Positions 1 to 64,000 of a stretch of 64,000 nucleotides of DNA are shown here, piece by piece. Below the pieces are notes generated by a model. It searched no databases. It saw nothing but the letters and a program-made list of their open reading frames with translations, and was not told the origin of the DNA. Origin of the DNA: Ignavibacteriota bacterium (GTDB lineage: Bacteria > Bacteroidota > Ignavibacteria > UBA10030 > SZUA-254); NCBI GenBank assembly GCA_025358305.1, contig JANYJZ010000008.1:1-64000 (forward strand). Reading direction: 5' to 3'. The position numbers and the translations under genes were made by a program. The stretch's first letter is position 1. Every line of letters begins with the position of its first letter.

Positions 1-735
1 CAGCGTCGAGGTGATGACCTCGCTCCATTCGACATAGAGCTCGTCGGCCGTCGCACCGCCTGTATTGGCGAACGTGAAGCAGCCTTCGCTGCCGACCGCT
101 TTGCGCTTCTCTGCCGCCGCCTTGCCTTTCGAATCGACCGCGCCGGTGAGGTTCGCACGCGTGAACGTGCGAAACTCGCGTCCGTCGCCCACGACGATGA
201 AGACCGAGGATCCGGCCAGGGTGTTGAACGTGGCATGGGTGAAGCTCGTCTGGCCCGTCATGTCGACGTTCGGGAAGATGAGCTGGAGGCCGTTGGTCAC
301 GTCCATCATGTACCAGCCGCCGCCGCCGACAGAGCCGAGGCCGGAAGGCCACGACAGCGTGATCACCGAACCCTCGGGATCGCTGCGGCGGAAGGTAAGC
401 TTGTAGACGTCACGCTGGAAATTGGAGGTGAGCAACCGAAGGTCCTTCGAAAGGCCCTGTCCCGTCGCATTGCCGCCGGTCGGGTCGACCGAGCGGAAAT
501 CAGGCGCCTGGTTCGCGCCCTGCGGAGGAACCGGCGGAAGTTCGAGTTCGCCGAGTCCCGCATCGATGCCGAAGGTCGCGCCCGTGTTCTTGCCGATGGT
601 CACAGAGTCCTTCCAGCCCGATCCGTCGGTTGCGTAGATCTTGACGCTGAAATTCGTTTGGCTCCAGAGTGACGGGACGACCGAGAGCATCAGTCCCATC
701 AGGAGGAAAACCAGTAACATCCTGTTCCTTTTCAT
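1..735 (-). CDS. Exported protein with ELPP-type module, C-terminus outside window
   Basis: The frame opens at ATG 735 and runs off the left edge, so 245 residues are visible and the C-terminus is missing. Residues 1-26 are a signal peptide (KRNR, then a Leu/Met-rich core ending in SLWSQ). Residues about 30-185 form a module whose signature GLGELELPPVPPQG (60-73) recurs in three other exported proteins here (836-3430, 40847-42295, 49489-51606). The best match is the 49489-51606 protein, which shares the order GELE.PPVPP, a DLR segment, a TxSWP segment and then FRTF. By analogy this is a surface or secreted protein with a T9SS tail beyond the window edge; that tail is inferred, not seen. Function unknown. 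Confidence 0.8.
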   Translation of the reverse strand, partial: MKRNRMLLVFLLMGLMLSVVPSLWSQTNFSVKIYATDGSGWKDSVTIGKNTGATFGIDAGLGELELPPVPPQGANQAPDFRSVDPTGGNATGQGLSKDLRLLTSNFQRDVYKLTFRRSDPEGSVITLSWPSGLGSVGGGGWYMMDVTNGLQLIFPNVDMTGQTSFTHATFNTLAGSSVFIVVGDGREFRTFTRANLTGAVDSKGKAAAEKRKAVGSEGCFTFANTGGATADELYVEWSEVITSTL

Positions 736-784
736 GTTGGCCTCGTTCAAAGGTGAAAGTGAGTGAAGCGTGAGTGCGAGATCA

Positions 785-824
785 GACTCCGAGCCGTCGT
801 TGCAAAGAACTCCGGCCCGGAGTC
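785..824 (-). terminator. Hairpin without U-tract after the 836-3430 gene
   Basis: Arms 785-795 and 814-824 form an 11-bp stem with one G-U pair on the minus-strand RNA. It starts 11 bases past the stop of the upstream minus-strand gene. No T-run follows, so termination activity is inferred from position only. Confidence 0.4.
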
Positions 825-835
825 GCCTCGCTCGA

Positions 836-3430
836 TTATTTCATCAACATCATCTTCCGCACGGCGGAGAACTTATCGCTGCTCATGCGGATCATGTACA
901 GACCGCTCGGCGCAGCCGAGCCGAGATCGTTCGTTCCGTTCCACTCGACCGTTGCGTAGCCGGCCGCCACTTCGCCGGAGATAAGCGTACGGACCTTCTG
1001 TCCGAGGATGTTGAAGACCGAAATGTCGACAACCGCATCCTGCGGAACGGCGATGTCGATCCTCGTGGAAGGATTGAAGGGGTTCGGATAATTCTGTCCC
1101 AGTGCGAACTCGGTCGGAAGCATGCCGCCGTGGGCCAGGATCGAGAGCGAATGCCCCGCGTTGAGCGTGATCGACTTCCCGGCGGCAAGAGGATGCGTCG
1201 CAACAATGCGGTCCCCTACCCGTTCGACGAGCTCGAGCTTGGAGCCGGAGGAGATCTTCACATCCGCGCTGATCGTCACGGGATACGAGACGCCCGCAAG
1301 CACGATCGGATACTCGACCGGGCCGGATTGCGCCGTCGGAACGGCCTCGAGCATGCGCTGCGAACTGAATCGGACATCGAACGCCCCGGCGGGTGGCGCC
1401 GGCGGGAGCTCATACTGGCTCAGTTCGTCGTTGCCGATCGTTCCGGTGCCGAGATAGAGCGTCTGCGAATGTTCTCTGCTGTCCTTAAGCGTCAGCGAGC
1501 TGTAATTCGCCGGCGCCACGAAGGTGACCGATTTTGGCATCGTGGCGGAGGTGAACCCGTTGAAATACAAGGACCCCGCCCCCGTCGTCTTCACCCAGTA
1601 GGCCTGACCCGGTACGAGCGTCGTGACGGGCGAGTACCCTCCGTTGTAACTGAAGTAGCTCGACGTCACGTTTGCGGGAGGATTCTGGATGATATTGGCA
1701 ACGCTCACGGGGAGCGCAACGGAGCCGATGATGTTCCACTTCGGGTTGACCGCGATGGTATCGACGATCGACCGGAACCCGTTCAGCGTCACCGCCTGGG
1801 CGCCGCTGAACTTCAGCCAGTAGCCGATGCCATGCGAGAGCGTCGCCGCGGTCGTGTAGCCGGTGTTATACTGATAGGCCGCCGATGTCGAAGTCGGAAA
1901 GACCCCGAGAACGGTCGGGTCCGCAAGCGACTTCATCGGAACAGAGACGAGGTTCCAGCCATCGATGACGTTCGATGCCACCGTGTAGACCGCTTCCGGA
2001 TCGTAGTTATTCGGATCGTAGTTCGTCCAGCCCCAGTCCCACTGCTGATTGCGCGGGAGCGACGGATCGAATGCACCGCGGTAGCTGACAGAATCGAACC
2101 ATGCGTCTCCGGCGAGACGGCCTTGATACGACGTTCCTGCCGTCGCCGCTTCGGACGAGGGGGACGGGACGGGATTGTTGGAATTGTCAAGATTGAAAAG
2201 CGCAGCCGGATAACCCATATCGGAGACGTTTCGCGCAGTGTCGCCCTTGTTGCCGGTCGGGGTATAGGGCGCATCGCCGCGGAACCAGCCCTTGATGTCA
2301 AATCCGGCAATATTGCCGGTGGCAGGGCTGCTCGAGTTGACCAGCAGGTTCGTCGACATGGACTGAAGGCTCGTATTGCGGATCTCCAAGCGGTTGTCGA
2401 TGGCCGCCCGCTGGGTGAGCGTATCTCTGAGCGTGATGCCATTCTTCCAGCCCATGAGAATCGAGTTGTAGATGCTGAATTCGGTAGCCCGGCGCAGCAT
2501 CGCGGTGTACCCCCAATGGGAGTTGATGACATCAGCCGTATCGTGCTGCGGCCCGACGATGGTCATGTTGGACACCCGGACGCTCGTTCTCGGCGTGGAA
2601 GCGAACGGAGAATTAGCCTCATTGTCGGATTCGAAGCCGTTGGAGGATCCCGCAGGGGAAGCGTCGAAGATGTTCGGGTCCCGCTTGGTGTAGCAGAACT
2701 GCAGGCGCCCGGAAAAGCCGTTGTCCGTGTCGTAGGTATCATCGATGCTTCTCCAGCCGATAAGATACTTCGCGTTCAGCGTACCGCCGAAGAACTCCAT
2801 GTCGTCGTCGTTCGCAAAGCTCACCTGGATGTGGTCGATCGTCGTGCCGGCGCCGACGCCGCCGAACGTGAGGCCGTTGATCTCATTGTCCTGGGAGAAC
2901 GCGATACCCGCGAATTCAATGCGGATGTACTCGAGAATGCCGCTATTGTCATTCGGATCGGACCCGCCGAACTGCGCTTGGGTGTTCGGGATCGTCCCAA
3001 AACCGCCTTCGATCGTCTTCGTATTGGGCTGATTCGTCGGCGCTGCGCCGAGGATGATCACGCCGCCCCAGTCGCCCGGGACGCGCGTCCCCGCGACCTT
3101 GTTGCTCGTAAATACGATCGGCCATTCTTTCGTGCCGGTGGCGAAGATCTTCGCGCCGCGGCAGACGATGAGTGTTCCGCCCGACGCGCTATCCCCGCGG
3201 ATGAGCGTTCCGGCAGGGATCGTGATGCTCCAGGTGGAGTCGATGAAGTACCAGCCGGTCAAGATGTACGTCGTATCACGGGAAAGCACCCTATTGGCGG
3301 TTTCACGGTACGGTACACGGAAGTTCGCACCGCCCATCCCGGGCCCGAGGATGGCCGTGGGGCGGGAGGCCAATGCGACTGTCCCGAACAGCAGAACAGC
3401 ACAAATGAGTAGTAACGCAGATCGTTTCAT
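836..3430 (-). CDS. T9SS-sorted secreted protein, beta-helix-like N-half with WNLVSVP repeats
   Basis: 864 residues. I chose ATG 3430 over an upstream ATG at 3493 because it has an AAGGAG site six bases upstream and starts a clean signal peptide (KRSALLLICAVLLFG). Residues about 50-480 resemble the secreted Bacteroidota family with TYIL, IPAGTLI, GTLIV and GDWGGVIILG segments, probably a beta-helix. Residues about 488-630 hold two copies of a WN(L/I)(V/I)..P to GYW(L/V)K repeat. ELPPAPPAGAFDVRF follows near residue 673. The last ~85 residues, from YPNPFNPST, are a T9SS type A sorting tail. The protein is therefore expected to cross the outer membrane through T9SS. Its C-terminal half is paralogous to the protein at 40847-42295. 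The ligand or activity is unknown. Confidence 0.9.
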   Translation of the reverse strand: MKRSALLLICAVLLFGTVALASRPTAILGPGMGGANFRVPYRETANRVLSRDTTYILTGWYFIDSTWSITIPAGTLIRGDSASGGTLIVCRGAKIFATGTKEWPIVFTSNKVAGTRVPGDWGGVIILGAAPTNQPNTKTIEGGFGTIPNTQAQFGGSDPNDNSGILEYIRIEFAGIAFSQDNEINGLTFGGVGAGTTIDHIQVSFANDDDMEFFGGTLNAKYLIGWRSIDDTYDTDNGFSGRLQFCYTKRDPNIFDASPAGSSNGFESDNEANSPFASTPRTSVRVSNMTIVGPQHDTADVINSHWGYTAMLRRATEFSIYNSILMGWKNGITLRDTLTQRAAIDNRLEIRNTSLQSMSTNLLVNSSSPATGNIAGFDIKGWFRGDAPYTPTGNKGDTARNVSDMGYPAALFNLDNSNNPVPSPSSEAATAGTSYQGRLAGDAWFDSVSYRGAFDPSLPRNQQWDWGWTNYDPNNYDPEAVYTVASNVIDGWNLVSVPMKSLADPTVLGVFPTSTSAAYQYNTGYTTAATLSHGIGYWLKFSGAQAVTLNGFRSIVDTIAVNPKWNIIGSVALPVSVANIIQNPPANVTSSYFSYNGGYSPVTTLVPGQAYWVKTTGAGSLYFNGFTSATMPKSVTFVAPANYSSLTLKDSREHSQTLYLGTGTIGNDELSQYELPPAPPAGAFDVRFSSQRMLEAVPTAQSGPVEYPIVLAGVSYPVTISADVKISSGSKLELVERVGDRIVATHPLAAGKSITLNAGHSLSILAHGGMLPTEFALGQNYPNPFNPSTRIDIAVPQDAVVDISVFNILGQKVRTLISGEVAAGYATVEWNGTNDLGSAAPSGLYMIRMSSDKFSAVRKMMLMK

Positions 3431-3789
3431 GAGATGCTCCTTCGAGATGATGATAGTGGATTGTGGACAGCAACATCGTGCGCAATCGTTCATATTGTGC
3501 CGCGTAGGCCCTTTCGGATGGTACGGGTTGGGGTATTTACTTTTTCGAATTTCATTCGTATATTAAAAATGCAAATAGCGGAATCTGGACGGTCCACGTT
3601 CATATATTTCGTATATTTGTGCTATTCGATGGACGGTGCGCTAACACCGTCCATCGTTTTTTTTGATCGCTGCGGAACTACGTCAAGGCAACCGTTCGTC
3701 AGGTGGCGAGGCGAAACAACGATGGCTCAAGATACGATTGAAATGTTGCCTTCTGATAACGCTTGTATTACGGATTGATGAACATCCCG
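3431..3789. other. 359-bp intergenic region, AT-rich in the middle
   Basis: This holds the leader of the 836-3430 gene (AAGGAG near 3440), an AT-rich stretch at 3541-3625, a strong plus-oriented terminator hairpin at 3627-3664, and a sequence of low coding character down to the stop of the TonB receptor. I see no convincing gene on either strand. Confidence 0.6.
3627..3664 (+). terminator. Perfect 12-bp hairpin plus eight Ts, plus-oriented
   Basis: Arms 3627-3638 (CGATGGACGGTG) and 3645-3656 pair perfectly around a 6-base loop and are followed by T at 3657-3664. This is a textbook intrinsic terminator for plus-strand transcription, yet both flanking genes lie on the minus strand. Read on the minus strand it has no T-tract after the stem. 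See findings. Confidence 0.7.
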
Positions 3790-6531
3790 CTAGAGTCCGA
3801 CCGAGAAAGATAATGCATACGTGGATCCCGCACCGGTGCTATAGTACAGCACACCGTCGCGCGTCAGGATACGGTTCTTCCCGTTAAGATTCTTGATCGA
3901 CACCTTCGCCTCGAATCGCTCGAAGAGAGGCTGCGTGAGCGACAGATCCACAAGGTCCCGGGGCTCCTCGTACACGTCGGACGTTTCGAAGCCCACCGCA
4001 TCGAGCCTTCTCCCGAACTTGTTGTAGAGAATGCTCACGGAGGTGCCCACTTTCGGCTCTGTGAAGAGCAGGGAAAGATTGATCATATAGGGGGACTGTC
4101 CCTGAAGCGGCCGGGTCGTCACATAGGTCCGCGTGGCAGACGAATTCCCGACAGTGGTCAGGACCTCCACGGACGACCGAATGCGCGTATAATTCGCCAT
4201 GACCGAGAAGTTGCCCATGTAGTCGGACACGAACTTCAGCGACTTCCGAACCTCAAATTCCCATCCGTCATTCGACGCGCTCGGAGAATTGAACCAGGTT
4301 CGCGTTCGCGTTGACGTCTCGATGAGCTGCTCTTCGATCGCGTTGGAGATCGACTTGCGGAAGTAGCTGACCGCAAACAGCTCGCCGATATCCGGAAACA
4401 GCTCCAAGCGTACATCGTAGTTATGAATGAAGGAGCGCTTCAGGGCCGGATTGCCCCCCTCGAGCTCGTACTTCACAAAATCATAGAACCCCGTCGAGGC
4501 AAGCTCCCGGAATTCCGGCCTATTCACCGAATGAGAGTATGCGAAACGCAGGTTTGCATTTTGCAGGACGCTGAACGTCAGGTTGAACGATGGGAGGAGG
4601 TCGACCTTCTTCAGCAATGTGCTGTCCTCCGGTCCGTTGACGGTGAGCGTTCTCGGCACGCGGACGTCGATCCGAGCGTTCTCCGCACGGACCCCGCCGA
4701 CGAGCCGCCCCGGCGTGCCGAGGAGCATGAACGGCACATCGGTCATGATGTAGCCCGCGTAGATCTTCTGCTCCCCGATATACGAGTCCGAGGCGTGGGA
4801 GGACTCGGTAAACAAGAACTTTCCAGGGCCGAAATTTTGCGGCGAGTAGATGACGTCGAGAGGGAGCTGCGCAAGGCTGTCGGCCTGGCTGTTCGGGTAG
4901 TTGTACTGAGGCGTCACGTTGAAGTACCGCACGCCGTAATTCGTGGCGCGGGACTCGAGGAACGACCCGAAACGGACCTTGAAGGAGCTCAATGGCAGTG
5001 TAAAGTCGTTCCCGAGCGTATAGATCCGGTCGTTCATGTGCGACCACGACCGCCGGTTGATCGCGGCGTAGAACGGCGACGTCGGGTCATCCATGCTTTG
5101 GTAATACGTCACTTCCTTCTTGTCGGGGTCCTGGCTCCTGGACGCGGAGACCGATGCCCGCCACTGCACGCCGAGCCCGCCAAGCGAGGCGATGCTGTGT
5201 TCGCCCGTCAATTGACCGGTATAGGAGGAGCGCTGCGACCAATCCACAATCGTATATTGATTTAAGAGGTTGACCGCATTGTCCTGAGAATTGAACCGTG
5301 TGATCTCGTCGCTCGCGGACTGATTGAAGCTATTCTTGAAGCTCACTTTGTTCTTGCCGCCGAACTTGTAACTGAGATTCGCGATGCCGCCCCACAGGAT
5401 CGACATGTTGTCCTTCGCCCCGGTGTTGTACCTGCTCAGGTCCCGGTCGTCAACAAGGATCTCGTTGTGCTGGAACGCGTTCTTGTAGGAGAGAGCGGCG
5501 ATATAACCCAGTTGTCCGTCGGAGGGGTCGTCACCAAGGTTCACGTAATCGCCAAGCGAGAGTGAGAGCGAGGCGTTCGCGGGAGCCGTGTGCTGCTGCG
5601 GAGCCCAATTGTTCGCGCTCGCCTTCGCGATATCGTTCGGGTTCGGACTGTCTCCCGGATACTTCCGGGAACCGTCATCGAATCCAAGCCAGTCGTTGCT
5701 CCCTCCCTGCGACCGCAGAAAGCCCTTCGAGGTCGTAAGCGAATTATACGAAGAGCCAAGGTTCAGCTTCATGACACGCGTGCTCGGAAAATCGAGGGTG
5801 TTGAGCTGCACGAGTCCACCAGAGAAGTCCCCCGGCAGGTCGGGCGTGGCGCTCTTGATGACCGACGTATTCTCGAGGAGGTTTGCGGGGATCATATCGA
5901 AAGAGAAGCTCTTTTTGCCCGCTTCGGTGCTTGTGACGGAAGCGCCGTCGAGCGTCGTGCTGTTGTAGCGGTCGGTGATCCCGCGGACGTAGACGAACTT
6001 GTTCTCCACAATCGAGAGGCCCGTTACGCGCTTCAGCGCATCACCAGAGGTCGCATCGGGGGCCCGCTTGATCTGCTCTGCACTGACGCCGTCGCTGATC
6101 GACACGTTGCGTTTCCGGTCCGAGAGGATCGCGCTTTCGCTCGAATGTACCGCATTCGCTTCAACAACGACCTCGTTGACCGAGACAGCCGCTTCCGCCA
6201 CTTGAAGGTTCAGTTCGAGAGCGCTGCCTTCCGCGACATTCACCGCCCGGACGGTCTTTGGGGCGTAGCCGACGCCGGACACCCGGACATCGTACGTCCC
6301 CGCGGGGATCTTCACTATATTGTACTTGCCGTCGATGTCCGTCGAGGCGCCGAACGTCGTGCCCACGACGAGTACGTTGATACCGATAATGTGCTCGCCG
6401 TTCGATTCATCGGAGACGACACCGTAGAGACGGCCGGTGGTCTGCGCGAAGGCGGATGGTGCAGAGAAAAGAGTCAGTATTGCAAGACAGGCAACAAGAG
6501 GGCGACAGAAAGCGTTCGTCACAATCAACAT
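3790..6531 (-). CDS. TonB-dependent outer membrane receptor with carboxypeptidase-like domain
   Basis: 913 residues, usual for the family. A signal peptide ends near FAQ at residues 28-30. Residues about 31-115 are a CarboxypepD_reg-like beta-sandwich (GRLYGVVSDESNGE, IPAGTYDVRVSGVGY). The plug follows at about 125-240, with ALKRVTGLSIVENKFVYVRG and YNSTTLDGASV. The rest is a beta-barrel built of alternating strands, ending in YALSFSVGL. It should take up a bulky ligand across the outer membrane using TonB energy; the ligand cannot be told. No SusD-type partner lies beside it, so this is not a standard polysaccharide utilisation locus. The start ATG 6531 has no obvious Shine-Dalgarno site; a TATATTTG sequence lies near 6600 in the leader. 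Confidence 0.93.
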   Translation of the reverse strand: MLIVTNAFCRPLVACLAILTLFSAPSAFAQTTGRLYGVVSDESNGEHIIGINVLVVGTTFGASTDIDGKYNIVKIPAGTYDVRVSGVGYAPKTVRAVNVAEGSALELNLQVAEAAVSVNEVVVEANAVHSSESAILSDRKRNVSISDGVSAEQIKRAPDATSGDALKRVTGLSIVENKFVYVRGITDRYNSTTLDGASVTSTEAGKKSFSFDMIPANLLENTSVIKSATPDLPGDFSGGLVQLNTLDFPSTRVMKLNLGSSYNSLTTSKGFLRSQGGSNDWLGFDDGSRKYPGDSPNPNDIAKASANNWAPQQHTAPANASLSLSLGDYVNLGDDPSDGQLGYIAALSYKNAFQHNEILVDDRDLSRYNTGAKDNMSILWGGIANLSYKFGGKNKVSFKNSFNQSASDEITRFNSQDNAVNLLNQYTIVDWSQRSSYTGQLTGEHSIASLGGLGVQWRASVSASRSQDPDKKEVTYYQSMDDPTSPFYAAINRRSWSHMNDRIYTLGNDFTLPLSSFKVRFGSFLESRATNYGVRYFNVTPQYNYPNSQADSLAQLPLDVIYSPQNFGPGKFLFTESSHASDSYIGEQKIYAGYIMTDVPFMLLGTPGRLVGGVRAENARIDVRVPRTLTVNGPEDSTLLKKVDLLPSFNLTFSVLQNANLRFAYSHSVNRPEFRELASTGFYDFVKYELEGGNPALKRSFIHNYDVRLELFPDIGELFAVSYFRKSISNAIEEQLIETSTRTRTWFNSPSASNDGWEFEVRKSLKFVSDYMGNFSVMANYTRIRSSVEVLTTVGNSSATRTYVTTRPLQGQSPYMINLSLLFTEPKVGTSVSILYNKFGRRLDAVGFETSDVYEEPRDLVDLSLTQPLFERFEAKVSIKNLNGKNRILTRDGVLYYSTGAGSTYALSFSVGL

Positions 6532-6744
6532 ACTTTTGGCCAGGATATGATAGGGGTGATCTCAATCGTCGTCGTGCGTCTGAGAATCAGCACGGGGCAA
6601 ATATAGCCCTGGTGTGTGAGAGAACGATGAAGTTGGTGTTATCGAATTGTGAACAATAAATGAGGCTGGCGCTTCAATAACGGGGATATATCATTCTCTC
6701 TGAGGCGAAAGCGCCTAGGAGTGCACCCTCCCCCTCCCTTGTCC

Positions 6745-7089
6745 TTAGTTGCTCCTGATGACCCTGAGCCGGGCGATTGGATCACTCGTCTGGAGGAGCA
6801 TCTTTTCTATCTCGACGGCGTGCTCCTGCGATGGGAAGACGAAAAAGGTGAGGTAGCACTGGAAGCGCTCGACATATTCCCTGATCGCATATGGAAAGTC
6901 GGCGTCCTCACCCCGCAAGACCATCTGGAGCGATGCTTGGAGGTTTGCAGTCTCGCCGTTATGGAAGGTATAGTGCGCTCCGCTGGCCAAGCGGACTGAC
7001 AGCGTGTATGAACCGGGCGCCGCGGGGATGTACGCATCGACATGCCGGCGCGTAAGCGGGTAGTATCCATTTCCCTGAAGTTCGTGCAT
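6745..7089 (-). CDS. Small conserved-looking protein of unknown function
   Basis: 114 residues from ATG 7089 with a GAGGA site at good spacing and a candidate promoter (7126-7154). Codon use looks like that of neighbouring genes. The sequence has no signal peptide or membrane segment. It contains PGSYTLSVRLASG near residues 25-37 and an acidic helix VFPSQEHAVEIEKMLLQ near 83-99. This layout, a beta-hairpin with GxYxL and a later helix with A..IEK.L, vaguely recalls GIY-YIG-like folds, but the catalytic residues of that family are not evident. I do not assign a function. Confidence 0.65.
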   Translation of the reverse strand: MHELQGNGYYPLTRRHVDAYIPAAPGSYTLSVRLASGAHYTFHNGETANLQASLQMVLRGEDADFPYAIREYVERFQCYLTFFVFPSQEHAVEIEKMLLQTSDPIARLRVIRSN

Positions 7090-7125
7090 AGGTATCCTCG
7101 TTTTTGTTCATAAGGTACGCAATGC

Positions 7126-7154
7126 ACATTAGGGAATGATTGAGGCGAGATGAA
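7126..7154 (-). promoter_or_regulatory. Candidate promoter for the 6745-7089 gene
   Basis: Minus strand TTCATC (7154-7149), 17-base spacer, TAATGT (7131-7126), about 37 bases before the ATG. The match is moderate. Confidence 0.35.
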
Positions 7155-7228
7155 GAAATCATTATGGAGAGGACAGTTGAGGCGGGAGGATGCGGCGTGA
7201 CACCGTATTGCGGTAATCGACGAAGAGA

Positions 7229-8227
7229 TCAGCCCTCCCCTTTCGGCCCCCGGGTCATGAGCGATGAGGTGGCGGCGATGGCGTCCTTGTCGTTGAAGAG
7301 GACCTCATAGACCTCGTTGACGATCGGCAGTTCCACATTGTGCTTCCTGGCAAGGTCGTAGACCGAGAGGGTGGTCGCGACCCCCTCCGCCACCATGACC
7401 ATGCCCGCGAGGATGTCCTTCAACTTCCTCCCCTTTCCGATCTCCTCGCCGACATGACGGTTGCGGCTGTGTCTGCTCATACAGGTGACGATCAAGTCCC
7501 CGATGCCCGAAAGGCCGGCGAAGGTCTGCTGTTGCGCCCCAAAGACGTTCCCGAGCCGGGAAAGTTCAGCGGTCGCCCGGGTCATGATCGCCGCCTTCGT
7601 ATTGTCGCCGAAGCCGGCGCCGTCGGCGATCCCGGCTCCGATCGCGATGATGTTCTTGATCGAACCGGCGAGCTCGACGCCGCGGATGTCCGAGCTCGAA
7701 TAGACGCGGAACGTCGGCGACATGAAGACGCCCTGGGCAAGCTTCGAGGTTTCGAGACGGGACGAGGCGACGACCACCGCCGTCGGGACCTTGCGCGCGA
7801 CCTCCTCGGCAAAACTCGGGCCCGAGAGCGTCGCAATATTCTCCGCCTTGACCAGCGGCAGGACGTCCAAGAGCACGTCGGACATCGTCATGAGGGAGCC
7901 GTTCTCGATCCCCTTGGCAACGTTCACGATGATCGTGCGGCTGAAATCGACCTGGCGGAGATTCAACGCGGTATGTCGGAGGAACTGAGCAGGGATCGCG
8001 ACGACGATCATCTCCGCACGATCGACCGCGCGGTCCAGGTCGTGCGTGATCGCGACGTCTGACGGTATCGGGACGCCGGGAAGGAGGGCCGTGTTCTCGC
8101 GAAGGTCGTGGAGGCTCTGCGCGTGATCGGCGCGATGCCCCCAAAGTGTGACGTGGTGGTGATTCTGGCTGAGGAGGATAGCGAGAGTCGTGCCCCAACT
8201 TCCCGCACCTAACACCGCTATGCGCAT
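7229..8227 (-). CDS. gpsA: Glycerol-3-phosphate dehydrogenase [NAD(P)+]
   Basis: 332 residues. It reduces dihydroxyacetone phosphate to sn-glycerol 3-phosphate, the backbone for phospholipids, in the cytoplasm. The Rossmann motif GAGSWG is at residues 7-12, AKGIE at 104-108, LSGPSFAEEV at 134-143, the catalytic Lys in GSIKN is K191, and GDNTK is at 207-211; GLSGIGDLIVTC follows. Length and motifs are normal. It is the last gene of the 12-gene run and lies 25 bases after plsY, the acyltransferase that uses its product. This pairing is common and makes functional sense. Confidence 0.97.
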   Translation of the reverse strand: MRIAVLGAGSWGTTLAILLSQNHHHVTLWGHRADHAQSLHDLRENTALLPGVPIPSDVAITHDLDRAVDRAEMIVVAIPAQFLRHTALNLRQVDFSRTIIVNVAKGIENGSLMTMSDVLLDVLPLVKAENIATLSGPSFAEEVARKVPTAVVVASSRLETSKLAQGVFMSPTFRVYSSSDIRGVELAGSIKNIIAIGAGIADGAGFGDNTKAAIMTRATAELSRLGNVFGAQQQTFAGLSGIGDLIVTCMSRHSRNRHVGEEIGKGRKLKDILAGMVMVAEGVATTLSVYDLARKHNVELPIVNEVYEVLFNDKDAIAATSSLMTRGPKGEG

Positions 8228-8252
8228 ATCGAACAGAGAATGAGAAGAGAGC

Positions 8253-8954
8253 CTACGCCCCGGGGCCTTTCCGGTCGGGGCGCTTATAGGAACCTACGAG
8301 ATGCGAGCCGGTGAGCCGGTGTTCCGTCCCGGCGCGCAGGCGTTTGATGTTCTCACGGTGCGTGTAGAGCAGGAGGAGCATGATGCCGATGCTGAAAAAA
8401 ATGAGGGTATGGTAACCCTGCAATTCGCCGTGGAAGATGTTATGCCGCAAGAGCATGCTCAGCGGAAAGGTGATGGCCGCCGCGATCGATCCCAAGGAGA
8501 CGTACCGAGAAAGGTAGAAAACGAGCATGAAGACGGCGACGGAGATGAGGAGCTCGACCGTCGCAACGCCGACGAGCGCTCCGACCGCAGTGGCGATGCC
8601 TTTTCCGCCCCGGAATCCTCCGAAGGCAGTAAAGATATGGCCGAGGATCGCCGCGCAGCCTGCGATGATCTGGATGACGGTAAAATCTTCGAACGGGGTG
8701 CGGTTATTGAAGGGAATGGGGCCGTACATGAGCTTCGTCACGATCATCGTGGCGATATAGCCCTTGAGAATATCAAGCGCGACGACAATGGCACCCGACT
8801 TCCAGCCGAGGGTCCGGGCGACGTTCGTACCGCCCGCGTTGCCGCTTCCGTGGTGCCGAATATCGATGCCGTGGCTCAGTTTTGAAAGAATGACGCTTGT
8901 CGGGATCGATCCGACAAGATAACTGAGCACGACAATTATGCCCAATGGCAGCAT
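8253..8954 (-). CDS. plsY: Acyl-phosphate:glycerol-3-phosphate acyltransferase
   Basis: 233 residues, an integral inner membrane enzyme that transfers an acyl group from acyl-phosphate to glycerol 3-phosphate to form lysophosphatidate. The first conserved loop, GSGNAGGTNVAR, is at residues 36-47, and the second, GFRGGKGIATAVG, lies near 108-120. About five hydrophobic segments are visible. A hydrophilic tail of about 25 residues (SYKRPDRKGPGA) is slightly longer than usual. It sits 52 bases after ispD and 25 bases before gpsA. Confidence 0.96.
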   Translation of the reverse strand: MLPLGIIVVLSYLVGSIPTSVILSKLSHGIDIRHHGSGNAGGTNVARTLGWKSGAIVVALDILKGYIATMIVTKLMYGPIPFNNRTPFEDFTVIQIIAGCAAILGHIFTAFGGFRGGKGIATAVGALVGVATVELLISVAVFMLVFYLSRYVSLGSIAAAITFPLSMLLRHNIFHGELQGYHTLIFFSIGIMLLLLYTHRENIKRLRAGTEHRLTGSHLVGSYKRPDRKGPGA

Positions 8955-9006
8955 GAGAGAGCCCTTTCTTGGACAAAAAGTTCAAATACAAGATACAAAA
9001 AAACAA

Positions 9007-9723
9007 TCAAAAAACAAGATGTGACGATTCCCCCGTCACACGGGCCAAAATGCGCTCCGCCAGCTCGACGTCTTCGGGGGTCGTGATCTTGATATTATCA
9101 TAGCTTCCTTGGACGAGCGAGACCTTGGCCCCGAGGCGCTCCACGAGCGAAGCGTCGTCGGTGCCGTAATATCCCTCTTTTTGAGCCTGTCGGTGCGCCT
9201 CCACGAGAAGGGAGTAGGCGAAGCCCTGCGGCGTCTGCGCGACCCAGAGATGCGCCCGGTCCGGGGTCGACAGGACGATGCCGGAGCCGTCGGAGATCTT
9301 GATGGTTTCCTTCGGCGCTACGGCCGCAACGGCCGCACCGGACCTCGCCGCCTCGGCGGCCACTGCGCTCATGAGGTGATGGCTCACGAACGGCCGAACC
9401 GCGTCGTGCACCAGGACGATGTCGCACGCGGCCGCCTCGAGAGCGTTCCAGACGGAATCCTGTCGCTCCTTCCCTCCCGGAACCACCGAGCGCACCTTCC
9501 GCAGACCGTGTACGCGGACGAGCGCACGCACAACATCGACCTCGTCGGCCGCCGCGGCGATGACGATCTCATCGATCTCCGGGGAGGAATCGAATCGTTC
9601 GAGCGTCAGGAGGAGAATGGGCCTGCCCTGGAGTTCCAGGAACTGCTTCGCCCGGGGACCCCCCATCCGCCTACCCGCGCCGGCGGCAGGGATGACAACG
9701 GAGACTTTTTTGTCGTCGATCAT
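9007..9723 (-). CDS. ispD: 2-C-methyl-D-erythritol 4-phosphate cytidylyltransferase
   Basis: 238 residues from ATG 9723. The longer frame upstream lies inside queA and has no family similarity. It catalyses the CTP-dependent step of the MEP isoprenoid pathway. The nucleotidyltransferase signature IPAAGAGRRMGGPRAKQF spans residues 11-28; VLVHDAVRPFV, AQTPQGF and the C-terminal IKITTPEDVELAE are all present. Start and queA stop overlap by one base (TAATG), so translation is probably coupled. ispG, a later step in the same pathway, is at 44765-45946. Confidence 0.96.
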   Translation of the reverse strand: MIDDKKVSVVIPAAGAGRRMGGPRAKQFLELQGRPILLLTLERFDSSPEIDEIVIAAAADEVDVVRALVRVHGLRKVRSVVPGGKERQDSVWNALEAAACDIVLVHDAVRPFVSHHLMSAVAAEAARSGAAVAAVAPKETIKISDGSGIVLSTPDRAHLWVAQTPQGFAYSLLVEAHRQAQKEGYYGTDDASLVERLGAKVSLVQGSYDNIKITTPEDVELAERILARVTGESSHLVF

Positions 9724-10760
9724 TACCGGATCAGCATTCCGTCGCCGTAGCTGTAGAAACGCCACTTCTCCTTGATCGCCTTCTTGTACGACTTCATGAT
9801 GAAGTCCCGTCCACCGAAGGCGCAGGAAAGCATGAGAAGCGTCGATTCCGGCATATGGAAGTTCGTAATGAGCTGGTCTACGATCTTGAAATCGTACGGC
9901 GGGAAGATAAACTTGTCGGTCCATCCCCGGTTCGCCTTGAGGTGACCCGTCGTCATGACGCTCGATTCCAAGGCCCGCGTCGTGCTCGTCCCCACGACGA
10001 ACACGCGGCCCTTGCTATCGATGGTCTTGTTGACGATGTCCGCCGTGGACTGCGGGATCTCGTAATACTCCGAGTCCATCTTGTGCTTCGAGAGGTCTTC
10101 GACCTCCACGGCGCGGAACGAGCCAAGGCCGAGGTGAAGCGTCACGGGCGCGATCTTGACGCCCTTCTTCTCGATGGCGCTCAGGAGCCGCTTCGTGAAA
10201 TGCAGCCCCGCCGTCGGCGCCGCGACCGAGCCGATGTTCTTCGCGTACACCGTCTGGTACGATTCCTTGTCGTCCTCCACCGCCTCGCGCTTAATGTAGT
10301 ACGGGAGCGGCGTCATACCGATCTTCTCGATGATCTTGAACAGGTCGTTCTTGTAGTTGAACCGGACGGTCCGGCCGCGCGAGGTCGTATTGTCGATCAC
10401 CTCGCACCAGATCTTCCCGTCGTCGAAGTAGATCTTGTTCCCGATGCGCACCTTGCGCGCCGGGTCGACGATGACGTCCCAGATGCTCTCATCGTGGTTG
10501 AGCTCCCGAAGAAGGAAGACCTCGATCTTCGCGTTCGTCTTCTCCTTCTTCCCGAAGAGTCTGGCCGAGAACACCTTTGTCTCGTTCACCACGAGGCAGT
10601 CCCCCTTGGTGAAGAAGTCGGGGAGTTCGCTGAACCTCTTTTCGGAGATCGACTCGTCCGCCCGGTTCAGGACCATAAGCCGCGCAGCGTCGCGCGGCTT
10701 CGCCGGGTGCTTCGCGATGAGGTTGCGTGGAAGCGGGTACTTGAAATCAGAGAGTTTCAT
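9723..10760 (-). CDS. queA: S-adenosylmethionine:tRNA ribosyltransferase-isomerase
   Basis: 345 residues from ATG 10760, which gives the family N-terminus MKLSDFKYPLP and has GAAGGG upstream; an upstream in-frame start adds 12 unrelated residues. QueA transfers and isomerises the ribosyl group of SAM onto 7-aminomethyl-7-deazaguanine in tRNA, making epoxyqueuosine. LIAKHPAKPRDAARLMVL, GSVAAPTAGLHFT, HLGLGSF, GTSTTRALES and NFHMPESTLLMLSCAF are all as expected. No other queuosine gene is in the window. Confidence 0.97.
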   Translation of the reverse strand: MKLSDFKYPLPRNLIAKHPAKPRDAARLMVLNRADESISEKRFSELPDFFTKGDCLVVNETKVFSARLFGKKEKTNAKIEVFLLRELNHDESIWDVIVDPARKVRIGNKIYFDDGKIWCEVIDNTTSRGRTVRFNYKNDLFKIIEKIGMTPLPYYIKREAVEDDKESYQTVYAKNIGSVAAPTAGLHFTKRLLSAIEKKGVKIAPVTLHLGLGSFRAVEVEDLSKHKMDSEYYEIPQSTADIVNKTIDSKGRVFVVGTSTTRALESSVMTTGHLKANRGWTDKFIFPPYDFKIVDQLITNFHMPESTLLMLSCAFGGRDFIMKSYKKAIKEKWRFYSYGDGMLIR

Positions 10761-10813
10761 GTAGGTTCTGCCCTTCTGTAATGAGTATGTGTACAACGAA
10801 CGCCGGCGCGCTT

Positions 10814-13576
10814 TCAGCGCTTCCGGCGTTTCGCGTTGCTGCTATTCTTGACTGCGGGCCGCGTCCCGGCCGTGATGGCGGCTTGGGCCGCGGCGAGCCG
10901 GGCGATCGGGAGCCGGTACGGCGAACAGCTGACGTAGTCCACGCCGAGCTCGGAGCAGAAGGCGACGGATTTCGGTTCGCCCCCGTGCTCCCCGCAGATG
11001 CCGATCTTCAACGTCTTCCGGACCGAACGGCCCTTCTGGACGGCGATCTCCATCAGCACGCCAACGCCCTTACGGTCAATGGTCTGGAACGGGTCCTGCT
11101 CGAAGATGCCGTGGTCGAGGTACTGCGGGAGGAACGTCGCGGAATCGTCCCGGGACAACCCCAGGGTCGTCTGGGTGAGGTCGTTTGTCCCGAACGAGAA
11201 GAACTCGGCGATCGTCGCGATCTCGTCGGCGGTGACCGCCGCCCGGGGGAGTTCGATCATCGTCCCGACGAGATACTTCACCTTGATCTGGTTGGCCTGA
11301 AAGACCTCCGCGGCGACACGCCGGACGATCTGCTCCTCTTCCTTGAACTCGTTCACGAAGCCGACGAGCGGGATCATGACCTCGGGATGGACGTCGATCC
11401 CCTCCTTCTTCACTTGGCACGCCGCCTCGAAAATGGCCCGGGACTGCATCTCGGTGATCTCTGGGAACACGATGCCGAGCCGGCAGCCGCGGTTGCCCAG
11501 CATGGGGTTGAACTCCTTCATCTGCGCCATGCGCATGTTCACCTGTTCGCGGGAGACCCCGATCTTGCTGGCAAGCAGGTCGATCTCGCGTTCGGTATGC
11601 GGCAGGAACTCGTGGAGAGGCGGATCCAGGGTCCGGATCGTGACGGGCCGGTCCTTCATGACCCGGAAGATCTCGACGAAGTCCTGGCGCTGCATCGGGA
11701 GGAGCTTCGCCAGGGCGCGCCGGCGGCCGGATTCGTCGGCGGCGAGGATCATCTCGCGGACGGCGTCGATGCGGTCGCCGCCGAAGAACATGTGCTCCGT
11801 CCTGCAGAGCCCGATCCCTTCCGCCCCGAACGCGATGGCCACCAGGCTCTGGTCGGGCTGGTCCGCGTTCGCCCGAACCCGCAAGGACCGAAACTGATCG
11901 GACCAGAGCATGAGCTTCCGAAACGTCTCATAGACTTCCGAGGCGCCGGGATCGAGTTCCTTCTGGATGAGGACACGCACGACGTCGGACGGCCGTGTCA
12001 TGAGCTCGCCCAGGATGACCTCTCCGGTCGTGCCGTCGATGGAGATGGCGTCCCCCTGGCGGATAATGTTGTTCTTTACCATCATCCTGCGCATTGCGTA
12101 GTCGATCTCGAGCGATCCACACCCCGCGACGCAGACCTTCCCCATCTGCCGCGCGACGAGCGCCGCATGGGAGGTCATACCGCCGCGCGCCGTGAGGATC
12201 CCCTCGGCGGCGTCCATCCCCTTGATGTCCTCCGGGGAGGTCTCGATCCGAACGAGGATGACACGTTCGCCCCGCTCCTTCCACTCCTCGGCGTCCGCCG
12301 CGGTGAAGACCACCTTCCCTGTCGCGGCGCCGGGGCCCGCGTTGAGCCCTTTCGCCAGGAGGCGGCCGTTCTCCACGGCCTGGCGCTTTTGGTCGAGATC
12401 GAAGACCGGCCGCAGGAGTTGGTTCAGCTGCTCCGGCTCGACGCGCATCAGGGCCTCCTTGGGCGTGATGAGACGCTCTTTCACCATGTCGACCGCGATG
12501 CGGATGGCCGCAAACCCCGTCCGTTTCCCGGTGCGGGTCTGAAGCATGTAGAGTGTCCCTTTTTCGATCGTGAACTCAATGTCCTGCATGTCCCGAAAAT
12601 GCCGCTCGAGCGTCCGGCGGACCTTGAGGAGTTGCGTATGGATCTTTGGATACCGGTCGGCGAGGAGAGCCACCGGAAGGGGTGTCCTGACCCCGGCGAC
12701 GACGTCCTCCCCCTGCGCATCGAGGAGGTACTCGCCGTAGAACTCGTTCTCCCCTGTCGAAGGATTGCGCGTGAAAGCCACGCCCGTGCCGCAGTTCTCC
12801 CCCATGTTCCCGAAGACCATCGCCTGGACGTTCACGGCGGTCCCCCACTCGGCGGGGATGTGATTGAGCCGGCGGTACGCGATTGCCCGGTCGTTCATCC
12901 ACGAACTGAAGACCGCTCCGATGGCGCCAAAGAGCTGCTCCCAGGGATCCTGGGGGAACTTCTTCCCGAGCTTCGTGGCGATGGCGTGCTGGAAGAGCTT
13001 CACGAGATCGGCGAGGTCCTCCGCCGTGAGATCGGTATCGTGCTCGACGCCGCGCTGGCGCTTCTTCTCCTCAATGATGAGCTCGAAGGGGTCCCGTTCG
13101 TTCTCGGACTCGGGCTTGAGCCCCATGACGACGTCGCCGTACATCTGGACGAGGCGGCGGTATGAATCGTAGGCGAAACGCGCGTTCCCGGTCTTCCGGA
13201 TGAGGGCCTTCACCGTCTCGTCGTTCAGGCCGAGGTTGAGGATGGTGTCCATCATGCCGGGCATGGAGGCCCGAGCCCCCGACCGGACCGAGAGGAGAAG
13301 CGGGTTCTCGAGGTCGCCGAAGGTCTTTCCGACGCGCGACTCGACCGTTCCGAGCGACGTACGGATCGCGCCGTTGAGACCCGCCGGGAATCGGCGTGCG
13401 TGGGAGTAGTAATACGTACAGGCCTCCGTTGAGATCGTGAACCCAGCCGGGACAGGGAGTCCGATGTTTGTCATTTCGGCAAGGTTCGCCCCTTTCCCTC
13501 CGAGGAGGGCCTTCATGTCGGCCTTTCCTTCGGCCTTCTTCCCTCCGAAGGAGTAGATGTATTTATGTTGCTTCAT
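10814..13576 (-). CDS. ppdK: Pyruvate, phosphate dikinase
   Basis: 920 residues, near the usual 870-900. It interconverts pyruvate, ATP and phosphate with phosphoenolpyruvate, AMP and pyrophosphate. The N-terminal nucleotide-binding domain starts with [10 protein letters not shown] and contains [20 protein letters not shown]. The phosphohistidine is H470 in [16 protein letters not shown]. The C-terminal PEP/pyruvate barrel carries [25 protein letters not shown] and a final CGEHGGEP. It lies in the 12-gene run 14 bases after the C26 amidotransferase and 53 bases before queA. Together with gap, pgk and tpiA in this window it points to an active lower glycolysis/gluconeogenesis, here with a PPi-linked step. 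Confidence 0.97.
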
Positions 13577-13590
13577 GGTCGTCTCCAGAT

Positions 13591-14304
13591 TTAAGGTAGA
13601 GTAGGATACTGCTTCAGGTAGTTAGATAGTTCCTCGAGGAATAACTTGGCGATGTTGCCGGCGCAGGGGCTTGACTGATCCGCCATGCGTTCGGGGTGCC
13701 ACTGCACGAGGAGGAAAAAGTGTTCCGCCGCGCCCATTTCGAGCGCTTCGACGATCCCGTCGGCGGCCGCCGCGGCGACGCGCAGTCCGGGCGCAATCTT
13801 CTCCACCGCCTGGTGGTGATGGGTGTTCACGCCCGCGCGGGGGGATACACCCGCGGCCTGGCTGAGAGGTCCTGTTCCCGCGATGACGACCGGATGGAAT
13901 GCCGGCGCATCTGCCGGGGACCGATGCGATGGATATCCCGACTCCTCAATGTCCACCATGAGCGTGCCGCCGAGAATGACGTTCGTGAACTGCATCCCCC
14001 GGCAGATGCCGAGGAACGGCCTCGGACGGGCGAGAACGCCATCCAAGACCTGCCGTTCGAACCGGTCGCGTTCCGGATCGACCCCGCTGAGCGCCGGATG
14101 GCGGACGGGGCCGCCGTAGAGCGAAGGATCGACATCTCCCCCGCCCGTGAGAATGATCCCGGAGCAGCCGTCGGCAGCCGGAGCGTTGCCGAGACGGTAC
14201 GACAAACGCACGATCTCCGCGTCCGGGGCGTACAGGTTGATCCACCGCGCATAATTCTGGTACCGCTCGTCCGCACCCATCGGGTCTGTGATGCCGATCT
14301 TCAT
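13591..14304 (-). CDS. Gamma-glutamyl-gamma-aminobutyrate hydrolase-like (peptidase C26) protein
   Basis: 237 residues, class I glutamine amidotransferase fold. The nucleophile is C101 in FLGICRGMQ, and the His/Glu partners are H203 and E205 in [16 protein letters not shown] at 52-60 and NTHHHQAV at 160-167 fit the PuuD/C26 group. Such enzymes hydrolyse gamma-glutamyl bonds; the substrate cannot be settled from sequence. The ATG overlaps the lpxK stop (ATGA at 14301-14304), so it is translated with the lipid A genes, though a link to lipid A is not obvious. No other putrescine-degradation gene is nearby. Confidence 0.9.
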
Positions 14305-15350
14305 GCGGCTCGCCTCCGGCTGGTCGTGCGGATGAGCTCCCGGAACTTCTCTTCGCCTCGGATCATCCGGCAGGCGATCTCGACGTACGAGGTGTTCGGC
14401 GGCAGAAGCCGGACGAGGCCGCTATCGCCGATGAGCCGGACGGCGTCCTTTTCCGTCGTGAGGACGTGGACAGGGCGCGCTGCCTCGACGCTCCGCCGAA
14501 TGGCCCCGAGATCCGACTCATTGAATGCATGGTGGTCCGGATACGTGTGGAGTTTCAGGACCGTGCAGCCCGCGTCCTCGAGCGTTCTCAGAAATGATCC
14601 GGGATCGCCGATGGCGCAAAAGGCGACCGCCGTCGCCCCGGAGAGCGCCGACAGGGGGAGCTCCTCGGCGCCGGTCAAGGGCACGCACCGCCGAGGCTCG
14701 GATCGCACGCAGCAGACGAGCGCGGAGGCGGCTTCGCCGAACGTTTCGTGATTGTGCGCGTCATCCTCGCAGCGCGAATAGACGAGAACGCCGGCCCTGG
14801 CAAGGGAGCGCATGACATCCCTCCGGAGTCCCGACGGGAGCAGCGGCATCGTGCGGAGGGATTTCGTGCTGTCCACCGTCACGATATCGAGAGCGCGGCC
14901 GAGCGCACGGTGTTGAAATCCGTCGTCGACGATGACGACGTCCGCACCGAACTCGCGGACGGCCGTTGCGGCGGCGCGGGATTTTTCCTCGTCCACGATG
15001 ACGACCGCCCGAGGGAACTTCCGCGCGACCTGGTACGGCTCGTCGCCGGACTCCCGAGCGCTCCCGAACAGACGGGAGCCGTCGGAGACGACGAACGGGC
15101 CGCTCGTTGCACGGGCGTATCCCCGGCTCACGACGGCGACGCGCAAGTGCTCCTCCAGAAGCAGGCTGACGAGGTATTCCACCAAGGGGGTCTTTCCTGT
15201 GCCACCCGCGGTCATATTCCCGACCGAGATCACGGGGACGGACATCGCTGCCGAGCCAAGCACCCCCAGGTCATAGCACCGGCCCCGGATCCACACGGCA
15301 GCGCCGTAGAGCCAGGAGACGGGACGCAGGAGGAGTGCGAGTGAGTTCAA
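14301..15350 (-). CDS. lpxK: Tetraacyldisaccharide 4'-kinase
   Basis: It phosphorylates the 4' position of the lipid A precursor at the inner membrane. I place the start at TTG 15350, whose last two bases sit in the lpxB stop (TTGA), giving 349 residues, a normal length. A frame open further upstream would lie within lpxB and reads as Arg-rich antisense-like sequence. The P-loop region VGNMTAGGTGKTP is near residues 43-55, with VSRGY, GDEPYQ and VIVDDGFQH following as in the family. The rare TTG start without a clear ribosome site suggests coupling to lpxB. Confidence 0.93.
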   Translation of the reverse strand: MNSLALLLRPVSWLYGAAVWIRGRCYDLGVLGSAAMSVPVISVGNMTAGGTGKTPLVEYLVSLLLEEHLRVAVVSRGYARATSGPFVVSDGSRLFGSARESGDEPYQVARKFPRAVVIVDEEKSRAAATAVREFGADVVIVDDGFQHRALGRALDIVTVDSTKSLRTMPLLPSGLRRDVMRSLARAGVLVYSRCEDDAHNHETFGEAASALVCCVRSEPRRCVPLTGAEELPLSALSGATAVAFCAIGDPGSFLRTLEDAGCTVLKLHTYPDHHAFNESDLGAIRRSVEAARPVHVLTTEKDAVRLIGDSGLVRLLPPNTSYVEIACRMIRGEEKFRELIRTTSRRRAA

Positions 15351-16480
15351 GGAGTCTGTTGCATGGCTGTTTCGAGAATGACCTTTGCGACCCGGCCCGA
15401 CGCCCCGGGCGTCCCCAGGCGGTCGCGCACGATGGAGAGCTCGCCGGACATCCGGCGGCGGGCATCCGGGTCGGAGAAGAGCTTTCCCGCTTCGCCGGCG
15501 AGCCGCTGCGGCGTGACGCTCCACTGGAGGATCTCAGGGACGACCGCCCGCCCCGCGACGATGTTCACCAGGCCGATGTTCTTGATCCGGACCAGGAGCC
15601 TGCCGATGGCGTAGGTCAGCGACGACGTCTTGTAGACGACGATCATCGGGGTCCGGAAGCACCCCGTCTCCAGCGTCGCCGTCCCGGAGGTCACGATCGC
15701 GACATCGGCGTTCTTCATGCAGTCGTACGTGGCGTGCTGAATGAGTTGCACAGGGAAGTCGTCTCTGAGAAACGACCTCATAAATTCGTGTTCGAGGATC
15801 GAGGAGACGCCGACCACCGTCTGGACGCCCATCGTCCGCGCGAGGAGGCGCGCGGCTCCGATCATGACGGGAAAGAGGCGTTCGACCTCTTGGCGGCGGC
15901 TTCCGGGGAAGAGCCCGAGCACCGGCTTCTCCGGATCGAGGCCGTAGCGCACGCAGAACTCCTTGCGGCCCTGGGGCTCGGTGAGTTCCTCGAGGAGCGG
16001 ATGGCCCACAAAGTCGACGGGGATGCCCTCCTTCTGATAGATCTCCACTTCGAACGGGAACACGACGAGCATCCTGTCGATGAGCCCCTTCATTTTCTTC
16101 ACGCGGCCCCGGTTCCACGCCCAGACCTGCGGGCTGATGTAGTAGACGACCTTGATGCCGGCTTTACGGACGGCGCGGGCGAACCGGAGGTTGAACCCCG
16201 GATAATCGATGAGAAGGACGAGGTCGGGGCGCCGGACCTTCAGGAGCACCTTGAGCGTCCGCTCGACCGACCGGATGAGCGGCAGATGCTGGAGCACCTC
16301 CAGAAAGCCCATGAACGCGAGCTCCCGGATGTTATAGATAAGCTCCATCCCCTCCGCCTGCATTTTTTCGCCGCCGATGCCGTAGATCATGCATTCCGGA
16401 TCGGCCGCCTTGAGCTCCCGAACGACCCCGGCGCCGTGGAGATCCCCTGAAGCTTCCCCCGCGATGATCATGACGCGCAC
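15347..16480 (-). CDS. lpxB: Lipid-A-disaccharide synthase
   Basis: 377 residues, glycosyltransferase family 19. It joins UDP-diacylglucosamine and lipid X to form the tetraacyldisaccharide that LpxK then phosphorylates. GEASGDLHGAG is at residues 8-18, and YYISPQVWAWNRGR and LGLFPGSRRQEV are typical of the family. The start is GTG 16480, preceded by GGAGG; an ATG three codons later lies too far from that site. It follows the ICMT-like gene by 4 bases and overlaps lpxK. Confidence 0.96.
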   Translation of the reverse strand: MRVMIIAGEASGDLHGAGVVRELKAADPECMIYGIGGEKMQAEGMELIYNIRELAFMGFLEVLQHLPLIRSVERTLKVLLKVRRPDLVLLIDYPGFNLRFARAVRKAGIKVVYYISPQVWAWNRGRVKKMKGLIDRMLVVFPFEVEIYQKEGIPVDFVGHPLLEELTEPQGRKEFCVRYGLDPEKPVLGLFPGSRRQEVERLFPVMIGAARLLARTMGVQTVVGVSSILEHEFMRSFLRDDFPVQLIQHATYDCMKNADVAIVTSGTATLETGCFRTPMIVVYKTSSLTYAIGRLLVRIKNIGLVNIVAGRAVVPEILQWSVTPQRLAGEAGKLFSDPDARRRMSGELSIVRDRLGTPGASGRVAKVILETAMQQTP

Positions 16481-16484
16481 GGGG

Positions 16485-17066
16485 CTATTTCCTCCAGATC
16501 CAGAAGGCCGCCAGGACGATCGCGATCAATCCGATCGCCTGTAACGTGCGCCGTTCCGACCTCCATCCCCTCTTCCAGTCGATCTCCGGCTGTTCGTGCG
16601 TCCCGCCGGAGAACGGCTGAAGGGCGGGGAAGAACCTCGGGACTTTGGCGCAGTAACCTTTAAAATCCTCGCCGAACGTCGCTCGGAGATACTCCTCTTC
16701 GAGGCTGACGATGCTGGAATACTGAAATGCAAAGTAGGCGACCGCTCCCAGCGTCAGCCACGGAAAAAGCGCGTTCGACATGACGCCGACCCCCGCGTAT
16801 AAGAGCATGTTGCCGACGTAGAGCGGGTTTCGGACGTAGGCGAACGGCCCCCGGGTGATGAGATACGTCCCGCCGACCGAGCCGGTCGTCCTGGTTTCGC
16901 TCCCGGCGATCGCGACGCCCCAGAGACGCAGGAACTCGCCGCCCGCAACGAGAATGAGGCCCGTGGCGAGGCTTGCCGCCGTCGGCGCCGCAAAGAGCAC
17001 CATGAGAACGAGAAAGGGGATCGGCGTGTAGCTTCGATAGCGGAAGAGCATCTGGCGGATGTCCAT
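16485..17066 (-). CDS. ICMT/phospholipid-methyltransferase-like membrane protein
   Basis: 193 residues from ATG 17066, which has GAGGGG upstream and follows the previous stop by 11 bases. Four to five hydrophobic segments are visible. The family core RGPFAYVRNPLYVGN at residues 72-86 is the SAM-binding signature of the isoprenylcysteine carboxyl methyltransferase/PEMT-like group, and EEEYLRATFGEDFKGYC at about 115-135 is the usual follow-on. Bacterial members methylate lipids or small membrane substrates; the substrate here is unknown. Its place among lpxB, lpxK and an HAD phosphatase suggests envelope lipid chemistry, which is inference. Confidence 0.85.
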   Translation of the reverse strand: MDIRQMLFRYRSYTPIPFLVLMVLFAAPTAASLATGLILVAGGEFLRLWGVAIAGSETRTTGSVGGTYLITRGPFAYVRNPLYVGNMLLYAGVGVMSNALFPWLTLGAVAYFAFQYSSIVSLEEEYLRATFGEDFKGYCAKVPRFFPALQPFSGGTHEQPEIDWKRGWRSERRTLQAIGLIAIVLAAFWIWRK

Positions 17067-17077
17067 ACGATCGCCCC

Positions 17078-17815
17078 TCATCCGCCGAGAAATACGTCGC
17101 ACCGGGCCTGCACGGCCTGGCGGCGCTTTCGCAGCGCGAGCGGGGAGCCCGCGGGCTCCCGGAGAAGGGATTCAAGCCGCAGGACGATCTCGCCGCACGA
17201 CTCATAGGCAACATAGGAGATGTTCTCGCGCTGGCAGAACTTCAGGAGGTCATCCTTCGCGAAGACGAGGTCGGCATAGCGCGCCGGACAGCGGTCGGAA
17301 TAGCCTTCGCCGATGTAGACGACGATGTCGTCGTCCGCCGACTGGGTCAGGATGTGGTTCCTCTTGCAGCAGGCGCACCGGTCGCACACTTCGTCCCGGT
17401 ACGGAAATGCCGGCGAGAAACGGACCATCCCGGGGTCGACTGCAGGAACGAGGTTGAGGGTGTTGGCGTAGAACGCAACGTCCCCGAGGCCGTGGCGCTC
17501 CAGGATCCGCCGGATGTAGTAGTCCATGCCGTCGCTCAAGATCGTGACGGGGTACCCCCCTTGTGCCCCGAATCGGACGAGGTCCGCGAACGTGCCGTCG
17601 ATCTCCTGTGCGTCGAGGAAGGAGTCCATGTCGCTTTTCCGCACGAGGCCGCAGGCGTCGCACTCCGCTCGGAAGCAGTCCGCCGCCGACAGGAGTCCCT
17701 CGCGGTACCGTTCCACCGCCCCGACGGATCGTTCGCCGCCGAGCCGCTCGAACAGCGCGTCGCCGACGTCCTGCCGTGTGATCGTGCCGTCAAAATCTAT
17801 GAAGAGCCTGAGCAT
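17078..17815 (-). CDS. MtnX-like HAD-IB family phosphatase
   Basis: 245 residues. HAD motif I is DFDGTIT at residues 7-13 (D7, D9), motif II is S94 in ILSDGMDYYI, and motif IV includes GEGYSDRCPA with D174. A Cys cluster, CDRCACCK at 144-151, is typical of MtnX-like proteins (2-hydroxy-3-keto-5-methylthiopentenyl-1-phosphate phosphatase) and may bind zinc. No other methionine-salvage gene is near, so the true substrate is open. It lies 34 bases after smc and 11 before the ICMT-like gene. Confidence 0.85.
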   Translation of the reverse strand: MLRLFIDFDGTITRQDVGDALFERLGGERSVGAVERYREGLLSAADCFRAECDACGLVRKSDMDSFLDAQEIDGTFADLVRFGAQGGYPVTILSDGMDYYIRRILERHGLGDVAFYANTLNLVPAVDPGMVRFSPAFPYRDEVCDRCACCKRNHILTQSADDDIVVYIGEGYSDRCPARYADLVFAKDDLLKFCQRENISYVAYESCGEIVLRLESLLREPAGSPLALRKRRQAVQARCDVFLGG

Positions 17816-17849
17816 GGAACGAAAGAGTTGAGGAAAAGCGGTTGAACTC

Positions 17850-20800
17850 TTAATTCGTGACGGCGGCGGAGCGGAGTCTCGCTTCGTCGTTGAACCGGAC
17901 GGTGACGATCTTGGAAATGCCCTCTTCTTCCATCGTGATGCCGTACATCGCGCTCGCCGCTTCCATCGTCCGCTTGTTATGCGTGACGACGATAAACTGG
18001 GTGTTCGTGGAGAACTTCTTCAGGATCCGCGTGAACCGATCAACGTTGGAATCGTCCAAGGGAGCGTCGACCTCGTCAAGGATGCAGAACGGGCTCGGCT
18101 TGACGAGATAGATGGCGAACAGGAGCGCGATCGCCGTGAGCGTCTTCTCTCCGCCGGAGAGCAGGTCGATGGACGTCGGGCGCTTGCCGCGCGGCTTCGC
18201 GATGATCTCGATCTTCGCCTCGAGCGGGTCGACATCCTCCTCGAGCTTCAGGTCGCATTCGTCCCCTTCCAGGAAGAGCTCCTTGAAGATCGTGATGAAG
18301 TTCTCGCGGATCTTCGCGAACGTCTCGGAGAAGATGCGCTGGGCGGTGTTGTTGATCTCATCGATGGTCGACAGGAGGGTCTTCTCGGCCTCGATGAGGT
18401 CGTCCCGCTGCTGCGTCAAGAACGTCAATCGTTCGCTTTCGGTCGTGAACTCGTCGAAGGCGGCGAAGTTGATGGCCCCAAGGATGCGGATCCGGTCCTT
18501 GAGGTTCTTCACCTCCTCGCGCAGGTGGGCGAAATCGACGAACTCGTCGTCGGGGTACGCCTTGAGTTCGAGGTCGAGGTCGAACTCCTCCTTCGCGCGC
18601 AATTTGACATGCTCGATGTTCGAACGGAGCTCGGAGATCTTCATCTCGAGGTCGTGCGCGGCGGCGGTCGAGTCGTCGTGGAGCCGCCGTTCGTCCTTGA
18701 TCTTCAGTTCGCGCGCATGGAGATCGTTCCGCTTCGTGCCGTAGCGCTCATCGACGGCCTGCTTCTCCTCTTCAAGGACCCGCAAGCCCTCCCTGAGCAC
18801 CTCGAGCTCGCTCGCGTGCGCCTCGACGTCCGCCGTGAGGACCCTGGACTCCTCCCCGGCGCGCGCGATCTCGGTGTCGCGGCGGATGAGGGTCACCCGG
18901 ATGTCGTCCATGCGCGCGTCCGCGCGCTCGATGTCGCGGTCGATGTTCCTCAGGTCGCTCTGGAGCGTCACGACCTTGATCTCAAACTCGTTCACCGCTT
19001 TCGTCTTCTCGTTCCACCGGAGTTCGAGCGTCTCGAACTCCCGTCCGGCGGTCTGCGCGACCGATTCCCGGTCCGTCTTCTGGTGCTGGAGGTCGGTGAG
19101 TTCCGACCCCATGGCTTCGTGCTGGCCCTGGAGCTGGACGATCTCGGTCTTGAGGAGCGAGATCTCGCCGGCGTTGCGCTCCACGCCGTCGCTCGCCCGC
19201 TTCTTCTCGAACTCGAGCTGCGCGATGCGCATCTCGATGGCCGTCATTTCCTTCTCGATCGCCTTCACCCGGTCGGTGAAGGGCTTCATCTCCATCTGTT
19301 CGTACCGCTCGGTCGAAGCGGCGAGCTCCGCCTCGGCGGCTCGGAGCGAGAGTTCCGCTGCTTCCACGTCGCGCTGGAGTTCGGCGATCATGGCGGTCTT
19401 CCCGATGCTGCCACCCTCGTCAAGGCGGCGGCTGCCGCCGCGGAACAGCCCCGTGCTGCCGACGATGTGGCCGTCGAGCGTGATGCAGCGGACGCCGGTC
19501 ACCTTCCGAAAGACATCCTCGGCGACGCCGAGGGTCTCCACGAGGATCACGTCGTCGAGGAGAAAGTTCATGAGAGGCCGCAGCCGCTCTTCGCAGTCGA
19601 TGACGTCGGTGGCCCAGACGTAGGGGATATTGAGCTTCTTCCTCCCCCTGCGCCGCACGACGGGGATCCATTCGAGACTCACGATGGAGGCTTTCCCCGA
19701 ATCGCTCTTGCGCAGCTCGTCGACCGCGGCGTAGCCGTCCTGGATCGTGTCGACGACAAGGTAGTGCGCCGCCTCGCCCAAGGCCGCTTCGATCGCCACG
19801 CGGTACTTCTCCTGGGCGTGGACGCTGTCGGCGATCGCGACGATCTTCTTCTGTTTCCACGTCGCATGTCCCAAGAGGTGCTTCGCGCCGTCCGAGTACC
19901 CTTCGTTGCTTTCGAGCATCTTGCGTATAAAATCGATCTTCGACATCTTTCGTTCGATGTCGTTCTTCACTTCGAGGACCTTCTTCTGGAGGCCGTCGAC
20001 CCCGCCCTTGAGCGTCTTTTTCGACTTCTCGCGGTCGTAGAGTTCCATCTCCGCCTCGACGAACTGCCGCCGAAGCTCCTTGTCCTTCGCCGTGAGATCG
20101 GCGACGAGGCTCTCATTCGTCCTGATGTCCGAGTGGTAGAGGTTCGCGTCCTCCTGGGAGCGGTCGATGCGTCCGGTGAGGTTGTCCATCCGGGCCTTGA
20201 TCCGCTCCTGCTCGCCCCGTTTCTGCACGAGGGCGTGCGCGAGCGCGAGGATGGCGTCCTTGAGGGACACCACGTCCGCCTTCTTCGCGTCGAGAGTCCG
20301 GCCGAGCTCTTCGTACTCCGCCTTCATCGAGGCGAACATCTGCGCGGAGCGGTCGTATTCCCCCTGGAGGTGCCCCCGGCGCGCGCCGTGGGCGATCTTC
20401 TCGTTTGCGATCGTCTCTTGCTGCGCCTGAAGATCGGTCTTCTCTCCTTCGTAGCGCCCGATGTTCTCCGCCAGGGCGCTCAGGCGTTCGCTTGCCACCA
20501 AGACCTTCTCTTCCACGCGGTGGATGCTCGCGAGTTCCGCCGACACGGTCTGCTGCGCCTGGCGAAGCTGCGTCTCGGTCTCGGCGAGCCCGGAGCGCAA
20601 GAGGTCGATCTGGTCCTCCTGGGCTCTGAGGGACGCGTCGATGGTGCTCTTGTCGGTACGGGCGAGCGTGAAGCGCTCCTCGATCGGCTTCAATTTGGCG
20701 TGGAGGTAAGCGTACTCGCGCTCCTGCAGGTCGATCTCGAGGGCCTTGAGGCGCGCGCTGACCTCGTTGTACTGCTCCGCCTTCTTCGCCTGGCGTTCGA

Positions 20801-21413
20801 GGGAGCTCACCGTCTTCTGGACCTCTTTGACGATGTCGTTGACGCGCGACAAATCGACCTGGACGCTCTCGAGCTTGCGCATGGCCGCCTTCCGGCGGTG
20901 CTTGTACTTCGTGACGCCGGCCGCTTCTTCGAAAAGCTTACGGCGTTCGTCTGTCTTGTCCGAGAGGATGGTCTCGACCATCTTCAGTTCGATGACGGAG
21001 TAGGCGTCGCTTCCCATGCCCGTGTCCATGAACAGGTCGAGGATGTCCTTCAGGCGGCAGGGGACCTTGTTGAGAAGGTATTCGCTCTCCCCTGACCGGA
21101 AAACGCGCCGGGTGATCGTCACCTCGGAATACTCCGTCGGGAGGATGCCTTTCGTGTTCTCGATCGAGAGGGAGACCTCGGCGAGGCCCAAGGGCTTCCG
21201 GTTCTTCGTCCCGTTGAAAATGACGTCCTCCATCTTGTCGCTCCGGAGCGTGCTGTAGCGCTGCTCGCCGAGGGCCCATCGGATCGCGTCGACGATGTTC
21301 GTCTTGCCGCAACCGTTCGGGCCGACGATGGCCGTCACGCCGGTGTCAAAGTTGACGTTGATCCGCTGCGCGAACGACTTGAAGCCGATGATCTCTATTT
21401 TCGAGAGATACAT
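17850..21413 (-). CDS. smc: Chromosome segregation protein SMC
   Basis: 1187 residues, full length for bacterial SMC. Walker A is GPNGCGKT at residues 31-38. Long coiled coils flank a hinge at about 505-665 (GYSDGAKHLLG to GSTGLFRGGS). The C-terminal head carries the signature LLSGGEKTLTAIALLFA and Walker B CILDEVDAPLDD. SMC dimers with ScpA and ScpB organise and help separate sister chromosomes; scpA and scpB are not in the window. The ATG lies only three bases after the stop of the GH2-like gene, so its translation probably depends on that gene. Confidence 0.98.
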   Translation of the reverse strand: MYLSKIEIIGFKSFAQRINVNFDTGVTAIVGPNGCGKTNIVDAIRWALGEQRYSTLRSDKMEDVIFNGTKNRKPLGLAEVSLSIENTKGILPTEYSEVTITRRVFRSGESEYLLNKVPCRLKDILDLFMDTGMGSDAYSVIELKMVETILSDKTDERRKLFEEAAGVTKYKHRRKAAMRKLESVQVDLSRVNDIVKEVQKTVSSLERQAKKAEQYNEVSARLKALEIDLQEREYAYLHAKLKPIEERFTLARTDKSTIDASLRAQEDQIDLLRSGLAETETQLRQAQQTVSAELASIHRVEEKVLVASERLSALAENIGRYEGEKTDLQAQQETIANEKIAHGARRGHLQGEYDRSAQMFASMKAEYEELGRTLDAKKADVVSLKDAILALAHALVQKRGEQERIKARMDNLTGRIDRSQEDANLYHSDIRTNESLVADLTAKDKELRRQFVEAEMELYDREKSKKTLKGGVDGLQKKVLEVKNDIERKMSKIDFIRKMLESNEGYSDGAKHLLGHATWKQKKIVAIADSVHAQEKYRVAIEAALGEAAHYLVVDTIQDGYAAVDELRKSDSGKASIVSLEWIPVVRRRGRKKLNIPYVWATDVIDCEERLRPLMNFLLDDVILVETLGVAEDVFRKVTGVRCITLDGHIVGSTGLFRGGSRRLDEGGSIGKTAMIAELQRDVEAAELSLRAAEAELAASTERYEQMEMKPFTDRVKAIEKEMTAIEMRIAQLEFEKKRASDGVERNAGEISLLKTEIVQLQGQHEAMGSELTDLQHQKTDRESVAQTAGREFETLELRWNEKTKAVNEFEIKVVTLQSDLRNIDRDIERADARMDDIRVTLIRRDTEIARAGEESRVLTADVEAHASELEVLREGLRVLEEEKQAVDERYGTKRNDLHARELKIKDERRLHDDSTAAAHDLEMKISELRSNIEHVKLRAKEEFDLDLELKAYPDDEFVDFAHLREEVKNLKDRIRILGAINFAAFDEFTTESERLTFLTQQRDDLIEAEKTLLSTIDEINNTAQRIFSETFAKIRENFITIFKELFLEGDECDLKLEEDVDPLEAKIEIIAKPRGKRPTSIDLLSGGEKTLTAIALLFAIYLVKPSPFCILDEVDAPLDDSNVDRFTRILKKFSTNTQFIVVTHNKRTMEAASAMYGITMEEEGISKIVTVRFNDEARLRSAAVTN

Positions 21414-21416
21414 TCT

Positions 21417-24002
21417 TTACGCCGGGTTCTTCATGGAATGGAGGAGGTACTTGACGTAGACAGAGGTCGAGCGCGTATAGTCGACATAGCCGTAGAGCGC
21501 GGCCGCCGACAACACGATGATGAGGATGCCCGCGATGTACACCTTGAACGGATAGACGTCATAGATGATGGAGATCCCCTTGAACAGCCGGATGATCACC
21601 CACACCGTCACGACGCCGATGAGGATGAACGTCGGCATCGTGTAGACCTCGGCCTCCATGAGCCGGTAGAGGATCATGGCGACGGGGATAAAGATGATGT
21701 ACGGGAGCATCGACCAGACCGTGATGGAGAACGCGTGGTAGAAATAGACATGCGTCCGGACGAGCATCGAGAAGATCCGCACGAGAATGCTCAACAGGAG
21801 GATCTTCACCAGGATGATCCCCGACACGACGAGGATGAACCGGGACGGGCTCCAGATGAGGAAGATAAGGTACTCCTTCACGCCATCGGACACGATATGG
21901 GACAGCATGTTGTCGAGGAGGACGCTGTCGCGGTAATGCGACAGGATGCTCGACAGAAGCGTCGCCCAGGTCACCGAGACGATGACCGCAAGGAAGATCG
22001 AGTGGCCGTACGTGAGGATCCGCTGGTCGCGCACGTCGGCGAAGAAATTGTACGTCCTGACGAGCGACCGGTTGACGCAGTCCCGGAACCGGCGGTTGCC
22101 GTTGTAGAAGAACGCGAACGAGATCAGCACGATGAGCCCCGCGATGACGTACATGACCGGCGTGCTCGAGGAATAGTTCCCGACAGGGAGCGCCTGGACC
22201 TTTTCCCCGTTGAACATCGCTCGGGCGACGTCGAACGCGGTGCGCTTCTCCCGGTCCTGGCTGACGAGGCCCATGGCCTGGAGGTACGGATCGCCGGAGT
22301 GCGTCGAGAGCGTCGGGCGGTCGGTGCGCCAGTCGTTGAACGACCAGAGGACGCTTCCGCCGAGCTTCGCTTCCTTCGCCGCCTCGTAGATCTGCAGGAG
22401 GTAGCGCGCTTGGGCTTCCAACGAGAGAGGATCGCTGTAGCCGTTCTTGTTCCCCGGCTCCACTTCCTGGCCGAACCTGGAGAGGATGAGCGGCTTTCCG
22501 GCCGAGCCGGCCTTCCAGTTCTTCAAGGACTCGCGCAGGGCCCGGACGTCGGTCTGGTACGTGTTCACCGCGATGAGGTCCACGTAGGCGAGGCACGGGT
22601 CGTCGGGCGTGCGCGTCGCGTAGTACACGGGGCGGTGGTCGAGCGACTGCACGGTGTTCCGCATGCCGTTGACAAAATCACACATCGCCGGGACGCTGGT
22701 CTCGAACTCGCTCCCGATGCCCCAGGCGAGTATCGAGGCATGATGGCGGTCGCGCAAGACCATTTCCTTGAGATAGGTCGAGGCGAGGTCCTGGTAGTAG
22801 TCCTCGGCGAGGATTGTCGCCGGGACGTCCTCCAGGGGGATCTCTTCCATGACGAAGAGGCCGTAGCGGTCGCAGAGGTTCAGCATGTACGGGTGCGGCG
22901 GGTAGAGGAACCGGACGAGGTTCGCGCCGAGCGTCTTAATGGTCGCGACGTCCCGTTCGAGCGTCTCGTACGTCAGCGCCGAGCCGGTGAGCGCATGGTC
23001 CTCCTGCCAGAGCACGCCCTTCAAGGGGGTCGCCGTCCCGTTGACGAAGAGGCGGCCGTCCTTCCACTGGAGGTCGCGGAACCCGTAGTCGAGCGCGAAC
23101 TCGTCGAGGATGGTCACTTCCTTGTTGACGAGCCGGACGATCTGGCACTTCAGGACGTAGAGATCGGGCGTCTCCGGCGACCAGACCTTCGCGCCCGGGA
23201 TGACGAGCTCCGCATGGACTTGGACCGACTTGTTCATCTGCGGCGTGAGCGGGGAGATCCCGCTCCTGCCGACGATCTCGCCGGAGAGCTTGTCGTACGC
23301 CTCGACCTGGTACCCGAGGAGCGAGCCCTGTTCGGGCACGATACCGGATGCCGCATCCACGATCATGGACCGAACCTGCACCTTTGCGGTCTTCGTATCG
23401 GTCTTCATCTCGAAGGTGACGCTTGAGGAGATCTCCGTCTCGTCGACGTAGAGCTTCGGCGTGGCGAGGATGTAGATGTCGCGGAAGATCCCGCCGTACG
23501 TCCTCCAGCCCCCCACCGGTTGGCGCAAGGGGAGCGTCGTCTTCGGCGTCAGCTCGTTGTCCACCATGACCTTGATGGCGTTCTCCGTCCCGACCTGGAG
23601 CGTGTTCGCCGGGATCTGGACGACGAACGAGGAGTACCCGCCGGAATGCCTGCCGACGAAGTTTCCGTTGATCGTGATCTCGCTCTGGTAGTTGATGCCG
23701 TAGACGACAAGGGAGAACGTGTACTTGTCGAGCATCTCCGGCTTGATGTCGAACGTCCGGAGGAACGTCACCTTTCCGGTGAAGTCGTACGCGCTCGGGA
23801 CGGCGACCGCGGCCCACTGCTTGCCGTCGCGGGAATAGCGCCAGGGTCCTGCGAGGTCGATCTTCATGCGCGACGGAGAATCGGCGAACATACCGACGTC
23901 CGACCCGGTGCGGGTCGGCTTTCCGTTCTCAAAAAATACCGGATGCGAGAGGGGAGTCTGGGTGGATCCTGGGAGGACGAAGAGCACAGAGAGCACTGCC
24001 AA
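21417..24002 (-). CDS. Membrane-anchored GH2-like protein with altered active site and Yip1-like tail
   Basis: About 861 residues from TTG 24002. Residues about 40-330 are GH2 sugar-binding and immunoglobulin-like domains (WRYSRDGKQW, QPVGGWRTYGGIFRDIYI), and about 330-610 the (beta/alpha)8 part. In the acid/base motif the usual Asn-Glu reads S431-E432 (WGIGSEFE), and the nucleophile Glu is replaced by R509 (KPLILSRFGQE). Loss of the nucleophile argues for a non-catalytic protein. From about 635 onward six or seven hydrophobic segments follow, the middle part recalling Yip1-type domains. The protein should face the periplasm and anchor in a membrane. The N-terminus is unclear: the frame continues to a non-standard ATT at 24044, which would give a far better signal peptide (KTPDYTSAKR then a hydrophobic core). 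It is the first gene of the smc run. Confidence 0.82.
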   Translation of the reverse strand: MAVLSVLFVLPGSTQTPLSHPVFFENGKPTRTGSDVGMFADSPSRMKIDLAGPWRYSRDGKQWAAVAVPSAYDFTGKVTFLRTFDIKPEMLDKYTFSLVVYGINYQSEITINGNFVGRHSGGYSSFVVQIPANTLQVGTENAIKVMVDNELTPKTTLPLRQPVGGWRTYGGIFRDIYILATPKLYVDETEISSSVTFEMKTDTKTAKVQVRSMIVDAASGIVPEQGSLLGYQVEAYDKLSGEIVGRSGISPLTPQMNKSVQVHAELVIPGAKVWSPETPDLYVLKCQIVRLVNKEVTILDEFALDYGFRDLQWKDGRLFVNGTATPLKGVLWQEDHALTGSALTYETLERDVATIKTLGANLVRFLYPPHPYMLNLCDRYGLFVMEEIPLEDVPATILAEDYYQDLASTYLKEMVLRDRHHASILAWGIGSEFETSVPAMCDFVNGMRNTVQSLDHRPVYYATRTPDDPCLAYVDLIAVNTYQTDVRALRESLKNWKAGSAGKPLILSRFGQEVEPGNKNGYSDPLSLEAQARYLLQIYEAAKEAKLGGSVLWSFNDWRTDRPTLSTHSGDPYLQAMGLVSQDREKRTAFDVARAMFNGEKVQALPVGNYSSSTPVMYVIAGLIVLISFAFFYNGNRRFRDCVNRSLVRTYNFFADVRDQRILTYGHSIFLAVIVSVTWATLLSSILSHYRDSVLLDNMLSHIVSDGVKEYLIFLIWSPSRFILVVSGIILVKILLLSILVRIFSMLVRTHVYFYHAFSITVWSMLPYIIFIPVAMILYRLMEAEVYTMPTFILIGVVTVWVIIRLFKGISIIYDVYPFKVYIAGILIIVLSAAALYGYVDYTRSTSVYVKYLLHSMKNPA

Positions 24003-24124
24003 GGCGAGCAGGCGCTTCGCGGAGGTGTAATCTGGAGTCTTAATGTCTATTGGCCTGTTAAGTATGAGTGACTCAGCGACTCAAAGAACGGTCAAATCAG
24101 CGAAAAATACGCGAAATGGGGTGA

Positions 24125-24209
24125 CCGCCTCAATATAATAAAAAAGGGAGGCGAAAGCAATGAAAATGTGTAGTTTTTAGGGCTTTCGCTGACAAAACCC
24201 TTGAGGCGG
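24125..24209 (-). repeat. Nested inverted repeats, possible terminator of the ECF cassette
   Basis: Outer arms CCGCCTCAA (24125-24133) and TTGAGGCGG (24201-24209) are exact complements. Inner arms GCGAAAGC (24151-24158) and GCTTTCGC (24182-24189) are also exact. On the minus strand the inner stem is followed after five bases by six Ts, so it may end transcription of the 24368-26750 cassette, although the 23-base loop is long. Confidence 0.5.
24132..24160 (-). promoter_or_regulatory. Candidate promoter of the 12-gene smc/lpx/ppdK run
   Basis: Minus strand TTGCTT (24160-24155), 17-base spacer, TATATT (24137-24132). It overlaps the inner inverted repeat. The predicted transcript would begin near 24125, about 80 bases before the ATT and 120 before the TTG of the GH2-like gene. 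Confidence 0.45.
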
Positions 24210-24253
24210 GAGTCGCAGGGTGCAACAAGCGGGGGGAGAGAGACGTTCGGCGT

Positions 24254-24278
24254 CCCTCCCCCCCTCACCCCCCCCCCC
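24254..24278 (-). repeat. G-tract region, possible G-quadruplex
   Basis: On the minus strand runs of 11, 7 and 3 Gs follow each other with 1-3 base gaps (C-runs at 24268-24278, 24258-24264, 24254-24256 on the plus strand). The runs can supply four G-blocks. The tract lies between two operons. Confidence 0.45.
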
Positions 24279-24367
24279 GACGCCTCTGGTCAAGCGGCGG
24301 ATGCTGCGATCTTCATTGTGGCTCTCGTAGGGTCATGCATCGAGAGAGAGCTTCCCCACTGTCGTGA

Positions 24368-25417
24368 TCAGCGTCGACGACGCAGCCCCGGACGCGCTCC
24401 GACGAGCGCCAACAAGAGAAGAGCCAGGCCTGTCACAACGAACGCCCAGACATTATGTATCCGTGAAGATGCCCGCATGACATAGGTGCCGACATGGACC
24501 TGATCGGGGGAAAATTTCCACGAAGCGGTACTCCCTTCCACGACATCGCTGTTCGTGTTAAGGAGCAATCCGGGCAATTGGACGGCATAGGCCCATCTGT
24601 CAGGAAGCTTCATGGCTTCCTCCTTTCGTTCGATCTCTTCCAGCGCCGCCGCCGCAGCGGGCTCGAGCCCGAGCACCGCATCGGAACCGAGCACATCCGC
24701 GAACAACCGTAGGAGATCGTGTGCCGACTGGATACCGGTGCCAGAGGGTCGTTTCCCTGATCCAGCGACCGCGTGATTCAACGAGTCCGTCAGGACGAGA
24801 GTGCCGAAGCACTCGTCGCGCTTCTCGAGCAGCAGCTTTTCGGAAAGCGCTGGGTCGGCCCGTCGGCGCGCTTCTGCAACGAGTCGTCCGTAGACGAACT
24901 CGAACTGGGTCCGGAGATACCAGCGTTGCGCTTTGTCTTTGAGCGTCTCATCCTCGGCATCGCGCTGGAATCGCTCGATCTCCTCGCTCGTCAGATAGCG
25001 GGACACCGGGACGTCCGGAAAAGGATTGCGGTACGTGTAGGATTCCTCGTAGTCGAAATACGTGAAGAACCAGGCAAACCGCCGTTCAAGGGAGACTGAC
25101 AGGCCCATCACGCCACTGTCGGGGCTCGCGGAACGCTCACGCTCCAGTTCTTCCGGGGTTCGAAAGGCCTTGCGGGCGACAAATTCGTACTTTGCGTCTT
25201 TTTCGACAAGTTCCTTCCACTCAACCGACCAGGTCGAATCGGTTGGCGCCGGGAACAACTTCTCCGGAACATGTCGCGTCGGAAGTTTTGCCGAAATCGT
25301 CCGCACGCTCGACCCGTCCGGAGCGACCGTCGTCCGGACCACTTCATCGAGACACCCGGAGAATGAAAGGAACATCGGTATCAACAGGAGGGTCAGCATC
25401 GCCTTGGTTGTCGTCAT
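24368..25417 (-). CDS. Lipoprotein with C-terminal membrane anchor, third gene of an ECF sigma cassette
   Basis: 349 residues. An N-terminal lipobox LSFSGC puts the acylated Cys at residue 22, and VWAFVVTGLALLLLALVGA near the C-terminus is a membrane helix followed by RPGLRRRR. The protein would thus be held at both ends, with a hydrophilic middle rich in charged residues on the outer face of the inner membrane. No catalytic motif is apparent, and I do not recognise the family. The ATG overlaps the anti-sigma stop (ATGA, 25414-25417), so it is made with the anti-sigma factor. Likely roles, by position only, are sensing or modulating release of the sigma factor, or being its target. Confidence 0.85.
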   Translation of the reverse strand: MTTTKAMLTLLLIPMFLSFSGCLDEVVRTTVAPDGSSVRTISAKLPTRHVPEKLFPAPTDSTWSVEWKELVEKDAKYEFVARKAFRTPEELERERSASPDSGVMGLSVSLERRFAWFFTYFDYEESYTYRNPFPDVPVSRYLTSEEIERFQRDAEDETLKDKAQRWYLRTQFEFVYGRLVAEARRRADPALSEKLLLEKRDECFGTLVLTDSLNHAVAGSGKRPSGTGIQSAHDLLRLFADVLGSDAVLGLEPAAAAALEEIERKEEAMKLPDRWAYAVQLPGLLLNTNSDVVEGSTASWKFSPDQVHVGTYVMRASSRIHNVWAFVVTGLALLLLALVGARPGLRRRR

Positions 25418-26160
25418 TGTCGTATCTCCCCTTCACGGATCATGCGTTCGAGCTCGTTGATCAATGATTTGCCTTCGGTCGCGAGTATGGTCCGCTCTCG
25501 CTCATCGATGCCGTCATCCGGATTGACGGTCGAGAGGTTCGGATAGCGGCGAGAGAGTTCTTCAAACAGCCCGCGGCGATGCCCGAACAGGTCGCCCAGT
25601 CCCAAGCCGTACGCCGCGAGGAGATCGCCCCCCGGAGCCGCGCTTGCGATCCGGGGAGGAGTCCAGGGCATCCTTACGGACTGATCCCCGATGAAAAGGA
25701 GGGATCGGGCACCCATTGGCGGCAGGAACGTCGGGCCCGACGGACGTTGCGCGCCGCGTTCCCGAAGCCGCGCGTCTAGCTCGGAGAGCTGCGCAGCGTC
25801 GCGGGACTGTTGGACAAGGAAGAGCACCGCCAGCACGACCACTGCGAAGGAGAGCCCGGGTCGCAGCCATCGCACCAGCAGCTCAAGAGACGGCATGCGG
25901 GAAGGTGCCCGGTATCCGTTTTCCCGTTCGAGCTCGATCCGGCGTATCGTCTCTTTCGCCGTTCCGGCATCGATCGAAAACGCCGGCACGCGCTCCCTCG
26001 CCGGGCGCAATGCGGCCTCCATCGCAAGAAGCTCCCCCTGTAGCTCCCTGCACCGGGAACACGAAGCGAGATGTTCAAGGAGTCTGCTGCGTTCCTCCGG
26101 GGTCAATTCGCCTTCGCGGTAGAGATACACCAGCATTTCGACTGACGCACAGTTCTTCAT
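25414..26160 (-). CDS. Anti-sigma factor with zinc-finger-like domain
   Basis: 248 residues from ATG 26160, which overlaps the sigma stop (ATGA, 26157-26160); a longer frame upstream has no family features. The cytoplasmic N-terminus has the zf-HC2 pattern H30-x3-C34-x2-C37 (HLASCSRC). One membrane helix lies at about 92-115 (SFAVVVLAVLFLV). The periplasmic part of about 130 residues contains a Pro/Gly-rich section (PTFLPPMGARSLLF) and ends in an acidic helix. It should bind and hold the neighbouring ECF sigma factor at the inner membrane until a signal arrives. Confidence 0.9.
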   Translation of the reverse strand: MKNCASVEMLVYLYREGELTPEERSRLLEHLASCSRCRELQGELLAMEAALRPARERVPAFSIDAGTAKETIRRIELERENGYRAPSRMPSLELLVRWLRPGLSFAVVVLAVLFLVQQSRDAAQLSELDARLRERGAQRPSGPTFLPPMGARSLLFIGDQSVRMPWTPPRIASAAPGGDLLAAYGLGLGDLFGHRRGLFEELSRRYPNLSTVNPDDGIDERERTILATEGKSLINELERMIREGEIRQ

Positions 26161-26750
26161 GCTTGCCCGCCTTCCTGAAGTGACGCCATGGCAGCGCGGA
26201 TCCGTTTGCGCGCGTAGCACAAGTTCGTCTTCACCGACCCGACCGAGATCCCCGTGAGACCGGCGACCTCCTCACTTGTAAAATCCTCAACATCGCGGAG
26301 ATGGAACACGAGCTTTTCCATGGGAGGGAGCTCCTGCGCTTTCGCAAGGATCTGATCGCACAGATCGGCCCGCTCGGTCTTCTCTTGAAGATCCGACGCG
26401 TCGGCGACTTCGCTGTGCCGGAAGAACGTCGCGCCGTAGCCGAAGATCCTGCCTTTTCGAGACCTTTTCTTGAGTGTATCGTAAGAGAGATGCACGACGA
26501 TGGTGTAGAGCCAGGTGGTAAATTTCACATCCGCGCTATACGCTGCAAGATTTCTCCATACCCTGACAAAGGCTTCCTGAACGACATCGTTCGCATCCTC
26601 CGCGTCGCGGAGCAACCGAACGGCGAGTATGTATGCGTATCGCTGCTGCGAGTCCATGAGCCTTCGAAATGCGGACAGATCACCCTCCAGGCTTTTTCTG
26701 ACGAGCTCTTGCAGTTCGATATTGTGTTGCTCAGATGCTGAGAAAGTCAC
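26157..26750 (-). CDS. ECF-family RNA polymerase sigma factor
   Basis: 197 residues from GTG 26750 with AGGA eight bases upstream. Region 2 includes DANDVVQEAFVRVWRNL and TTWLYTIVVHLSYD; region 4 is near the C-terminus with FTSEEVAGLTGISVGSVKTN and CYARKRIRAAM, the recognition helix. No region 3, as expected for ECF factors. Its own candidate promoter (26784-26807) has AACC and CGTAT blocks spaced as in ECF targets, so it may control itself. The cassette sigma, anti-sigma, lipoprotein is fully coupled by two ATGA overlaps. Confidence 0.95.
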   Translation of the reverse strand: MTFSASEQHNIELQELVRKSLEGDLSAFRRLMDSQQRYAYILAVRLLRDAEDANDVVQEAFVRVWRNLAAYSADVKFTTWLYTIVVHLSYDTLKKRSRKGRIFGYGATFFRHSEVADASDLQEKTERADLCDQILAKAQELPPMEKLVFHLRDVEDFTSEEVAGLTGISVGSVKTNLCYARKRIRAAMASLQEGGQA

Positions 26751-26783
26751 AATGTGTCCTGCCGATGGAGGTCTTTTGAGATG

Positions 26784-26807
26784 ATACGACGCATGTGTGC
26801 GATGGTT
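26784..26807 (-). promoter_or_regulatory. Candidate autoregulatory ECF promoter
   Basis: On the minus strand AACC (26807-26804) is separated by 15 bases from CGTAT (26788-26784). Many ECF sigma factors read GGAACC-like and CGT-containing boxes at this spacing. It lies 34 bases before the sigma start. The upstream 11-mer TCAAGGGTTTT (26818-26808) recurs before the smc operon (24204-24194). Confidence 0.4.
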
Positions 26808-27072
26808 AAAACCCTTGACACGGCGCCGGGAGAGGCATCCCCTCGAATCACGCTGAACGTGCGCTTCAAGGAGTAACGTGTCTCACTTTCGCGGTCCGTA
26901 CAGGAGCATCGCATAGGGGGGGCACGTTCGGGAAGATGATGCTCTCAACGGGTGGATCGAGCGGGGAGCACGATCTCCGGGTACGGTTCTCCCGTGGTCT
27001 GAACGGAATCCTCGTCTTGTACGGCGTCGGAGCTTTTCTCCGGAACAGCGGACCGGACGCTCGGAAACCCGT

Positions 27073-27101
27073 CCCGGCCTTTGGGGGATCAAAAGGCCGG
27101 G
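27073..27101 (-). terminator. 10-bp GC-rich hairpin after tpiA, no U-tract
   Basis: Arms CCCGGCCTTT (27073-27082) and AAAGGCCGGG (27092-27101) are exact complements with a 9-base loop, 24 bases past the tpiA stop. No T-run follows on the minus strand. Confidence 0.5.
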
Positions 27102-27125
27102 ATCATCATGTTGCTCCGTGTTCGG

Positions 27126-27899
27126 CTACTGGGATACCGCCTCCGCGGCGGCCTGGATGATGGTCATGAACGCATCCGACTTCAGACTGGCGCCTCCGAT
27201 GAGCCCGCCGTCGATATCGGGCTGGGCCAGGAGCACTGCGGCGTTCTGCGCGTTCATGCTCCCGCCGTACTGGATCACGAGCTTCTCCGCGACGTTCCAG
27301 GAGGTCATCTGGCTGACGAGCTTCCGGATGTGGCGGTGGACGTCGTTCGCCTGTTCGGGCGTCGCGTTCTTCCCCGTGCCGATCGCCCACACCGGCTCGT
27401 AGGCAAGGATGACCTTCTCGATCTCGCCCGAGGAGAGCTCGTGGAGGACGCCCCTGACCTGCGTCGTGATGATCGCGTCGGTGACGCCCGACTCCCGCTC
27501 TTCGAGAGTCTCGCCGACGCAGATGATCGGCGTGAGGCCCGCCGCGAGCGCCTTCTTCACTTTGGCGTTCACGAGCTCGTTCGTCTCCTTGAAGTACTGG
27601 CGCCGCTCGGAGTGCCCGAGGATGACACAGGTGCAGCCGACCGCCGCAAGCATCGAGGCCGACACCTCTCCGGTGTAGGCGCCGTCATCCTGATGGGACA
27701 TGTTTTGCGCGCCCAAACGGATCGGCGCATCGCCGATAATCGTCTTGGCGACGACCAAGGACGGGAACGGCGGGCAGACGACGATCTCGGCGCCTCCCCG
27801 GAAATCCTTGAGCCGGTCCCGGAGCTCCTGGATGAGCGTCGCGGTCCCGTGAATGTCCTTGTTCATCTTCCAGTTGCCGGCAATGATCTTCTTACGCAT
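27126..27899 (-). CDS. tpiA: Triosephosphate isomerase
   Basis: 257 residues. It interconverts glyceraldehyde 3-phosphate and dihydroxyacetone phosphate. The active site is complete: N9 and K11 in GNWKMN, H96 in LGHSERR, E168 in AYEPVWAIGTG, and the phosphate loops YGGSMN and GGLIGGASL near the C-terminus. It follows gatB by 25 bases and is probably last in the transcript from sucC or above. gap and pgk lie elsewhere in the window (46917-49218). Confidence 0.98.
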   Translation of the reverse strand: MRKKIIAGNWKMNKDIHGTATLIQELRDRLKDFRGGAEIVVCPPFPSLVVAKTIIGDAPIRLGAQNMSHQDDGAYTGEVSASMLAAVGCTCVILGHSERRQYFKETNELVNAKVKKALAAGLTPIICVGETLEERESGVTDAIITTQVRGVLHELSSGEIEKVILAYEPVWAIGTGKNATPEQANDVHRHIRKLVSQMTSWNVAEKLVIQYGGSMNAQNAAVLLAQPDIDGGLIGGASLKSDAFMTIIQAAAEAVSQ

Positions 27900-27924
27900 G
27901 GGGGTTCCTTGTCTGTGTGGGAAT

Positions 27925-29379
27925 CTAGGTCAGTCGCTGCTTGAGGAGGGCGTTGACGACCTGCGGGTTCGCCTTCCCCTTCGTCTGTTTCATCACCTCG
28001 CCGACGAAGAAGCCGAGGAGCTGGGCGTTGCCGGAGCGGTACGTTGCCAAAGGACCGGGGTTTCGGGCGATAACGTCATCGACGACTTTCCCGATCGCCG
28101 TCTCGTCGGAGAGCTGGAGGAGCCCGCGCTCGTCGATGATACGTTCGGGCCGCTCGCCGGTCTCGAGCATCGCGGAAAAGACCTCTTTCGCGATCTTTCC
28201 GCTGATCGTGCCGTTCCCGATGAGGCGGATCATCCCGGCGAGGGACGATGGGGGCACGGAAAATTCGGCAATGTCAATCCTGCGTTCGCCGACGACCCGG
28301 AGGACGTCGGTCATCACCCAGTTGCTCGCCGCTTTGGCGGAGTCGGCGCCCAAGGCTCCGAGTTCGCGCACGACCGATTCAAAGTAGTCGGCAGTCCCCC
28401 GCTCCGCGGTAAGGACGTCCGCGTCGTAGCGCGGAAGCCCGTACGTCTTCTCGAAGCGGTCTCGGCGTAGGGTGGGATGTTCCGGCAACTCGGACCTGAG
28501 CTGCGCCACCCACGCTTCCGCGGCCGTGACCGGAACAAGGTCAGGTTCGGGGAAATACCGGTAGTCGTCGGCCTCCTCTTTGCTCCGCATAGGATGGGCG
28601 GTGTTGCTCTCCGCATCCCAGAGGAGGGTCTCTTGAAGGACGGTCCCGCCGGAGCGCAGGAGCGCGATCTGGCGGTTGAGCTCGAACTCGATCGCCCGTT
28701 CGACGTTACGGAAGGAGTTCATGTTCTTCACTTCCGTCTTCGTCCCCAGGGCGGCCGTACCCGCCGGTCGGACCGAGACGTTCGCATCGCACCGCAGGCT
28801 CCCCTCTTCCATGTTGCCGTCGCAAATGCCCAAGTACGTCACGATCTGCCGTATCTTTTGGACGTAGAGCGCGGCCTCCCGCGGGCTCCGCACGTCGGGC
28901 TCGCTCACGATCTCGATCAACGGGACGCCGGAGCGGTTCACGTCCACAAGCGTGCCGTCGCCGGCATCGTGGATAGACTTCCCGGCATCTTCTTCCATGT
29001 GAATGCGTGTCAACCGCACCTGACGGCGCGCGCCGCCGTCGAGGTCGATCTCGACGGTGCCCCCGCGGCATATCGGTTCGTCATACTGGGAGATCTGATA
29101 ACCTTTGGGAAGGTCGGGGTAGAAGTAGTTCTTTCTCGCAAAAATGGAGGTGGGGGCGATCGACGAACCGACCGCGAGGCCCATCCGGACCGCCGACTCG
29201 ACGACGCCCCGGTTGAGGACCGGGAGCGCGCCGGGGAGCCCGAGACAGACCGGGCACACGTTCGTGTTGGGCTCGTCGCCGAATCGTGTGGAGCAGCCAC
29301 AGAACGCCTTCGACGCCGTCCGGAGCTGCGCGTGCACCTCCAGTCCGATGACTGCCTCAAACCCGGACGGCGCGGTCAT
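27925..29379 (-). CDS. gatB: Aspartyl/glutamyl-tRNA(Asn/Gln) amidotransferase subunit B
   Basis: 484 residues from ATG 29379, overlapping the DinB-family stop (ATGA). GatCAB converts misacylated Glu-tRNA(Gln) or Asp-tRNA(Asn) to the amide form. [33 protein letters not shown] (zinc-type Cys pattern), [11 protein letters not shown] and the C-terminal YqeY-like domain ending [13 protein letters not shown] are present. gatA and gatC are not in the window, so the subunits are encoded apart. Confidence 0.97.
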
Positions 29380-29918
29380 GCCCTTCCCTTCTTCAGTGCG
29401 GCCGCCCGCAACTCGGCGATCTGACGGCGGTGGTTGAGATCGTGTCCCGAGAGCATCTGCATCATCCGTTCCACCGTCTCTTTCCCGCGCTCCGCGTGGA
29501 CGCCGAACCGGCGCCATTCGCCGGGAGTGAGGCGCGAGAGCATCGCAATGTGGTCCGAGCGCAGCGCGGCGAACAGCGCAAGCTTCGACCGGGGGTCCGA
29601 GCCGGCGTACCGGAGATGCCGAGCCCAGAGCTTCTCGTCGAACGGCTGGAGATCGGTGCCCGACTCGGCCAAGGCCTTGCGGTACCGGTACCCCATGACG
29701 ATCTCGGAATCGGCGAGGTGGTGGAGAATCTGCGCGATGGACCAGGCGCGCTCTGGCGTCGTCACCCGGAGCTGACGCGCGGAGAGGCCGCGGGTGAGCC
29801 GGGCAAGCGCGGCGGGCGTCGTGCGGTAGACCCGGAACGGGTCCATCCCGAGGAGGTTCGACAGGATCCGCTTCGCGTACGGGTCGCGGATGCCGGCAAC
29901 ACTCGTCAATGGACGCAT
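29376..29918 (-). CDS. DinB-family protein
   Basis: 180 residues. The four-helix DinB/YfiT-type fold is indicated by [17 protein letters not shown] at about 65-81 and [14 protein letters not shown] near 158-171; the histidines in these segments are the usual metal-binding triad. Family members include thiol-dependent transferases and many of unknown role; the activity here cannot be assigned. The start ATG 29918 lacks a clear ribosome site; an internal ATG 23 codons later is possible. It sits between sucC (11 bases) and gatB (4-base overlap). Confidence 0.85.
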
Positions 29919-29929
29919 CGTCGTCGGGC

Positions 29930-31093
29930 TCAGTGCCGGATGGCCTTGGTGACTTTTTCGGCGGCGTCCTCGAGGCTCGAGGCGACGGCGAAGTTCAGCC
30001 CGGAGTTCGCGAGGATCTCTCTCGCCTCCTTGGCGTTGGTCCCTTCGAGACGGACCACCACGGGAACGGTCACATGGACGTTCTTCGCCGCTTCGACGAC
30101 CCCGTTGGCGACGCGGTCGCAGCGGACGATGCCGCCGAAGATGTTGATGAGGACGGCCTTGACGTTCTTGTCGGACAGAATGATCTTGAAACCGTTGGAG
30201 ACCGTCGTGACGTTCGCCCCGCCGCCGACGTCGAGGAAGTTCGCCGGCTCGCCGCCCGCGAGCTTGATGATGTCCATCGTCCCCATCGCGAGGCCGGCGC
30301 CGTTGACCATGCAGCCGACGTTGCCGTCGAGCTTGATGTAATTGAGGTTGTACTTCGACGCCTCGATCTCGAGGGGTTCCTCTTCGTCGAGGTCGCGCAT
30401 TGCGAGAATATCGGGATGCCGGAAGAGCGCGTTGTCGTCAAAGTTCATCTTTGCGTCAAGCGCGATGACCTGGCCTTCGGTCGTGATGACCAGGGGATTG
30501 ATCTCCGCCAAGGACGCATCGGTCTCCTCGTACGCCCGGTAGAGGGCTTGGAGGAACTTCACGGCGTTCTTCAAGGCGTCGCCCGAGAGGCCCAGGCCGA
30601 AGGCGAGCTTGCGCGCCTGGAAATCCCTCAGCCCGATCGTGGGGTTGACCGCTTCTTTCAGTATCTTTTCGGGGGATTCCGCGGCGATCTTTTCGATCTC
30701 CACGCCGCCCTCGCTCGAGGCCATGACGACGTTCTGGCTCCGGACGCGGTCAAGCGTGATGCCGAGATAGAGTTCGCGCGCGATGGAGATCCCCTGTTCG
30801 ATGAGGAGACGCTTGACGATCTTCCCTTCGGGTCCGGTCTGGTGCGTCACAAGCCGCATGCCGAGTATCTGCGTCGCATACTGGCGCACTTCCTCGATGC
30901 TCTTGGCCACCTTCACGCCGCCCCCCTTGCCCCTGCCGCCGGCGTGGATCTGGGCCTTCACGACCCAGACGCTGCCGCCGAGGCTTTTGGCCGCCGCGAC
31001 GGCCTCGTCGACGGAGAACGCCACGCTGCCCTGGGGCACCGGGACGCCGAATTTCCTGAGGATCTCTTTACCCTGGTATTCATGTATTTTCAT
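29930..31093 (-). CDS. sucC: Succinyl-CoA ligase [ADP-forming] beta subunit
   Basis: 387 residues. With SucD it makes ATP (or GTP) from succinyl-CoA in the TCA cycle. The ATP-grasp domain begins [20 protein letters not shown], with [17 protein letters not shown] and LAEINPLV; the C-terminal ligase domain has NFLDVGGGA and [16 protein letters not shown]. The ATG has GGAG upstream. sucD is not adjacent, which differs from the usual sucCD order. It lies 42 bases after pruA, whose product feeds the cycle through glutamate. Confidence 0.97.
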
Positions 31094-31135
31094 GGGATCT
31101 CCGAATTGTCATACGTTCATGGTCACAATGGATGG

Positions 31136-32695
31136 TTATTTCAGTTTTGTCGCGATCGATTTCGCTTGGAGGAAGAGCTGGAGATAATCCTGGCCGCCGG
31201 CCTTGGAGTCCGTCCCGCTCATATTGAACCCGCCGAACGGGTGGGCGCCCACCATGGCGCCAGTGCACTTCCGGTTGAGGTACAGGTTGCCGCAGAAAAA
31301 CTCCTCGCGCGCCTTATCGAGCTTCTTCTTGTTGTTCGTGAAGACCCCGCCGGTCAAGCCGAACTCGGTGTTGTTGGCGATTCGGAGCCCGTCGTCGAAA
31401 TCTTTCGACTTGATGACGGCCAGGACGGGACCGAAGATCTCCTCCTGGGCGATGGTATCGGTCGGCTTCACGTTCGCGATGATCGTCGGACGCAAGAAAT
31501 ACCCCTTGCCCGGGCCGGAAGACGCGCCGCCGGTGACGAGCGTACCCCCTTCGGCGAGCGCTTTCGCGATGTATTTCTCGATGCTTTCCTTCGACCGCTT
31601 GTTCACCACGGGACCCATGTAGTTGGCCATCTCCTGCGCCGGTCCGACGGTGATCGTTTCGGTCCGTTTTTTGAGGAGCTCGACGAACTTGTCGTGGATC
31701 TTCGCGTCGACGATGACGCGCGAGCAGGCGGAGCACTTTTGGCCCTGGAACCCGAACGCCGACACGACGACGGCCGCAGCCGCTTCGTCGAGATTCGTGT
31801 CCTCGTCCACGACGATGGCATCCTTGCCCCCCATCTCCGCGATGACACGCTTGAGCCAGATCTGGCCGGGCTGGACCTTCGCCGCCTCTGCGTAGATGTG
31901 GATGCCCACCTCCTTCGATCCGGTGAAGGCGACGAACCGCGTCTTGGCGTGCTTCACGAGCGTGTCGCCGACGGCGGCGCCGGGACCCGCCACGAAATTG
32001 ATGACGCCGGGTGGAAGTCCCGCTTCGTCCATGATCTCCATGAAGGTCGCGCCGATGAACGGCGAATCGCTCGAGGGCTTCAGGACGATGGCGTTGCCGG
32101 CGACGACCGCGGCGACGGACATGCCGACCATGATGGCGAGCGGGAAGTTCCACGGGGGAACGACCACGCCGACCCCCAGGGGGAGGTAGACGATCTCGTC
32201 CTTCTCGCCCGGGAGCTGGATCGCCGGTTTGAGCGCGGCGTACCGGAGCATCTCGCGGCCGTAGAACTCGCAGAAGTCGATCGCCTCGGCGATGTCGCCG
32301 TCGGCCTCCGGCCAGGTCTTTCCAACCTCGAGCATGAGGATGGCGTTGAGCTCGAACTTTTGCTTCCGCATGATGGCCGCAGCCTTGAAGAGCACCTGCG
32401 CGCGCTTCTCGGCCGGGACACGCTTCCATGACTCAAAGGCCGTCCAGGCGGCGTCAAGGGCCTTCAGTGCGTCGTCCGCTGTCCCCTGCTGGAAGATCCC
32501 GACGATCTGGTCAGGATTGGACGGGTTGAGCGACGAGAACTTCTGCGCGCTCGTCACCTTCTTGCCGCCGATGATGTTCGGATACTCGCGGCCGAGCCGG
32601 GCGGTGACGGCGTCGATAGCCTGCTGCTGGTGTTTGCGGTTCTCGGGTTTGGACCAATCGATGAACGGTTCGTTCTTGAACTTGGGGGTCTGCAT
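31136..32695 (-). CDS. pruA: L-glutamate gamma-semialdehyde (1-pyrroline-5-carboxylate) dehydrogenase
   Basis: 519 residues, stand-alone type as in RocA. It oxidises glutamate semialdehyde to glutamate in proline and arginine breakdown. VVPPWNFPLAI is the NAD-binding region, FTGSKEVG the Rossmann turn, Glu in IAEMGGKDA (about residue 286) and Cys in GQKCSACSR (about 320) the catalytic pair; EEIFGPVLAV and PFGGFNMSGTDSKAGG near the C-terminus fit this subfamily. AAGGAG lies before the ATG. No proline dehydrogenase gene is in the window. Confidence 0.95.
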   Translation of the reverse strand: MQTPKFKNEPFIDWSKPENRKHQQQAIDAVTARLGREYPNIIGGKKVTSAQKFSSLNPSNPDQIVGIFQQGTADDALKALDAAWTAFESWKRVPAEKRAQVLFKAAAIMRKQKFELNAILMLEVGKTWPEADGDIAEAIDFCEFYGREMLRYAALKPAIQLPGEKDEIVYLPLGVGVVVPPWNFPLAIMVGMSVAAVVAGNAIVLKPSSDSPFIGATFMEIMDEAGLPPGVINFVAGPGAAVGDTLVKHAKTRFVAFTGSKEVGIHIYAEAAKVQPGQIWLKRVIAEMGGKDAIVVDEDTNLDEAAAAVVVSAFGFQGQKCSACSRVIVDAKIHDKFVELLKKRTETITVGPAQEMANYMGPVVNKRSKESIEKYIAKALAEGGTLVTGGASSGPGKGYFLRPTIIANVKPTDTIAQEEIFGPVLAVIKSKDFDDGLRIANNTEFGLTGGVFTNNKKKLDKAREEFFCGNLYLNRKCTGAMVGAHPFGGFNMSGTDSKAGGQDYLQLFLQAKSIATKLK

Positions 32696-32790
32696 GAATG
32701 GCTCCTTGCGAACTCTTCTTTCGTGGCATATCGATGAGTTAAGACTGGGGCACGTGCGCTCTCGGGGGAAGCGGGGAACTCCGAGCGCGC

Positions 32791-35697
32791 CTACTTCAGT
32801 GCGCGAATCACGCTGTCGTGGACCATCGGCCGGACTTTGGCGATTTTCGTGTTATTTCGGGTCGGATAGACGCGATTCGTCAACAATATAACAAAAATTT
32901 TCCTTTCAGGATCGGCCCAAACCGATGTCCCGGTGAAGCCAGTGTGGCCGAAGGTCGCCGGGCCGAAGAGGCTCCCGGCGGAGCTGTAGCCGGCGAGGGA
33001 TTTCGTGTCCCACCCGAGCCCGCGGCTGCTCCCCGCGTGCTGTTTCGTGGTGAACATCTTCACGGTCTCGCTCTTGATATACTCCCGCCCGCCGTAGGAG
33101 CCGCCGTTCATGATCATCGCCATGAAGACCGAGAGGTCCTGGCTCGTCGAGAAGAGGCCTGCATGTCCGGAGACGCCTCCGAGGACGAACGCGTTCTCGT
33201 CGTGCACCGTTCCCTGGTCGAGCGCGTGCCGGACGACGCTGTCGAACTCCGTCGGCGCGACCGAGGGCCGCATCGCGGAATCGGGACGGAAAAGTGTATG
33301 ACTCATCCCGAGAGGCCGGAAGAAGAGCGAGTCCGCCAGGACGTCCAAGGGCCTGCCGGTGATTCGTTCGGCGACCTTGCCGAGAACGATGAAGTCAAAA
33401 TCGCTGTACACCGTGGAATCACCTGTCCGATAGACCATCTCGGTCTGGTAGACCGAATCAAGGGCCTCCTCCGGCGAGCGCACGGTGAGGTAGAGCCGTT
33501 TGAAAGGCGGCAGACCGCCATTATGAAGAAGAAGGTTCCGGATCGTGATGCGCCCTTTGCCTCGCGCACCGAACTCGGGAATGTACTCGACGACGGGATC
33601 GTCGAGCCTCAGACGAGATTCATCGTAGAGCTTCATGATGACCGACGTGGTCGCGACAACCTTCGTCATCGAGGCGAGATCGAAGAGCGTCGTCGAGGTC
33701 ACGCGCGGGCTCCCCGCGTCGTAGGTGAACGAGCCGAAGGATCTCTGGTAGACGACCGCCCCGTCCTTCGCGACGAGGACTTGCGCGCCGGGGAATGCGG
33801 AATCCCGGACCGCACGGACCATGACGGAGTCGAGACGGGCGAGCGAGTCGGACGAGAAACCGACGCTCTCCGGCGCGTCTCTGCGCAGGAGCGACTGCTG
33901 GAGATCGATGCCTGCGCCGTAGGCGAACATGCCGGGGATCGTGACGGGGAGCCTGCCTCGTGCGGGCACTTCCCCGAAGAGAACCTCGACCATGGCTTCG
34001 GTCGCCGGCTCCGAGTCGGAGTACGAGCAGAGATAGGCCTGCGCGTCATGAACCGCCGCGACGACATACGGGCTGCCGAACGAGGCGACGATCACGGGTT
34101 TTCCGTAGCTCGGGAGCGAGTCGATGAACTGCGCGACCGGCTCGGGGAGGCCGAAGCTTCCCGAACCGGACCGGGCCTTTGCGAAGACGGGGCAGAAGAT
34201 GATTCCGGCGTCCCGGACCTTCTTCCGAATGAGATCGAAGTCCGAAGCGTTCGCCGACGGGTCGAGGCGGACCGCTTCGACGTTGTTGCCGTACCGCTTC
34301 CGGAAGAGCGCAAGTAGATAGTCGCCCACCGGCTCGTTCGGCCAGGGCGAGGTCGAACGGTGGATCTCGGTGCGGTAGTTCTCCGCGTCGCTCGTGACGA
34401 CGACAAGGACCTTGCGCTTTCCATTTCGGTCCAGGGGGAGGACGCCGTCATTCCGGAGGACCGTCACGGCGTCACGCGCGATCTCCTTCGCCAGGAGGAG
34501 GTGCTCGGGCGTCGCGACGCGCTCCGCAAGCGTCGCCACCGGGACCATGCGGTCCTGGACGAGCCCGAGGTCCCACTTGTATCCGAGGATCTTGCGCACG
34601 GACCGGTCGATGCGCGCCACAGGGATGCGTCCCGAGAGGACCGCCTGCTTCAGGGCCTCGACGGCGCCGTCCTCGTCCGGGAGGATGAGGAGGATATCGA
34701 CGCCCGCCTCGACGGCCCGAACCGCGGCCGAATCGGAACCGAACGACTTCACGAGCGCGCCCATGTCCATCGCATCGGTCACGATGAGGCCGCCGAACCC
34801 GAGGTCGCGCGTGAGCAGGTCTTGGACGACCGCTCCCGAAAGGGTCGACGGGAGTATCCCGGTCAGGTCAACGGCGGGGAGCTCCAGGTGGGCGATCATC
34901 ACTGAGGCGATGCCGCTGCGGATAAGGGCCCGGAACGGCACGAGCTCCACAGTGTCGAGCCGGGCGCGCGACGCGGTCACTCTGGGAAGATCGAGGTGCG
35001 AATCGACGTCGGTGTCGCCGTGGCCGGGAAAATGCTTTGCCGTCGCCAGGACGCCGGCGGACTGGAGGCCCGATGCGACGGCGACCGCCATCGCGGCGAC
35101 GAGATGCGGGTCCTCCCCGAAGGACCGAACATTGATGACGGGGTTTAAAGGGTTGATGTTGACGTCGGCGACCGGTGCGAACACCTGGCGTATCCCGAGG
35201 GCCCGGGATTCCTCGCCCAAGGCGGCACCCATGCGGTAGGCGAGCGTCGTGTCGCGCGTCGCGGCCAAGGCCATCGCTTCGGGGAACCTTGTCGTCCTCC
35301 GGATGCGCATGGCGGCGCCCCATTCGAGGTCGGAGCCGACAAGGAGCGGGAGATCGGACATGCCTTGGAGCCGATTGACGAGTTCTGCGGTCTCGAGGAC
35401 CTCCCCCTGCATCATGATGAGTCCGCCGAACCTGTGGTCCCGGACGATGTGCTCGAGTCTGCGGTATTCGTCGCTCGCGCTGCTGTAGTAGTAGCCGTAG
35501 GCTCGCGACATGATCATCTGGCCGATCTTTTCTTCGAGCGTCAGGCGCGAGAGGGTTTGATCGATCCAGGGCTGCCTGTCGCGCGGTACGGGGCGATTCT
35601 CGGCGGATGGAGGCCTGGAGGCGCAGCCGCTGAGGAAGAGAATGGCTGCAAGAACGAGCGCTAGGGTGAGGGCGTGGTGTCGGTCAGCGGAACGCAT
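32791..35697 (-). CDS. Lipoprotein fusing GH3 beta-N-acetylhexosaminidase and serine hydrolase
   Basis: 968 residues. The lipobox ends at C25 (FLSGC). The GH3 part holds the NagZ-type loop KHFPGHGDTDVDSH near residue 222 and the nucleophile Asp in VTDAMDMGAL near 305, which fits removal of N-acetylglucosamine from peptidoglycan fragments. A GH3 C-terminal domain follows to about 600. The last ~350 residues are a beta-lactamase/penicillin-binding-protein-like serine hydrolase with S-x-x-K as SMTK near 676. Similar fusions occur in Bacteroidota. The first codons overlap the GlcNAc kinase stop by 14 bases, so the released sugar and its kinase are co-expressed. Periplasmic location is inferred from the lipobox. 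Confidence 0.93.
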   Translation of the reverse strand: MRSADRHHALTLALVLAAILFLSGCASRPPSAENRPVPRDRQPWIDQTLSRLTLEEKIGQMIMSRAYGYYYSSASDEYRRLEHIVRDHRFGGLIMMQGEVLETAELVNRLQGMSDLPLLVGSDLEWGAAMRIRRTTRFPEAMALAATRDTTLAYRMGAALGEESRALGIRQVFAPVADVNINPLNPVINVRSFGEDPHLVAAMAVAVASGLQSAGVLATAKHFPGHGDTDVDSHLDLPRVTASRARLDTVELVPFRALIRSGIASVMIAHLELPAVDLTGILPSTLSGAVVQDLLTRDLGFGGLIVTDAMDMGALVKSFGSDSAAVRAVEAGVDILLILPDEDGAVEALKQAVLSGRIPVARIDRSVRKILGYKWDLGLVQDRMVPVATLAERVATPEHLLLAKEIARDAVTVLRNDGVLPLDRNGKRKVLVVVTSDAENYRTEIHRSTSPWPNEPVGDYLLALFRKRYGNNVEAVRLDPSANASDFDLIRKKVRDAGIIFCPVFAKARSGSGSFGLPEPVAQFIDSLPSYGKPVIVASFGSPYVVAAVHDAQAYLCSYSDSEPATEAMVEVLFGEVPARGRLPVTIPGMFAYGAGIDLQQSLLRRDAPESVGFSSDSLARLDSVMVRAVRDSAFPGAQVLVAKDGAVVYQRSFGSFTYDAGSPRVTSTTLFDLASMTKVVATTSVIMKLYDESRLRLDDPVVEYIPEFGARGKGRITIRNLLLHNGGLPPFKRLYLTVRSPEEALDSVYQTEMVYRTGDSTVYSDFDFIVLGKVAERITGRPLDVLADSLFFRPLGMSHTLFRPDSAMRPSVAPTEFDSVVRHALDQGTVHDENAFVLGGVSGHAGLFSTSQDLSVFMAMIMNGGSYGGREYIKSETVKMFTTKQHAGSSRGLGWDTKSLAGYSSAGSLFGPATFGHTGFTGTSVWADPERKIFVILLTNRVYPTRNNTKIAKVRPMVHDSVIRALK

Positions 35698-36619
35698 TTA
35701 AACCGAGGATGGCGGCGCCGAATGCTGCGGGAAATTTCGGTTTGAGGACAAGCACCTGGGGAAGGGACGCGACGATCTTCTCCTTCACCATCTTCGCATA
35801 GATGTTCTCCGACGCGAGCAGCCCTCCCATGAGGCTCACGGAAAGCTTGTGCTTCGGCCGCGAGAGCATCGTGAGCACACGGACATGGTCGGCGAGGTCC
35901 GCGGCGTTCTTGACGAGGATGAGATGGGCGATCCGGTCGCGCTCGACGGCGGCCTCAAAGACGAGCGGCGCAAAGGATGCGACATCCGCATGCTCCTGGT
36001 AGATCTTGGGAATGAGATCGTCGACAGCGGTGATGCCGTAGTGGTCAAGCGCCTTCTTCATCAGGAGGGTCTTCTCCCCGCGGCCGTCGAACTGGCGCAA
36101 GGCGGCCATAAGGCCGTCCCGGCCGATCGCGAAACCGCTTCCCTCGTCGCCGAGGATGCTCCCCCATCCGCCGGAGCGCATGTATTTGCCGTCCTCCGTG
36201 TGGTAGAGCGCGATGGAACCCGTACCGGCGATGAGCGCGATCCCGGGCCCGCCCGCGAACGCGGCCTCGAGCGCGATGCGCGCGTCGGTCTCAACGGTGA
36301 TATGCTTGATCGGGAACTTCTTCTTCGTGCTCAAGGCGATGAGCTTATCGGAGAGGTCCGCCCTGGCTTGGGGCCGGCCTGCGCCGGCGAGCCCGAGGAC
36401 GACGCTCTGGAGCGCCGGGGACTCTACTTGGGCCGTCTGGCAGCATTCCAGGATGAGTTCGAGAATCGTCTGCGCAGCCTTGGCGATGCCGACGGTCTGG
36501 AGGTTCGTCGGGCCGCCGGATGCTTCGGCTATGACCGTACCGTCCAGGGCGACGAGGATCGCGCTCGTCTTGGTCCCGCCCCCGTCCACCCCGATGACAA
36601 ATCGTTTTTCTTCAGGCAC
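35684..36619 (-). CDS. N-acetylglucosamine kinase-like ATPase (BadF/BcrA family)
   Basis: 311 residues from GTG 36619, which has GAGAG upstream; a TTG at 36634 would add five residues. The actin-like ATPase fold shows phosphate 1 as VIGVDGGGTKT, a second loop as IAGTGSIALY, and GGWGSILGDEGSGFAIG, the pattern of GlcNAc/MurNAc kinases. It should phosphorylate amino sugars in the cytoplasm. Overlap with the GH3 lipoprotein gene supports a role in recycling cell-wall sugars. No murQ or amgK is here. Confidence 0.88.
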   Translation of the reverse strand: MPEEKRFVIGVDGGGTKTSAILVALDGTVIAEASGGPTNLQTVGIAKAAQTILELILECCQTAQVESPALQSVVLGLAGAGRPQARADLSDKLIALSTKKKFPIKHITVETDARIALEAAFAGGPGIALIAGTGSIALYHTEDGKYMRSGGWGSILGDEGSGFAIGRDGLMAALRQFDGRGEKTLLMKKALDHYGITAVDDLIPKIYQEHADVASFAPLVFEAAVERDRIAHLILVKNAADLADHVRVLTMLSRPKHKLSVSLMGGLLASENIYAKMVKEKIVASLPQVLVLKPKFPAAFGAAILGLNAFR

Positions 36620-36663
36620 GCTGTTCTCTCGCAAACACGGTCATATTCGTTGAATTTCGTGCC

Positions 36664-36691
36664 ATTATAGTATTGAAAAAGGGGGTAAGAA
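36664..36691 (-). promoter_or_regulatory. Candidate promoter for the GlcNAc kinase/GH3 operon
   Basis: Minus strand perfect TATAAT at 36669-36664, 16-base spacer, TTCTTA at 36691-36686. It lies about 45 bases before GTG 36619. The -35 match is only fair. Confidence 0.5.
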
Positions 36692-36765
36692 GCAAGGGGT
36701 GTGTGAGCCGGCGTCACATGGTTAGCAGGGACCATTGCCCGAGTGCCGGCCGGCCGGGGAGAAGG

Positions 36766-37653
36766 TCAGAGGTAGATGGTTCCTTGCGCGGCGCGAAGAG
36801 TGTTCTTCATGAGGAGCGCGATGGTCATCGGGCCAACTCCGCCGGGGACGGGCGTGATGGCGCCTGCGACGGTCGACGCGGAGACAAAATCGACGTCGCC
36901 GACGAGCCGGTAGCCGTTCTTCGCCGTCGGGTCGTCGACGCGGTTGATGCCGACGTCGATGACGACCGCCCCGGTGCGGATCATCGCGCCGGTGATCGCC
37001 CCGGGCTTGCCGATCGCCGCGATGAGGATGTCCGCCTGGCGCGTGAAGATCGAGATGTCCGGCGCGCCCGTGTGCGCGATCGTGACGACCGCGTTCGCCC
37101 CCTTCTGCTTCTGGAGGAGGATGTTCATGACCGGCTTACCGACGATGTTGCTCCGGCCGACGACGACGACGTGCTTTCCGGACGGGTCGTGGCCGCTCCG
37201 GACAAGGAGCTCCTGGATGCCCGCCGGCGTGCAGGGCTTGAGGCAGTCCTGACCGACGACGAGCCGGCCGACGTTCACGGGGTGGAACCCGTCGACGTCC
37301 TTGCGGTAGTCGACGGCGGAGAGGATCTGATCCTCCCGGATGTGCTTCGGCAGGGGGAGCTGGACGAGGATGCCGTGGATGCGCGGGTCCATATTGAACC
37401 GACGGATGAGCCGGAGCAGGAACTCTTCGGTCGTGTCGGCGGGGAGTTTCTCCGTCACCGAATAGAACCCCATCTCCTCGCACGCCTTGCCCTTCATCCG
37501 GACGTAGGCCTGTGAGGCGGGGTCCTCGCCGACGAGGATGAACGCGAGCCCCGGAAGGATCCCGGAGGAGGCCTTCAATTCGTCCGTCTCGCGGCGGACC
37601 TCCTGTCGGATGTCGTCCGCGATCTTCTTGCCGTCAATGATGGTCGCTGCCAT
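36766..37653 (-). CDS. folD: Methylenetetrahydrofolate dehydrogenase/cyclohydrolase
   Basis: 295 residues. This bifunctional enzyme interconverts 5,10-methylene-, methenyl- and 10-formyl-tetrahydrofolate. Y50 and K54 in YVRMKGKACEE are the active-site pair; QLPLPKHI, VDGFHP, VVVGRSNIVGKP, and PVPGGVGPMT complete the family pattern. It follows the YmdB-like gene by 24 bases. Confidence 0.97.
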   Translation of the reverse strand: MAATIIDGKKIADDIRQEVRRETDELKASSGILPGLAFILVGEDPASQAYVRMKGKACEEMGFYSVTEKLPADTTEEFLLRLIRRFNMDPRIHGILVQLPLPKHIREDQILSAVDYRKDVDGFHPVNVGRLVVGQDCLKPCTPAGIQELLVRSGHDPSGKHVVVVGRSNIVGKPVMNILLQKQKGANAVVTIAHTGAPDISIFTRQADILIAAIGKPGAITGAMIRTGAVVIDVGINRVDDPTAKNGYRLVGDVDFVSASTVAGAITPVPGGVGPMTIALLMKNTLRAAQGTIYL

Positions 37654-37677
37654 GGATCGTGTCCTTCGCGCCGAGGT

Positions 37678-38475
37678 TCAGAACGCCGGGTACATGAAAC
37701 TCTCGAACTTCAGGGCCTTGCCCGTTTCCGCGTCGACCTGAAGATAGACGCCCGACATTCGGGCGTCGAACGAGGCGATCTCGTACTTGTACGGGGTCTG
37801 ATGGAGGAACCGCCGGATCGCGATCTCCTTCTTCAGGCCGATGACGGAATCGTACGGTCCCGTCATGCCGACGTCGGTGATGTAGGCCGTCCCGCGCGGC
37901 AGTATCCGCGCGTCGGCCGTCTGGATGTGCGTGTGCGTGCCGACCATCGCCGAGATCCTGCCGTCCAAGTGCCACCCGAGCGCGATCTTCTCGGCGGTCG
38001 CCTCGGCGTGCATGTCGAGGAAGATCACCTTCGTCTGCTCGAGCATCTTCGTCACGGCCCAGTCCGCCTTCTTGAACGGACAGTCGATCGCCTGCATGTA
38101 GACGCGCCCCTGGAGGTTGAGGACGCCCACCTTCCCCTTCTCCCCCAGGTCGTAGATGATGAATCCGTTCCCGGGGTTCTCCGACGGGTAGTTCAAGGGC
38201 CGAAGGACGTTCCGGTTCGAAGAGAGGAGCTTCCGAGCGCCCCAGTTGTCCCAGAGGTGGTTCCCGCCGGTGATGACGTGCACCCCCATGGCGAAGACCC
38301 GCGCGGCCATCTCGTCGTTGATCCCTTTGCCGTCGACGAGGTTCTCGCCGTTCGCGATGCAGAAATCGATACTGTACTTCTGAATATAGCTCTTCAGAAG
38401 GGTCTCTGCGAGCTCGAGACCTGGCTTGCCGACGATGTCGCCGATGAAGAGAATGTTAAGGATACGCTGAGACAT
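37678..38475 (-). CDS. YmdB-family metallophosphoesterase
   Basis: 265 residues from ATG 38475; a longer frame upstream extends into the divergent promoter region and has no family match. The dimetal site is complete: LFIGDIVGKPG near residue 8, NGEN, GGNHLWDN, DMHAEATAEK and GTHTHIQTADARIL. Characterised homologues (YmdB) hydrolyse 2',3'-cyclic nucleotides. It is divergent from the E1 gene and first in a pair with folD. Confidence 0.92.
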   Translation of the reverse strand: MSQRILNILFIGDIVGKPGLELAETLLKSYIQKYSIDFCIANGENLVDGKGINDEMAARVFAMGVHVITGGNHLWDNWGARKLLSSNRNVLRPLNYPSENPGNGFIIYDLGEKGKVGVLNLQGRVYMQAIDCPFKKADWAVTKMLEQTKVIFLDMHAEATAEKIALGWHLDGRISAMVGTHTHIQTADARILPRGTAYITDVGMTGPYDSVIGLKKEIAIRRFLHQTPYKYEIASFDARMSGVYLQVDAETGKALKFESFMYPAF

Positions 38476-38588
38476 AGGTTGTGCACAATGAACGGGAAGT
38501 GAGTGGGTCGTGCGCGCCGGTCGGGAGGTGCGTGTTTGCCTGCCGAATATGGCGGAGAACGGATGAATGTGGTCGAATATAGCAATAA

Positions 38589-38617
38589 TTTGTTGTAACA
38601 AAAAATTTTGATATCTT
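38589..38617 (+). promoter_or_regulatory. Candidate promoter and small palindrome before the E1 gene
   Basis: TTGTTG (38590-38595), 16-base spacer, TATCTT (38612-38617). The -35 box lies inside an inverted repeat, TTTGTT-GT-AACAAA (38589-38602), which could be an operator. The ATG is 40 bases downstream of the -10. Confidence 0.45.
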
Positions 38618-38656
38618 ATCCTATGCATCGATCGATCGCTCATTTACAGGATACTC

Positions 38657-40747
38657 ATGGCGCGTAAAGAAGTCCAGAACCCTGCACCGGCGCAAAAACC
38701 GGCCCTTGAGCCCCTGGCCGACATGGGCGTTTCCGTCCAAACCGAAACCTTGCGGCGCTGGTATCAGCTCATCCACCTCGGCCGGCTCCTCGACGCGAAG
38801 GCCGCCAATTACGTCCGGCAGTCGAAGGGCTGGTCGTACCAGTCCTCCTGCGCCGGACACGACGCGATCCAGCTCATCCTGGGACTCTCGTTCCGTCAGG
38901 GGAAAGACTTCCTCTTCTCCTACTACCGCGACCTCATGACCTGCCTCGCCGCCGGCCTCACGATCGAGGAGATCATCCGGAACGGCCTCTCAAAGGCGAC
39001 TGACGTCGGCTCCGGCGGACGGCACATGAGCAACCATTTCTCGAAGCCCTCGATCCGGATACAGAACGTCTCCTCCGCCACCGGAAACCACGCGCTCCAC
39101 GCCGCGGGCGTCGCGCGCGCGATCAAAAAGTATGACAGCGACGAGATCGCCTTTGCGAGCTTCGGCGAATCCGCCGCCTCGGAAGGGTTCGTCTACGAGG
39201 CCGTGAGCGGGGCCGCCCGCGAGGCGCTCCCGGTCATCTTCGTCATCCAAAACAACCTTTACGGCATCTCGGTGCCGAACGTCGAGCAGGCCGCGAACCC
39301 CATCGTCGCGGACAACTTCACCGGCTTCAAGAACGTGAAGATCGTCCGGGTCGACGGCACGAACGTCTTCGATTCGTGGCGCGGCATGCAGGAGGCCCTC
39401 AAGCACATCAAATCGGGCGACGGCCCGGCGATCGTCCACGCCATGTGCGTGCGGATGAACTCACACAGCAACTCCGACCGCCAGGACCTCTATCGGTCCG
39501 CGGAGGAGATCGCCGAAGCGCAGCGCTTCGATCCGGTCGCACGGTTCCGGAAACACCTCGTTGAGCGCGCTATCGTCGCAGAAGCAGCGCTCCAGGCGAT
39601 CGAAGCGGACAACGCGAGGATGATCGAAGAGGCGGCCACGACCGTCGAAGGCGAGTCCGATCCCGATGCGTCAACGGCGGAGCAGTTCATCATCCCGCCG
39701 GGCTACGACCGCCCCGCGGAGGACAGCACGCCAGGAGGCGACGACTCGCCATCCCTCACCCTGCGTGAAGCGGTCAACGAGACGCTCAAAGAGGAGTTCC
39801 GGCGCAACCCCAACACGTTCCTCTGGGGCCAGGACGTCGCCTCGAAGGAAAAAGGGGGCGTCTTCAATGTTACGAAGGGGCTGCAGCAGGAGTTCGGCCA
39901 CCGAAGGGTCTTCAACGCCCCTATCGCGGAGGATTTCATCGTCGGAACGGCGAACGGGTTCTCCCGGTACCGCGAGGACATCTGGGTGGCGATCGAAGGG
40001 GCACAGTTCGCCGACTACCTCTGGCCTGCGATGGAGCAGATCATCGAATGCGCCCACGAGTATTACCGGACGAACGGCCAGTTCACGCCGAACATCGTCA
40101 TGCGGCTCGCCTCCGGCGGGTACATCGGCGGCGGACTCTACCACTCCCAGAGCCTCGACGCGACGTTCGCGACGATCCCGGGCATCCGGATCGTCATGCC
40201 GTCGTTCGGGGACGACGCGGTGGGGCTCTTGCGGATGTCGATGCGGAGCCGCGGGTTCACCGTCTTCATCGAGAACAAGTTCCTCTACAACCAGTTCTTC
40301 ACGAAGTCGCACCGGCCGTCGCCGGAGCACGTCGTGCCGTTCGGGAAGGCTCGGATCCGCCGCGAAGGGAACGATCTCACGATCGTCGCCTGGGGCACGC
40401 CGGTGCATTTCGCGCTCCGGACGGCGAACAAGCTCGCCGACGAGCACAATGTCAGCGCTGAGGTCATCGACCTGCGCTCCATCCAGCCCCTCGACACCGA
40501 GACCATCCTGGCGAGCGTGAAGAAGACCGGGCGTCTCCTCGTCGCGCACGAACACCCGCTCTTCGGCGGGTTCGGCGGGGAGATCGCGTCGATCGTCGCT
40601 GAGCATGCGTTCCAGTACCTTGACGCGCCGGTGATGCGGGTCGGCTCGAAGCACAGCCCCGTCCCCTTCTCGCGCATCCTCGAGCACGCGATTCTCATTC
40701 AGGAGGAGGACATCCTCAACGCAGCGGTGAAGCTCGCCGCGTTCTAA
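38657..40747 (+). CDS. Fused alpha/beta 2-oxoacid dehydrogenase E1 component
   Basis: 696 residues. The alpha-like half (about 25-345) has the thiamine-diphosphate motif FGESAASEG and QNNLYGISV, close to the GEGAASEG seen in branched-chain E1; the beta-like half (about 375-696) has FNAPIAEDFIVGTANG, VDLRSIQPLD-like VIDLRSIQPLD and AHEHPLFGGFGGEI. It should decarboxylate a 2-oxoacid (pyruvate or branched-chain) and pass the acyl group to a lipoyl E2. E2 and E3 are not adjacent. The first 20 residues (NPAPAQKPALEP) are a Pro/Ala-rich lead. This is the only plus-strand gene between 1 and 61 kb and it ends at a strong terminator. Confidence 0.93.
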   Translation: MARKEVQNPAPAQKPALEPLADMGVSVQTETLRRWYQLIHLGRLLDAKAANYVRQSKGWSYQSSCAGHDAIQLILGLSFRQGKDFLFSYYRDLMTCLAAGLTIEEIIRNGLSKATDVGSGGRHMSNHFSKPSIRIQNVSSATGNHALHAAGVARAIKKYDSDEIAFASFGESAASEGFVYEAVSGAAREALPVIFVIQNNLYGISVPNVEQAANPIVADNFTGFKNVKIVRVDGTNVFDSWRGMQEALKHIKSGDGPAIVHAMCVRMNSHSNSDRQDLYRSAEEIAEAQRFDPVARFRKHLVERAIVAEAALQAIEADNARMIEEAATTVEGESDPDASTAEQFIIPPGYDRPAEDSTPGGDDSPSLTLREAVNETLKEEFRRNPNTFLWGQDVASKEKGGVFNVTKGLQQEFGHRRVFNAPIAEDFIVGTANGFSRYREDIWVAIEGAQFADYLWPAMEQIIECAHEYYRTNGQFTPNIVMRLASGGYIGGGLYHSQSLDATFATIPGIRIVMPSFGDDAVGLLRMSMRSRGFTVFIENKFLYNQFFTKSHRPSPEHVVPFGKARIRREGNDLTIVAWGTPVHFALRTANKLADEHNVSAEVIDLRSIQPLDTETILASVKKTGRLLVAHEHPLFGGFGGEIASIVAEHAFQYLDAPVMRVGSKHSPVPFSRILEHAILIQEEDILNAAVKLAAF

Positions 40748-40766
40748 CGCCGTCCGCTCTTAGATG

Positions 40767-40810
40767 AAACAACAAGGCCCGGGAGATCGCTCTCCCGGGC
40801 CTTGTTGTTT
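40767..40810. terminator. 20-bp stem terminator between convergent genes
   Basis: Arms 40767-40786 and 40791-40810 pair perfectly around TCGC; the outer pairs are A-T rich so both strands read into T-rich ends. It lies 20 bases after the E1 stop and 36 bases after the stop of the minus-strand gene at 40847, so it probably serves both. Confidence 0.85.
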
Positions 40811-40846
40811 TGCTGTCTTGACCGCGCGGCGCTCTTGCGCCGCACA

Positions 40847-42295
40847 CTATCGAAGGAGCGTCATCTTCTTCGTCTGCACCTCATCCCCCGCCTGGATCCG
40901 GTAGAAGTAGAGCCCGCTCGGGAGCCGTTCAGCGTTGAACTGCACGGTATAGGTGCCCGGTGCGCGCTCCTCGTCCCGCAAGAGGGACGCGACCTCTTCC
41001 CCGAGGAGGTTATAGACGACGAGGCTTACCCGGGAGCTCGCCGGTAGGTCAAAGGTGATCTCCGTCGTCGGATTGAACGGATTGGGATAATTCTGATAGA
41101 CGGCGAACTTCTTCGGGACGTCCACTTCCGCCTTCCCCTCAAACACGAGCTTCAAGCCCGCGGCATCCGCTTTGCTGAACGTTCTCGATCCGCTTCCTTG
41201 GACCAGGGCGCGCACCTGCTTCTTCCCCGGCACAAGAAGACCTTCGAGGGTGTAGGGCGCCGTGCCGGCGCCTTCCCAGGAGACCGTGACCGGGTATTCG
41301 GCCCCGGCGATCGCGATCGGAAACTCCTGCCTCACGTTCGCCTCAGGAGCGACGGCAGCGAGCGACCGATCAGCACCAAAGCGCGCATCAAAGATGCCGG
41401 CGGGAGGCTGCGGGGGAAGTTCGAAGCGTCCGAGGTCGAGGTCCTTCATGCCGGTTGCGACGGCGAGCTTCCGCTCGCGGCCGGCATTGTCCCGAAGCGT
41501 CAGGAGAAAGGATCCCTCGTTCCCGGCGAGATCCTCGACTCCGGCGATGGCCTGTCTCTTCACGGCCGCTTGGGGAGCCTGCGAAGGCAGCGCGAGGAAC
41601 TGCGCGGCATGGAGGATGAGTTGTCCGGTCCCGGCGACCTTCAACCAGTAGCCCAGCCCGGGTTGAAGCGTGTCCTCGGCATAGTAACCGACGCCGCCGG
41701 CAAATCCATACGCGGGCGTAACGAGAGGGATCTTGCCGACCGAGTTGATCTGCGAGACGAGAACGGGATACGAGAGGGTGCCGATCATGTTCCACCCGTC
41801 GGTGACGGCGATCGTGTCAAGCGTGAGAGTCGATCCGCCGATCGGGACCGCATCGGCCACGGGGAACTTCAGCCAGTAGGCGACGCCCATTGCAAGCGTG
41901 TCTCGAGCCGCGTAACCGACCGGCGGCGCGTAATACGCAAAAGCATTGGAGACGGCTGAGGGGAAGAGGACGGTCTTCAAGGGGACGGGCGCGACGACCG
42001 GCACCGAAACAAGGTTCCAGGCGATCGCGACCTTCACGTTCTCCACCGCTGTCTCGCCGGAGAGGGACCGGGAGCCGGGGATGTATCCTCCGTCGAGCTC
42101 GAAGTTCGTTCCGGACACTGGCCCGGCGATGCCTTGGCCGACCGAGGCCGTGAGCCTCCATCCGCCGCCGGCGGAAGTGCCTCCCCCGCCGGTCTGCGCC
42201 AACCAGGGGATCTGCAGACTTTGGCCGCTGGCAAGGGTCGCGCCGAGCAGGAACAGCGCTACGGTGCATACGAGAATTGTTCTCATGGGTCTCAT
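40847..42295 (-). CDS. T9SS-sorted secreted protein with WNLVSVP repeats
   Basis: 482 residues from ATG 42295 (an ATG three codons later is possible). A signal peptide covers residues 4-24. Two WN(L/M)(V/I) to GYWLK repeats lie at about 92-230. FELPPQPPAGIFDARF is near residue 295, and a T9SS type A tail starts at NYPNPFNPTT, with LPSGLYFYRI and TKKMTLLR at the end. The order is the same as in the C-terminal half of the 836-3430 protein, so the two are paralogues. It follows the S74-domain gene by 28 bases and likely shares its promoter. Activity unknown. Confidence 0.9.
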   Translation of the reverse strand: MRPMRTILVCTVALFLLGATLASGQSLQIPWLAQTGGGGTSAGGGWRLTASVGQGIAGPVSGTNFELDGGYIPGSRSLSGETAVENVKVAIAWNLVSVPVVAPVPLKTVLFPSAVSNAFAYYAPPVGYAARDTLAMGVAYWLKFPVADAVPIGGSTLTLDTIAVTDGWNMIGTLSYPVLVSQINSVGKIPLVTPAYGFAGGVGYYAEDTLQPGLGYWLKVAGTGQLILHAAQFLALPSQAPQAAVKRQAIAGVEDLAGNEGSFLLTLRDNAGRERKLAVATGMKDLDLGRFELPPQPPAGIFDARFGADRSLAAVAPEANVRQEFPIAIAGAEYPVTVSWEGAGTAPYTLEGLLVPGKKQVRALVQGSGSRTFSKADAAGLKLVFEGKAEVDVPKKFAVYQNYPNPFNPTTEITFDLPASSRVSLVVYNLLGEEVASLLRDEERAPGTYTVQFNAERLPSGLYFYRIQAGDEVQTKKMTLLR

Positions 42296-42323
42296 CTCTT
42301 CAAGTGTGGGACGAACACGTGGA

Positions 42324-43916
42324 TTATTTGTTCGTGTTCACGCTTGCCGGAACCGTCTGCGAGGCCCGCGAGAGGAGATCCTCGAGGCGCACGATCTTCG
42401 ACGCGAGATCGACGTAATCGTTTTTCATTTTTCGGAGCTCGGCGTTCTCCGTGTTCGCCGATGCGACCTGGCTGGAGAGTTCCTGGATCATCTTCTGCTG
42501 CTCCTGGACGGCTTTAATGAGGACCGGGATGAGTTCGGTGTACGACATCGAGAGCATCTTGTCGGCGTCGTCCCCTTCCTTGACGATCTCCTTGATGAAC
42601 GGCCGCACTTCCTGCGCGATGAGGCCGAGCTTCGTCCCTTGCTCGGGATGGCTCTTCCAGGAGTAGCTCACTGGCCGAAGGGCCATGATCTCCTTGATTC
42701 CGTAGGAGAGGCTGCGGATGTCGGTCTTGAGCCGCTCGTCCGACGAACTGTTGACGGCGTTCACGGTATAGACATCGCGCCACCGGAGGCCGGCAGTGCC
42801 GAGGTCGAATGTGGCGCCGTTATTCGGCACGAAGTTCTCGTTCGAGATGTTGTACTGCGTCCCGAAGTACATGAGGCCGACGGGGGCGACGTTGTCGATA
42901 TCCGTTGACGTCGATATGCCGAGGAACGTCCCGTTGCTCGCCAACCGGAAATCCGGCGCGATAGCAGAGACATCCTTGAATTCCAGCCGCGGTTTACCGT
43001 TGTCCGTCGATGTGAGCCTGAGGGTCTGCGCGCCTGCCCCGGAGACCTCCACGTTCGTTGCAGGAGAGAGGGTTCCAAAGCCTGCCCGGCCCGTGCTCGA
43101 AAGGAAACTGAATCTTCCTCCGCCGAAGCCGTCGTAGAGGGTCATGTCGCCCGTCTCCACGCCGAAACTCATCGAAGGGTTCACCGGGTCGCCGCCGACG
43201 AACTCGAACGCGTCGGCCTCCTTCCCGTCCGACGCAACGTCGCGGTACTGGAGGCCGTATTTAGGGTACAAGGAGGAATGGGCGATGACCATTCGTTTGT
43301 CGATCGTGTTATCGAACCCCGCGGTGATCATCGGGGAGCTTCCCGTCCCGAAAATGGCACTGCCGCCGACGAGGAGGTTGCCGTTCGCGATCTCCAATCG
43401 TTCGGTGGGCGTCGAGGTCCCGATCCCGACGTTTCCGTAGAATCTGTAGACGTTGTATCCGCTCGAGAGCCACGGGCCGAGCGAATAAGGCGACGCCGTC
43501 AGGAGCGTCCGCGGGGAGAATGTCACCGTTCCGCTGATGCCGGGTCCGGCGAGCGCGGCGACCTCGACATAGAGGATCGAATAGAAGAGGTCCGGAAGCA
43601 GCGTCACCGAGCCAAGCTCGACGGTGAAGGTGCCTCGAGTAACCTGCACGTTGAGGTGCGTCTCCGACCAGAGCGATGAGCCCGTAACCGCCACATTGAA
43701 CAGGTCGAACTGCAGATCATAATGGCCGTCTGCAGCGGGGATGCCCGACGGGGTCGTCAGGAGACCTTGGTAGGTCATCTCTTTGGGGTATTGGATGAAT
43801 CCAGCCTCTTTCTTCGGATCGGCGGGAGGAGGCGCCTTGGAGACCTGAACCTGTGACTGGGCCATCGAGAGAACCAGAACGAGCGTAAACGCGGCGATTA
43901 TGACACCATGCTTCAT
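42324..43916 (-). CDS. Exported tail-fibre-like protein with S74 intramolecular chaperone domain
   Basis: 530 residues from ATG 43916, which has a strong AGGAGG site; a longer frame upstream would start inside the promoter. A signal peptide ends near AQSQ. Beta-rich stalk sequence with NVGIGTSTPTERLEI and FGTLSPATNVEV precedes the peptidase S74 domain at about 388-455 (SSDERLKTDI, LRPVSYSWK, KLGLIAQEV). In phage homologues this domain helps trimerisation and then cuts itself off by a Ser/Lys mechanism; the Ser and Lys are kept here. A coiled coil of about 60 residues (QEQQKMIQELSSQ) closes the protein. It has no T9SS tail of its own. Confidence 0.9.
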   Translation of the reverse strand: MKHGVIIAAFTLVLVLSMAQSQVQVSKAPPPADPKKEAGFIQYPKEMTYQGLLTTPSGIPAADGHYDLQFDLFNVAVTGSSLWSETHLNVQVTRGTFTVELGSVTLLPDLFYSILYVEVAALAGPGISGTVTFSPRTLLTASPYSLGPWLSSGYNVYRFYGNVGIGTSTPTERLEIANGNLLVGGSAIFGTGSSPMITAGFDNTIDKRMVIAHSSLYPKYGLQYRDVASDGKEADAFEFVGGDPVNPSMSFGVETGDMTLYDGFGGGRFSFLSSTGRAGFGTLSPATNVEVSGAGAQTLRLTSTDNGKPRLEFKDVSAIAPDFRLASNGTFLGISTSTDIDNVAPVGLMYFGTQYNISNENFVPNNGATFDLGTAGLRWRDVYTVNAVNSSSDERLKTDIRSLSYGIKEIMALRPVSYSWKSHPEQGTKLGLIAQEVRPFIKEIVKEGDDADKMLSMSYTELIPVLIKAVQEQQKMIQELSSQVASANTENAELRKMKNDYVDLASKIVRLEDLLSRASQTVPASVNTNK

Positions 43917-44019
43917 GGAAGACCCTCCTGAAATAATGTGATGTGCCACTCTCGCCCGGCGACTGTCCACCGGTAGCGGCTGAGAGACAGGACCAAAGAC
44001 TCCTTGATTGAACGCCGAA

Positions 44020-44048
44020 AGTATAAGGAAACTTAGTGCGAATGTCAA
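44020..44048 (-). promoter_or_regulatory. Consensus sigma-70-type promoter for the S74/T9SS gene pair
   Basis: Minus strand TTGACA (44048-44043), 17-base spacer, TATACT (44025-44020). Only one base deviates from the full consensus. The leader to ATG 43916 is about 97 bases. Confidence 0.75.
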
Positions 44049-44153
44049 GTGCTGCTTTGGAGCAATACGCTAAGTGATTTTAGAATAAGGGGATAGAAAT
44101 AGAAAGGGATGGAGCTACGCTGAAGAATCCGCGAAAAACGTAGGGAAATAGGG

Positions 44154-44181
44154 GTAGCGTACTCCCTCCTCGGAGGGCTAC
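44154..44181 (-). terminator. Hairpin overlapping the glutathione peroxidase stop
   Basis: GTAGC (44154-44158) pairs with GCTAC (44177-44181), and CCCTCC pairs with GGAGGG inside. The stop codon TAG (44180-44178) is in the stem. T-rich sequence appears some 20 bases later on the minus strand. Weak call. Confidence 0.35.
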
Positions 44182-44768
44182 TTTGAATCCGGGGGAAGGA
44201 GTTTCTCGAGGTCGGCGCGGAGTTCCTTTGACATCGGCTCGACGGCCGAAAGGTAGCGCGCAACGATCTTGCCTGACGGGCTGACGAGGTACTTCTGGAA
44301 GTTCCATTTCACCTCACCCGGGAACGGGGAGTCCTTCGTGAGGTAGGCGTAGAGGGGATGCTGATCGCTCCCCTTGACGCTGATCTTGGAGAAGATCGGA
44401 AAGGTCGTCTTGTACTTCAGATTGCAGAACGTCTTGATCTCGGCGTCGGTCCCGGGCTCCTGCGCGCCGAAGTTGTTCGCCGGGAATGCCAGGATCTTGA
44501 AGCCTCGGTTGCCGTAGGTCTCGTAGAGCTTCTCGAGGCCCTCGTACTGCGGCGTGAATCCGCACTCGGAGGCGGTGTTGACGATGAGGAGGGTCTCCCC
44601 TTTGTACGACGCGAGGGAGACAGGCTTCCCGTCGATGTCCTTCATCGTAAAATCGTAGATGCTTGTTTCGACGGTGCGTTTCCCTTTCACGGCGGCGTGC
44701 TTCTCCTGGGCCGCGCCGAAGAGCGGCAGCGCGAGCGCGAGGACGATGAACGAGGCGCGGGCGGTCAC
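44178..44768 (-). CDS. Exported glutathione peroxidase-family protein
   Basis: 196 residues from GTG 44768, which overlaps the ispG stop (GTGA); upstream reading is the Arg-rich shadow of ispG. Residues 1-21 are a signal peptide (ASFIVLALALPLFGAAQ). The peroxidatic residue is Cys, C69 in NTASECGFTPQY, with Q103 in FGAQEPG and W/N in KWNFQKYLV. Bacterial members of this type normally use thioredoxin. Export puts it in the periplasm or membrane, where it would reduce lipid or other peroxides. Confidence 0.92.
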   Translation of the reverse strand: MTARASFIVLALALPLFGAAQEKHAAVKGKRTVETSIYDFTMKDIDGKPVSLASYKGETLLIVNTASECGFTPQYEGLEKLYETYGNRGFKILAFPANNFGAQEPGTDAEIKTFCNLKYKTTFPIFSKISVKGSDQHPLYAYLTKDSPFPGEVKWNFQKYLVSPSGKIVARYLSAVEPMSKELRADLEKLLPPDSK

Positions 44769-45946
44769 GGCTTCACCCCGGTCTCCGGGACGAACCGCTC
44801 GACCTCTTCGAGGATCGTCGCGACGATCTCGTCTTCGCGGACGCGCTTGATGACCTCGCCTTTGCGGTAGAGGATCGCGACGCCCTTCCCGGCGGCGATG
44901 CCGATATCGGCTTCGCTCGCCTCGCCGGGTCCGTTCACGACGCACCCGAGAACGGCGATCTTCACCGGCTTCTTCACTCCCTCGAGTTTCGCCTCAAGTT
45001 CCGCCATGATCTTGAAGAGATCGACCTCGAGCCGGCCGCAGGTCGGGCAGGCGATGAGTTCGATGTTCCGCGACGCGAGGCTTAAGGACCGCAGGATCTC
45101 CTTGCCCACTTCGATCTCCTTCACGGGGTCGTCGGTGAGCGAGACGCGGATCGTGTCGCCGATCCCTTCGGCCAGGAGCGTGCCGATCCCGACGGCGGAT
45201 TTGATCGTACCGATCCTCGTCGTGCCGGCCTCAGTGACTCCCAGGTGGAGCGGTATGTCGGTCCGCTCAGCGACGAGCCGGTACGCCTCGATCATGAGCT
45301 TCACGTCGGTCGATTTCACGGAGATGATGACGTCCCGGAAGTTGTGCTCGTCGCAGATGCCGACATGGCGCATCGCGCTTTCAAAGAGGGCTTCCGCCGT
45401 CGGGTAGCCGTGCTTCTCAAGGATGTCCTCCTCCAGCGAGCCGGAGTTGACGCCGATCCTGATCGGGATGTTCCGCTCCTTCGCGGCCGTGAGCACCTGC
45501 GTGATGCGGTCGCGCGCGCCGATATTCCCCGGATTGATCCGGACCTTCGCGACGTTCGCTTCGATCGCTTTAAGGGCGAAGATATGGTTGAAATGGATGT
45601 CGGCGACGATCGGGATCGGCGAGAGGCGCACGATCTCGGCCATGGCGTCGGCAGCCTCCTTGTCGTTCACGGTCACTCGGACGATGTCGCAGCCCGCCTC
45701 GGCCGCCTGCCTAATCTGCTGGAGGGTCGCGGCGACGTCGGAGGTCTTTGTCTTCGTCATCGTCTGGACCGAGATCGGGGCCTTGCTGCCGATGAGGATC
45801 CCCCCGACGCTCACCTGCCGGGTCTTGCGGCGAACGCCGACCTTGTAGGTCGGATGCTTCGCCGGCTCGACGTTCACCTGCACGGCATTGTTGAGGACGG
45901 GAATGGTAAGATCCATGGACGCGGTTCTCGAGTTTGGTGAGGACAT
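44765..45946 (-). CDS. ispG: 4-hydroxy-3-methylbut-2-en-1-yl diphosphate synthase
   Basis: 393 residues from ATG 45946, which overlaps the rhomboid stop (TGATG); ATG 45916 is an alternative. IspG reduces MEcPP to HMBPP in the MEP pathway with a [4Fe-4S] cluster. The TIM barrel part has ISVQTMTKTKT, RVTVNDKEAADA and VADIHFN; the cluster ligands are CPTCGR and GCVVNGPGEASEADIG. It is the compact two-domain form and lacks the large insert known from Bacteroidia and plants. Confidence 0.96.
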   Translation of the reverse strand: MSSPNSRTASMDLTIPVLNNAVQVNVEPAKHPTYKVGVRRKTRQVSVGGILIGSKAPISVQTMTKTKTSDVAATLQQIRQAAEAGCDIVRVTVNDKEAADAMAEIVRLSPIPIVADIHFNHIFALKAIEANVAKVRINPGNIGARDRITQVLTAAKERNIPIRIGVNSGSLEEDILEKHGYPTAEALFESAMRHVGICDEHNFRDVIISVKSTDVKLMIEAYRLVAERTDIPLHLGVTEAGTTRIGTIKSAVGIGTLLAEGIGDTIRVSLTDDPVKEIEVGKEILRSLSLASRNIELIACPTCGRLEVDLFKIMAELEAKLEGVKKPVKIAVLGCVVNGPGEASEADIGIAAGKGVAILYRKGEVIKRVREDEIVATILEEVERFVPETGVKP

Positions 45947-46857
45947 CAGTTGAGTTTTTTGCTCGCTTCGAACAATAGCTTCTTTTCCTTTTCGGAAAGG
46001 CTCTGGTAGCCGCTCTGACTGATCTTGTCGAGGATCTCGTCGATCTGGGCCTGGCTCACCTTCTGGTCGTTCTCCCCGACGTCGTAGAACTTGGCGTCGG
46101 AGACCTCGTGCGGCTCGTAGCGCGACGAGTACGACGCGGCGTGCTCCGAGGGGACGATCCGCTGCTTCACCCGGGCGAGGATCCCCTCCAAGGGGTTCCG
46201 GCGCTGATCGATGAGGATGTAGGCGAACCCGACCGCAGCCCCGCCGAGATGCGCGAAATGCGCGACGCCGTCGCTCGTTCCAGTGACCCCGAAATAGAGC
46301 TCCATGAGGATGTAGAGGAGCACGAAGTACCGCGCCCGGATCGGAAGAAGGAAATAGATGAAGATGGGCCGGTCGGGGAACATCATCCCGAAGGCGATGA
46401 GGACGCCGAAGATCGCCCCCGACGCCCCGACGGTCGGGCCGACCGCGCCGATCAAGGGCGCGAGGAGCAGGTTCGAGAGCCCTGCGCCGATCCCGCACAC
46501 CATGTAGTAGGTGAAGAACTTCTTCGATCCCCAGATGTTCTCCAGCTCCATGCCGAACATCCAGAGCGCGAACATGTTGAACAGGATATGCATGAAATTC
46601 GCATGCAGGAACATGTAAGTCACGAGCTGCCACGGCTGAAATCCCTCGCCGATCGGGTAGAGCGGGAGCGCCGCGCCGATCCATCCGGCGAGCGGGTGTC
46701 CCCCGAGCCGGAAGAGGCCGAAGAACCCCGTGAGGAGGAATATGCCGGCGTTCGCCAGGAGGAGGTACCGGATGACAGGCGGAAAGAACCGGAAGCCGCC
46801 GAAGAGCGACGGCCGCTGGTAGTTCGAGCTCATATTGGAATAACGATCGTACGCCAT
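45946..46857 (-). CDS. Rhomboid-family intramembrane serine protease
   Basis: 303 residues with six membrane helices. The catalytic Ser is S146 in GASGAIFG and the His is H203 in HFAHLGGAAVG; the family HANFMHILFN loop is at 85-94. The C-terminal ~75 residues are cytoplasmic and end in a helical segment (QIDEILDKISQSGYQSLSEKE) often found on Bacteroidota rhomboids. It would cut substrates within the inner membrane; substrates unknown. One-base overlap with ispG. Confidence 0.93.
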   Translation of the reverse strand: MAYDRYSNMSSNYQRPSLFGGFRFFPPVIRYLLLANAGIFLLTGFFGLFRLGGHPLAGWIGAALPLYPIGEGFQPWQLVTYMFLHANFMHILFNMFALWMFGMELENIWGSKKFFTYYMVCGIGAGLSNLLLAPLIGAVGPTVGASGAIFGVLIAFGMMFPDRPIFIYFLLPIRARYFVLLYILMELYFGVTGTSDGVAHFAHLGGAAVGFAYILIDQRRNPLEGILARVKQRIVPSEHAASYSSRYEPHEVSDAKFYDVGENDQKVSQAQIDEILDKISQSGYQSLSEKEKKLLFEASKKLN

Positions 46858-46916
46858 GTGTTGCTTTCAAAAGGACCGGGACGTGGGGATATATAATCTC
46901 TGTGTGGAGCCGAGCG

Positions 46917-48110
46917 TCAGCGCGCCGTGAGCGCCGCGACGCCGGGAAGGACCTTTCCTTCGAGGAACTCGAGCGACGCCCCTCCCCCCGTCGAGACGTG
47001 GGAGACGGCATGCTCCAGGCCCGCTTTCGCGATCGCCGCCGCGGAGTCTCCGCCGCCGACGATGGTCACCGCGCCGTGACGAGTGCGTTCCGCCATCTTT
47101 TCCGCGATGGCGACGGTGCCGTGGCAGAAGTTCGGCATCTCGAAGACCCCCATGGGGCCGTTCCAGACGATCGTCTTCGCACGGTCGAGCTCCCCTGTAA
47201 ATAATCTAATAGATTCAGGGCCAATATCAAGCCCGCTCCACCCAGCCGGGATGTGCTTCACCGAGACGACGGCGCGGCTCGCGTCGTTGCTAAAGCTCTC
47301 CGCGACGACGGTGTCGACCGGGAGCATAAGCTTGATCTTCCGCTCCGCCGCCTCCTTCAAGAGCGACGAGGCGAGGCTCACCTTATCCGCTTCGAGGAGC
47401 GAGTTGCCGATCTCAAGGCCCTGTGCCTTGTAAAAGGTGAACATCATGCCGCCACCGATCATGAGCGTGTCGACCTTGTTCATGAGATTGTGCATCACGT
47501 CGATCTTCCCGGAGATCTTTGCGCCGCCGATGATGGCGACGTAGGGCCGGGCGGGGTCGCCGACGGCGCGCCCGAGAAACTTCAACTCCTTCTCCATGAG
47601 GTATCCGGCGGCCGAGGACTTCATGAACTTCGTGATCCCTTCGGTCGAGGCGTGCGCCCGGTGCGCGCTTCCGAACGCGTCGTTCACGTAGAGGTCGCCC
47701 AAGGAGGCGAGCTCCTTGGAGAACGCGGGGTCGTTCGCCTCTTCCTCCGGGTGGAACCGAAGGTTTTCCAGGAGGAGGCAATCCCCCCTCTTGAGCCCCG
47801 CCACCATTGCCTGGACCTCGGGTCCGACGCAGTCCGATGCGAAGAGCACCTGCTGGCCGAGGAGCTTCGCGAGCGCGTCTGCCACCGGCTTGAGGGAGAA
47901 TTCGGCCATCCGCTTCCCCTTGGGCCGGCCGAAGTGGCTCATGAGGATCGGGATCCCCCCTTCTTTCAGGATCTTCTTGATCGTCGGGAGGGATTCGACG
48001 ATGCGCTTGTCGTCGGTGATCGCGCCCTTCTCCATCGGAACGTTAAAGTCCACGCGCACCAGGACGCGCTTTCCCTCAAGCTTCAGGTCGTCAATGGTCA
48101 GGATGTTCAT
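46917..48110 (-). CDS. pgk: Phosphoglycerate kinase
   Basis: 397 residues. It transfers phosphate between 1,3-bisphosphoglycerate and [33 protein letters not shown], and the C-terminal [14 protein letters not shown] and [11 protein letters not shown] are all standard. It lies downstream of gap but behind an intrinsic terminator, and 59 bases before the rhomboid gene. Confidence 0.98.
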
Positions 48111-48145
48111 TGCAGGTCTTCTTTCGTTGTGACTGGTATTGGAAG

Positions 48146-48187
48146 AAAAAGAAAATGGCTAACGACGAATGCATCGCCGCTAGCCAT
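48146..48187 (-). terminator. Intrinsic terminator between gap and pgk
   Basis: On minus-strand RNA arms 48187-48174 and 48168-48155 form a 14-bp stem with two G-U pairs and a 5-base loop, followed by a T-rich tract (TTTCTTTTTCTT). It starts 20 bases past the gap stop. Confidence 0.8.
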
Positions 48188-48207
48188 TGACGTTGGAGCG
48201 GCGATGC

Positions 48208-49377
<1,170 letters not shown>

Positions 49378-49443
49378 TCACAATGGCAGGACGCGTGTAT
49401 ATCTTTTGAGATCACGACCGTCCTAGCCCGATCGTAACCTTCA

Positions 49444-49467
49444 CGGTCCAGCGCGAGCGCTGGACCG
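49444..49467 (-). terminator. 10-bp hairpin after the repeat-containing T9SS gene
   Basis: Arms 49444-49453 and 49458-49467 are exact complements around a 4-base loop, 21 bases past the stop at 49489. No U-tract follows. Two further inverted repeats lie at 49328-49354 and 49369-49396. Confidence 0.5.
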
Positions 49468-49488
49468 GAGGCCGATCTGGCTCGGATT

Positions 49489-51606
49489 TTACTTCATGAG
49501 GAGCATTTTCCGGATCTGCATCGGGTACCCGGCGCTCGCATCGCGGCTGATGATCTCGAGCCGATAGAAATAGACTCCCGAGGGGAGAGCGTTGCCATCG
49601 AATTCGAAGGATTGCCTCCCCTCGTCGAGGTGTACCGCATCGAGGACTCTGGCGACCTCCTGTCCTAGTGAGGAAAAGACTCTCAACGTCACACCCGATG
49701 CGGACGGCAGGTCGAACTCGATCACCGTCACCGGGTTGAACGGATTGGGATAGTTCTGATAAAGAGCGTATTCAGTGGGCAGTCCCAAATCCGGGGCTTT
49801 TCCGGCGCGGGGAGGCGGCAGAGGATGCGGCGACGGATTCGAGTGGAGGAACGGAACGTCCGAGAGCGACCTCGCGCCAGCGACGCTCAGCGGGGAGATC
49901 GTATAGATGTCGATGGGGCCGGTGAACGCGTTATTGATGCGCGAAAGACACGAGTCGAGCTGCAGGAAGTAATTTGCGTTGTACTGTTTATAGTACGTCA
50001 GTGCCGTATCGGTGTGTGCGGCGAGTTGCCGCACTGTCATCCCGTTGAAAGGGTTCAAGGGGGCGGAGGGGTCGAAGAAGATGAGCTCGCCGAAGCCGGC
50101 CGGCGTGATCCCGACGTCGCTCGCTCCGATGTTGAATCTCAGTGAGAACTGTTCCCCGGCAAGGTGGTTGTCATGGTACTTCACTGCGGGATTGACCCTC
50201 GAGTCATGCCACGGCTTTCCCGGGATATAGAAGTCGAAGCCGCGCGGGGTGCCGGTGTGCGGAAGGAAGCGTGGTAGCCTGACGACATTCCTGCGAAAGA
50301 AGATCCAGCCGTATGCAAGCGTGCTGTCCGGTCTCGGAATACCGATGGAGAGCCCGGCATTGAACCAGCCAGTCTCCTTGAACGTTTCGTCCCGGACATT
50401 CGCGGCGGTCGGGAGCATGCCGACGCGCAAACGATGCGCCCTCATCGCGTAGTCTGTCTGGCTGAACGTCCGGAAAGCGGTCGAATCAGGGATGAAAATT
50501 GAATCCGCAGGACCCCCTGCGGCGATGTACAGATCATGGATGTTCGATTGCGTGAGCACGTACGAGTTCTGCGTCTTCATATTCACGCGGACGATCCCCC
50601 CTGTGATAGCGTCGAAGAGCGTCACGGGACCGTCATAGTACGGTCCGAGAGGAGGCCAAGAGAACGTCAAGGGGTAACCGGCCGCCCCGGGTTGGAAATG
50701 TACGAGGTACGTGTCGATCTGGGCAGTATTCAGCAGGGGCCGAAGATCCAAATGCAGACCTCGTCCGAAGCATTCATCCCCGGTTTGCCTCGGATCGATG
50801 AACCGCGAGTCGAACACACCGAGGGGCGGGACCGGAGGCCGCTCCAATTCGCCGAGGGCCGAATCGCGGCAAAATGTCGCCGTCGGTTGGAGGCCGAAGC
50901 GAAGTGTGTCCGCCTGAAGCCCGTCTACGATGTAGAGCGGTATGGGGGGATGCATCGCGGGTGGTATGAATATCGAATCTGTAGTTCCCCCCGCAACGAT
51001 GAAGAGTTCGTGAACGATTGGCTGAGTGAGGACGTACGAATTCTGCGTCTTCATATTGACAGAGACGATCGTACCGGTGAGACCGTCGTGGAGAGTGACG
51101 GCTCCGTCGTAATATGGTCCCAGAGGAGGCCAGGAGAATGTCAGGGGGTAGCCGGCCGGCCCGGGTTGGAATTTCACTCGGTACGTATCGATCTGCGCCG
51201 GATTGAGCGGCGGTCGGAAATCCAGGGTCACGCCGTGACTGAAGCACTCAAAATCCCCGTCTCGCCTCGGATCGATGAACCGCGTGTCGAACACGCCGTT
51301 CGGCGGGACCGGAGGCATCTCCAATTCGCCGAGAGCCACATCGCGGCAAAATGTCGCCGTCGGTTGGAGGCCGAAGTGGAGAGTATCCACTTTTGGCCCA
51401 TCGACGATGATGAGCGGGATGGAAAAAGTCGTGCTATCCGCATAGACGGAGACAATCTGGAGCGCTCCGTCACGCTGGTCAAGTATCTCACCGGAAGAGC
51501 CGGCCGCGAGCGCTCGGGATTGGGATAACGCGTCCGTTCCAACGACAAGCAGAACGGCGAGAAGGAGGAATCCCCAGATCGAAGCGATGCGTGTTCGAAG
51601 TGTCAT
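49489..51606 (-). CDS. T9SS-sorted secreted protein with duplicated ELPP module
   Basis: 705 residues; the ATG has AAAGGA upstream. A signal peptide covers residues 1-30. Residues 63-215 and 222-373 are two near-identical copies of one module (each with ALGELE.PPVPP, FSWPPLGPYYDG and VNMKTQNSYVLTQ). A unique middle part (about 374-615) follows FRTFSQTDYA. The T9SS type A tail begins NYPNPFNPVT near 628 and ends MQIRKMLLMK. The module also occurs once in the partial gene at 1-735, which shares the FRTF junction. Secreted or surface-attached; function unknown. Confidence 0.9.
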   Translation of the reverse strand: MTLRTRIASIWGFLLLAVLLVVGTDALSQSRALAAGSSGEILDQRDGALQIVSVYADSTTFSIPLIIVDGPKVDTLHFGLQPTATFCRDVALGELEMPPVPPNGVFDTRFIDPRRDGDFECFSHGVTLDFRPPLNPAQIDTYRVKFQPGPAGYPLTFSWPPLGPYYDGAVTLHDGLTGTIVSVNMKTQNSYVLTQPIVHELFIVAGGTTDSIFIPPAMHPPIPLYIVDGLQADTLRFGLQPTATFCRDSALGELERPPVPPLGVFDSRFIDPRQTGDECFGRGLHLDLRPLLNTAQIDTYLVHFQPGAAGYPLTFSWPPLGPYYDGPVTLFDAITGGIVRVNMKTQNSYVLTQSNIHDLYIAAGGPADSIFIPDSTAFRTFSQTDYAMRAHRLRVGMLPTAANVRDETFKETGWFNAGLSIGIPRPDSTLAYGWIFFRRNVVRLPRFLPHTGTPRGFDFYIPGKPWHDSRVNPAVKYHDNHLAGEQFSLRFNIGASDVGITPAGFGELIFFDPSAPLNPFNGMTVRQLAAHTDTALTYYKQYNANYFLQLDSCLSRINNAFTGPIDIYTISPLSVAGARSLSDVPFLHSNPSPHPLPPPRAGKAPDLGLPTEYALYQNYPNPFNPVTVIEFDLPSASGVTLRVFSSLGQEVARVLDAVHLDEGRQSFEFDGNALPSGVYFYRLEIISRDASAGYPMQIRKMLLMK
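50488..51420 (-). repeat. In-gene tandem duplication, two copies of about 457 bp
   Basis: Copy 1 covers 51420-50962 and copy 2 50943-50488, with a period of 159 residues. Long stretches of the proteins are identical, as in YPLTFSWPPLGPYYDG and VNMKTQNSYVLTQ. Confidence 0.85.
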
Positions 51607-51617
51607 CGTGATTCCTT

Positions 51618-52025
51618 TCAGGCTAGATCGGTCAACGGAACGGCGTATGGTCGAAGCGGGCCACGTATGCTCCTGGCATCTATTGCCTTGGATCGCAGGT
51701 CGGCGCTCCCAAGGGGGAGCGCGGGAACGAGTCCTGGCGTCGTCCGCGAATGACCCTGCTCCTGGATGCCATGCAACCAGGCGTTACGATTGTACCGTGC
51801 AGCTGCGGCCGCGCCCGTGCGTCGCGCGGCAGAATGGACTATTCTTGTCAGGACTGCAAACGGGTCCCCGAAGAGTATCGCGGCGGACGCCTCTCCCATC
51901 CGGTTGGCCTCGGCAGAAGGAGGGTTGAAAAGGAATCGGGGCCGTGACTCACGCCGCGCGATCGACACGGAAATGGCGCAGAGAATGATCAGAGGTAGAA
52001 GGCTACATGCACGAGATCGGATCAT
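51618..52025 (-). CDS. Small exported protein, possibly a decayed PorV/PorQ-like barrel remnant
   Basis: 135 residues from ATG 52025 with AGAGG close upstream (short spacing). A signal-like start (IRSRACSLLPLIILCAISV) leads to PPSAEANRMGEASAAILFGDP, which recalls the N-terminus of PorV/PorQ-type outer membrane proteins (PSARxNGMGEA..A..DD). After about residue 62 the sequence turns Arg/Ala-rich with no barrel character, as if a frame had been lost, and I find no continuation in the other minus-strand frames. The stop is 11 bases before the T9SS gene at 51606, so it may only serve as a leader. Could be chance; low confidence. Confidence 0.35.
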   Translation of the reverse strand: MIRSRACSLLPLIILCAISVSIARRESRPRFLFNPPSAEANRMGEASAAILFGDPFAVLTRIVHSAARRTGAAAAARYNRNAWLHGIQEQGHSRTTPGLVPALPLGSADLRSKAIDARSIRGPLRPYAVPLTDLA

Positions 52026-52214
52026 GACCTCTGGAATGTGAATCTCGAACAATGTCCACAAATCCACACGCGGCCACAATAGGGAATACTACGTATACGC
52101 ATACCGAATCCAGCCCTCATTCGCCGTGCCACCACGACGACCTCCCCTTCATGGGCCAAGCGAAGGGCGTTCGTCGACCCGACACACTCCCTGCAGGACC
52201 GTTCCGGCGCCGTG
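52026..52214. other. Intergenic sequence with no feature I can support
   Basis: The 608 bases between comF and the T9SS gene hold only the weak small frame at 51618-52025. The remainder has GTATAC/GTATGC-type short palindromes near 52090 but no clear promoter, RNA gene or terminator. Confidence 0.5.
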
Positions 52215-52955
52215 CTACTTGGTGAGAGCGGCGCACGCCGCGAGGACCGATCGGGCCCCTGCTTCCAGTACAAGCTCCCCGCACGCTCTGAGTGTCGCTC
52301 CGGTCGTCATGACGTCGTCGACGAGGATGATCCGCTTCCCGGCGCAGAGGCCGGCGCGCGCAGGGTTGAGTCGGAACGCGCCGGCGACGTTCGCTCTGCG
52401 GACGCTCCGGTCCAGGAGGGTCTGCGACTCGGTGTACCGCGTCCGCACGAGCAGATCGCAGACCGGACGGATCCCGGAGGCGCGCTCGATCCCCTCGCAG
52501 AGGAGATCGGCCTGGTTGTAGCCCCGCTCGCGCAGGCGCGTGCGGTGCAAGGGGACCGGAACGAGGAAGTCTGCCGAGGAGAAGAGCGCATCGCGTGCGA
52601 TCCTCCGGCCAAGCTCCTCCCCCATCCGGACCCCGACGGAACGGACCTTGCGGTACTTCAGGAGATGGACGGCATCCTTCACCCCACCGGTCGACTCGAA
52701 GAGCCAGCAAGCAAGAAGTTCGTCGATGACGCCGCCAGCAACGAGAGGGCCGCGAAGTTCCGTCCAGGCCGCATCGGCCGGTGCGAACCGGTCCCAGCAG
52801 CCAGAGCACACGGCCGCATCCGAAGGCCCGAGCGGGTCGTCGCAGAGAAAACAGACGGGGGGATAGAGAAAATCAAGCGCCGGCAATGCGAGCTCCCGCC
52901 GCAGCGCGGCGAGGGCAGCTCGGGCCGCCGACGGCATCGTCAGGCGAACGCGCAT
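52215..52955 (-). CDS. comF: ComF-family phosphoribosyltransferase-like protein
   Basis: 246 residues. An N-terminal zinc ribbon has C35-x2-C38 and C50-x2-C53, followed by LKYRK, VPVPLHRTRLRERGYNQ and the PRPP loop IILVDDVMTTGATL near 209-222. ComF is needed for DNA uptake in naturally competent bacteria, and homologues occur widely. It lies 25 bases after uvrB, so the pair is probably one transcript. Competence itself is not shown by this window. Confidence 0.93.
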   Translation of the reverse strand: MRVRLTMPSAARAALAALRRELALPALDFLYPPVCFLCDDPLGPSDAAVCSGCWDRFAPADAAWTELRGPLVAGGVIDELLACWLFESTGGVKDAVHLLKYRKVRSVGVRMGEELGRRIARDALFSSADFLVPVPLHRTRLRERGYNQADLLCEGIERASGIRPVCDLLVRTRYTESQTLLDRSVRRANVAGAFRLNPARAGLCAGKRIILVDDVMTTGATLRACGELVLEAGARSVLAACAALTK

Positions 52956-52980
52956 GGAACACCTCCCAGCGAAAAAAGAA

Positions 52981-54996
52981 CTATTCGATCATCTTTTGGA
53001 TGCGGTCGATCTCATCACGGAGCGACGCGGCCCGCTCGAACTCCAGGTCCTTCGCCGCTTTGCGCATCTCGACCTGCAGCTCCTCGAGCATGTCCTGTCG
53101 CTGCTCCTGCGTGAGGTACCGAACGACCTGTTCGGCGACCTTCGGGGCCTCGATCCGGTCCCTGCGGGCATCGCGCGAGATCTTCACGTCGGCGACGGTC
53201 GTGGTCTCCATGACCTGCTCGATGCTCTTGAGGATGGTCTTCGGCGTGATGCCATGCTCCGTATTGTACTCCTTCTGCCGCTCCCGCCGCCGCAAGTTCT
53301 CCTCCATCATGCGCCTCATCGAACCGGTCACCGTATCTGCGTAGAGGATGACGCGCCCGTTGACGTTCCGGGCCGTGCGGCCCGCCGTCTGGATGAGGGA
53401 CCGCTCGGACCGCAAGAACCCCTCCTTGTCCGCGTCGAGGATCGCGACCAGGGAGACCTCCGGAAGGTCGAGGCCTTCACGCAGGAGATTGACACCGACC
53501 AAGACGTCGAACTCACCGAGGCGTAGGTCGCGCAGGATCTCCATCCGGTCGAGGGACGTCACCTCGGAGTGGATGTAACGGATCTTGATGTTGAGATCGC
53601 TCAGGTACTTCGTCAGGTCCTCCGCCATTCGCTTCGTCAGCGTTGTCACCAGGACGCGTTCTTTCCGAGCGGTGCGTATGCGAATCTCCGCCATGAGGTC
53701 GTCGATCTGGTGGAGAACCGGCCGAACCTCCACCTCCGGGTCGAGAAGGCCGGTGGGCCGGATGATCTGTTCCACGACGACGCCCTTCGACTTTTCGAGT
53801 TCATAGTCTCCGGGAGTGGCGCTCACGAAGATCACCTGCGGCACCATCTCCTCCCACTCCTCGAACGTGAGGGGCCGGTTGTCGAGCGCCGAGGGGAGCC
53901 GGAACCCGTGCTCGACGAGCGTGTTCTTCCTCGAGCGGTCGCCGTGCCACATCCCGCCGATCTGCGGGATGGTCACGTGCGATTCGTCGATGATGAGGAG
54001 GAAGTCCTTCGGAAAGTAGTCGAAGAGGCAGTACGGCCGCGATCCCGGCGGGCGGTTCGCGATGTGCCGGGAGTAGTTCTCGATGCCGGAGCAGTAGCCG
54101 ACCTCGCTCATCATCTCGAGGTCGTAGCGGGTGCGCTGCTCGAGGCGCTGCGCCTCGAGGAGCTTGCCGACCTGGCGAAGGTACTCCAGGCGCTCTTCCA
54201 TCTCCTTCTCGATCGACGTCATCGAGCGCTCGATCGTCGCCTTCGATGTGACGAAGTGTTTCGCGGGGTAGATCACTTCGGACTCCACCTCCCCGATGAT
54301 GTCCCCGCTCAACGGATGGATGTAGGCGATCTTTTCGATCTCGTCGCCGAAGAACTGGACCCTCAAGCCCCGGTCGATCTCGTAGGCGGGGATGATCTCC
54401 ACCACGTCGCCGCGGACCCGGAACTTTCCGCGCTCGAACTCGAAATCGTTCCGGACGTAGAGGATGTCGAGGAGCTTCCGCAGGAAGGCATTGCGGTCGA
54501 TGCGCTGACCCTTGCGGATCGGGACCATCTGGTCGATCCACTCCGTCGGGGCGCCGATGCCGTAAATGCAGCTCACCGAAGCGACCACGATGACGTTCGA
54601 ATCCCCGGTGAGGAGCGCGCTTGTGGCCCGAAGCCGCAAGCGGTCGATCTCGTCGTTCACCGAGGAGTCCTTCTGGATGTAGATGTCCCTGGCGGGGATG
54701 TACGCCTCGGGCTGGTAGTAGTCGTAGTACGAGATGAAGAACTCCACCCGGTCCTTCGGGAAGAAGTGCCGGAACTCACCGTAGAGCTGCGCGGCGAGCG
54801 TCTTATTGTGCGACATGACGAGGGTCGGCTTGTTGATCTTCTCGATGACGTTCGAGACGGTGAAGGTCTTGCCGCTCCCGGTGACCCCCAGGAGCGTCTG
54901 GTACCGGTCGCCGCGCTCGAGGCCTTCATTGAGTTCCTTGATGGCCTGGGGCTGGTCCCCCGAAGGGGAGAATTCTGATGTCAGTCGAAATGGCAT
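52981..54996 (-). CDS. uvrB: Excinuclease ABC subunit B
   Basis: 671 residues. UvrB checks DNA damage and positions UvrC in nucleotide excision repair. Walker A is GVTGSGKT at 37-44, the damage-probing beta-hairpin is [12 protein letters not shown] near 92-103, [10 protein letters not shown] is the DExx box, [22 protein letters not shown] is the helicase motif region, and a UVR/UvrC-binding coiled coil closes the protein ([15 protein letters not shown]). Complete and normal length. Confidence 0.98.
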
Positions 54997-55020
54997 AGGA
55001 GTAGGCTGGTTCGTGTCGGA

Positions 55021-55049
55021 AATCTATGGAAATACGGGAGAAGATGCAA
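55021..55049 (-). promoter_or_regulatory. Candidate uvrB promoter
   Basis: Minus strand TTGCAT (55049-55044), 17-base spacer, TAGATT (55026-55021), 25 bases before the ATG. I see no LexA-type palindrome over it. Confidence 0.5.
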
Positions 55050-55067
55050 CGACGGGGGGAGGAGCTC

Positions 55068-55097
55068 CGGACGGCACAGGGTCAGTGGTGCCGTCCG
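55068..55097 (-). terminator. 10-bp hairpin after the MacB-like permease gene
   Basis: Arms CGGACGGCAC (55068-55077) and GTGCCGTCCG (55088-55097) are exact complements, 18 bases past the stop at 55116. No U-tract. Confidence 0.5.
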
Positions 55098-55115
55098 AAT
55101 ATCCGTCAATGAATG

Positions 55116-56339
55116 CTATTCGTAGCGGAGTGCTTCGATCGGGTTGAGCGAGGAAGCTTTCCGCGCAGGGTAGAACCCAAAAGCGACCCCGATGACCATG
55201 GAAAAGATCACCGAGAGGAAGATGGAATTCGTCGAGATGAACGTCGGCCATCCGGCGAGGGACGAGATGAGGTTCGAGCCTCCGATGCCCAGGAGGACGC
55301 CGATGAACCCCCCGAGAAGGCTCAGGACGATCGCCTCCATGAGGAACTGCCCTAAGATGTCCCTGCGCCGCGCGCCGATCGACATTCGGATGCCGATCTC
55401 GCGGGTCCGCTCCGTCACCGAGACGAGCATGATGTTCATGATCCCGATGCCGCCGACGATGAGCGAGACCGAGGCGATGCTCCCGAGGAGCGTCGTCATG
55501 ATCTTGCTCGTTTGGGAGGATGCCTCGGCGATCTCCGTCTGGCTCCGGATCGTGAAGTCGTTGTCGTCCATCGGGTTGAGCTTGTGCCGGGAGCGCAGGA
55601 TGTCGGTGATCTGCTGCTGGGCCTCGGGGATCTGCGCCTTGCTCGCCGCCGATGCGATGTATCCCCAGGAATGGTTGTCGTGCCCCATCATGCGATTGAT
55701 GAGCGTCGTATACGGGATGAGGATGAGGTCATCCTGGTCCTGGCCCATCATGTTCTGGCCCTTCGATTTCAGCGTGCCGACGACCCGGAACGGGATGTTC
55801 TTGATGCGGATCGTCTTGCCGATCGGGTCCTCGTTGGAAAAGAGCTGCTGAACGATCGTCTGGCCGATGAGGCAGACCTTCGTCGAACCGCGGACGTCCT
55901 GGTCGGAGAAGAGGTCCCCCTCGTCGATCCTCCAGTCCCGGATCATGAAGAAGTCGGGCGAGCCACCCTGCAGCGAGGTGCTCCAATTGAGGTTGCCGTA
56001 GACGATCTGGCCGCGGTCTCTCAGGAGCGGGCTGACGTACGGGACGGCCGGGCACTGATCCTTGATCGCCTTGCCGTCATCCTCGGTGAGCGTCGTTCCG
56101 CTTTGGGCGCCTGAGGCGACGCCGCCGCGGGACATCGAACCGGGAAAGATCATGAGGACGTTCGTGCCGAGCGTGCTGATCTGCGCGTCGACCGACGCTT
56201 GGGCCCCCTGGCCTATCGCCACCATGGCGATGACGGCGCCGACGCCGATGATGATCCCGAGCATCGTCAGGAGCGACCGCATCTTGTTGCGGATAAGCGC
56301 ATCGAACGAGATGCGAAGTATTTCGATGAAGCGCATCAT
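55116..56339 (-). CDS. MacB/FtsX-type ABC transporter permease without ATPase domain
   Basis: 407 residues from ATG 56339 with GGAG upstream; the earlier frame is Arg/Ser-rich shadow sequence over the end of the MFP gene. One membrane helix (SLLTMLGIIIGVGAVIAMVAIG) precedes a large periplasmic MacB-PCD domain, and three helices with GGIGIMNIMLVSVTERTREIGIRMSIGA form the C-terminal FtsX part. MacB of E. coli carries its ATPase in the same chain; here it is absent and not next door, so a separate ATPase must be encoded elsewhere. Works with the fusion protein upstream, 64 bases away. Confidence 0.92.
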   Translation of the reverse strand: MMRFIEILRISFDALIRNKMRSLLTMLGIIIGVGAVIAMVAIGQGAQASVDAQISTLGTNVLMIFPGSMSRGGVASGAQSGTTLTEDDGKAIKDQCPAVPYVSPLLRDRGQIVYGNLNWSTSLQGGSPDFFMIRDWRIDEGDLFSDQDVRGSTKVCLIGQTIVQQLFSNEDPIGKTIRIKNIPFRVVGTLKSKGQNMMGQDQDDLILIPYTTLINRMMGHDNHSWGYIASAASKAQIPEAQQQITDILRSRHKLNPMDDNDFTIRSQTEIAEASSQTSKIMTTLLGSIASVSLIVGGIGIMNIMLVSVTERTREIGIRMSIGARRRDILGQFLMEAIVLSLLGGFIGVLLGIGGSNLISSLAGWPTFISTNSIFLSVIFSMVIGVAFGFYPARKASSLNPIEALRYE

Positions 56340-56403
56340 ACGGCTTTCTCCGTGACGTGAGACGACAAACGTGAACGAACGATCTTCATTCCTCTCGGGG
56401 CTA

Positions 56404-57774
56404 CTAGCGGCCTCTTCCGCCGCCGCCGCCGCCGCCGCCCTGCACTCGGGGAGCGAAGGGGTTGTTCTGGCCATTTGCCGCGGACGCCGTCGGCGCGTCG
56501 CCGCTCTGGATGCCGAGGACGATCTGGTCCCCTTCCTGGAGCGCGTCGCCGAGGATCTCGACATAGCGGTTGTCATTCAGGCCCGTTCGGACCATGACGA
56601 AGCGGAGATTCTTGGCGTCATCCATGACCCAGACGCGGCCCATGCCGCTGCGCCCGCCGCGGCCCATGCCGCCGCCCGCCATGCGCTGTCCCCCTCCGCC
56701 GCCGCCGCCGCCATCGCGGTTCCACCGGCGTTCACCGCCCTGGCCGCGCCTCGACGTATCTTGGGACCTGTCGCCTGTGCGCATCCTGGCGTTCGCGGTG
56801 TCGGCTGCGACCGGCGTCGTATCCGGCTTGCTTTGCGATGCCTGGATCTTTTCCATGACGTCGGTCGGGGGCTGGAATCGAAGCGCCAGCGAGGACACTC
56901 GGAGCACATTCTGCCGCTGATTGATGAGGATGGAAACCGTCGCGGTCATGCCGGGCCGCAGTTTGAGCTCCTCGTTCGGGACGTCGATGATCACCGTGTA
57001 GGTGACGACGTTTTGGACGGCGACCGGCGCGAGGCGCACTTGGGAGACCGTCCCGTGAAATTGTTCGTCCGCGTAGGAGTCGACCGTGAAGCTGACATCC
57101 TGGCCGGTCTTCACCTGGCCGATGTCCGCCTCGTCGACGCTCGCTTCGACGCGCATGAGTTTCAGGTCGTTGGCGATCGAGAAGATCTGCGGGGCCGACA
57201 GGCTCGCCGCGACCGTCTGGCCGACGTCGACATCGCGTGAGATGATCACACCGTCAATGGGGGCGCGGATGACCGCGAACCGCAGGTTGACCACCTGGCG
57301 GTCGAGGGCGGCCTGGGTCTGTTTGAGCTGCGCGACCGCTGACTCGTAGTTCGTCTGGGCGGCGTCGAGGTCCGCCTGGGCGACGAGGTCCTTCTTGTAG
57401 AGTTCCGACGTCCGGTCATAGGTGCGCTTCGCTTCGTTCACGCCGGCTTGGTTCCGTTCGAGGTTGGCCTGGGCCTCTTTCACGGAAGCGGAGAGAAATG
57501 TCGAATCGATCACGGCGATGACCTGGCCTTTGTGAACCTGGCTGTTGAAGTCGGCATAGAGGGCCGAGATGGTGCCGGAGACCTGGCTCCCGACATGGAC
57601 CGTCTGAATGGGGTTGATCGTCCCGGTGGCGCGCACCTGAACGACGACGTCCCCGCGGGTGAGCTTCTCGGTGCGGTATTTCACGTCCTTGGAGCTCCCG
57701 TTCGAGATGTAAAAATAGCCGGCCGTCCCGAGGACGGCGACACCCACGATGATGTAGAGCCACTTCTTCTTCAT
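56404..57774 (-). CDS. MacA-like periplasmic membrane fusion protein with Gly-rich segments
   Basis: 456 residues. An N-terminal anchor (WLYIIVGVAVLGTAGYFYI) leads to a split lipoyl domain (GTINPIQTVHVGSQVSGTI and IRAPIDGVIISRDVDVGQTV), a coiled-coil hairpin at about 95-160 and a beta-barrel. Two additions are unusual: a loop with nine consecutive Gly near residue 360, followed by RGG/GMGR-type sequence, and a tail ending in eight Gly and RGR. They are encoded by GCC/CCG trinucleotide repeats. It bridges the permease and an outer membrane channel; the exported substrate is unknown. Confidence 0.93.
   Translation of the reverse strand: MKKKWLYIIVGVAVLGTAGYFYISNGSSKDVKYRTEKLTRGDVVVQVRATGTINPIQTVHVGSQVSGTISALYADFNSQVHKGQVIAVIDSTFLSASVKEAQANLERNQAGVNEAKRTYDRTSELYKKDLVAQADLDAAQTNYESAVAQLKQTQAALDRQVVNLRFAVIRAPIDGVIISRDVDVGQTVAASLSAPQIFSIANDLKLMRVEASVDEADIGQVKTGQDVSFTVDSYADEQFHGTVSQVRLAPVAVQNVVTYTVIIDVPNEELKLRPGMTATVSILINQRQNVLRVSSLALRFQPPTDVMEKIQASQSKPDTTPVAADTANARMRTGDRSQDTSRRGQGGERRWNRDGGGGGGGGQRMAGGGMGRGGRSGMGRVWVMDDAKNLRFVMVRTGLNDNRYVEILGDALQEGDQIVLGIQSGDAPTASAANGQNNPFAPRVQGGGGGGGGRGR
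56417..56440 (-). repeat. GCC trinucleotide repeat coding for poly-Gly
   Basis: Eight uninterrupted triplets encode the C-terminal Gly run of the MacA-like protein. A second run lies at 56696-56712. Such repeats can change length by slippage. Confidence 0.8.
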
Positions 57775-57957
57775 ACGATCTGCGACATAATGTGAGATAT
57801 GCGAAGGAAACCGCTCAGGCGGTTCCGAAGAAACAGGGTTGCAGAGGCTGCTCTTTGAAGATTAGACACAATATACGGAAAAAAGCTTAATGTTTCGCCC
57901 GTGCGTGCGGCGTGGAGAGTGCGTTCTGGGGGAGTCGAGCAAGAAATGAGGCAAACG

Positions 57958-58926
57958 TCAGAGTTGGGTCGCGAAGACCCCGTTTTCCATGATGATACGG
58001 TCGTCAAACCAGACGGTCGGGTCTTTGATAAGCCCGTCTAAGTGGCTCGCGACCCGGACCGACCCTCCCATCGACTTGTTGTCGCCAAAGGCGATGTGGA
58101 TGGTCCCCATGACCTTCTCATCCTCGAGGATGAGGCCGGACAGGACCGCCTTGTCGTTCGTGCCGATGCCGAACTCGGCAACCGTCCGGGCGTCCTTTCC
58201 GTGGGGTTCGATGAGGGCGAGGAGTTTCTCGGCCGAAGGCCCGCCGGTGATCCGCGTCGCGTAGCCCCCTTCAACCTCGATGCGGATCGGCTCGGAGACC
58301 ATGCCGATCATCGCCATGGAACCATCGACGACGACGACGCCGTTCGAGAGGCCTTCGAGAGGCGCAAGGAACGCTTCGCCCGTCGGGAGGTTGCCGGACT
58401 CTCCCTTCTTCCGGAAGAGCCCCGTGCTCGCGTAGGCCTTCCTCCCTTTCACCGGAAGCGTGATGTCGGTGCCGGAGGGCGCCCGGACCCGCACCACCGA
58501 GCTCGATTCGAGCATCGCACAGAGTTTCAGTGTACGCTCGGCGATCCGTTCGTAGTCGGCGTTCATGCATCGCACCATGATCTCCTCGGTGACGCCGGGA
58601 AGCGTCGCGACGCGCACACCGGAAGCGCTCGCGGCCCGGCGTGCATCGGTGTGCGTCAGGGATTTCGAGGTGGGACACAGGACGACGTCCGCCATCTTCA
58701 TGAGCGCGGCGACCTCCGAGGGCGGCTCCTCGCCGTTGGACCGTCTCGGGAGCATCTCGACCAGGAGCACCTCGTCGGCGAGGCTCAGTGCCGCGGCGCG
58801 CAAGGCATATCCGATCGCGCGCATCCGCTCGTCGGTCACGACGAGCACCCGTTCGCCGGCCGTGACGCCCATGCAGTCGCGCACCGCGATGAGGGCGGCG
58901 GAGGCGAGCGCTTCTGAGATGAGCAT
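57958..58926 (-). CDS. M29-type aminopeptidase
   Basis: 322 residues from ATG 58926, which overlaps the OPT stop (TGATG). The longer frame upstream is a shadow of the OPT gene. Family features of the thermophilic aminopeptidase T group are EFGIGTN, GTIHIAFGDNKSMGG and a C-terminal HLDGLIKDPTVWFDD; the metal ligands would be among the conserved Glu, His and Asp of these segments. It is somewhat shorter than classical M29 enzymes (about 400). It should release N-terminal residues from peptides in the cytoplasm, and coupling to the peptide transporter fits that role. Confidence 0.85.
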   Translation of the reverse strand: MLISEALASAALIAVRDCMGVTAGERVLVVTDERMRAIGYALRAAALSLADEVLLVEMLPRRSNGEEPPSEVAALMKMADVVLCPTSKSLTHTDARRAASASGVRVATLPGVTEEIMVRCMNADYERIAERTLKLCAMLESSSVVRVRAPSGTDITLPVKGRKAYASTGLFRKKGESGNLPTGEAFLAPLEGLSNGVVVVDGSMAMIGMVSEPIRIEVEGGYATRITGGPSAEKLLALIEPHGKDARTVAEFGIGTNDKAVLSGLILEDEKVMGTIHIAFGDNKSMGGSVRVASHLDGLIKDPTVWFDDRIIMENGVFATQL

Positions 58927-61064
58927 CAGGCGTTCTTCAGCTTCGGATCGGCCGCGCCGCGGTACAGGAGATATCCGAGCAGGGCGAACATCGCCACCGC
59001 AACGATATCCGCGTCCCAGAGGAACCGCAGGTGCGTATAGGCGAACGCGATCGGCATCGGCAGGCCGGTGGCGTCGTCGACGAAGTTCGGTATGAAGTTC
59101 AGAAACGCGCCCGCCACGCCCAAGAGAGCGCCGCCGGCGATGAGGCCCGACGACAGGAGCGTGCCTTCGCTCTCCTCCGCGGCGTCCGCTTTGCGCTTGT
59201 AGCGCTTGTCGGCGATTTTCCGGACGAGGCCGCCGATGAAGATCGGGAACGTCGATGAGAGCGGGAGGTAGAATCCGACCGCGAACGTGAGCGAATGGAT
59301 CCCGATAAGTTCCATGAACAGCGCGATCGACGCTCCGATCATGATGAGGCCCCATGGGAGCCGCTGCTCGAGAAGCCCGCTGATGAGGACGGCCATGAGG
59401 TTCGACTGCGGGGCCGCGAGCTCGCGCCCGCCGATGCCGTCGATGCGCCGCAAGACCGCCTGCTTTGTTTGCGGTTCGACGAGATAGTTCCCGGGCTCGA
59501 TACCCTCGACGCCCGTCACCTTCGCCAGAAGATAGGTCTTCCCGTCCTTCCCTTGCATCTCTTCCGCGCGCTGGAGCGAGATCGCCGGCGGCGAGAAGGG
59601 CTTGTCCAGGACGACCTCTTTGGCCTGGCTTTCGTTCAAGAGGAGCATCGTCACGCCGACGACCGCCGCCGAGGTCACGACGCCGATGAGGATCGCAAAC
59701 TGCTGCTTGCTCGGGGTCGATCCGAGGAGGTGCCCCGTCTTCAGGTCCTGCGCCGTGGTCCCGGCGTTGCTGATGGCGATGCAGACCGTCGCGCCGATGA
59801 CCAGGGCGAGATACGTGTACTGCTGACCCGTCCAGCCGACGGCCAAGAAGATGAGACATGTGCCCATCAACACCGCGATCGTCATCCCGGAGAGCGGGCT
59901 CGAGGACGACCCGACGATGCCGGTGATCCTCGCCGAGACGACGGAGAACAGGAACCCGAAGACGACGATGAGGAGCGCCCCCAGAAGGTTCACGTGGAAC
60001 GCCGGTACAAGCCAGATAAAGAGAATGAGCGCGAACGTCCCAATGCCGACGACCGTGATCGGGATATCCCGCTCTGTCCGTTCAACCAGATCATCGCTCT
60101 TGCCGCCCCCCATCCGTTCGCCCGCGAGCTGCTTGATCGACGCTGTGATGGAGTCCCAGATCGCCGGCATGGCCCGGAAGAGCCCGACGATGCCGCCGGT
60201 CGCCACCGCGCCCGCGCCCATGTACTTGATATAATTGCGCCAGATGTCGGTGGTGCTCATGGCGCTGATCGGAACGGTGCCGGGATAGATCGGCTGGGTC
60301 GCCGTGGCGCCGATGAAGGAAATGATCGGGGAGATGATGAACGCGGCCATCAGGCCTCCGCCCACCATCATGAGGGAGGTCTCCCAGCCGATGATGTAGC
60401 CGACGCCCATGAGCTCCGGCGCGACGTCCATGCCGACCGATGCGCCGGGATACTTCGGGATGTCCATCCCGACCGACGGCTTCCAGAACCCGAAGAGCGT
60501 CGGGAGACCCTTCCAGAGCGCTCCGATGCCGATGCCCTTGAAGATCTTCGCCGCCGAGGTCCCGCCGACCTCGCCCGCCTTGATGATCTCCGCGCAGGCG
60601 GTCCCTTCGGGGAACCTGAGTTTGCCGTGCTCCTTCACGATGAGGTAGCGGCGGAGAGGGATCATCATGAGGACCCCGAGGATGCCGCCGGTGAAAGCGA
60701 TGAGGAGCGTGATCGACATCTTCAGCGGAAACCCGAGGAAGATCAAGGCCGGAACGGTGAAGACGACGGCGGCCGCCACCGATTCGCCGGCCGAGCCGAC
60801 CGTCTGGACGATGTTGTTCTCCAGGACCGTGTTGCCCCGAAGCTTCTTCAGGATCGTGATCGCCATGACGGCGATGGGGATCGATGCGGAGGTCGTCAGG
60901 CCGACGCGAAGGCCCAGATAGACCGATGCGGCGCCGAAGAGGATGCCCAAGAGCGCCCCCAAGACGAGCGCCCGAAAGGTCGACTCCGCGGGAGACTCGC
61001 TCGAAGGGATGTAGGGCTTGAATGAACCGGGAAGCGGTGATCCCTCCGGAGATGAAGCTGCCAT
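58926..61064 (-). CDS. OPT-family oligopeptide transporter
   Basis: 712 residues with about 14-16 membrane helices. Typical segments are SVYLGLRVGLTTSASIPIAV, ENNIVQTVGSAGESVAAAVVF (conserved NxxQTxxSAG core), FPEGTACAEII and SNAGTTAQDLKTGHLLG. A hydrophilic loop at about 480-545 (ISLQRAEEMQGKDGKTY) precedes the last helices. It should import oligopeptides (or metal-peptide chelates) with protons across the inner membrane. The ATG has AAAGGA upstream and a candidate promoter at 61133-61161. Confidence 0.94.
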   Translation of the reverse strand: MAASSPEGSPLPGSFKPYIPSSESPAESTFRALVLGALLGILFGAASVYLGLRVGLTTSASIPIAVMAITILKKLRGNTVLENNIVQTVGSAGESVAAAVVFTVPALIFLGFPLKMSITLLIAFTGGILGVLMMIPLRRYLIVKEHGKLRFPEGTACAEIIKAGEVGGTSAAKIFKGIGIGALWKGLPTLFGFWKPSVGMDIPKYPGASVGMDVAPELMGVGYIIGWETSLMMVGGGLMAAFIISPIISFIGATATQPIYPGTVPISAMSTTDIWRNYIKYMGAGAVATGGIVGLFRAMPAIWDSITASIKQLAGERMGGGKSDDLVERTERDIPITVVGIGTFALILFIWLVPAFHVNLLGALLIVVFGFLFSVVSARITGIVGSSSSPLSGMTIAVLMGTCLIFLAVGWTGQQYTYLALVIGATVCIAISNAGTTAQDLKTGHLLGSTPSKQQFAILIGVVTSAAVVGVTMLLLNESQAKEVVLDKPFSPPAISLQRAEEMQGKDGKTYLLAKVTGVEGIEPGNYLVEPQTKQAVLRRIDGIGGRELAAPQSNLMAVLISGLLEQRLPWGLIMIGASIALFMELIGIHSLTFAVGFYLPLSSTFPIFIGGLVRKIADKRYKRKADAAEESEGTLLSSGLIAGGALLGVAGAFLNFIPNFVDDATGLPMPIAFAYTHLRFLWDADIVAVAMFALLGYLLYRGAADPKLKNA

Positions 61065-61132
61065 AGGCGTCCTTTACGTTGACACGAGAAAAGAGGACGG
61101 CGCCCCTGCTGCGCTCCGTCCTTGGTTTGGTG

Positions 61133-61161
61133 AAAATAGAGAAATTCCGAGGAAGATGCAA
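61133..61161 (-). promoter_or_regulatory. Candidate promoter of the OPT/aminopeptidase operon
   Basis: Minus strand TTGCAT (61161-61156), 17-base spacer, TATTTT (61138-61133), about 70 bases before ATG 61064. Confidence 0.5.
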
Positions 61162-61195
61162 CGGAACGGAGAGGTAAAAAACCGCAAGAATCGGG

Positions 61196-61224
61196 TTGAT
61201 GCGGGGCGGGAATATTCCGATATT
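61196..61224 (+). promoter_or_regulatory. Candidate promoter of the ada-like gene
   Basis: TTGATG (61196-61201), 17-base spacer, GATATT (61219-61224), 29 bases before the ATG. The spacer contains the perfect palindrome GGAATATTCC (61209-61218), a possible binding site. Confidence 0.5.
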
Positions 61225-61253
61225 CGTCCAACATCATTAATGAACACGCACCC

Positions 61254-62099
61254 ATGAACCGAGCGATCAACTACAACAGGGTCGAACAGGCCATCCGCTA
61301 TCTTGCCTCCCACGTCCAGGACCAACCCTCCTTGGAGGAAGTGGCCGGCCATTGCAACGTGAGCCCGTACCACTTCCAGCGCATCTTCACCGCGTGGGCC
61401 GGTATCAGCCCGAAGAAGTTCCTCCAGTATCTCACCGTCAGAGAACTCAAGGACGAGTTGCGCAATGCCGGCTCCGTCTTCGACGCTGCGGACCGCGTCG
61501 GGCTCTCTGCCCAGTCCCGGGTCCACGACCATTTCGTCACGATCGAGGCGGTGACGCCGGGCGAGTACGCCTCGAGAGGCGCCGGGGTCGAGATCGTCTA
61601 CGGGTTCCACCCCACCCCGTTCGGCACTTGCTGCATCGCCCTGACGGAACGGGGGATCTGCTCGCTGACGTTCACCAGGCAGCGCAAGGAGGCGTCGCAT
61701 CTCGTGGAAGAGTGGGGAAACGCCCGATTGCGCCGCTCCGATCGCGAGACCGCGGGCGCCGCCCGGTCGATCTTCCTTTCCGGCGGCAACGAGACGCCCC
61801 GCACGCTCCTCGTCCGTGGGACGAAGTTCCAGTTGAAGGTTTGGGAGGCGCTCATCCGCATCCCGTTCGGCCGTGTCGCCGGATATCGCGACATCGCATC
61901 GGCCGTCGGCTCCTCCGGCGCCGTCCGAGCGGTCGGCTCCGCGGTTGCAAACAACCCCGTCGCCTACCTCATCCCCTGCCACCGCGTCATCAGGAGCGAG
62001 GGGAAGATCGGGGAGTATCACTGGGGCCCGGAGCGCAAGGCGGCGATGATCGGATGGGAGAAAGCCCGGACGCACTCTCTTGAAAGGAATGTTGCATGA
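61254..62099 (+). CDS. AraC-type HTH fused to methylated-DNA-protein-cysteine methyltransferase (Ada-like)
   Basis: 281 residues. Residues 1-105 are an AraC/XylS helix-turn-helix pair (SLEEVAGHCNVSPYHFQRIF); residues about 115-275 are the O6-alkylguanine transferase with acceptor C242 in PCHRVIRSEGKIGEYHWG and FQLKVWEALIRIPFGRV. It lacks the N-terminal zinc/phosphotriester domain of E. coli Ada, so the usual methyl-sensing Cys is missing. It repairs alkylated guanine and may regulate its own operon. The stop overlaps the next gene (ATGA). Confidence 0.94.
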   Translation: MNRAINYNRVEQAIRYLASHVQDQPSLEEVAGHCNVSPYHFQRIFTAWAGISPKKFLQYLTVRELKDELRNAGSVFDAADRVGLSAQSRVHDHFVTIEAVTPGEYASRGAGVEIVYGFHPTPFGTCCIALTERGICSLTFTRQRKEASHLVEEWGNARLRRSDRETAGAARSIFLSGGNETPRTLLVRGTKFQLKVWEALIRIPFGRVAGYRDIASAVGSSGAVRAVGSAVANNPVAYLIPCHRVIRSEGKIGEYHWGPERKAAMIGWEKARTHSLERNVA

Positions 62100-62914
62100 C
62101 GCGCACGGAAAAGGACTACATCCTCGGAACGCACGACGACGAGATCGCGCGCCTTGGCCTCCAACATCGGGTCTGGCGTCCCTTCACCTCCGACGCTTGG
62201 CAGCGCGCCGGGTTCGCCTCCGGCCAGACGATCCTCGACATCGGCTGCGGCCCCGGCTATGCGTCGCTCGACCTGGCGGAGATCGTCGGCCCGACGGGCG
62301 CGGTCCTCGCGTTCGACCGGTCCCGGCGCTTCCTCGACGCACTCGAACATGCGGCGAAGGCGAGGGGCATCGTAAACATCCGCGCACAAGAGGTCGACCT
62401 GGAACTATCGCCGCTGCCCGACGCCCATGCCGACGGAGCCTGGTGCCGGTGGGTCTTCGCGTTCATGAAGGACCCTCGCGGGCTCCTCTCGCGCGTCCTG
62501 GGTGCCCTCAGGCCGGGCGGGAGCATCGTCATCCATGAGTATTTCGATTACTCCACCTGGCGCACGTCCCCTCGGTCGGCCGCGATCGAAGAGTTCGTCC
62601 GCGTCGTCATGGAGACATGGCGCAGGAGTGGCGGCGAGCCGGATATCGGGCTCGATCTTCCAGCGTGGCTTGAGGCATCGGGCTGCGAGGTACGCTCCCT
62701 CAAGCCGATCGTCCATGTCGTCCCTCCCGGACATCCGATCTGGGAGTGGCCCAAGGCGTTCGTTGAGGTGAACCTGACGCGATTGACCGATCTTGGGCAT
62801 CTCACTTCGGAACGCGCAGAGGCGATCCGCGTGTCATTCCGCGAGTGTGAGCGCTCCCCCCATACGCGCATGATCACCCCAGCCGTCCTCGAGATCATCG
62901 CCGTCCGGCGCTAG
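62096..62914 (+). CDS. SAM-dependent class I methyltransferase
   Basis: 272 residues. The SAM loop is ILDIGCGPGYASLDLA at residues 46-61, with VLAFDRS as strand beta-2 and GALRPGGSIVIHEYF after motif III. The Asp/Glu and Gly pattern is intact. The C-terminal ~110 residues are a less typical lid. The substrate is unknown. Four-base overlap with the Ada-like gene suggests joint expression. Confidence 0.88.
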   Translation: MTRTEKDYILGTHDDEIARLGLQHRVWRPFTSDAWQRAGFASGQTILDIGCGPGYASLDLAEIVGPTGAVLAFDRSRRFLDALEHAAKARGIVNIRAQEVDLELSPLPDAHADGAWCRWVFAFMKDPRGLLSRVLGALRPGGSIVIHEYFDYSTWRTSPRSAAIEEFVRVVMETWRRSGGEPDIGLDLPAWLEASGCEVRSLKPIVHVVPPGHPIWEWPKAFVEVNLTRLTDLGHLTSERAEAIRVSFRECERSPHTRMITPAVLEIIAVRR

Positions 62915-62975
62915 ACCGCCCCACTCCCCATCGCCGGCTCATGTACTCCGGCCGCTCCTGCTCCCACACCCGCAC

Positions 62976-63004
62976 TTGACTTTTGTCTCCGGTCTCGATA
63001 TATT
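62976..63004 (+). promoter_or_regulatory. Promoter of the arsC-acr3 operon
   Basis: TTGACT (62976-62981), 17-base spacer, TATATT (62999-63004), about 48 bases before ATG 63053. One of the best promoter matches in the window. Confidence 0.7.
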
Positions 63005-63020
63005 CGCCTATCCGAATATA
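62999..63020 (+). promoter_or_regulatory. Operator-like palindrome over the -10 box
   Basis: TATATTCG (62999-63006) and CGAATATA (63013-63020) are exact inverted repeats separated by six bases. Position over the -10 and start point and the AT-rich dyad fit an ArsR/SmtB-type repressor site. No arsR gene is in the visible part. Confidence 0.6.
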
Positions 63021-63052
63021 ATGATCCATCGTCCCGAGACCCACACCGAAGT

Positions 63053-63505
63053 ATGGCTCCGATCACAAAGGTCCTTTTCGTCTGCATCCACAACAGCGCC
63101 CGCAGCCAGATGGCGGAGGCCTTCCTCAACAGGGACGGCGCCCCGTCGTTCCGCGCCGAGAGCGCCGGCATCGAGCCCGGGAGGCTTAACCTTGTCGTCG
63201 TCGAAGCGATGAAAGAGCGCGGCATCGACCTGTCGGCGAACCGGACGAAGGACGTCTTCGAGTTCCTGAGGCAGGGGAAGAGCTACGACTGCGTCATCAC
63301 GGTCTGCGACGAGACGAGCGGCGAGCGTTGCCCTGTGTTCCCGGGACAATCGAAGCGACTTCACTGGAACTTCGCCGACCCTTCCTCGTTCGAGGGTACT
63401 CCCGACGAGAAACTCGCCCGGACAAGGGAGGTCCGCGACGCTATAGCAGAACGGATCCGCGAATTTATCGCCGCATTCGCAATCACCGGAAGCACGCCAC
63501 CATGA
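63053..63505 (+). CDS. arsC: Arsenate reductase, LMW-phosphatase/thioredoxin type
   Basis: 150 residues. The anion loop is C11-x5-R17 (VCIHNSARS). Two further Cys, C85 and C93 in [13 protein letters not shown], would carry the disulfide cascade, and D109-P110 in FADPS is the general acid. It reduces arsenate to arsenite, using thioredoxin. The stop overlaps the ATG of acr3 (ATGA, 63502-63505). Confidence 0.95.
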
Positions 63506-64000
63506 CGCCCACCGCACAACAGCTCTCGCGCACGGATCGCTACCTCACCGTCTGGATCTTCCTCACGATGATGGCCGGCGTCCTTCTTGGGTACTTTGTC
63601 CCTACCGTCACGCGGTTCTGGGGTTCGTTCAATTCGGGAACGACGAACATCCCGATCGCCGTCGGCCTGATCCTCATGATGTATCCGCCCCTGGCGAAAG
63701 TGCGCTACGAGGAGCTCCCCGCAGTCTTCCGGAACAAGCCGCTCCTCGCCCTCTCCCTCGTCCAAAACTGGATCGTCGGGCCGCTCGTTATGTTCGTTCT
63801 GGCGATCGTCCTTCTTCCCGACAAGCCTGAGATGATGGTGGGGGTCATCCTTGTCGGCCTGGCGCGCTGCATCGCCATGGTGCTCGTCTGGAACGACCTC
63901 GCCAAAGGGGACACGGAACTCGCCGCGGGCTTGGTTGCGTTCAATGCGCTCTTCCAGGTCCTCCTCTACTCCGTCTACGCCTATCTCTTCATCACGGTGC
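63502..64000 (+). CDS. acr3: Arsenite efflux permease of the ACR3 family, 5' part
   Basis: The frame starts at ATG 63502 and leaves the window at 64000 after about 166 residues. Five hydrophobic segments are visible. [35 protein letters not shown] and the Cys-containing [19 protein letters not shown] are the ACR3 hallmarks. The conserved Cys of LARC is needed for arsenite transport in studied members. It exports the arsenite made by ArsC. Confidence 0.95.

Follow-up and report, generated by a model that had tools for sequence, protein, structure and literature searches.

The gene at positions 21417-24002 (-) of the window, which is the whole stretch of 64,000 nucleotides analysed here, encodes a pseudo-glycosidase of the GH2 fold fused to a six-helix membrane domain of the Yip1 type. 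The nucleophile of the GH2 family is replaced in this protein, and the classical GH2 reaction has very probably been lost. The gene is a core gene of its class and of related Bacteroidota lineages, and its conserved pairing with smc is new. The loss of catalytic residues, combined with a near-universal retention that is usually beside smc, points to a role that is probably in binding or scaffolding and not in the cutting of sugars.

The protein is 861 amino acids long (TTG start, TAA stop), and the fusion is present as a single copy in its own genome. It begins with a hydrophobic, signal-peptide-like segment (residues 1-15; 23957-24002, -), in a region that is modelled with low confidence (residues 1-19). 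Since no in-frame ATG precedes the mature part, translation may actually begin a little upstream of this TTG, at a non-ATG codon. Non-ATG initiation is common throughout the family: among the 117 orthologues having an upstream stop, 67 lack any in-frame ATG ahead of residue 20, and a TTG is the sole candidate start in 50. Three domains then follow in the order of the GH2 fold, as assigned by Pfam and the structural model: an N-terminal jelly-roll, sugar-binding-like domain (residues 36-182; 23457-23897, -; PF02837, E 5.5e-9), a middle immunoglobulin-like domain (residues 183-311; 23070-23456, -; PF00703, E 7.6e-5) and a TIM barrel (residues 312-601; 22200-23069, -; PF02836, E 6.3e-29), the last also by structure match. 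The AlphaFold2 model, obtained with a 36-sequence alignment, had a pLDDT of 90 and a pTM of 0.87. Residues 36-601 superimposed on the beta-glucuronidase 7kgy_B with a Z-score of 38.9 and an rmsd of 2.1 Å over 521 residues; the Z-score against the E. coli beta-glucuronidase 3k4d was 38.6. The original prediction that, the active site apart, the GH2 fold is intact is thus borne out. Upstream of the gene, a G-rich tract (24252-24278, -) lies within a short inverted repeat (GGCGTC ... GACGCC). No RNA families were found in the window with Rfam.

The catalytic residues were located by phmmer alignment to solved structures. R509 (codon AGG, 22476-22478, -) lies opposite the glutamate of ITEIG or VTEFG in 6ncw and 6ncy, and S431-E432 (codons AGC and GAG, 22707-22712, -) lies opposite the Asn-Glu pair of the same two enzymes. 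The nucleophile glutamate of barrel strand 7 is therefore absent, and at the acid/base site on strand 4 the glutamate is present as E432, with the preceding asparagine replaced by serine. Codons and alignments agree on both substitutions, which had been proposed from the sequence beforehand. With arginine in place of the nucleophile glutamate, the classical double-displacement mechanism of GH2 enzymes is very probably not possible. The N-x-K motif with which beta-glucuronidases read the carboxylate of uronates is missing as well; the NRK of 6ncy aligns to Q575-A576-M577.

Conservation was assessed in 135 distinct full-length orthologues, drawn from related genomes and from a collection of genome contigs (in the contig collection a single-protein query returned no relatives and an alignment query returned 80 loci). 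Position 509 is a glutamate in 16 of the 135, and the residues found there include serine (32), arginine (23), glycine (19), lysine (15) and alanine (13). Position 432 is a glutamate in 28 and has lost it in 107; both catalytic glutamates occur together in a single orthologue. Retention of R509 and S431 among orthologues, which the original prediction had put forward as a check, did not materialize (arginine in 23/135, serine in 24/135): the feature shared by the family is the absence of the glutamate pair, not Arg509 or Ser431 as such. Orthologues with glutamate at position 509, named beforehand as an observation that would speak against the prediction, do occur, but 15 of these 16 are without the acid/base glutamate, so that the classical mechanism is not restored in them. 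On the FastTree tree, glutamate requires at least 8 changes at position 509 and at least 15 at position 432. An error in the alignment of the active site was rejected, since all 20 of the ordinary GH2 paralogues taken from relatives keep the nucleophile glutamate and the acid/base Asn-Glu in the same alignment (paralogue L239 was counted as keeping the pair; its NE is misaligned by a column, as is visible in the raw sequence). E513, the nearest glutamate after R509, was rejected as an alternative nucleophile, being kept in only 39 of the 135.

The one orthologue with both glutamates (L110, 7911-10499, +; GNE ... ITEYG) comes from a metagenome-assembled genome titled Candidatus Kryptonia. Its GH2 barrel scores more strongly than that of the window protein (6.6e-47 versus 6.3e-29), and for this reason it may have retained the ancestral state; a regain of the glutamate pair may also account for it. 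In the FastTree tree it forms a long branch of its own near the base of the group of the window protein, at a place that is not settled exactly. Judged by its sequence L110 may be an active enzyme, and the family may thus include catalytically active members; the canonical pair of L110 and the E432 retained in the window protein are the counterpoints to the pseudoenzyme reading. L110 thereby offers a direct handle on the ancestral activity.

The membrane domain comprises residues 614-861 (21420-22163, -), as judged from the model, the charge pattern and Pfam. The model shows six membrane helices and short interfacial ones; together with the charge pattern this gives the five helices of Yip1 plus one preceding helix. 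Folded alone, the C-terminal part reached a pLDDT of 88.5. The match of the window protein to the Yip1 family PF04893 is weak (E 0.069; 13.4 bits, under the gathering cut-off of 28.6 bits), and 22 of 33 homologous membrane domains match the same family, the best with an E-value of 4.5e-7. A stand-alone relative, L211, exceeds the cut-off with 33.3 bits. The resemblance to Yip1 that had been noted for the C-terminal multispan domain is thus supported. No match to the membrane domain above background was found in the PDB (Foldseek E 1.7, VIA-align Z 5.5), which does not in itself make the fold novel. The loop after the first membrane helix (residues 637-663; 22014-22094, -) is positively charged and carries the pattern R-x-F ... 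R ... YNF-x-x-D-x-RD, in which R637, F639, R645, Y651-N652-F653, D656 and R658-D659 stand out as conserved. Averaged over the 135 orthologues, this loop has 6.6 Lys plus Arg in 27 residues; the corresponding values for loops 3 and 5 are 2.2 and 3.0, and in all three loops Lys plus Arg exceed Asp plus Glu. In loops 2 and 4 they do not, and the charges on the outside are fewer or balanced. From the positive-inside rule and the hydrophobic start we infer that the GH2 fold is periplasmic and loop 1 cytosolic.

We propose that a GH2 fold of the beta-glucuronidase type would be exported to the periplasm and that the six-helix domain would hold the protein in the inner membrane. The family as a whole has abandoned the catalytic pair but retains the fold, along with a loop rebuilt where the former active site opens and the charged cytosolic motif just below the first membrane helix. 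The periplasmic domain would most likely hold a hypothetical envelope glycan or partner protein without cleaving it, and the membrane domain would serve as an anchor, or might convey to the cytosol that the periplasmic domain is occupied, in a hypothetical form of signalling. Our confidence that the protein is a periplasmic domain, putatively binding or scaffolding without cleavage, on an inner-membrane anchor is moderate. The original prediction had guessed at a non-catalytic, sugar-binding receptor or scaffold. Its non-catalytic part is supported, across the whole class, given R509 and the rarity of the glutamate pair; a sugar-binding receptor or scaffold is conjectural, and the N-x-K motif of glucuronidases is absent. 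The conserved pairing with smc had escaped that prediction.

Alternatively, the protein could assist an as yet unseen membrane protein as its chaperone or accessory subunit, with the GH2 part acting only as a bulky protein-protein interface. The analogy is with rBAT and 4F2hc, heavy chains of amino-acid transporters, in which an inactive glycosidase ectodomain is likewise mounted on a membrane anchor (PMC8537225). The relatives with reduced architectures fit such a role. L211 (8821-9702, +) is a 294-residue protein that consists of the Yip1-type domain only and lies upstream of smc, and no GH2 part is found in the 18 kb examined at this locus; in L214-L217, which belong to other families of the phylum, frames of 529-680 amino acids hold the barrel and the Yip1-type domain but neither of the two GH2 domains that normally precede the barrel, and these genes do not adjoin smc. 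Since the membrane part is kept alone in the former and with only the barrel in the latter, it seems to be the more constant element of the two. Against an accessory subunit, a transporter gene is never a constant neighbour in the loci compared, and the conserved loop at the old sugar-binding mouth fits ligand binding too. We regard this explanation as unlikely.

Conservation within the GH2 part also bears on whether the fold has taken up another sugar reaction, catalysed by conserved carboxylates (D524, D557) or by the retained E432. Of the positions conserved in at least 85% of the 135 orthologues, 49 fall within residues 20-611 and 16 within the membrane part. Many in the former group are common to ordinary GH2 enzymes and hence likely structural; those that are conserved but not common to ordinary GH2 are chiefly P394, G428, Y460, residues of the loop N518-A532, and G608. 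This loop, N518-x-x-G-Y-x-D-x-x-S-x-E-x-Q-A532 (22407-22451, -), follows directly on the strand of the dead nucleophile. Its residues N518, G521, Y522, D524, S527, E529, Q531 and A532 are 85-100% conserved in the orthologues and mostly different in the 20 GH2 paralogues. A rebuilt, conserved loop beside the old nucleophile, the presence of E432 in the window protein and the retention of D557 in 134 and D524 in 115 of the orthologues would all suit a neofunctionalised enzyme. However, D557 is found equally in ordinary GH2 enzymes (19/20) and is therefore probably structural, and E432 and E513 are each missing from most orthologues, as described above. A new catalytic function of this kind appears improbable.

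The gene neighbourhood was examined in two overlapping sets of loci. In the window, smc, encoding the chromosome condensation ATPase (17850-21413, -; PF02463 3e-72, plus hinge), begins 3 nt after the stop codon of the gene, and is followed by genes for a HAD-like phosphatase (17078-17815, -) and a PEMT/ICMT-like methyltransferase (16485-17102, -) and by lpxB (15347-16480, -) and lpxK (14301-15524, -), the last two named from sequence. In all 32 loci from genomes of the same taxonomic order, the gene immediately precedes smc; where the contig extends far enough, the HAD-like, ICMT/PEMT-like, lpxB and lpxK genes usually follow the pair and tpiA, gatB and sucC usually precede it. In most of these loci no more than a few hundred bases separate tpiA from the gene; in the window, the interval holds genes for a sigma factor, a zf-HC2 anti-sigma-like protein and a lipoprotein-like protein (24368-26750, -). 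In the wider set, which includes copies of some same-order genomes so that the two counts overlap, smc is adjacent in 65 of the 92 loci with room to judge and not adjacent in 27. Among the 88 loci in which the distance from the stop codon to the start of smc was measured, 80 have a value of -1 to 25 nt, and the gene is probably translated together with smc. In L131, L138, L202 and L205-L210, loci of other lineages from which the lpx and tpiA genes are absent, smc is the only neighbour of the set that remains. Adjacency to smc is missing in many Kapabacteria-type loci. The loci without adjacent smc have no other constant neighbour: hrcA/grpE/dnaJ-like genes lie downstream in at most 4 of them, and a larger neighbour cluster, with 7 members, is inconsistent in both side and strand.

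The pairing fits either a shared function of the gene and smc or simply stable co-expression, between which gene order alone cannot separate. A cytosolic face that recruits the SMC complex or signals to it would explain why the two genes travel together, why smc persists farthest among the neighbours, why the gap is so short and why the YNF-x-x-D-x-RD motif is conserved on the cytosolic side. This envelope-chromosome link is very unlikely: it is built on gene order, which may simply be inherited; tpiA, gatB and sucC are nearly as constant within the taxonomic order and have no plausible link to the protein; and more than a quarter of the wider loci lack the adjacency. More speculative still, and hardly to be expected, would be a system in Ignavibacteria and their relatives in which envelope glycans are sensed in the periplasm and the cytosolic motif acts on the SMC complex, coupling the state of the envelope to chromosome organisation.

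The family is widespread within the class. Matches were obtained in 59 of the 60 relatives searched, and a profile of the membrane domain matched 188 of the 197 class genomes, as a rule once in each and in frames of mostly ~830-940 amino acids. Across the phylum the profile matched 116 of 395 genomes; outside the class, strong matches are confined to a few families and most sampled genomes have none. The reading frames of the orthologues stay open, uninterrupted by stops, at 22-66% identity, which, together with the near-universal single copy, indicates that the gene is under selection and not decaying. The gene of L213 (6330-9115, +), in a single-contig genome, is split over three overlapping frames, owing to decay or sequencing error. 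A decaying former enzyme retained by chance in the operon could be read into the free drift of the catalytic residues, the missing GH2 part of L211 and the apparent frameshifts of L213, but conservation across the class, full-length open frames, a high-confidence fold and conserved positions in both parts of the protein make this extremely improbable, and simple decay, which the original prediction had already set aside, is rejected.

Overall, the protein illustrates how a membrane-bound pseudo-glycosidase is conserved in bacteria, and hints at a putative core function beside smc. Although its domains would earn it the annotation of a glycoside hydrolase, genome surveys should leave it out of their tally of sugar-degrading enzymes. 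Pseudo-glycosidases tethered to membranes have precedents, among them rBAT/4F2hc and Klotho. The literature search, which left most subscription journals outside its reach, returned no description of a GH2-Yip1 fusion retained beside smc throughout a bacterial class, of such a bacterial pseudo-glycosidase or of the smc neighbourhood in Ignavibacteria.

Compared with the GH2 beta-glucuronidases and beta-galacturonidases (7kgy, 3k4d, 6ncw), the protein has the complete three-domain fold (Z about 38, 22-26% identity); it differs in its replaced nucleophile, in Q-A-M (575-577) for N-x-K and in the added C-terminal membrane domain. Klotho is an animal protein with dead GH1 ectodomains and a single membrane helix that acts as an FGF co-receptor. 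It is alike in that a pseudo-glycosidase forms part of a receptor, and differs in its animal origin, its GH family and its single helix. With Yip1-domain proteins (PF04893, clan CL0112) the membrane domain shares a five-helix core preceded by a charged segment; unlike them, it is fused to a periplasmic GH2 fold. The function of prokaryotic Yip1 proteins has not been reported (PMC6682643). The heavy chains rBAT and 4F2hc, whose ectodomains are dead members of GH13 (the alpha-amylase family), work alike in that a glycosidase fold without its usual activity is tethered to the membrane (PMC8537225). They differ in glycosidase family, in having one membrane helix instead of the six found here and in having a known transporter partner, and the likeness does not imply common descent.
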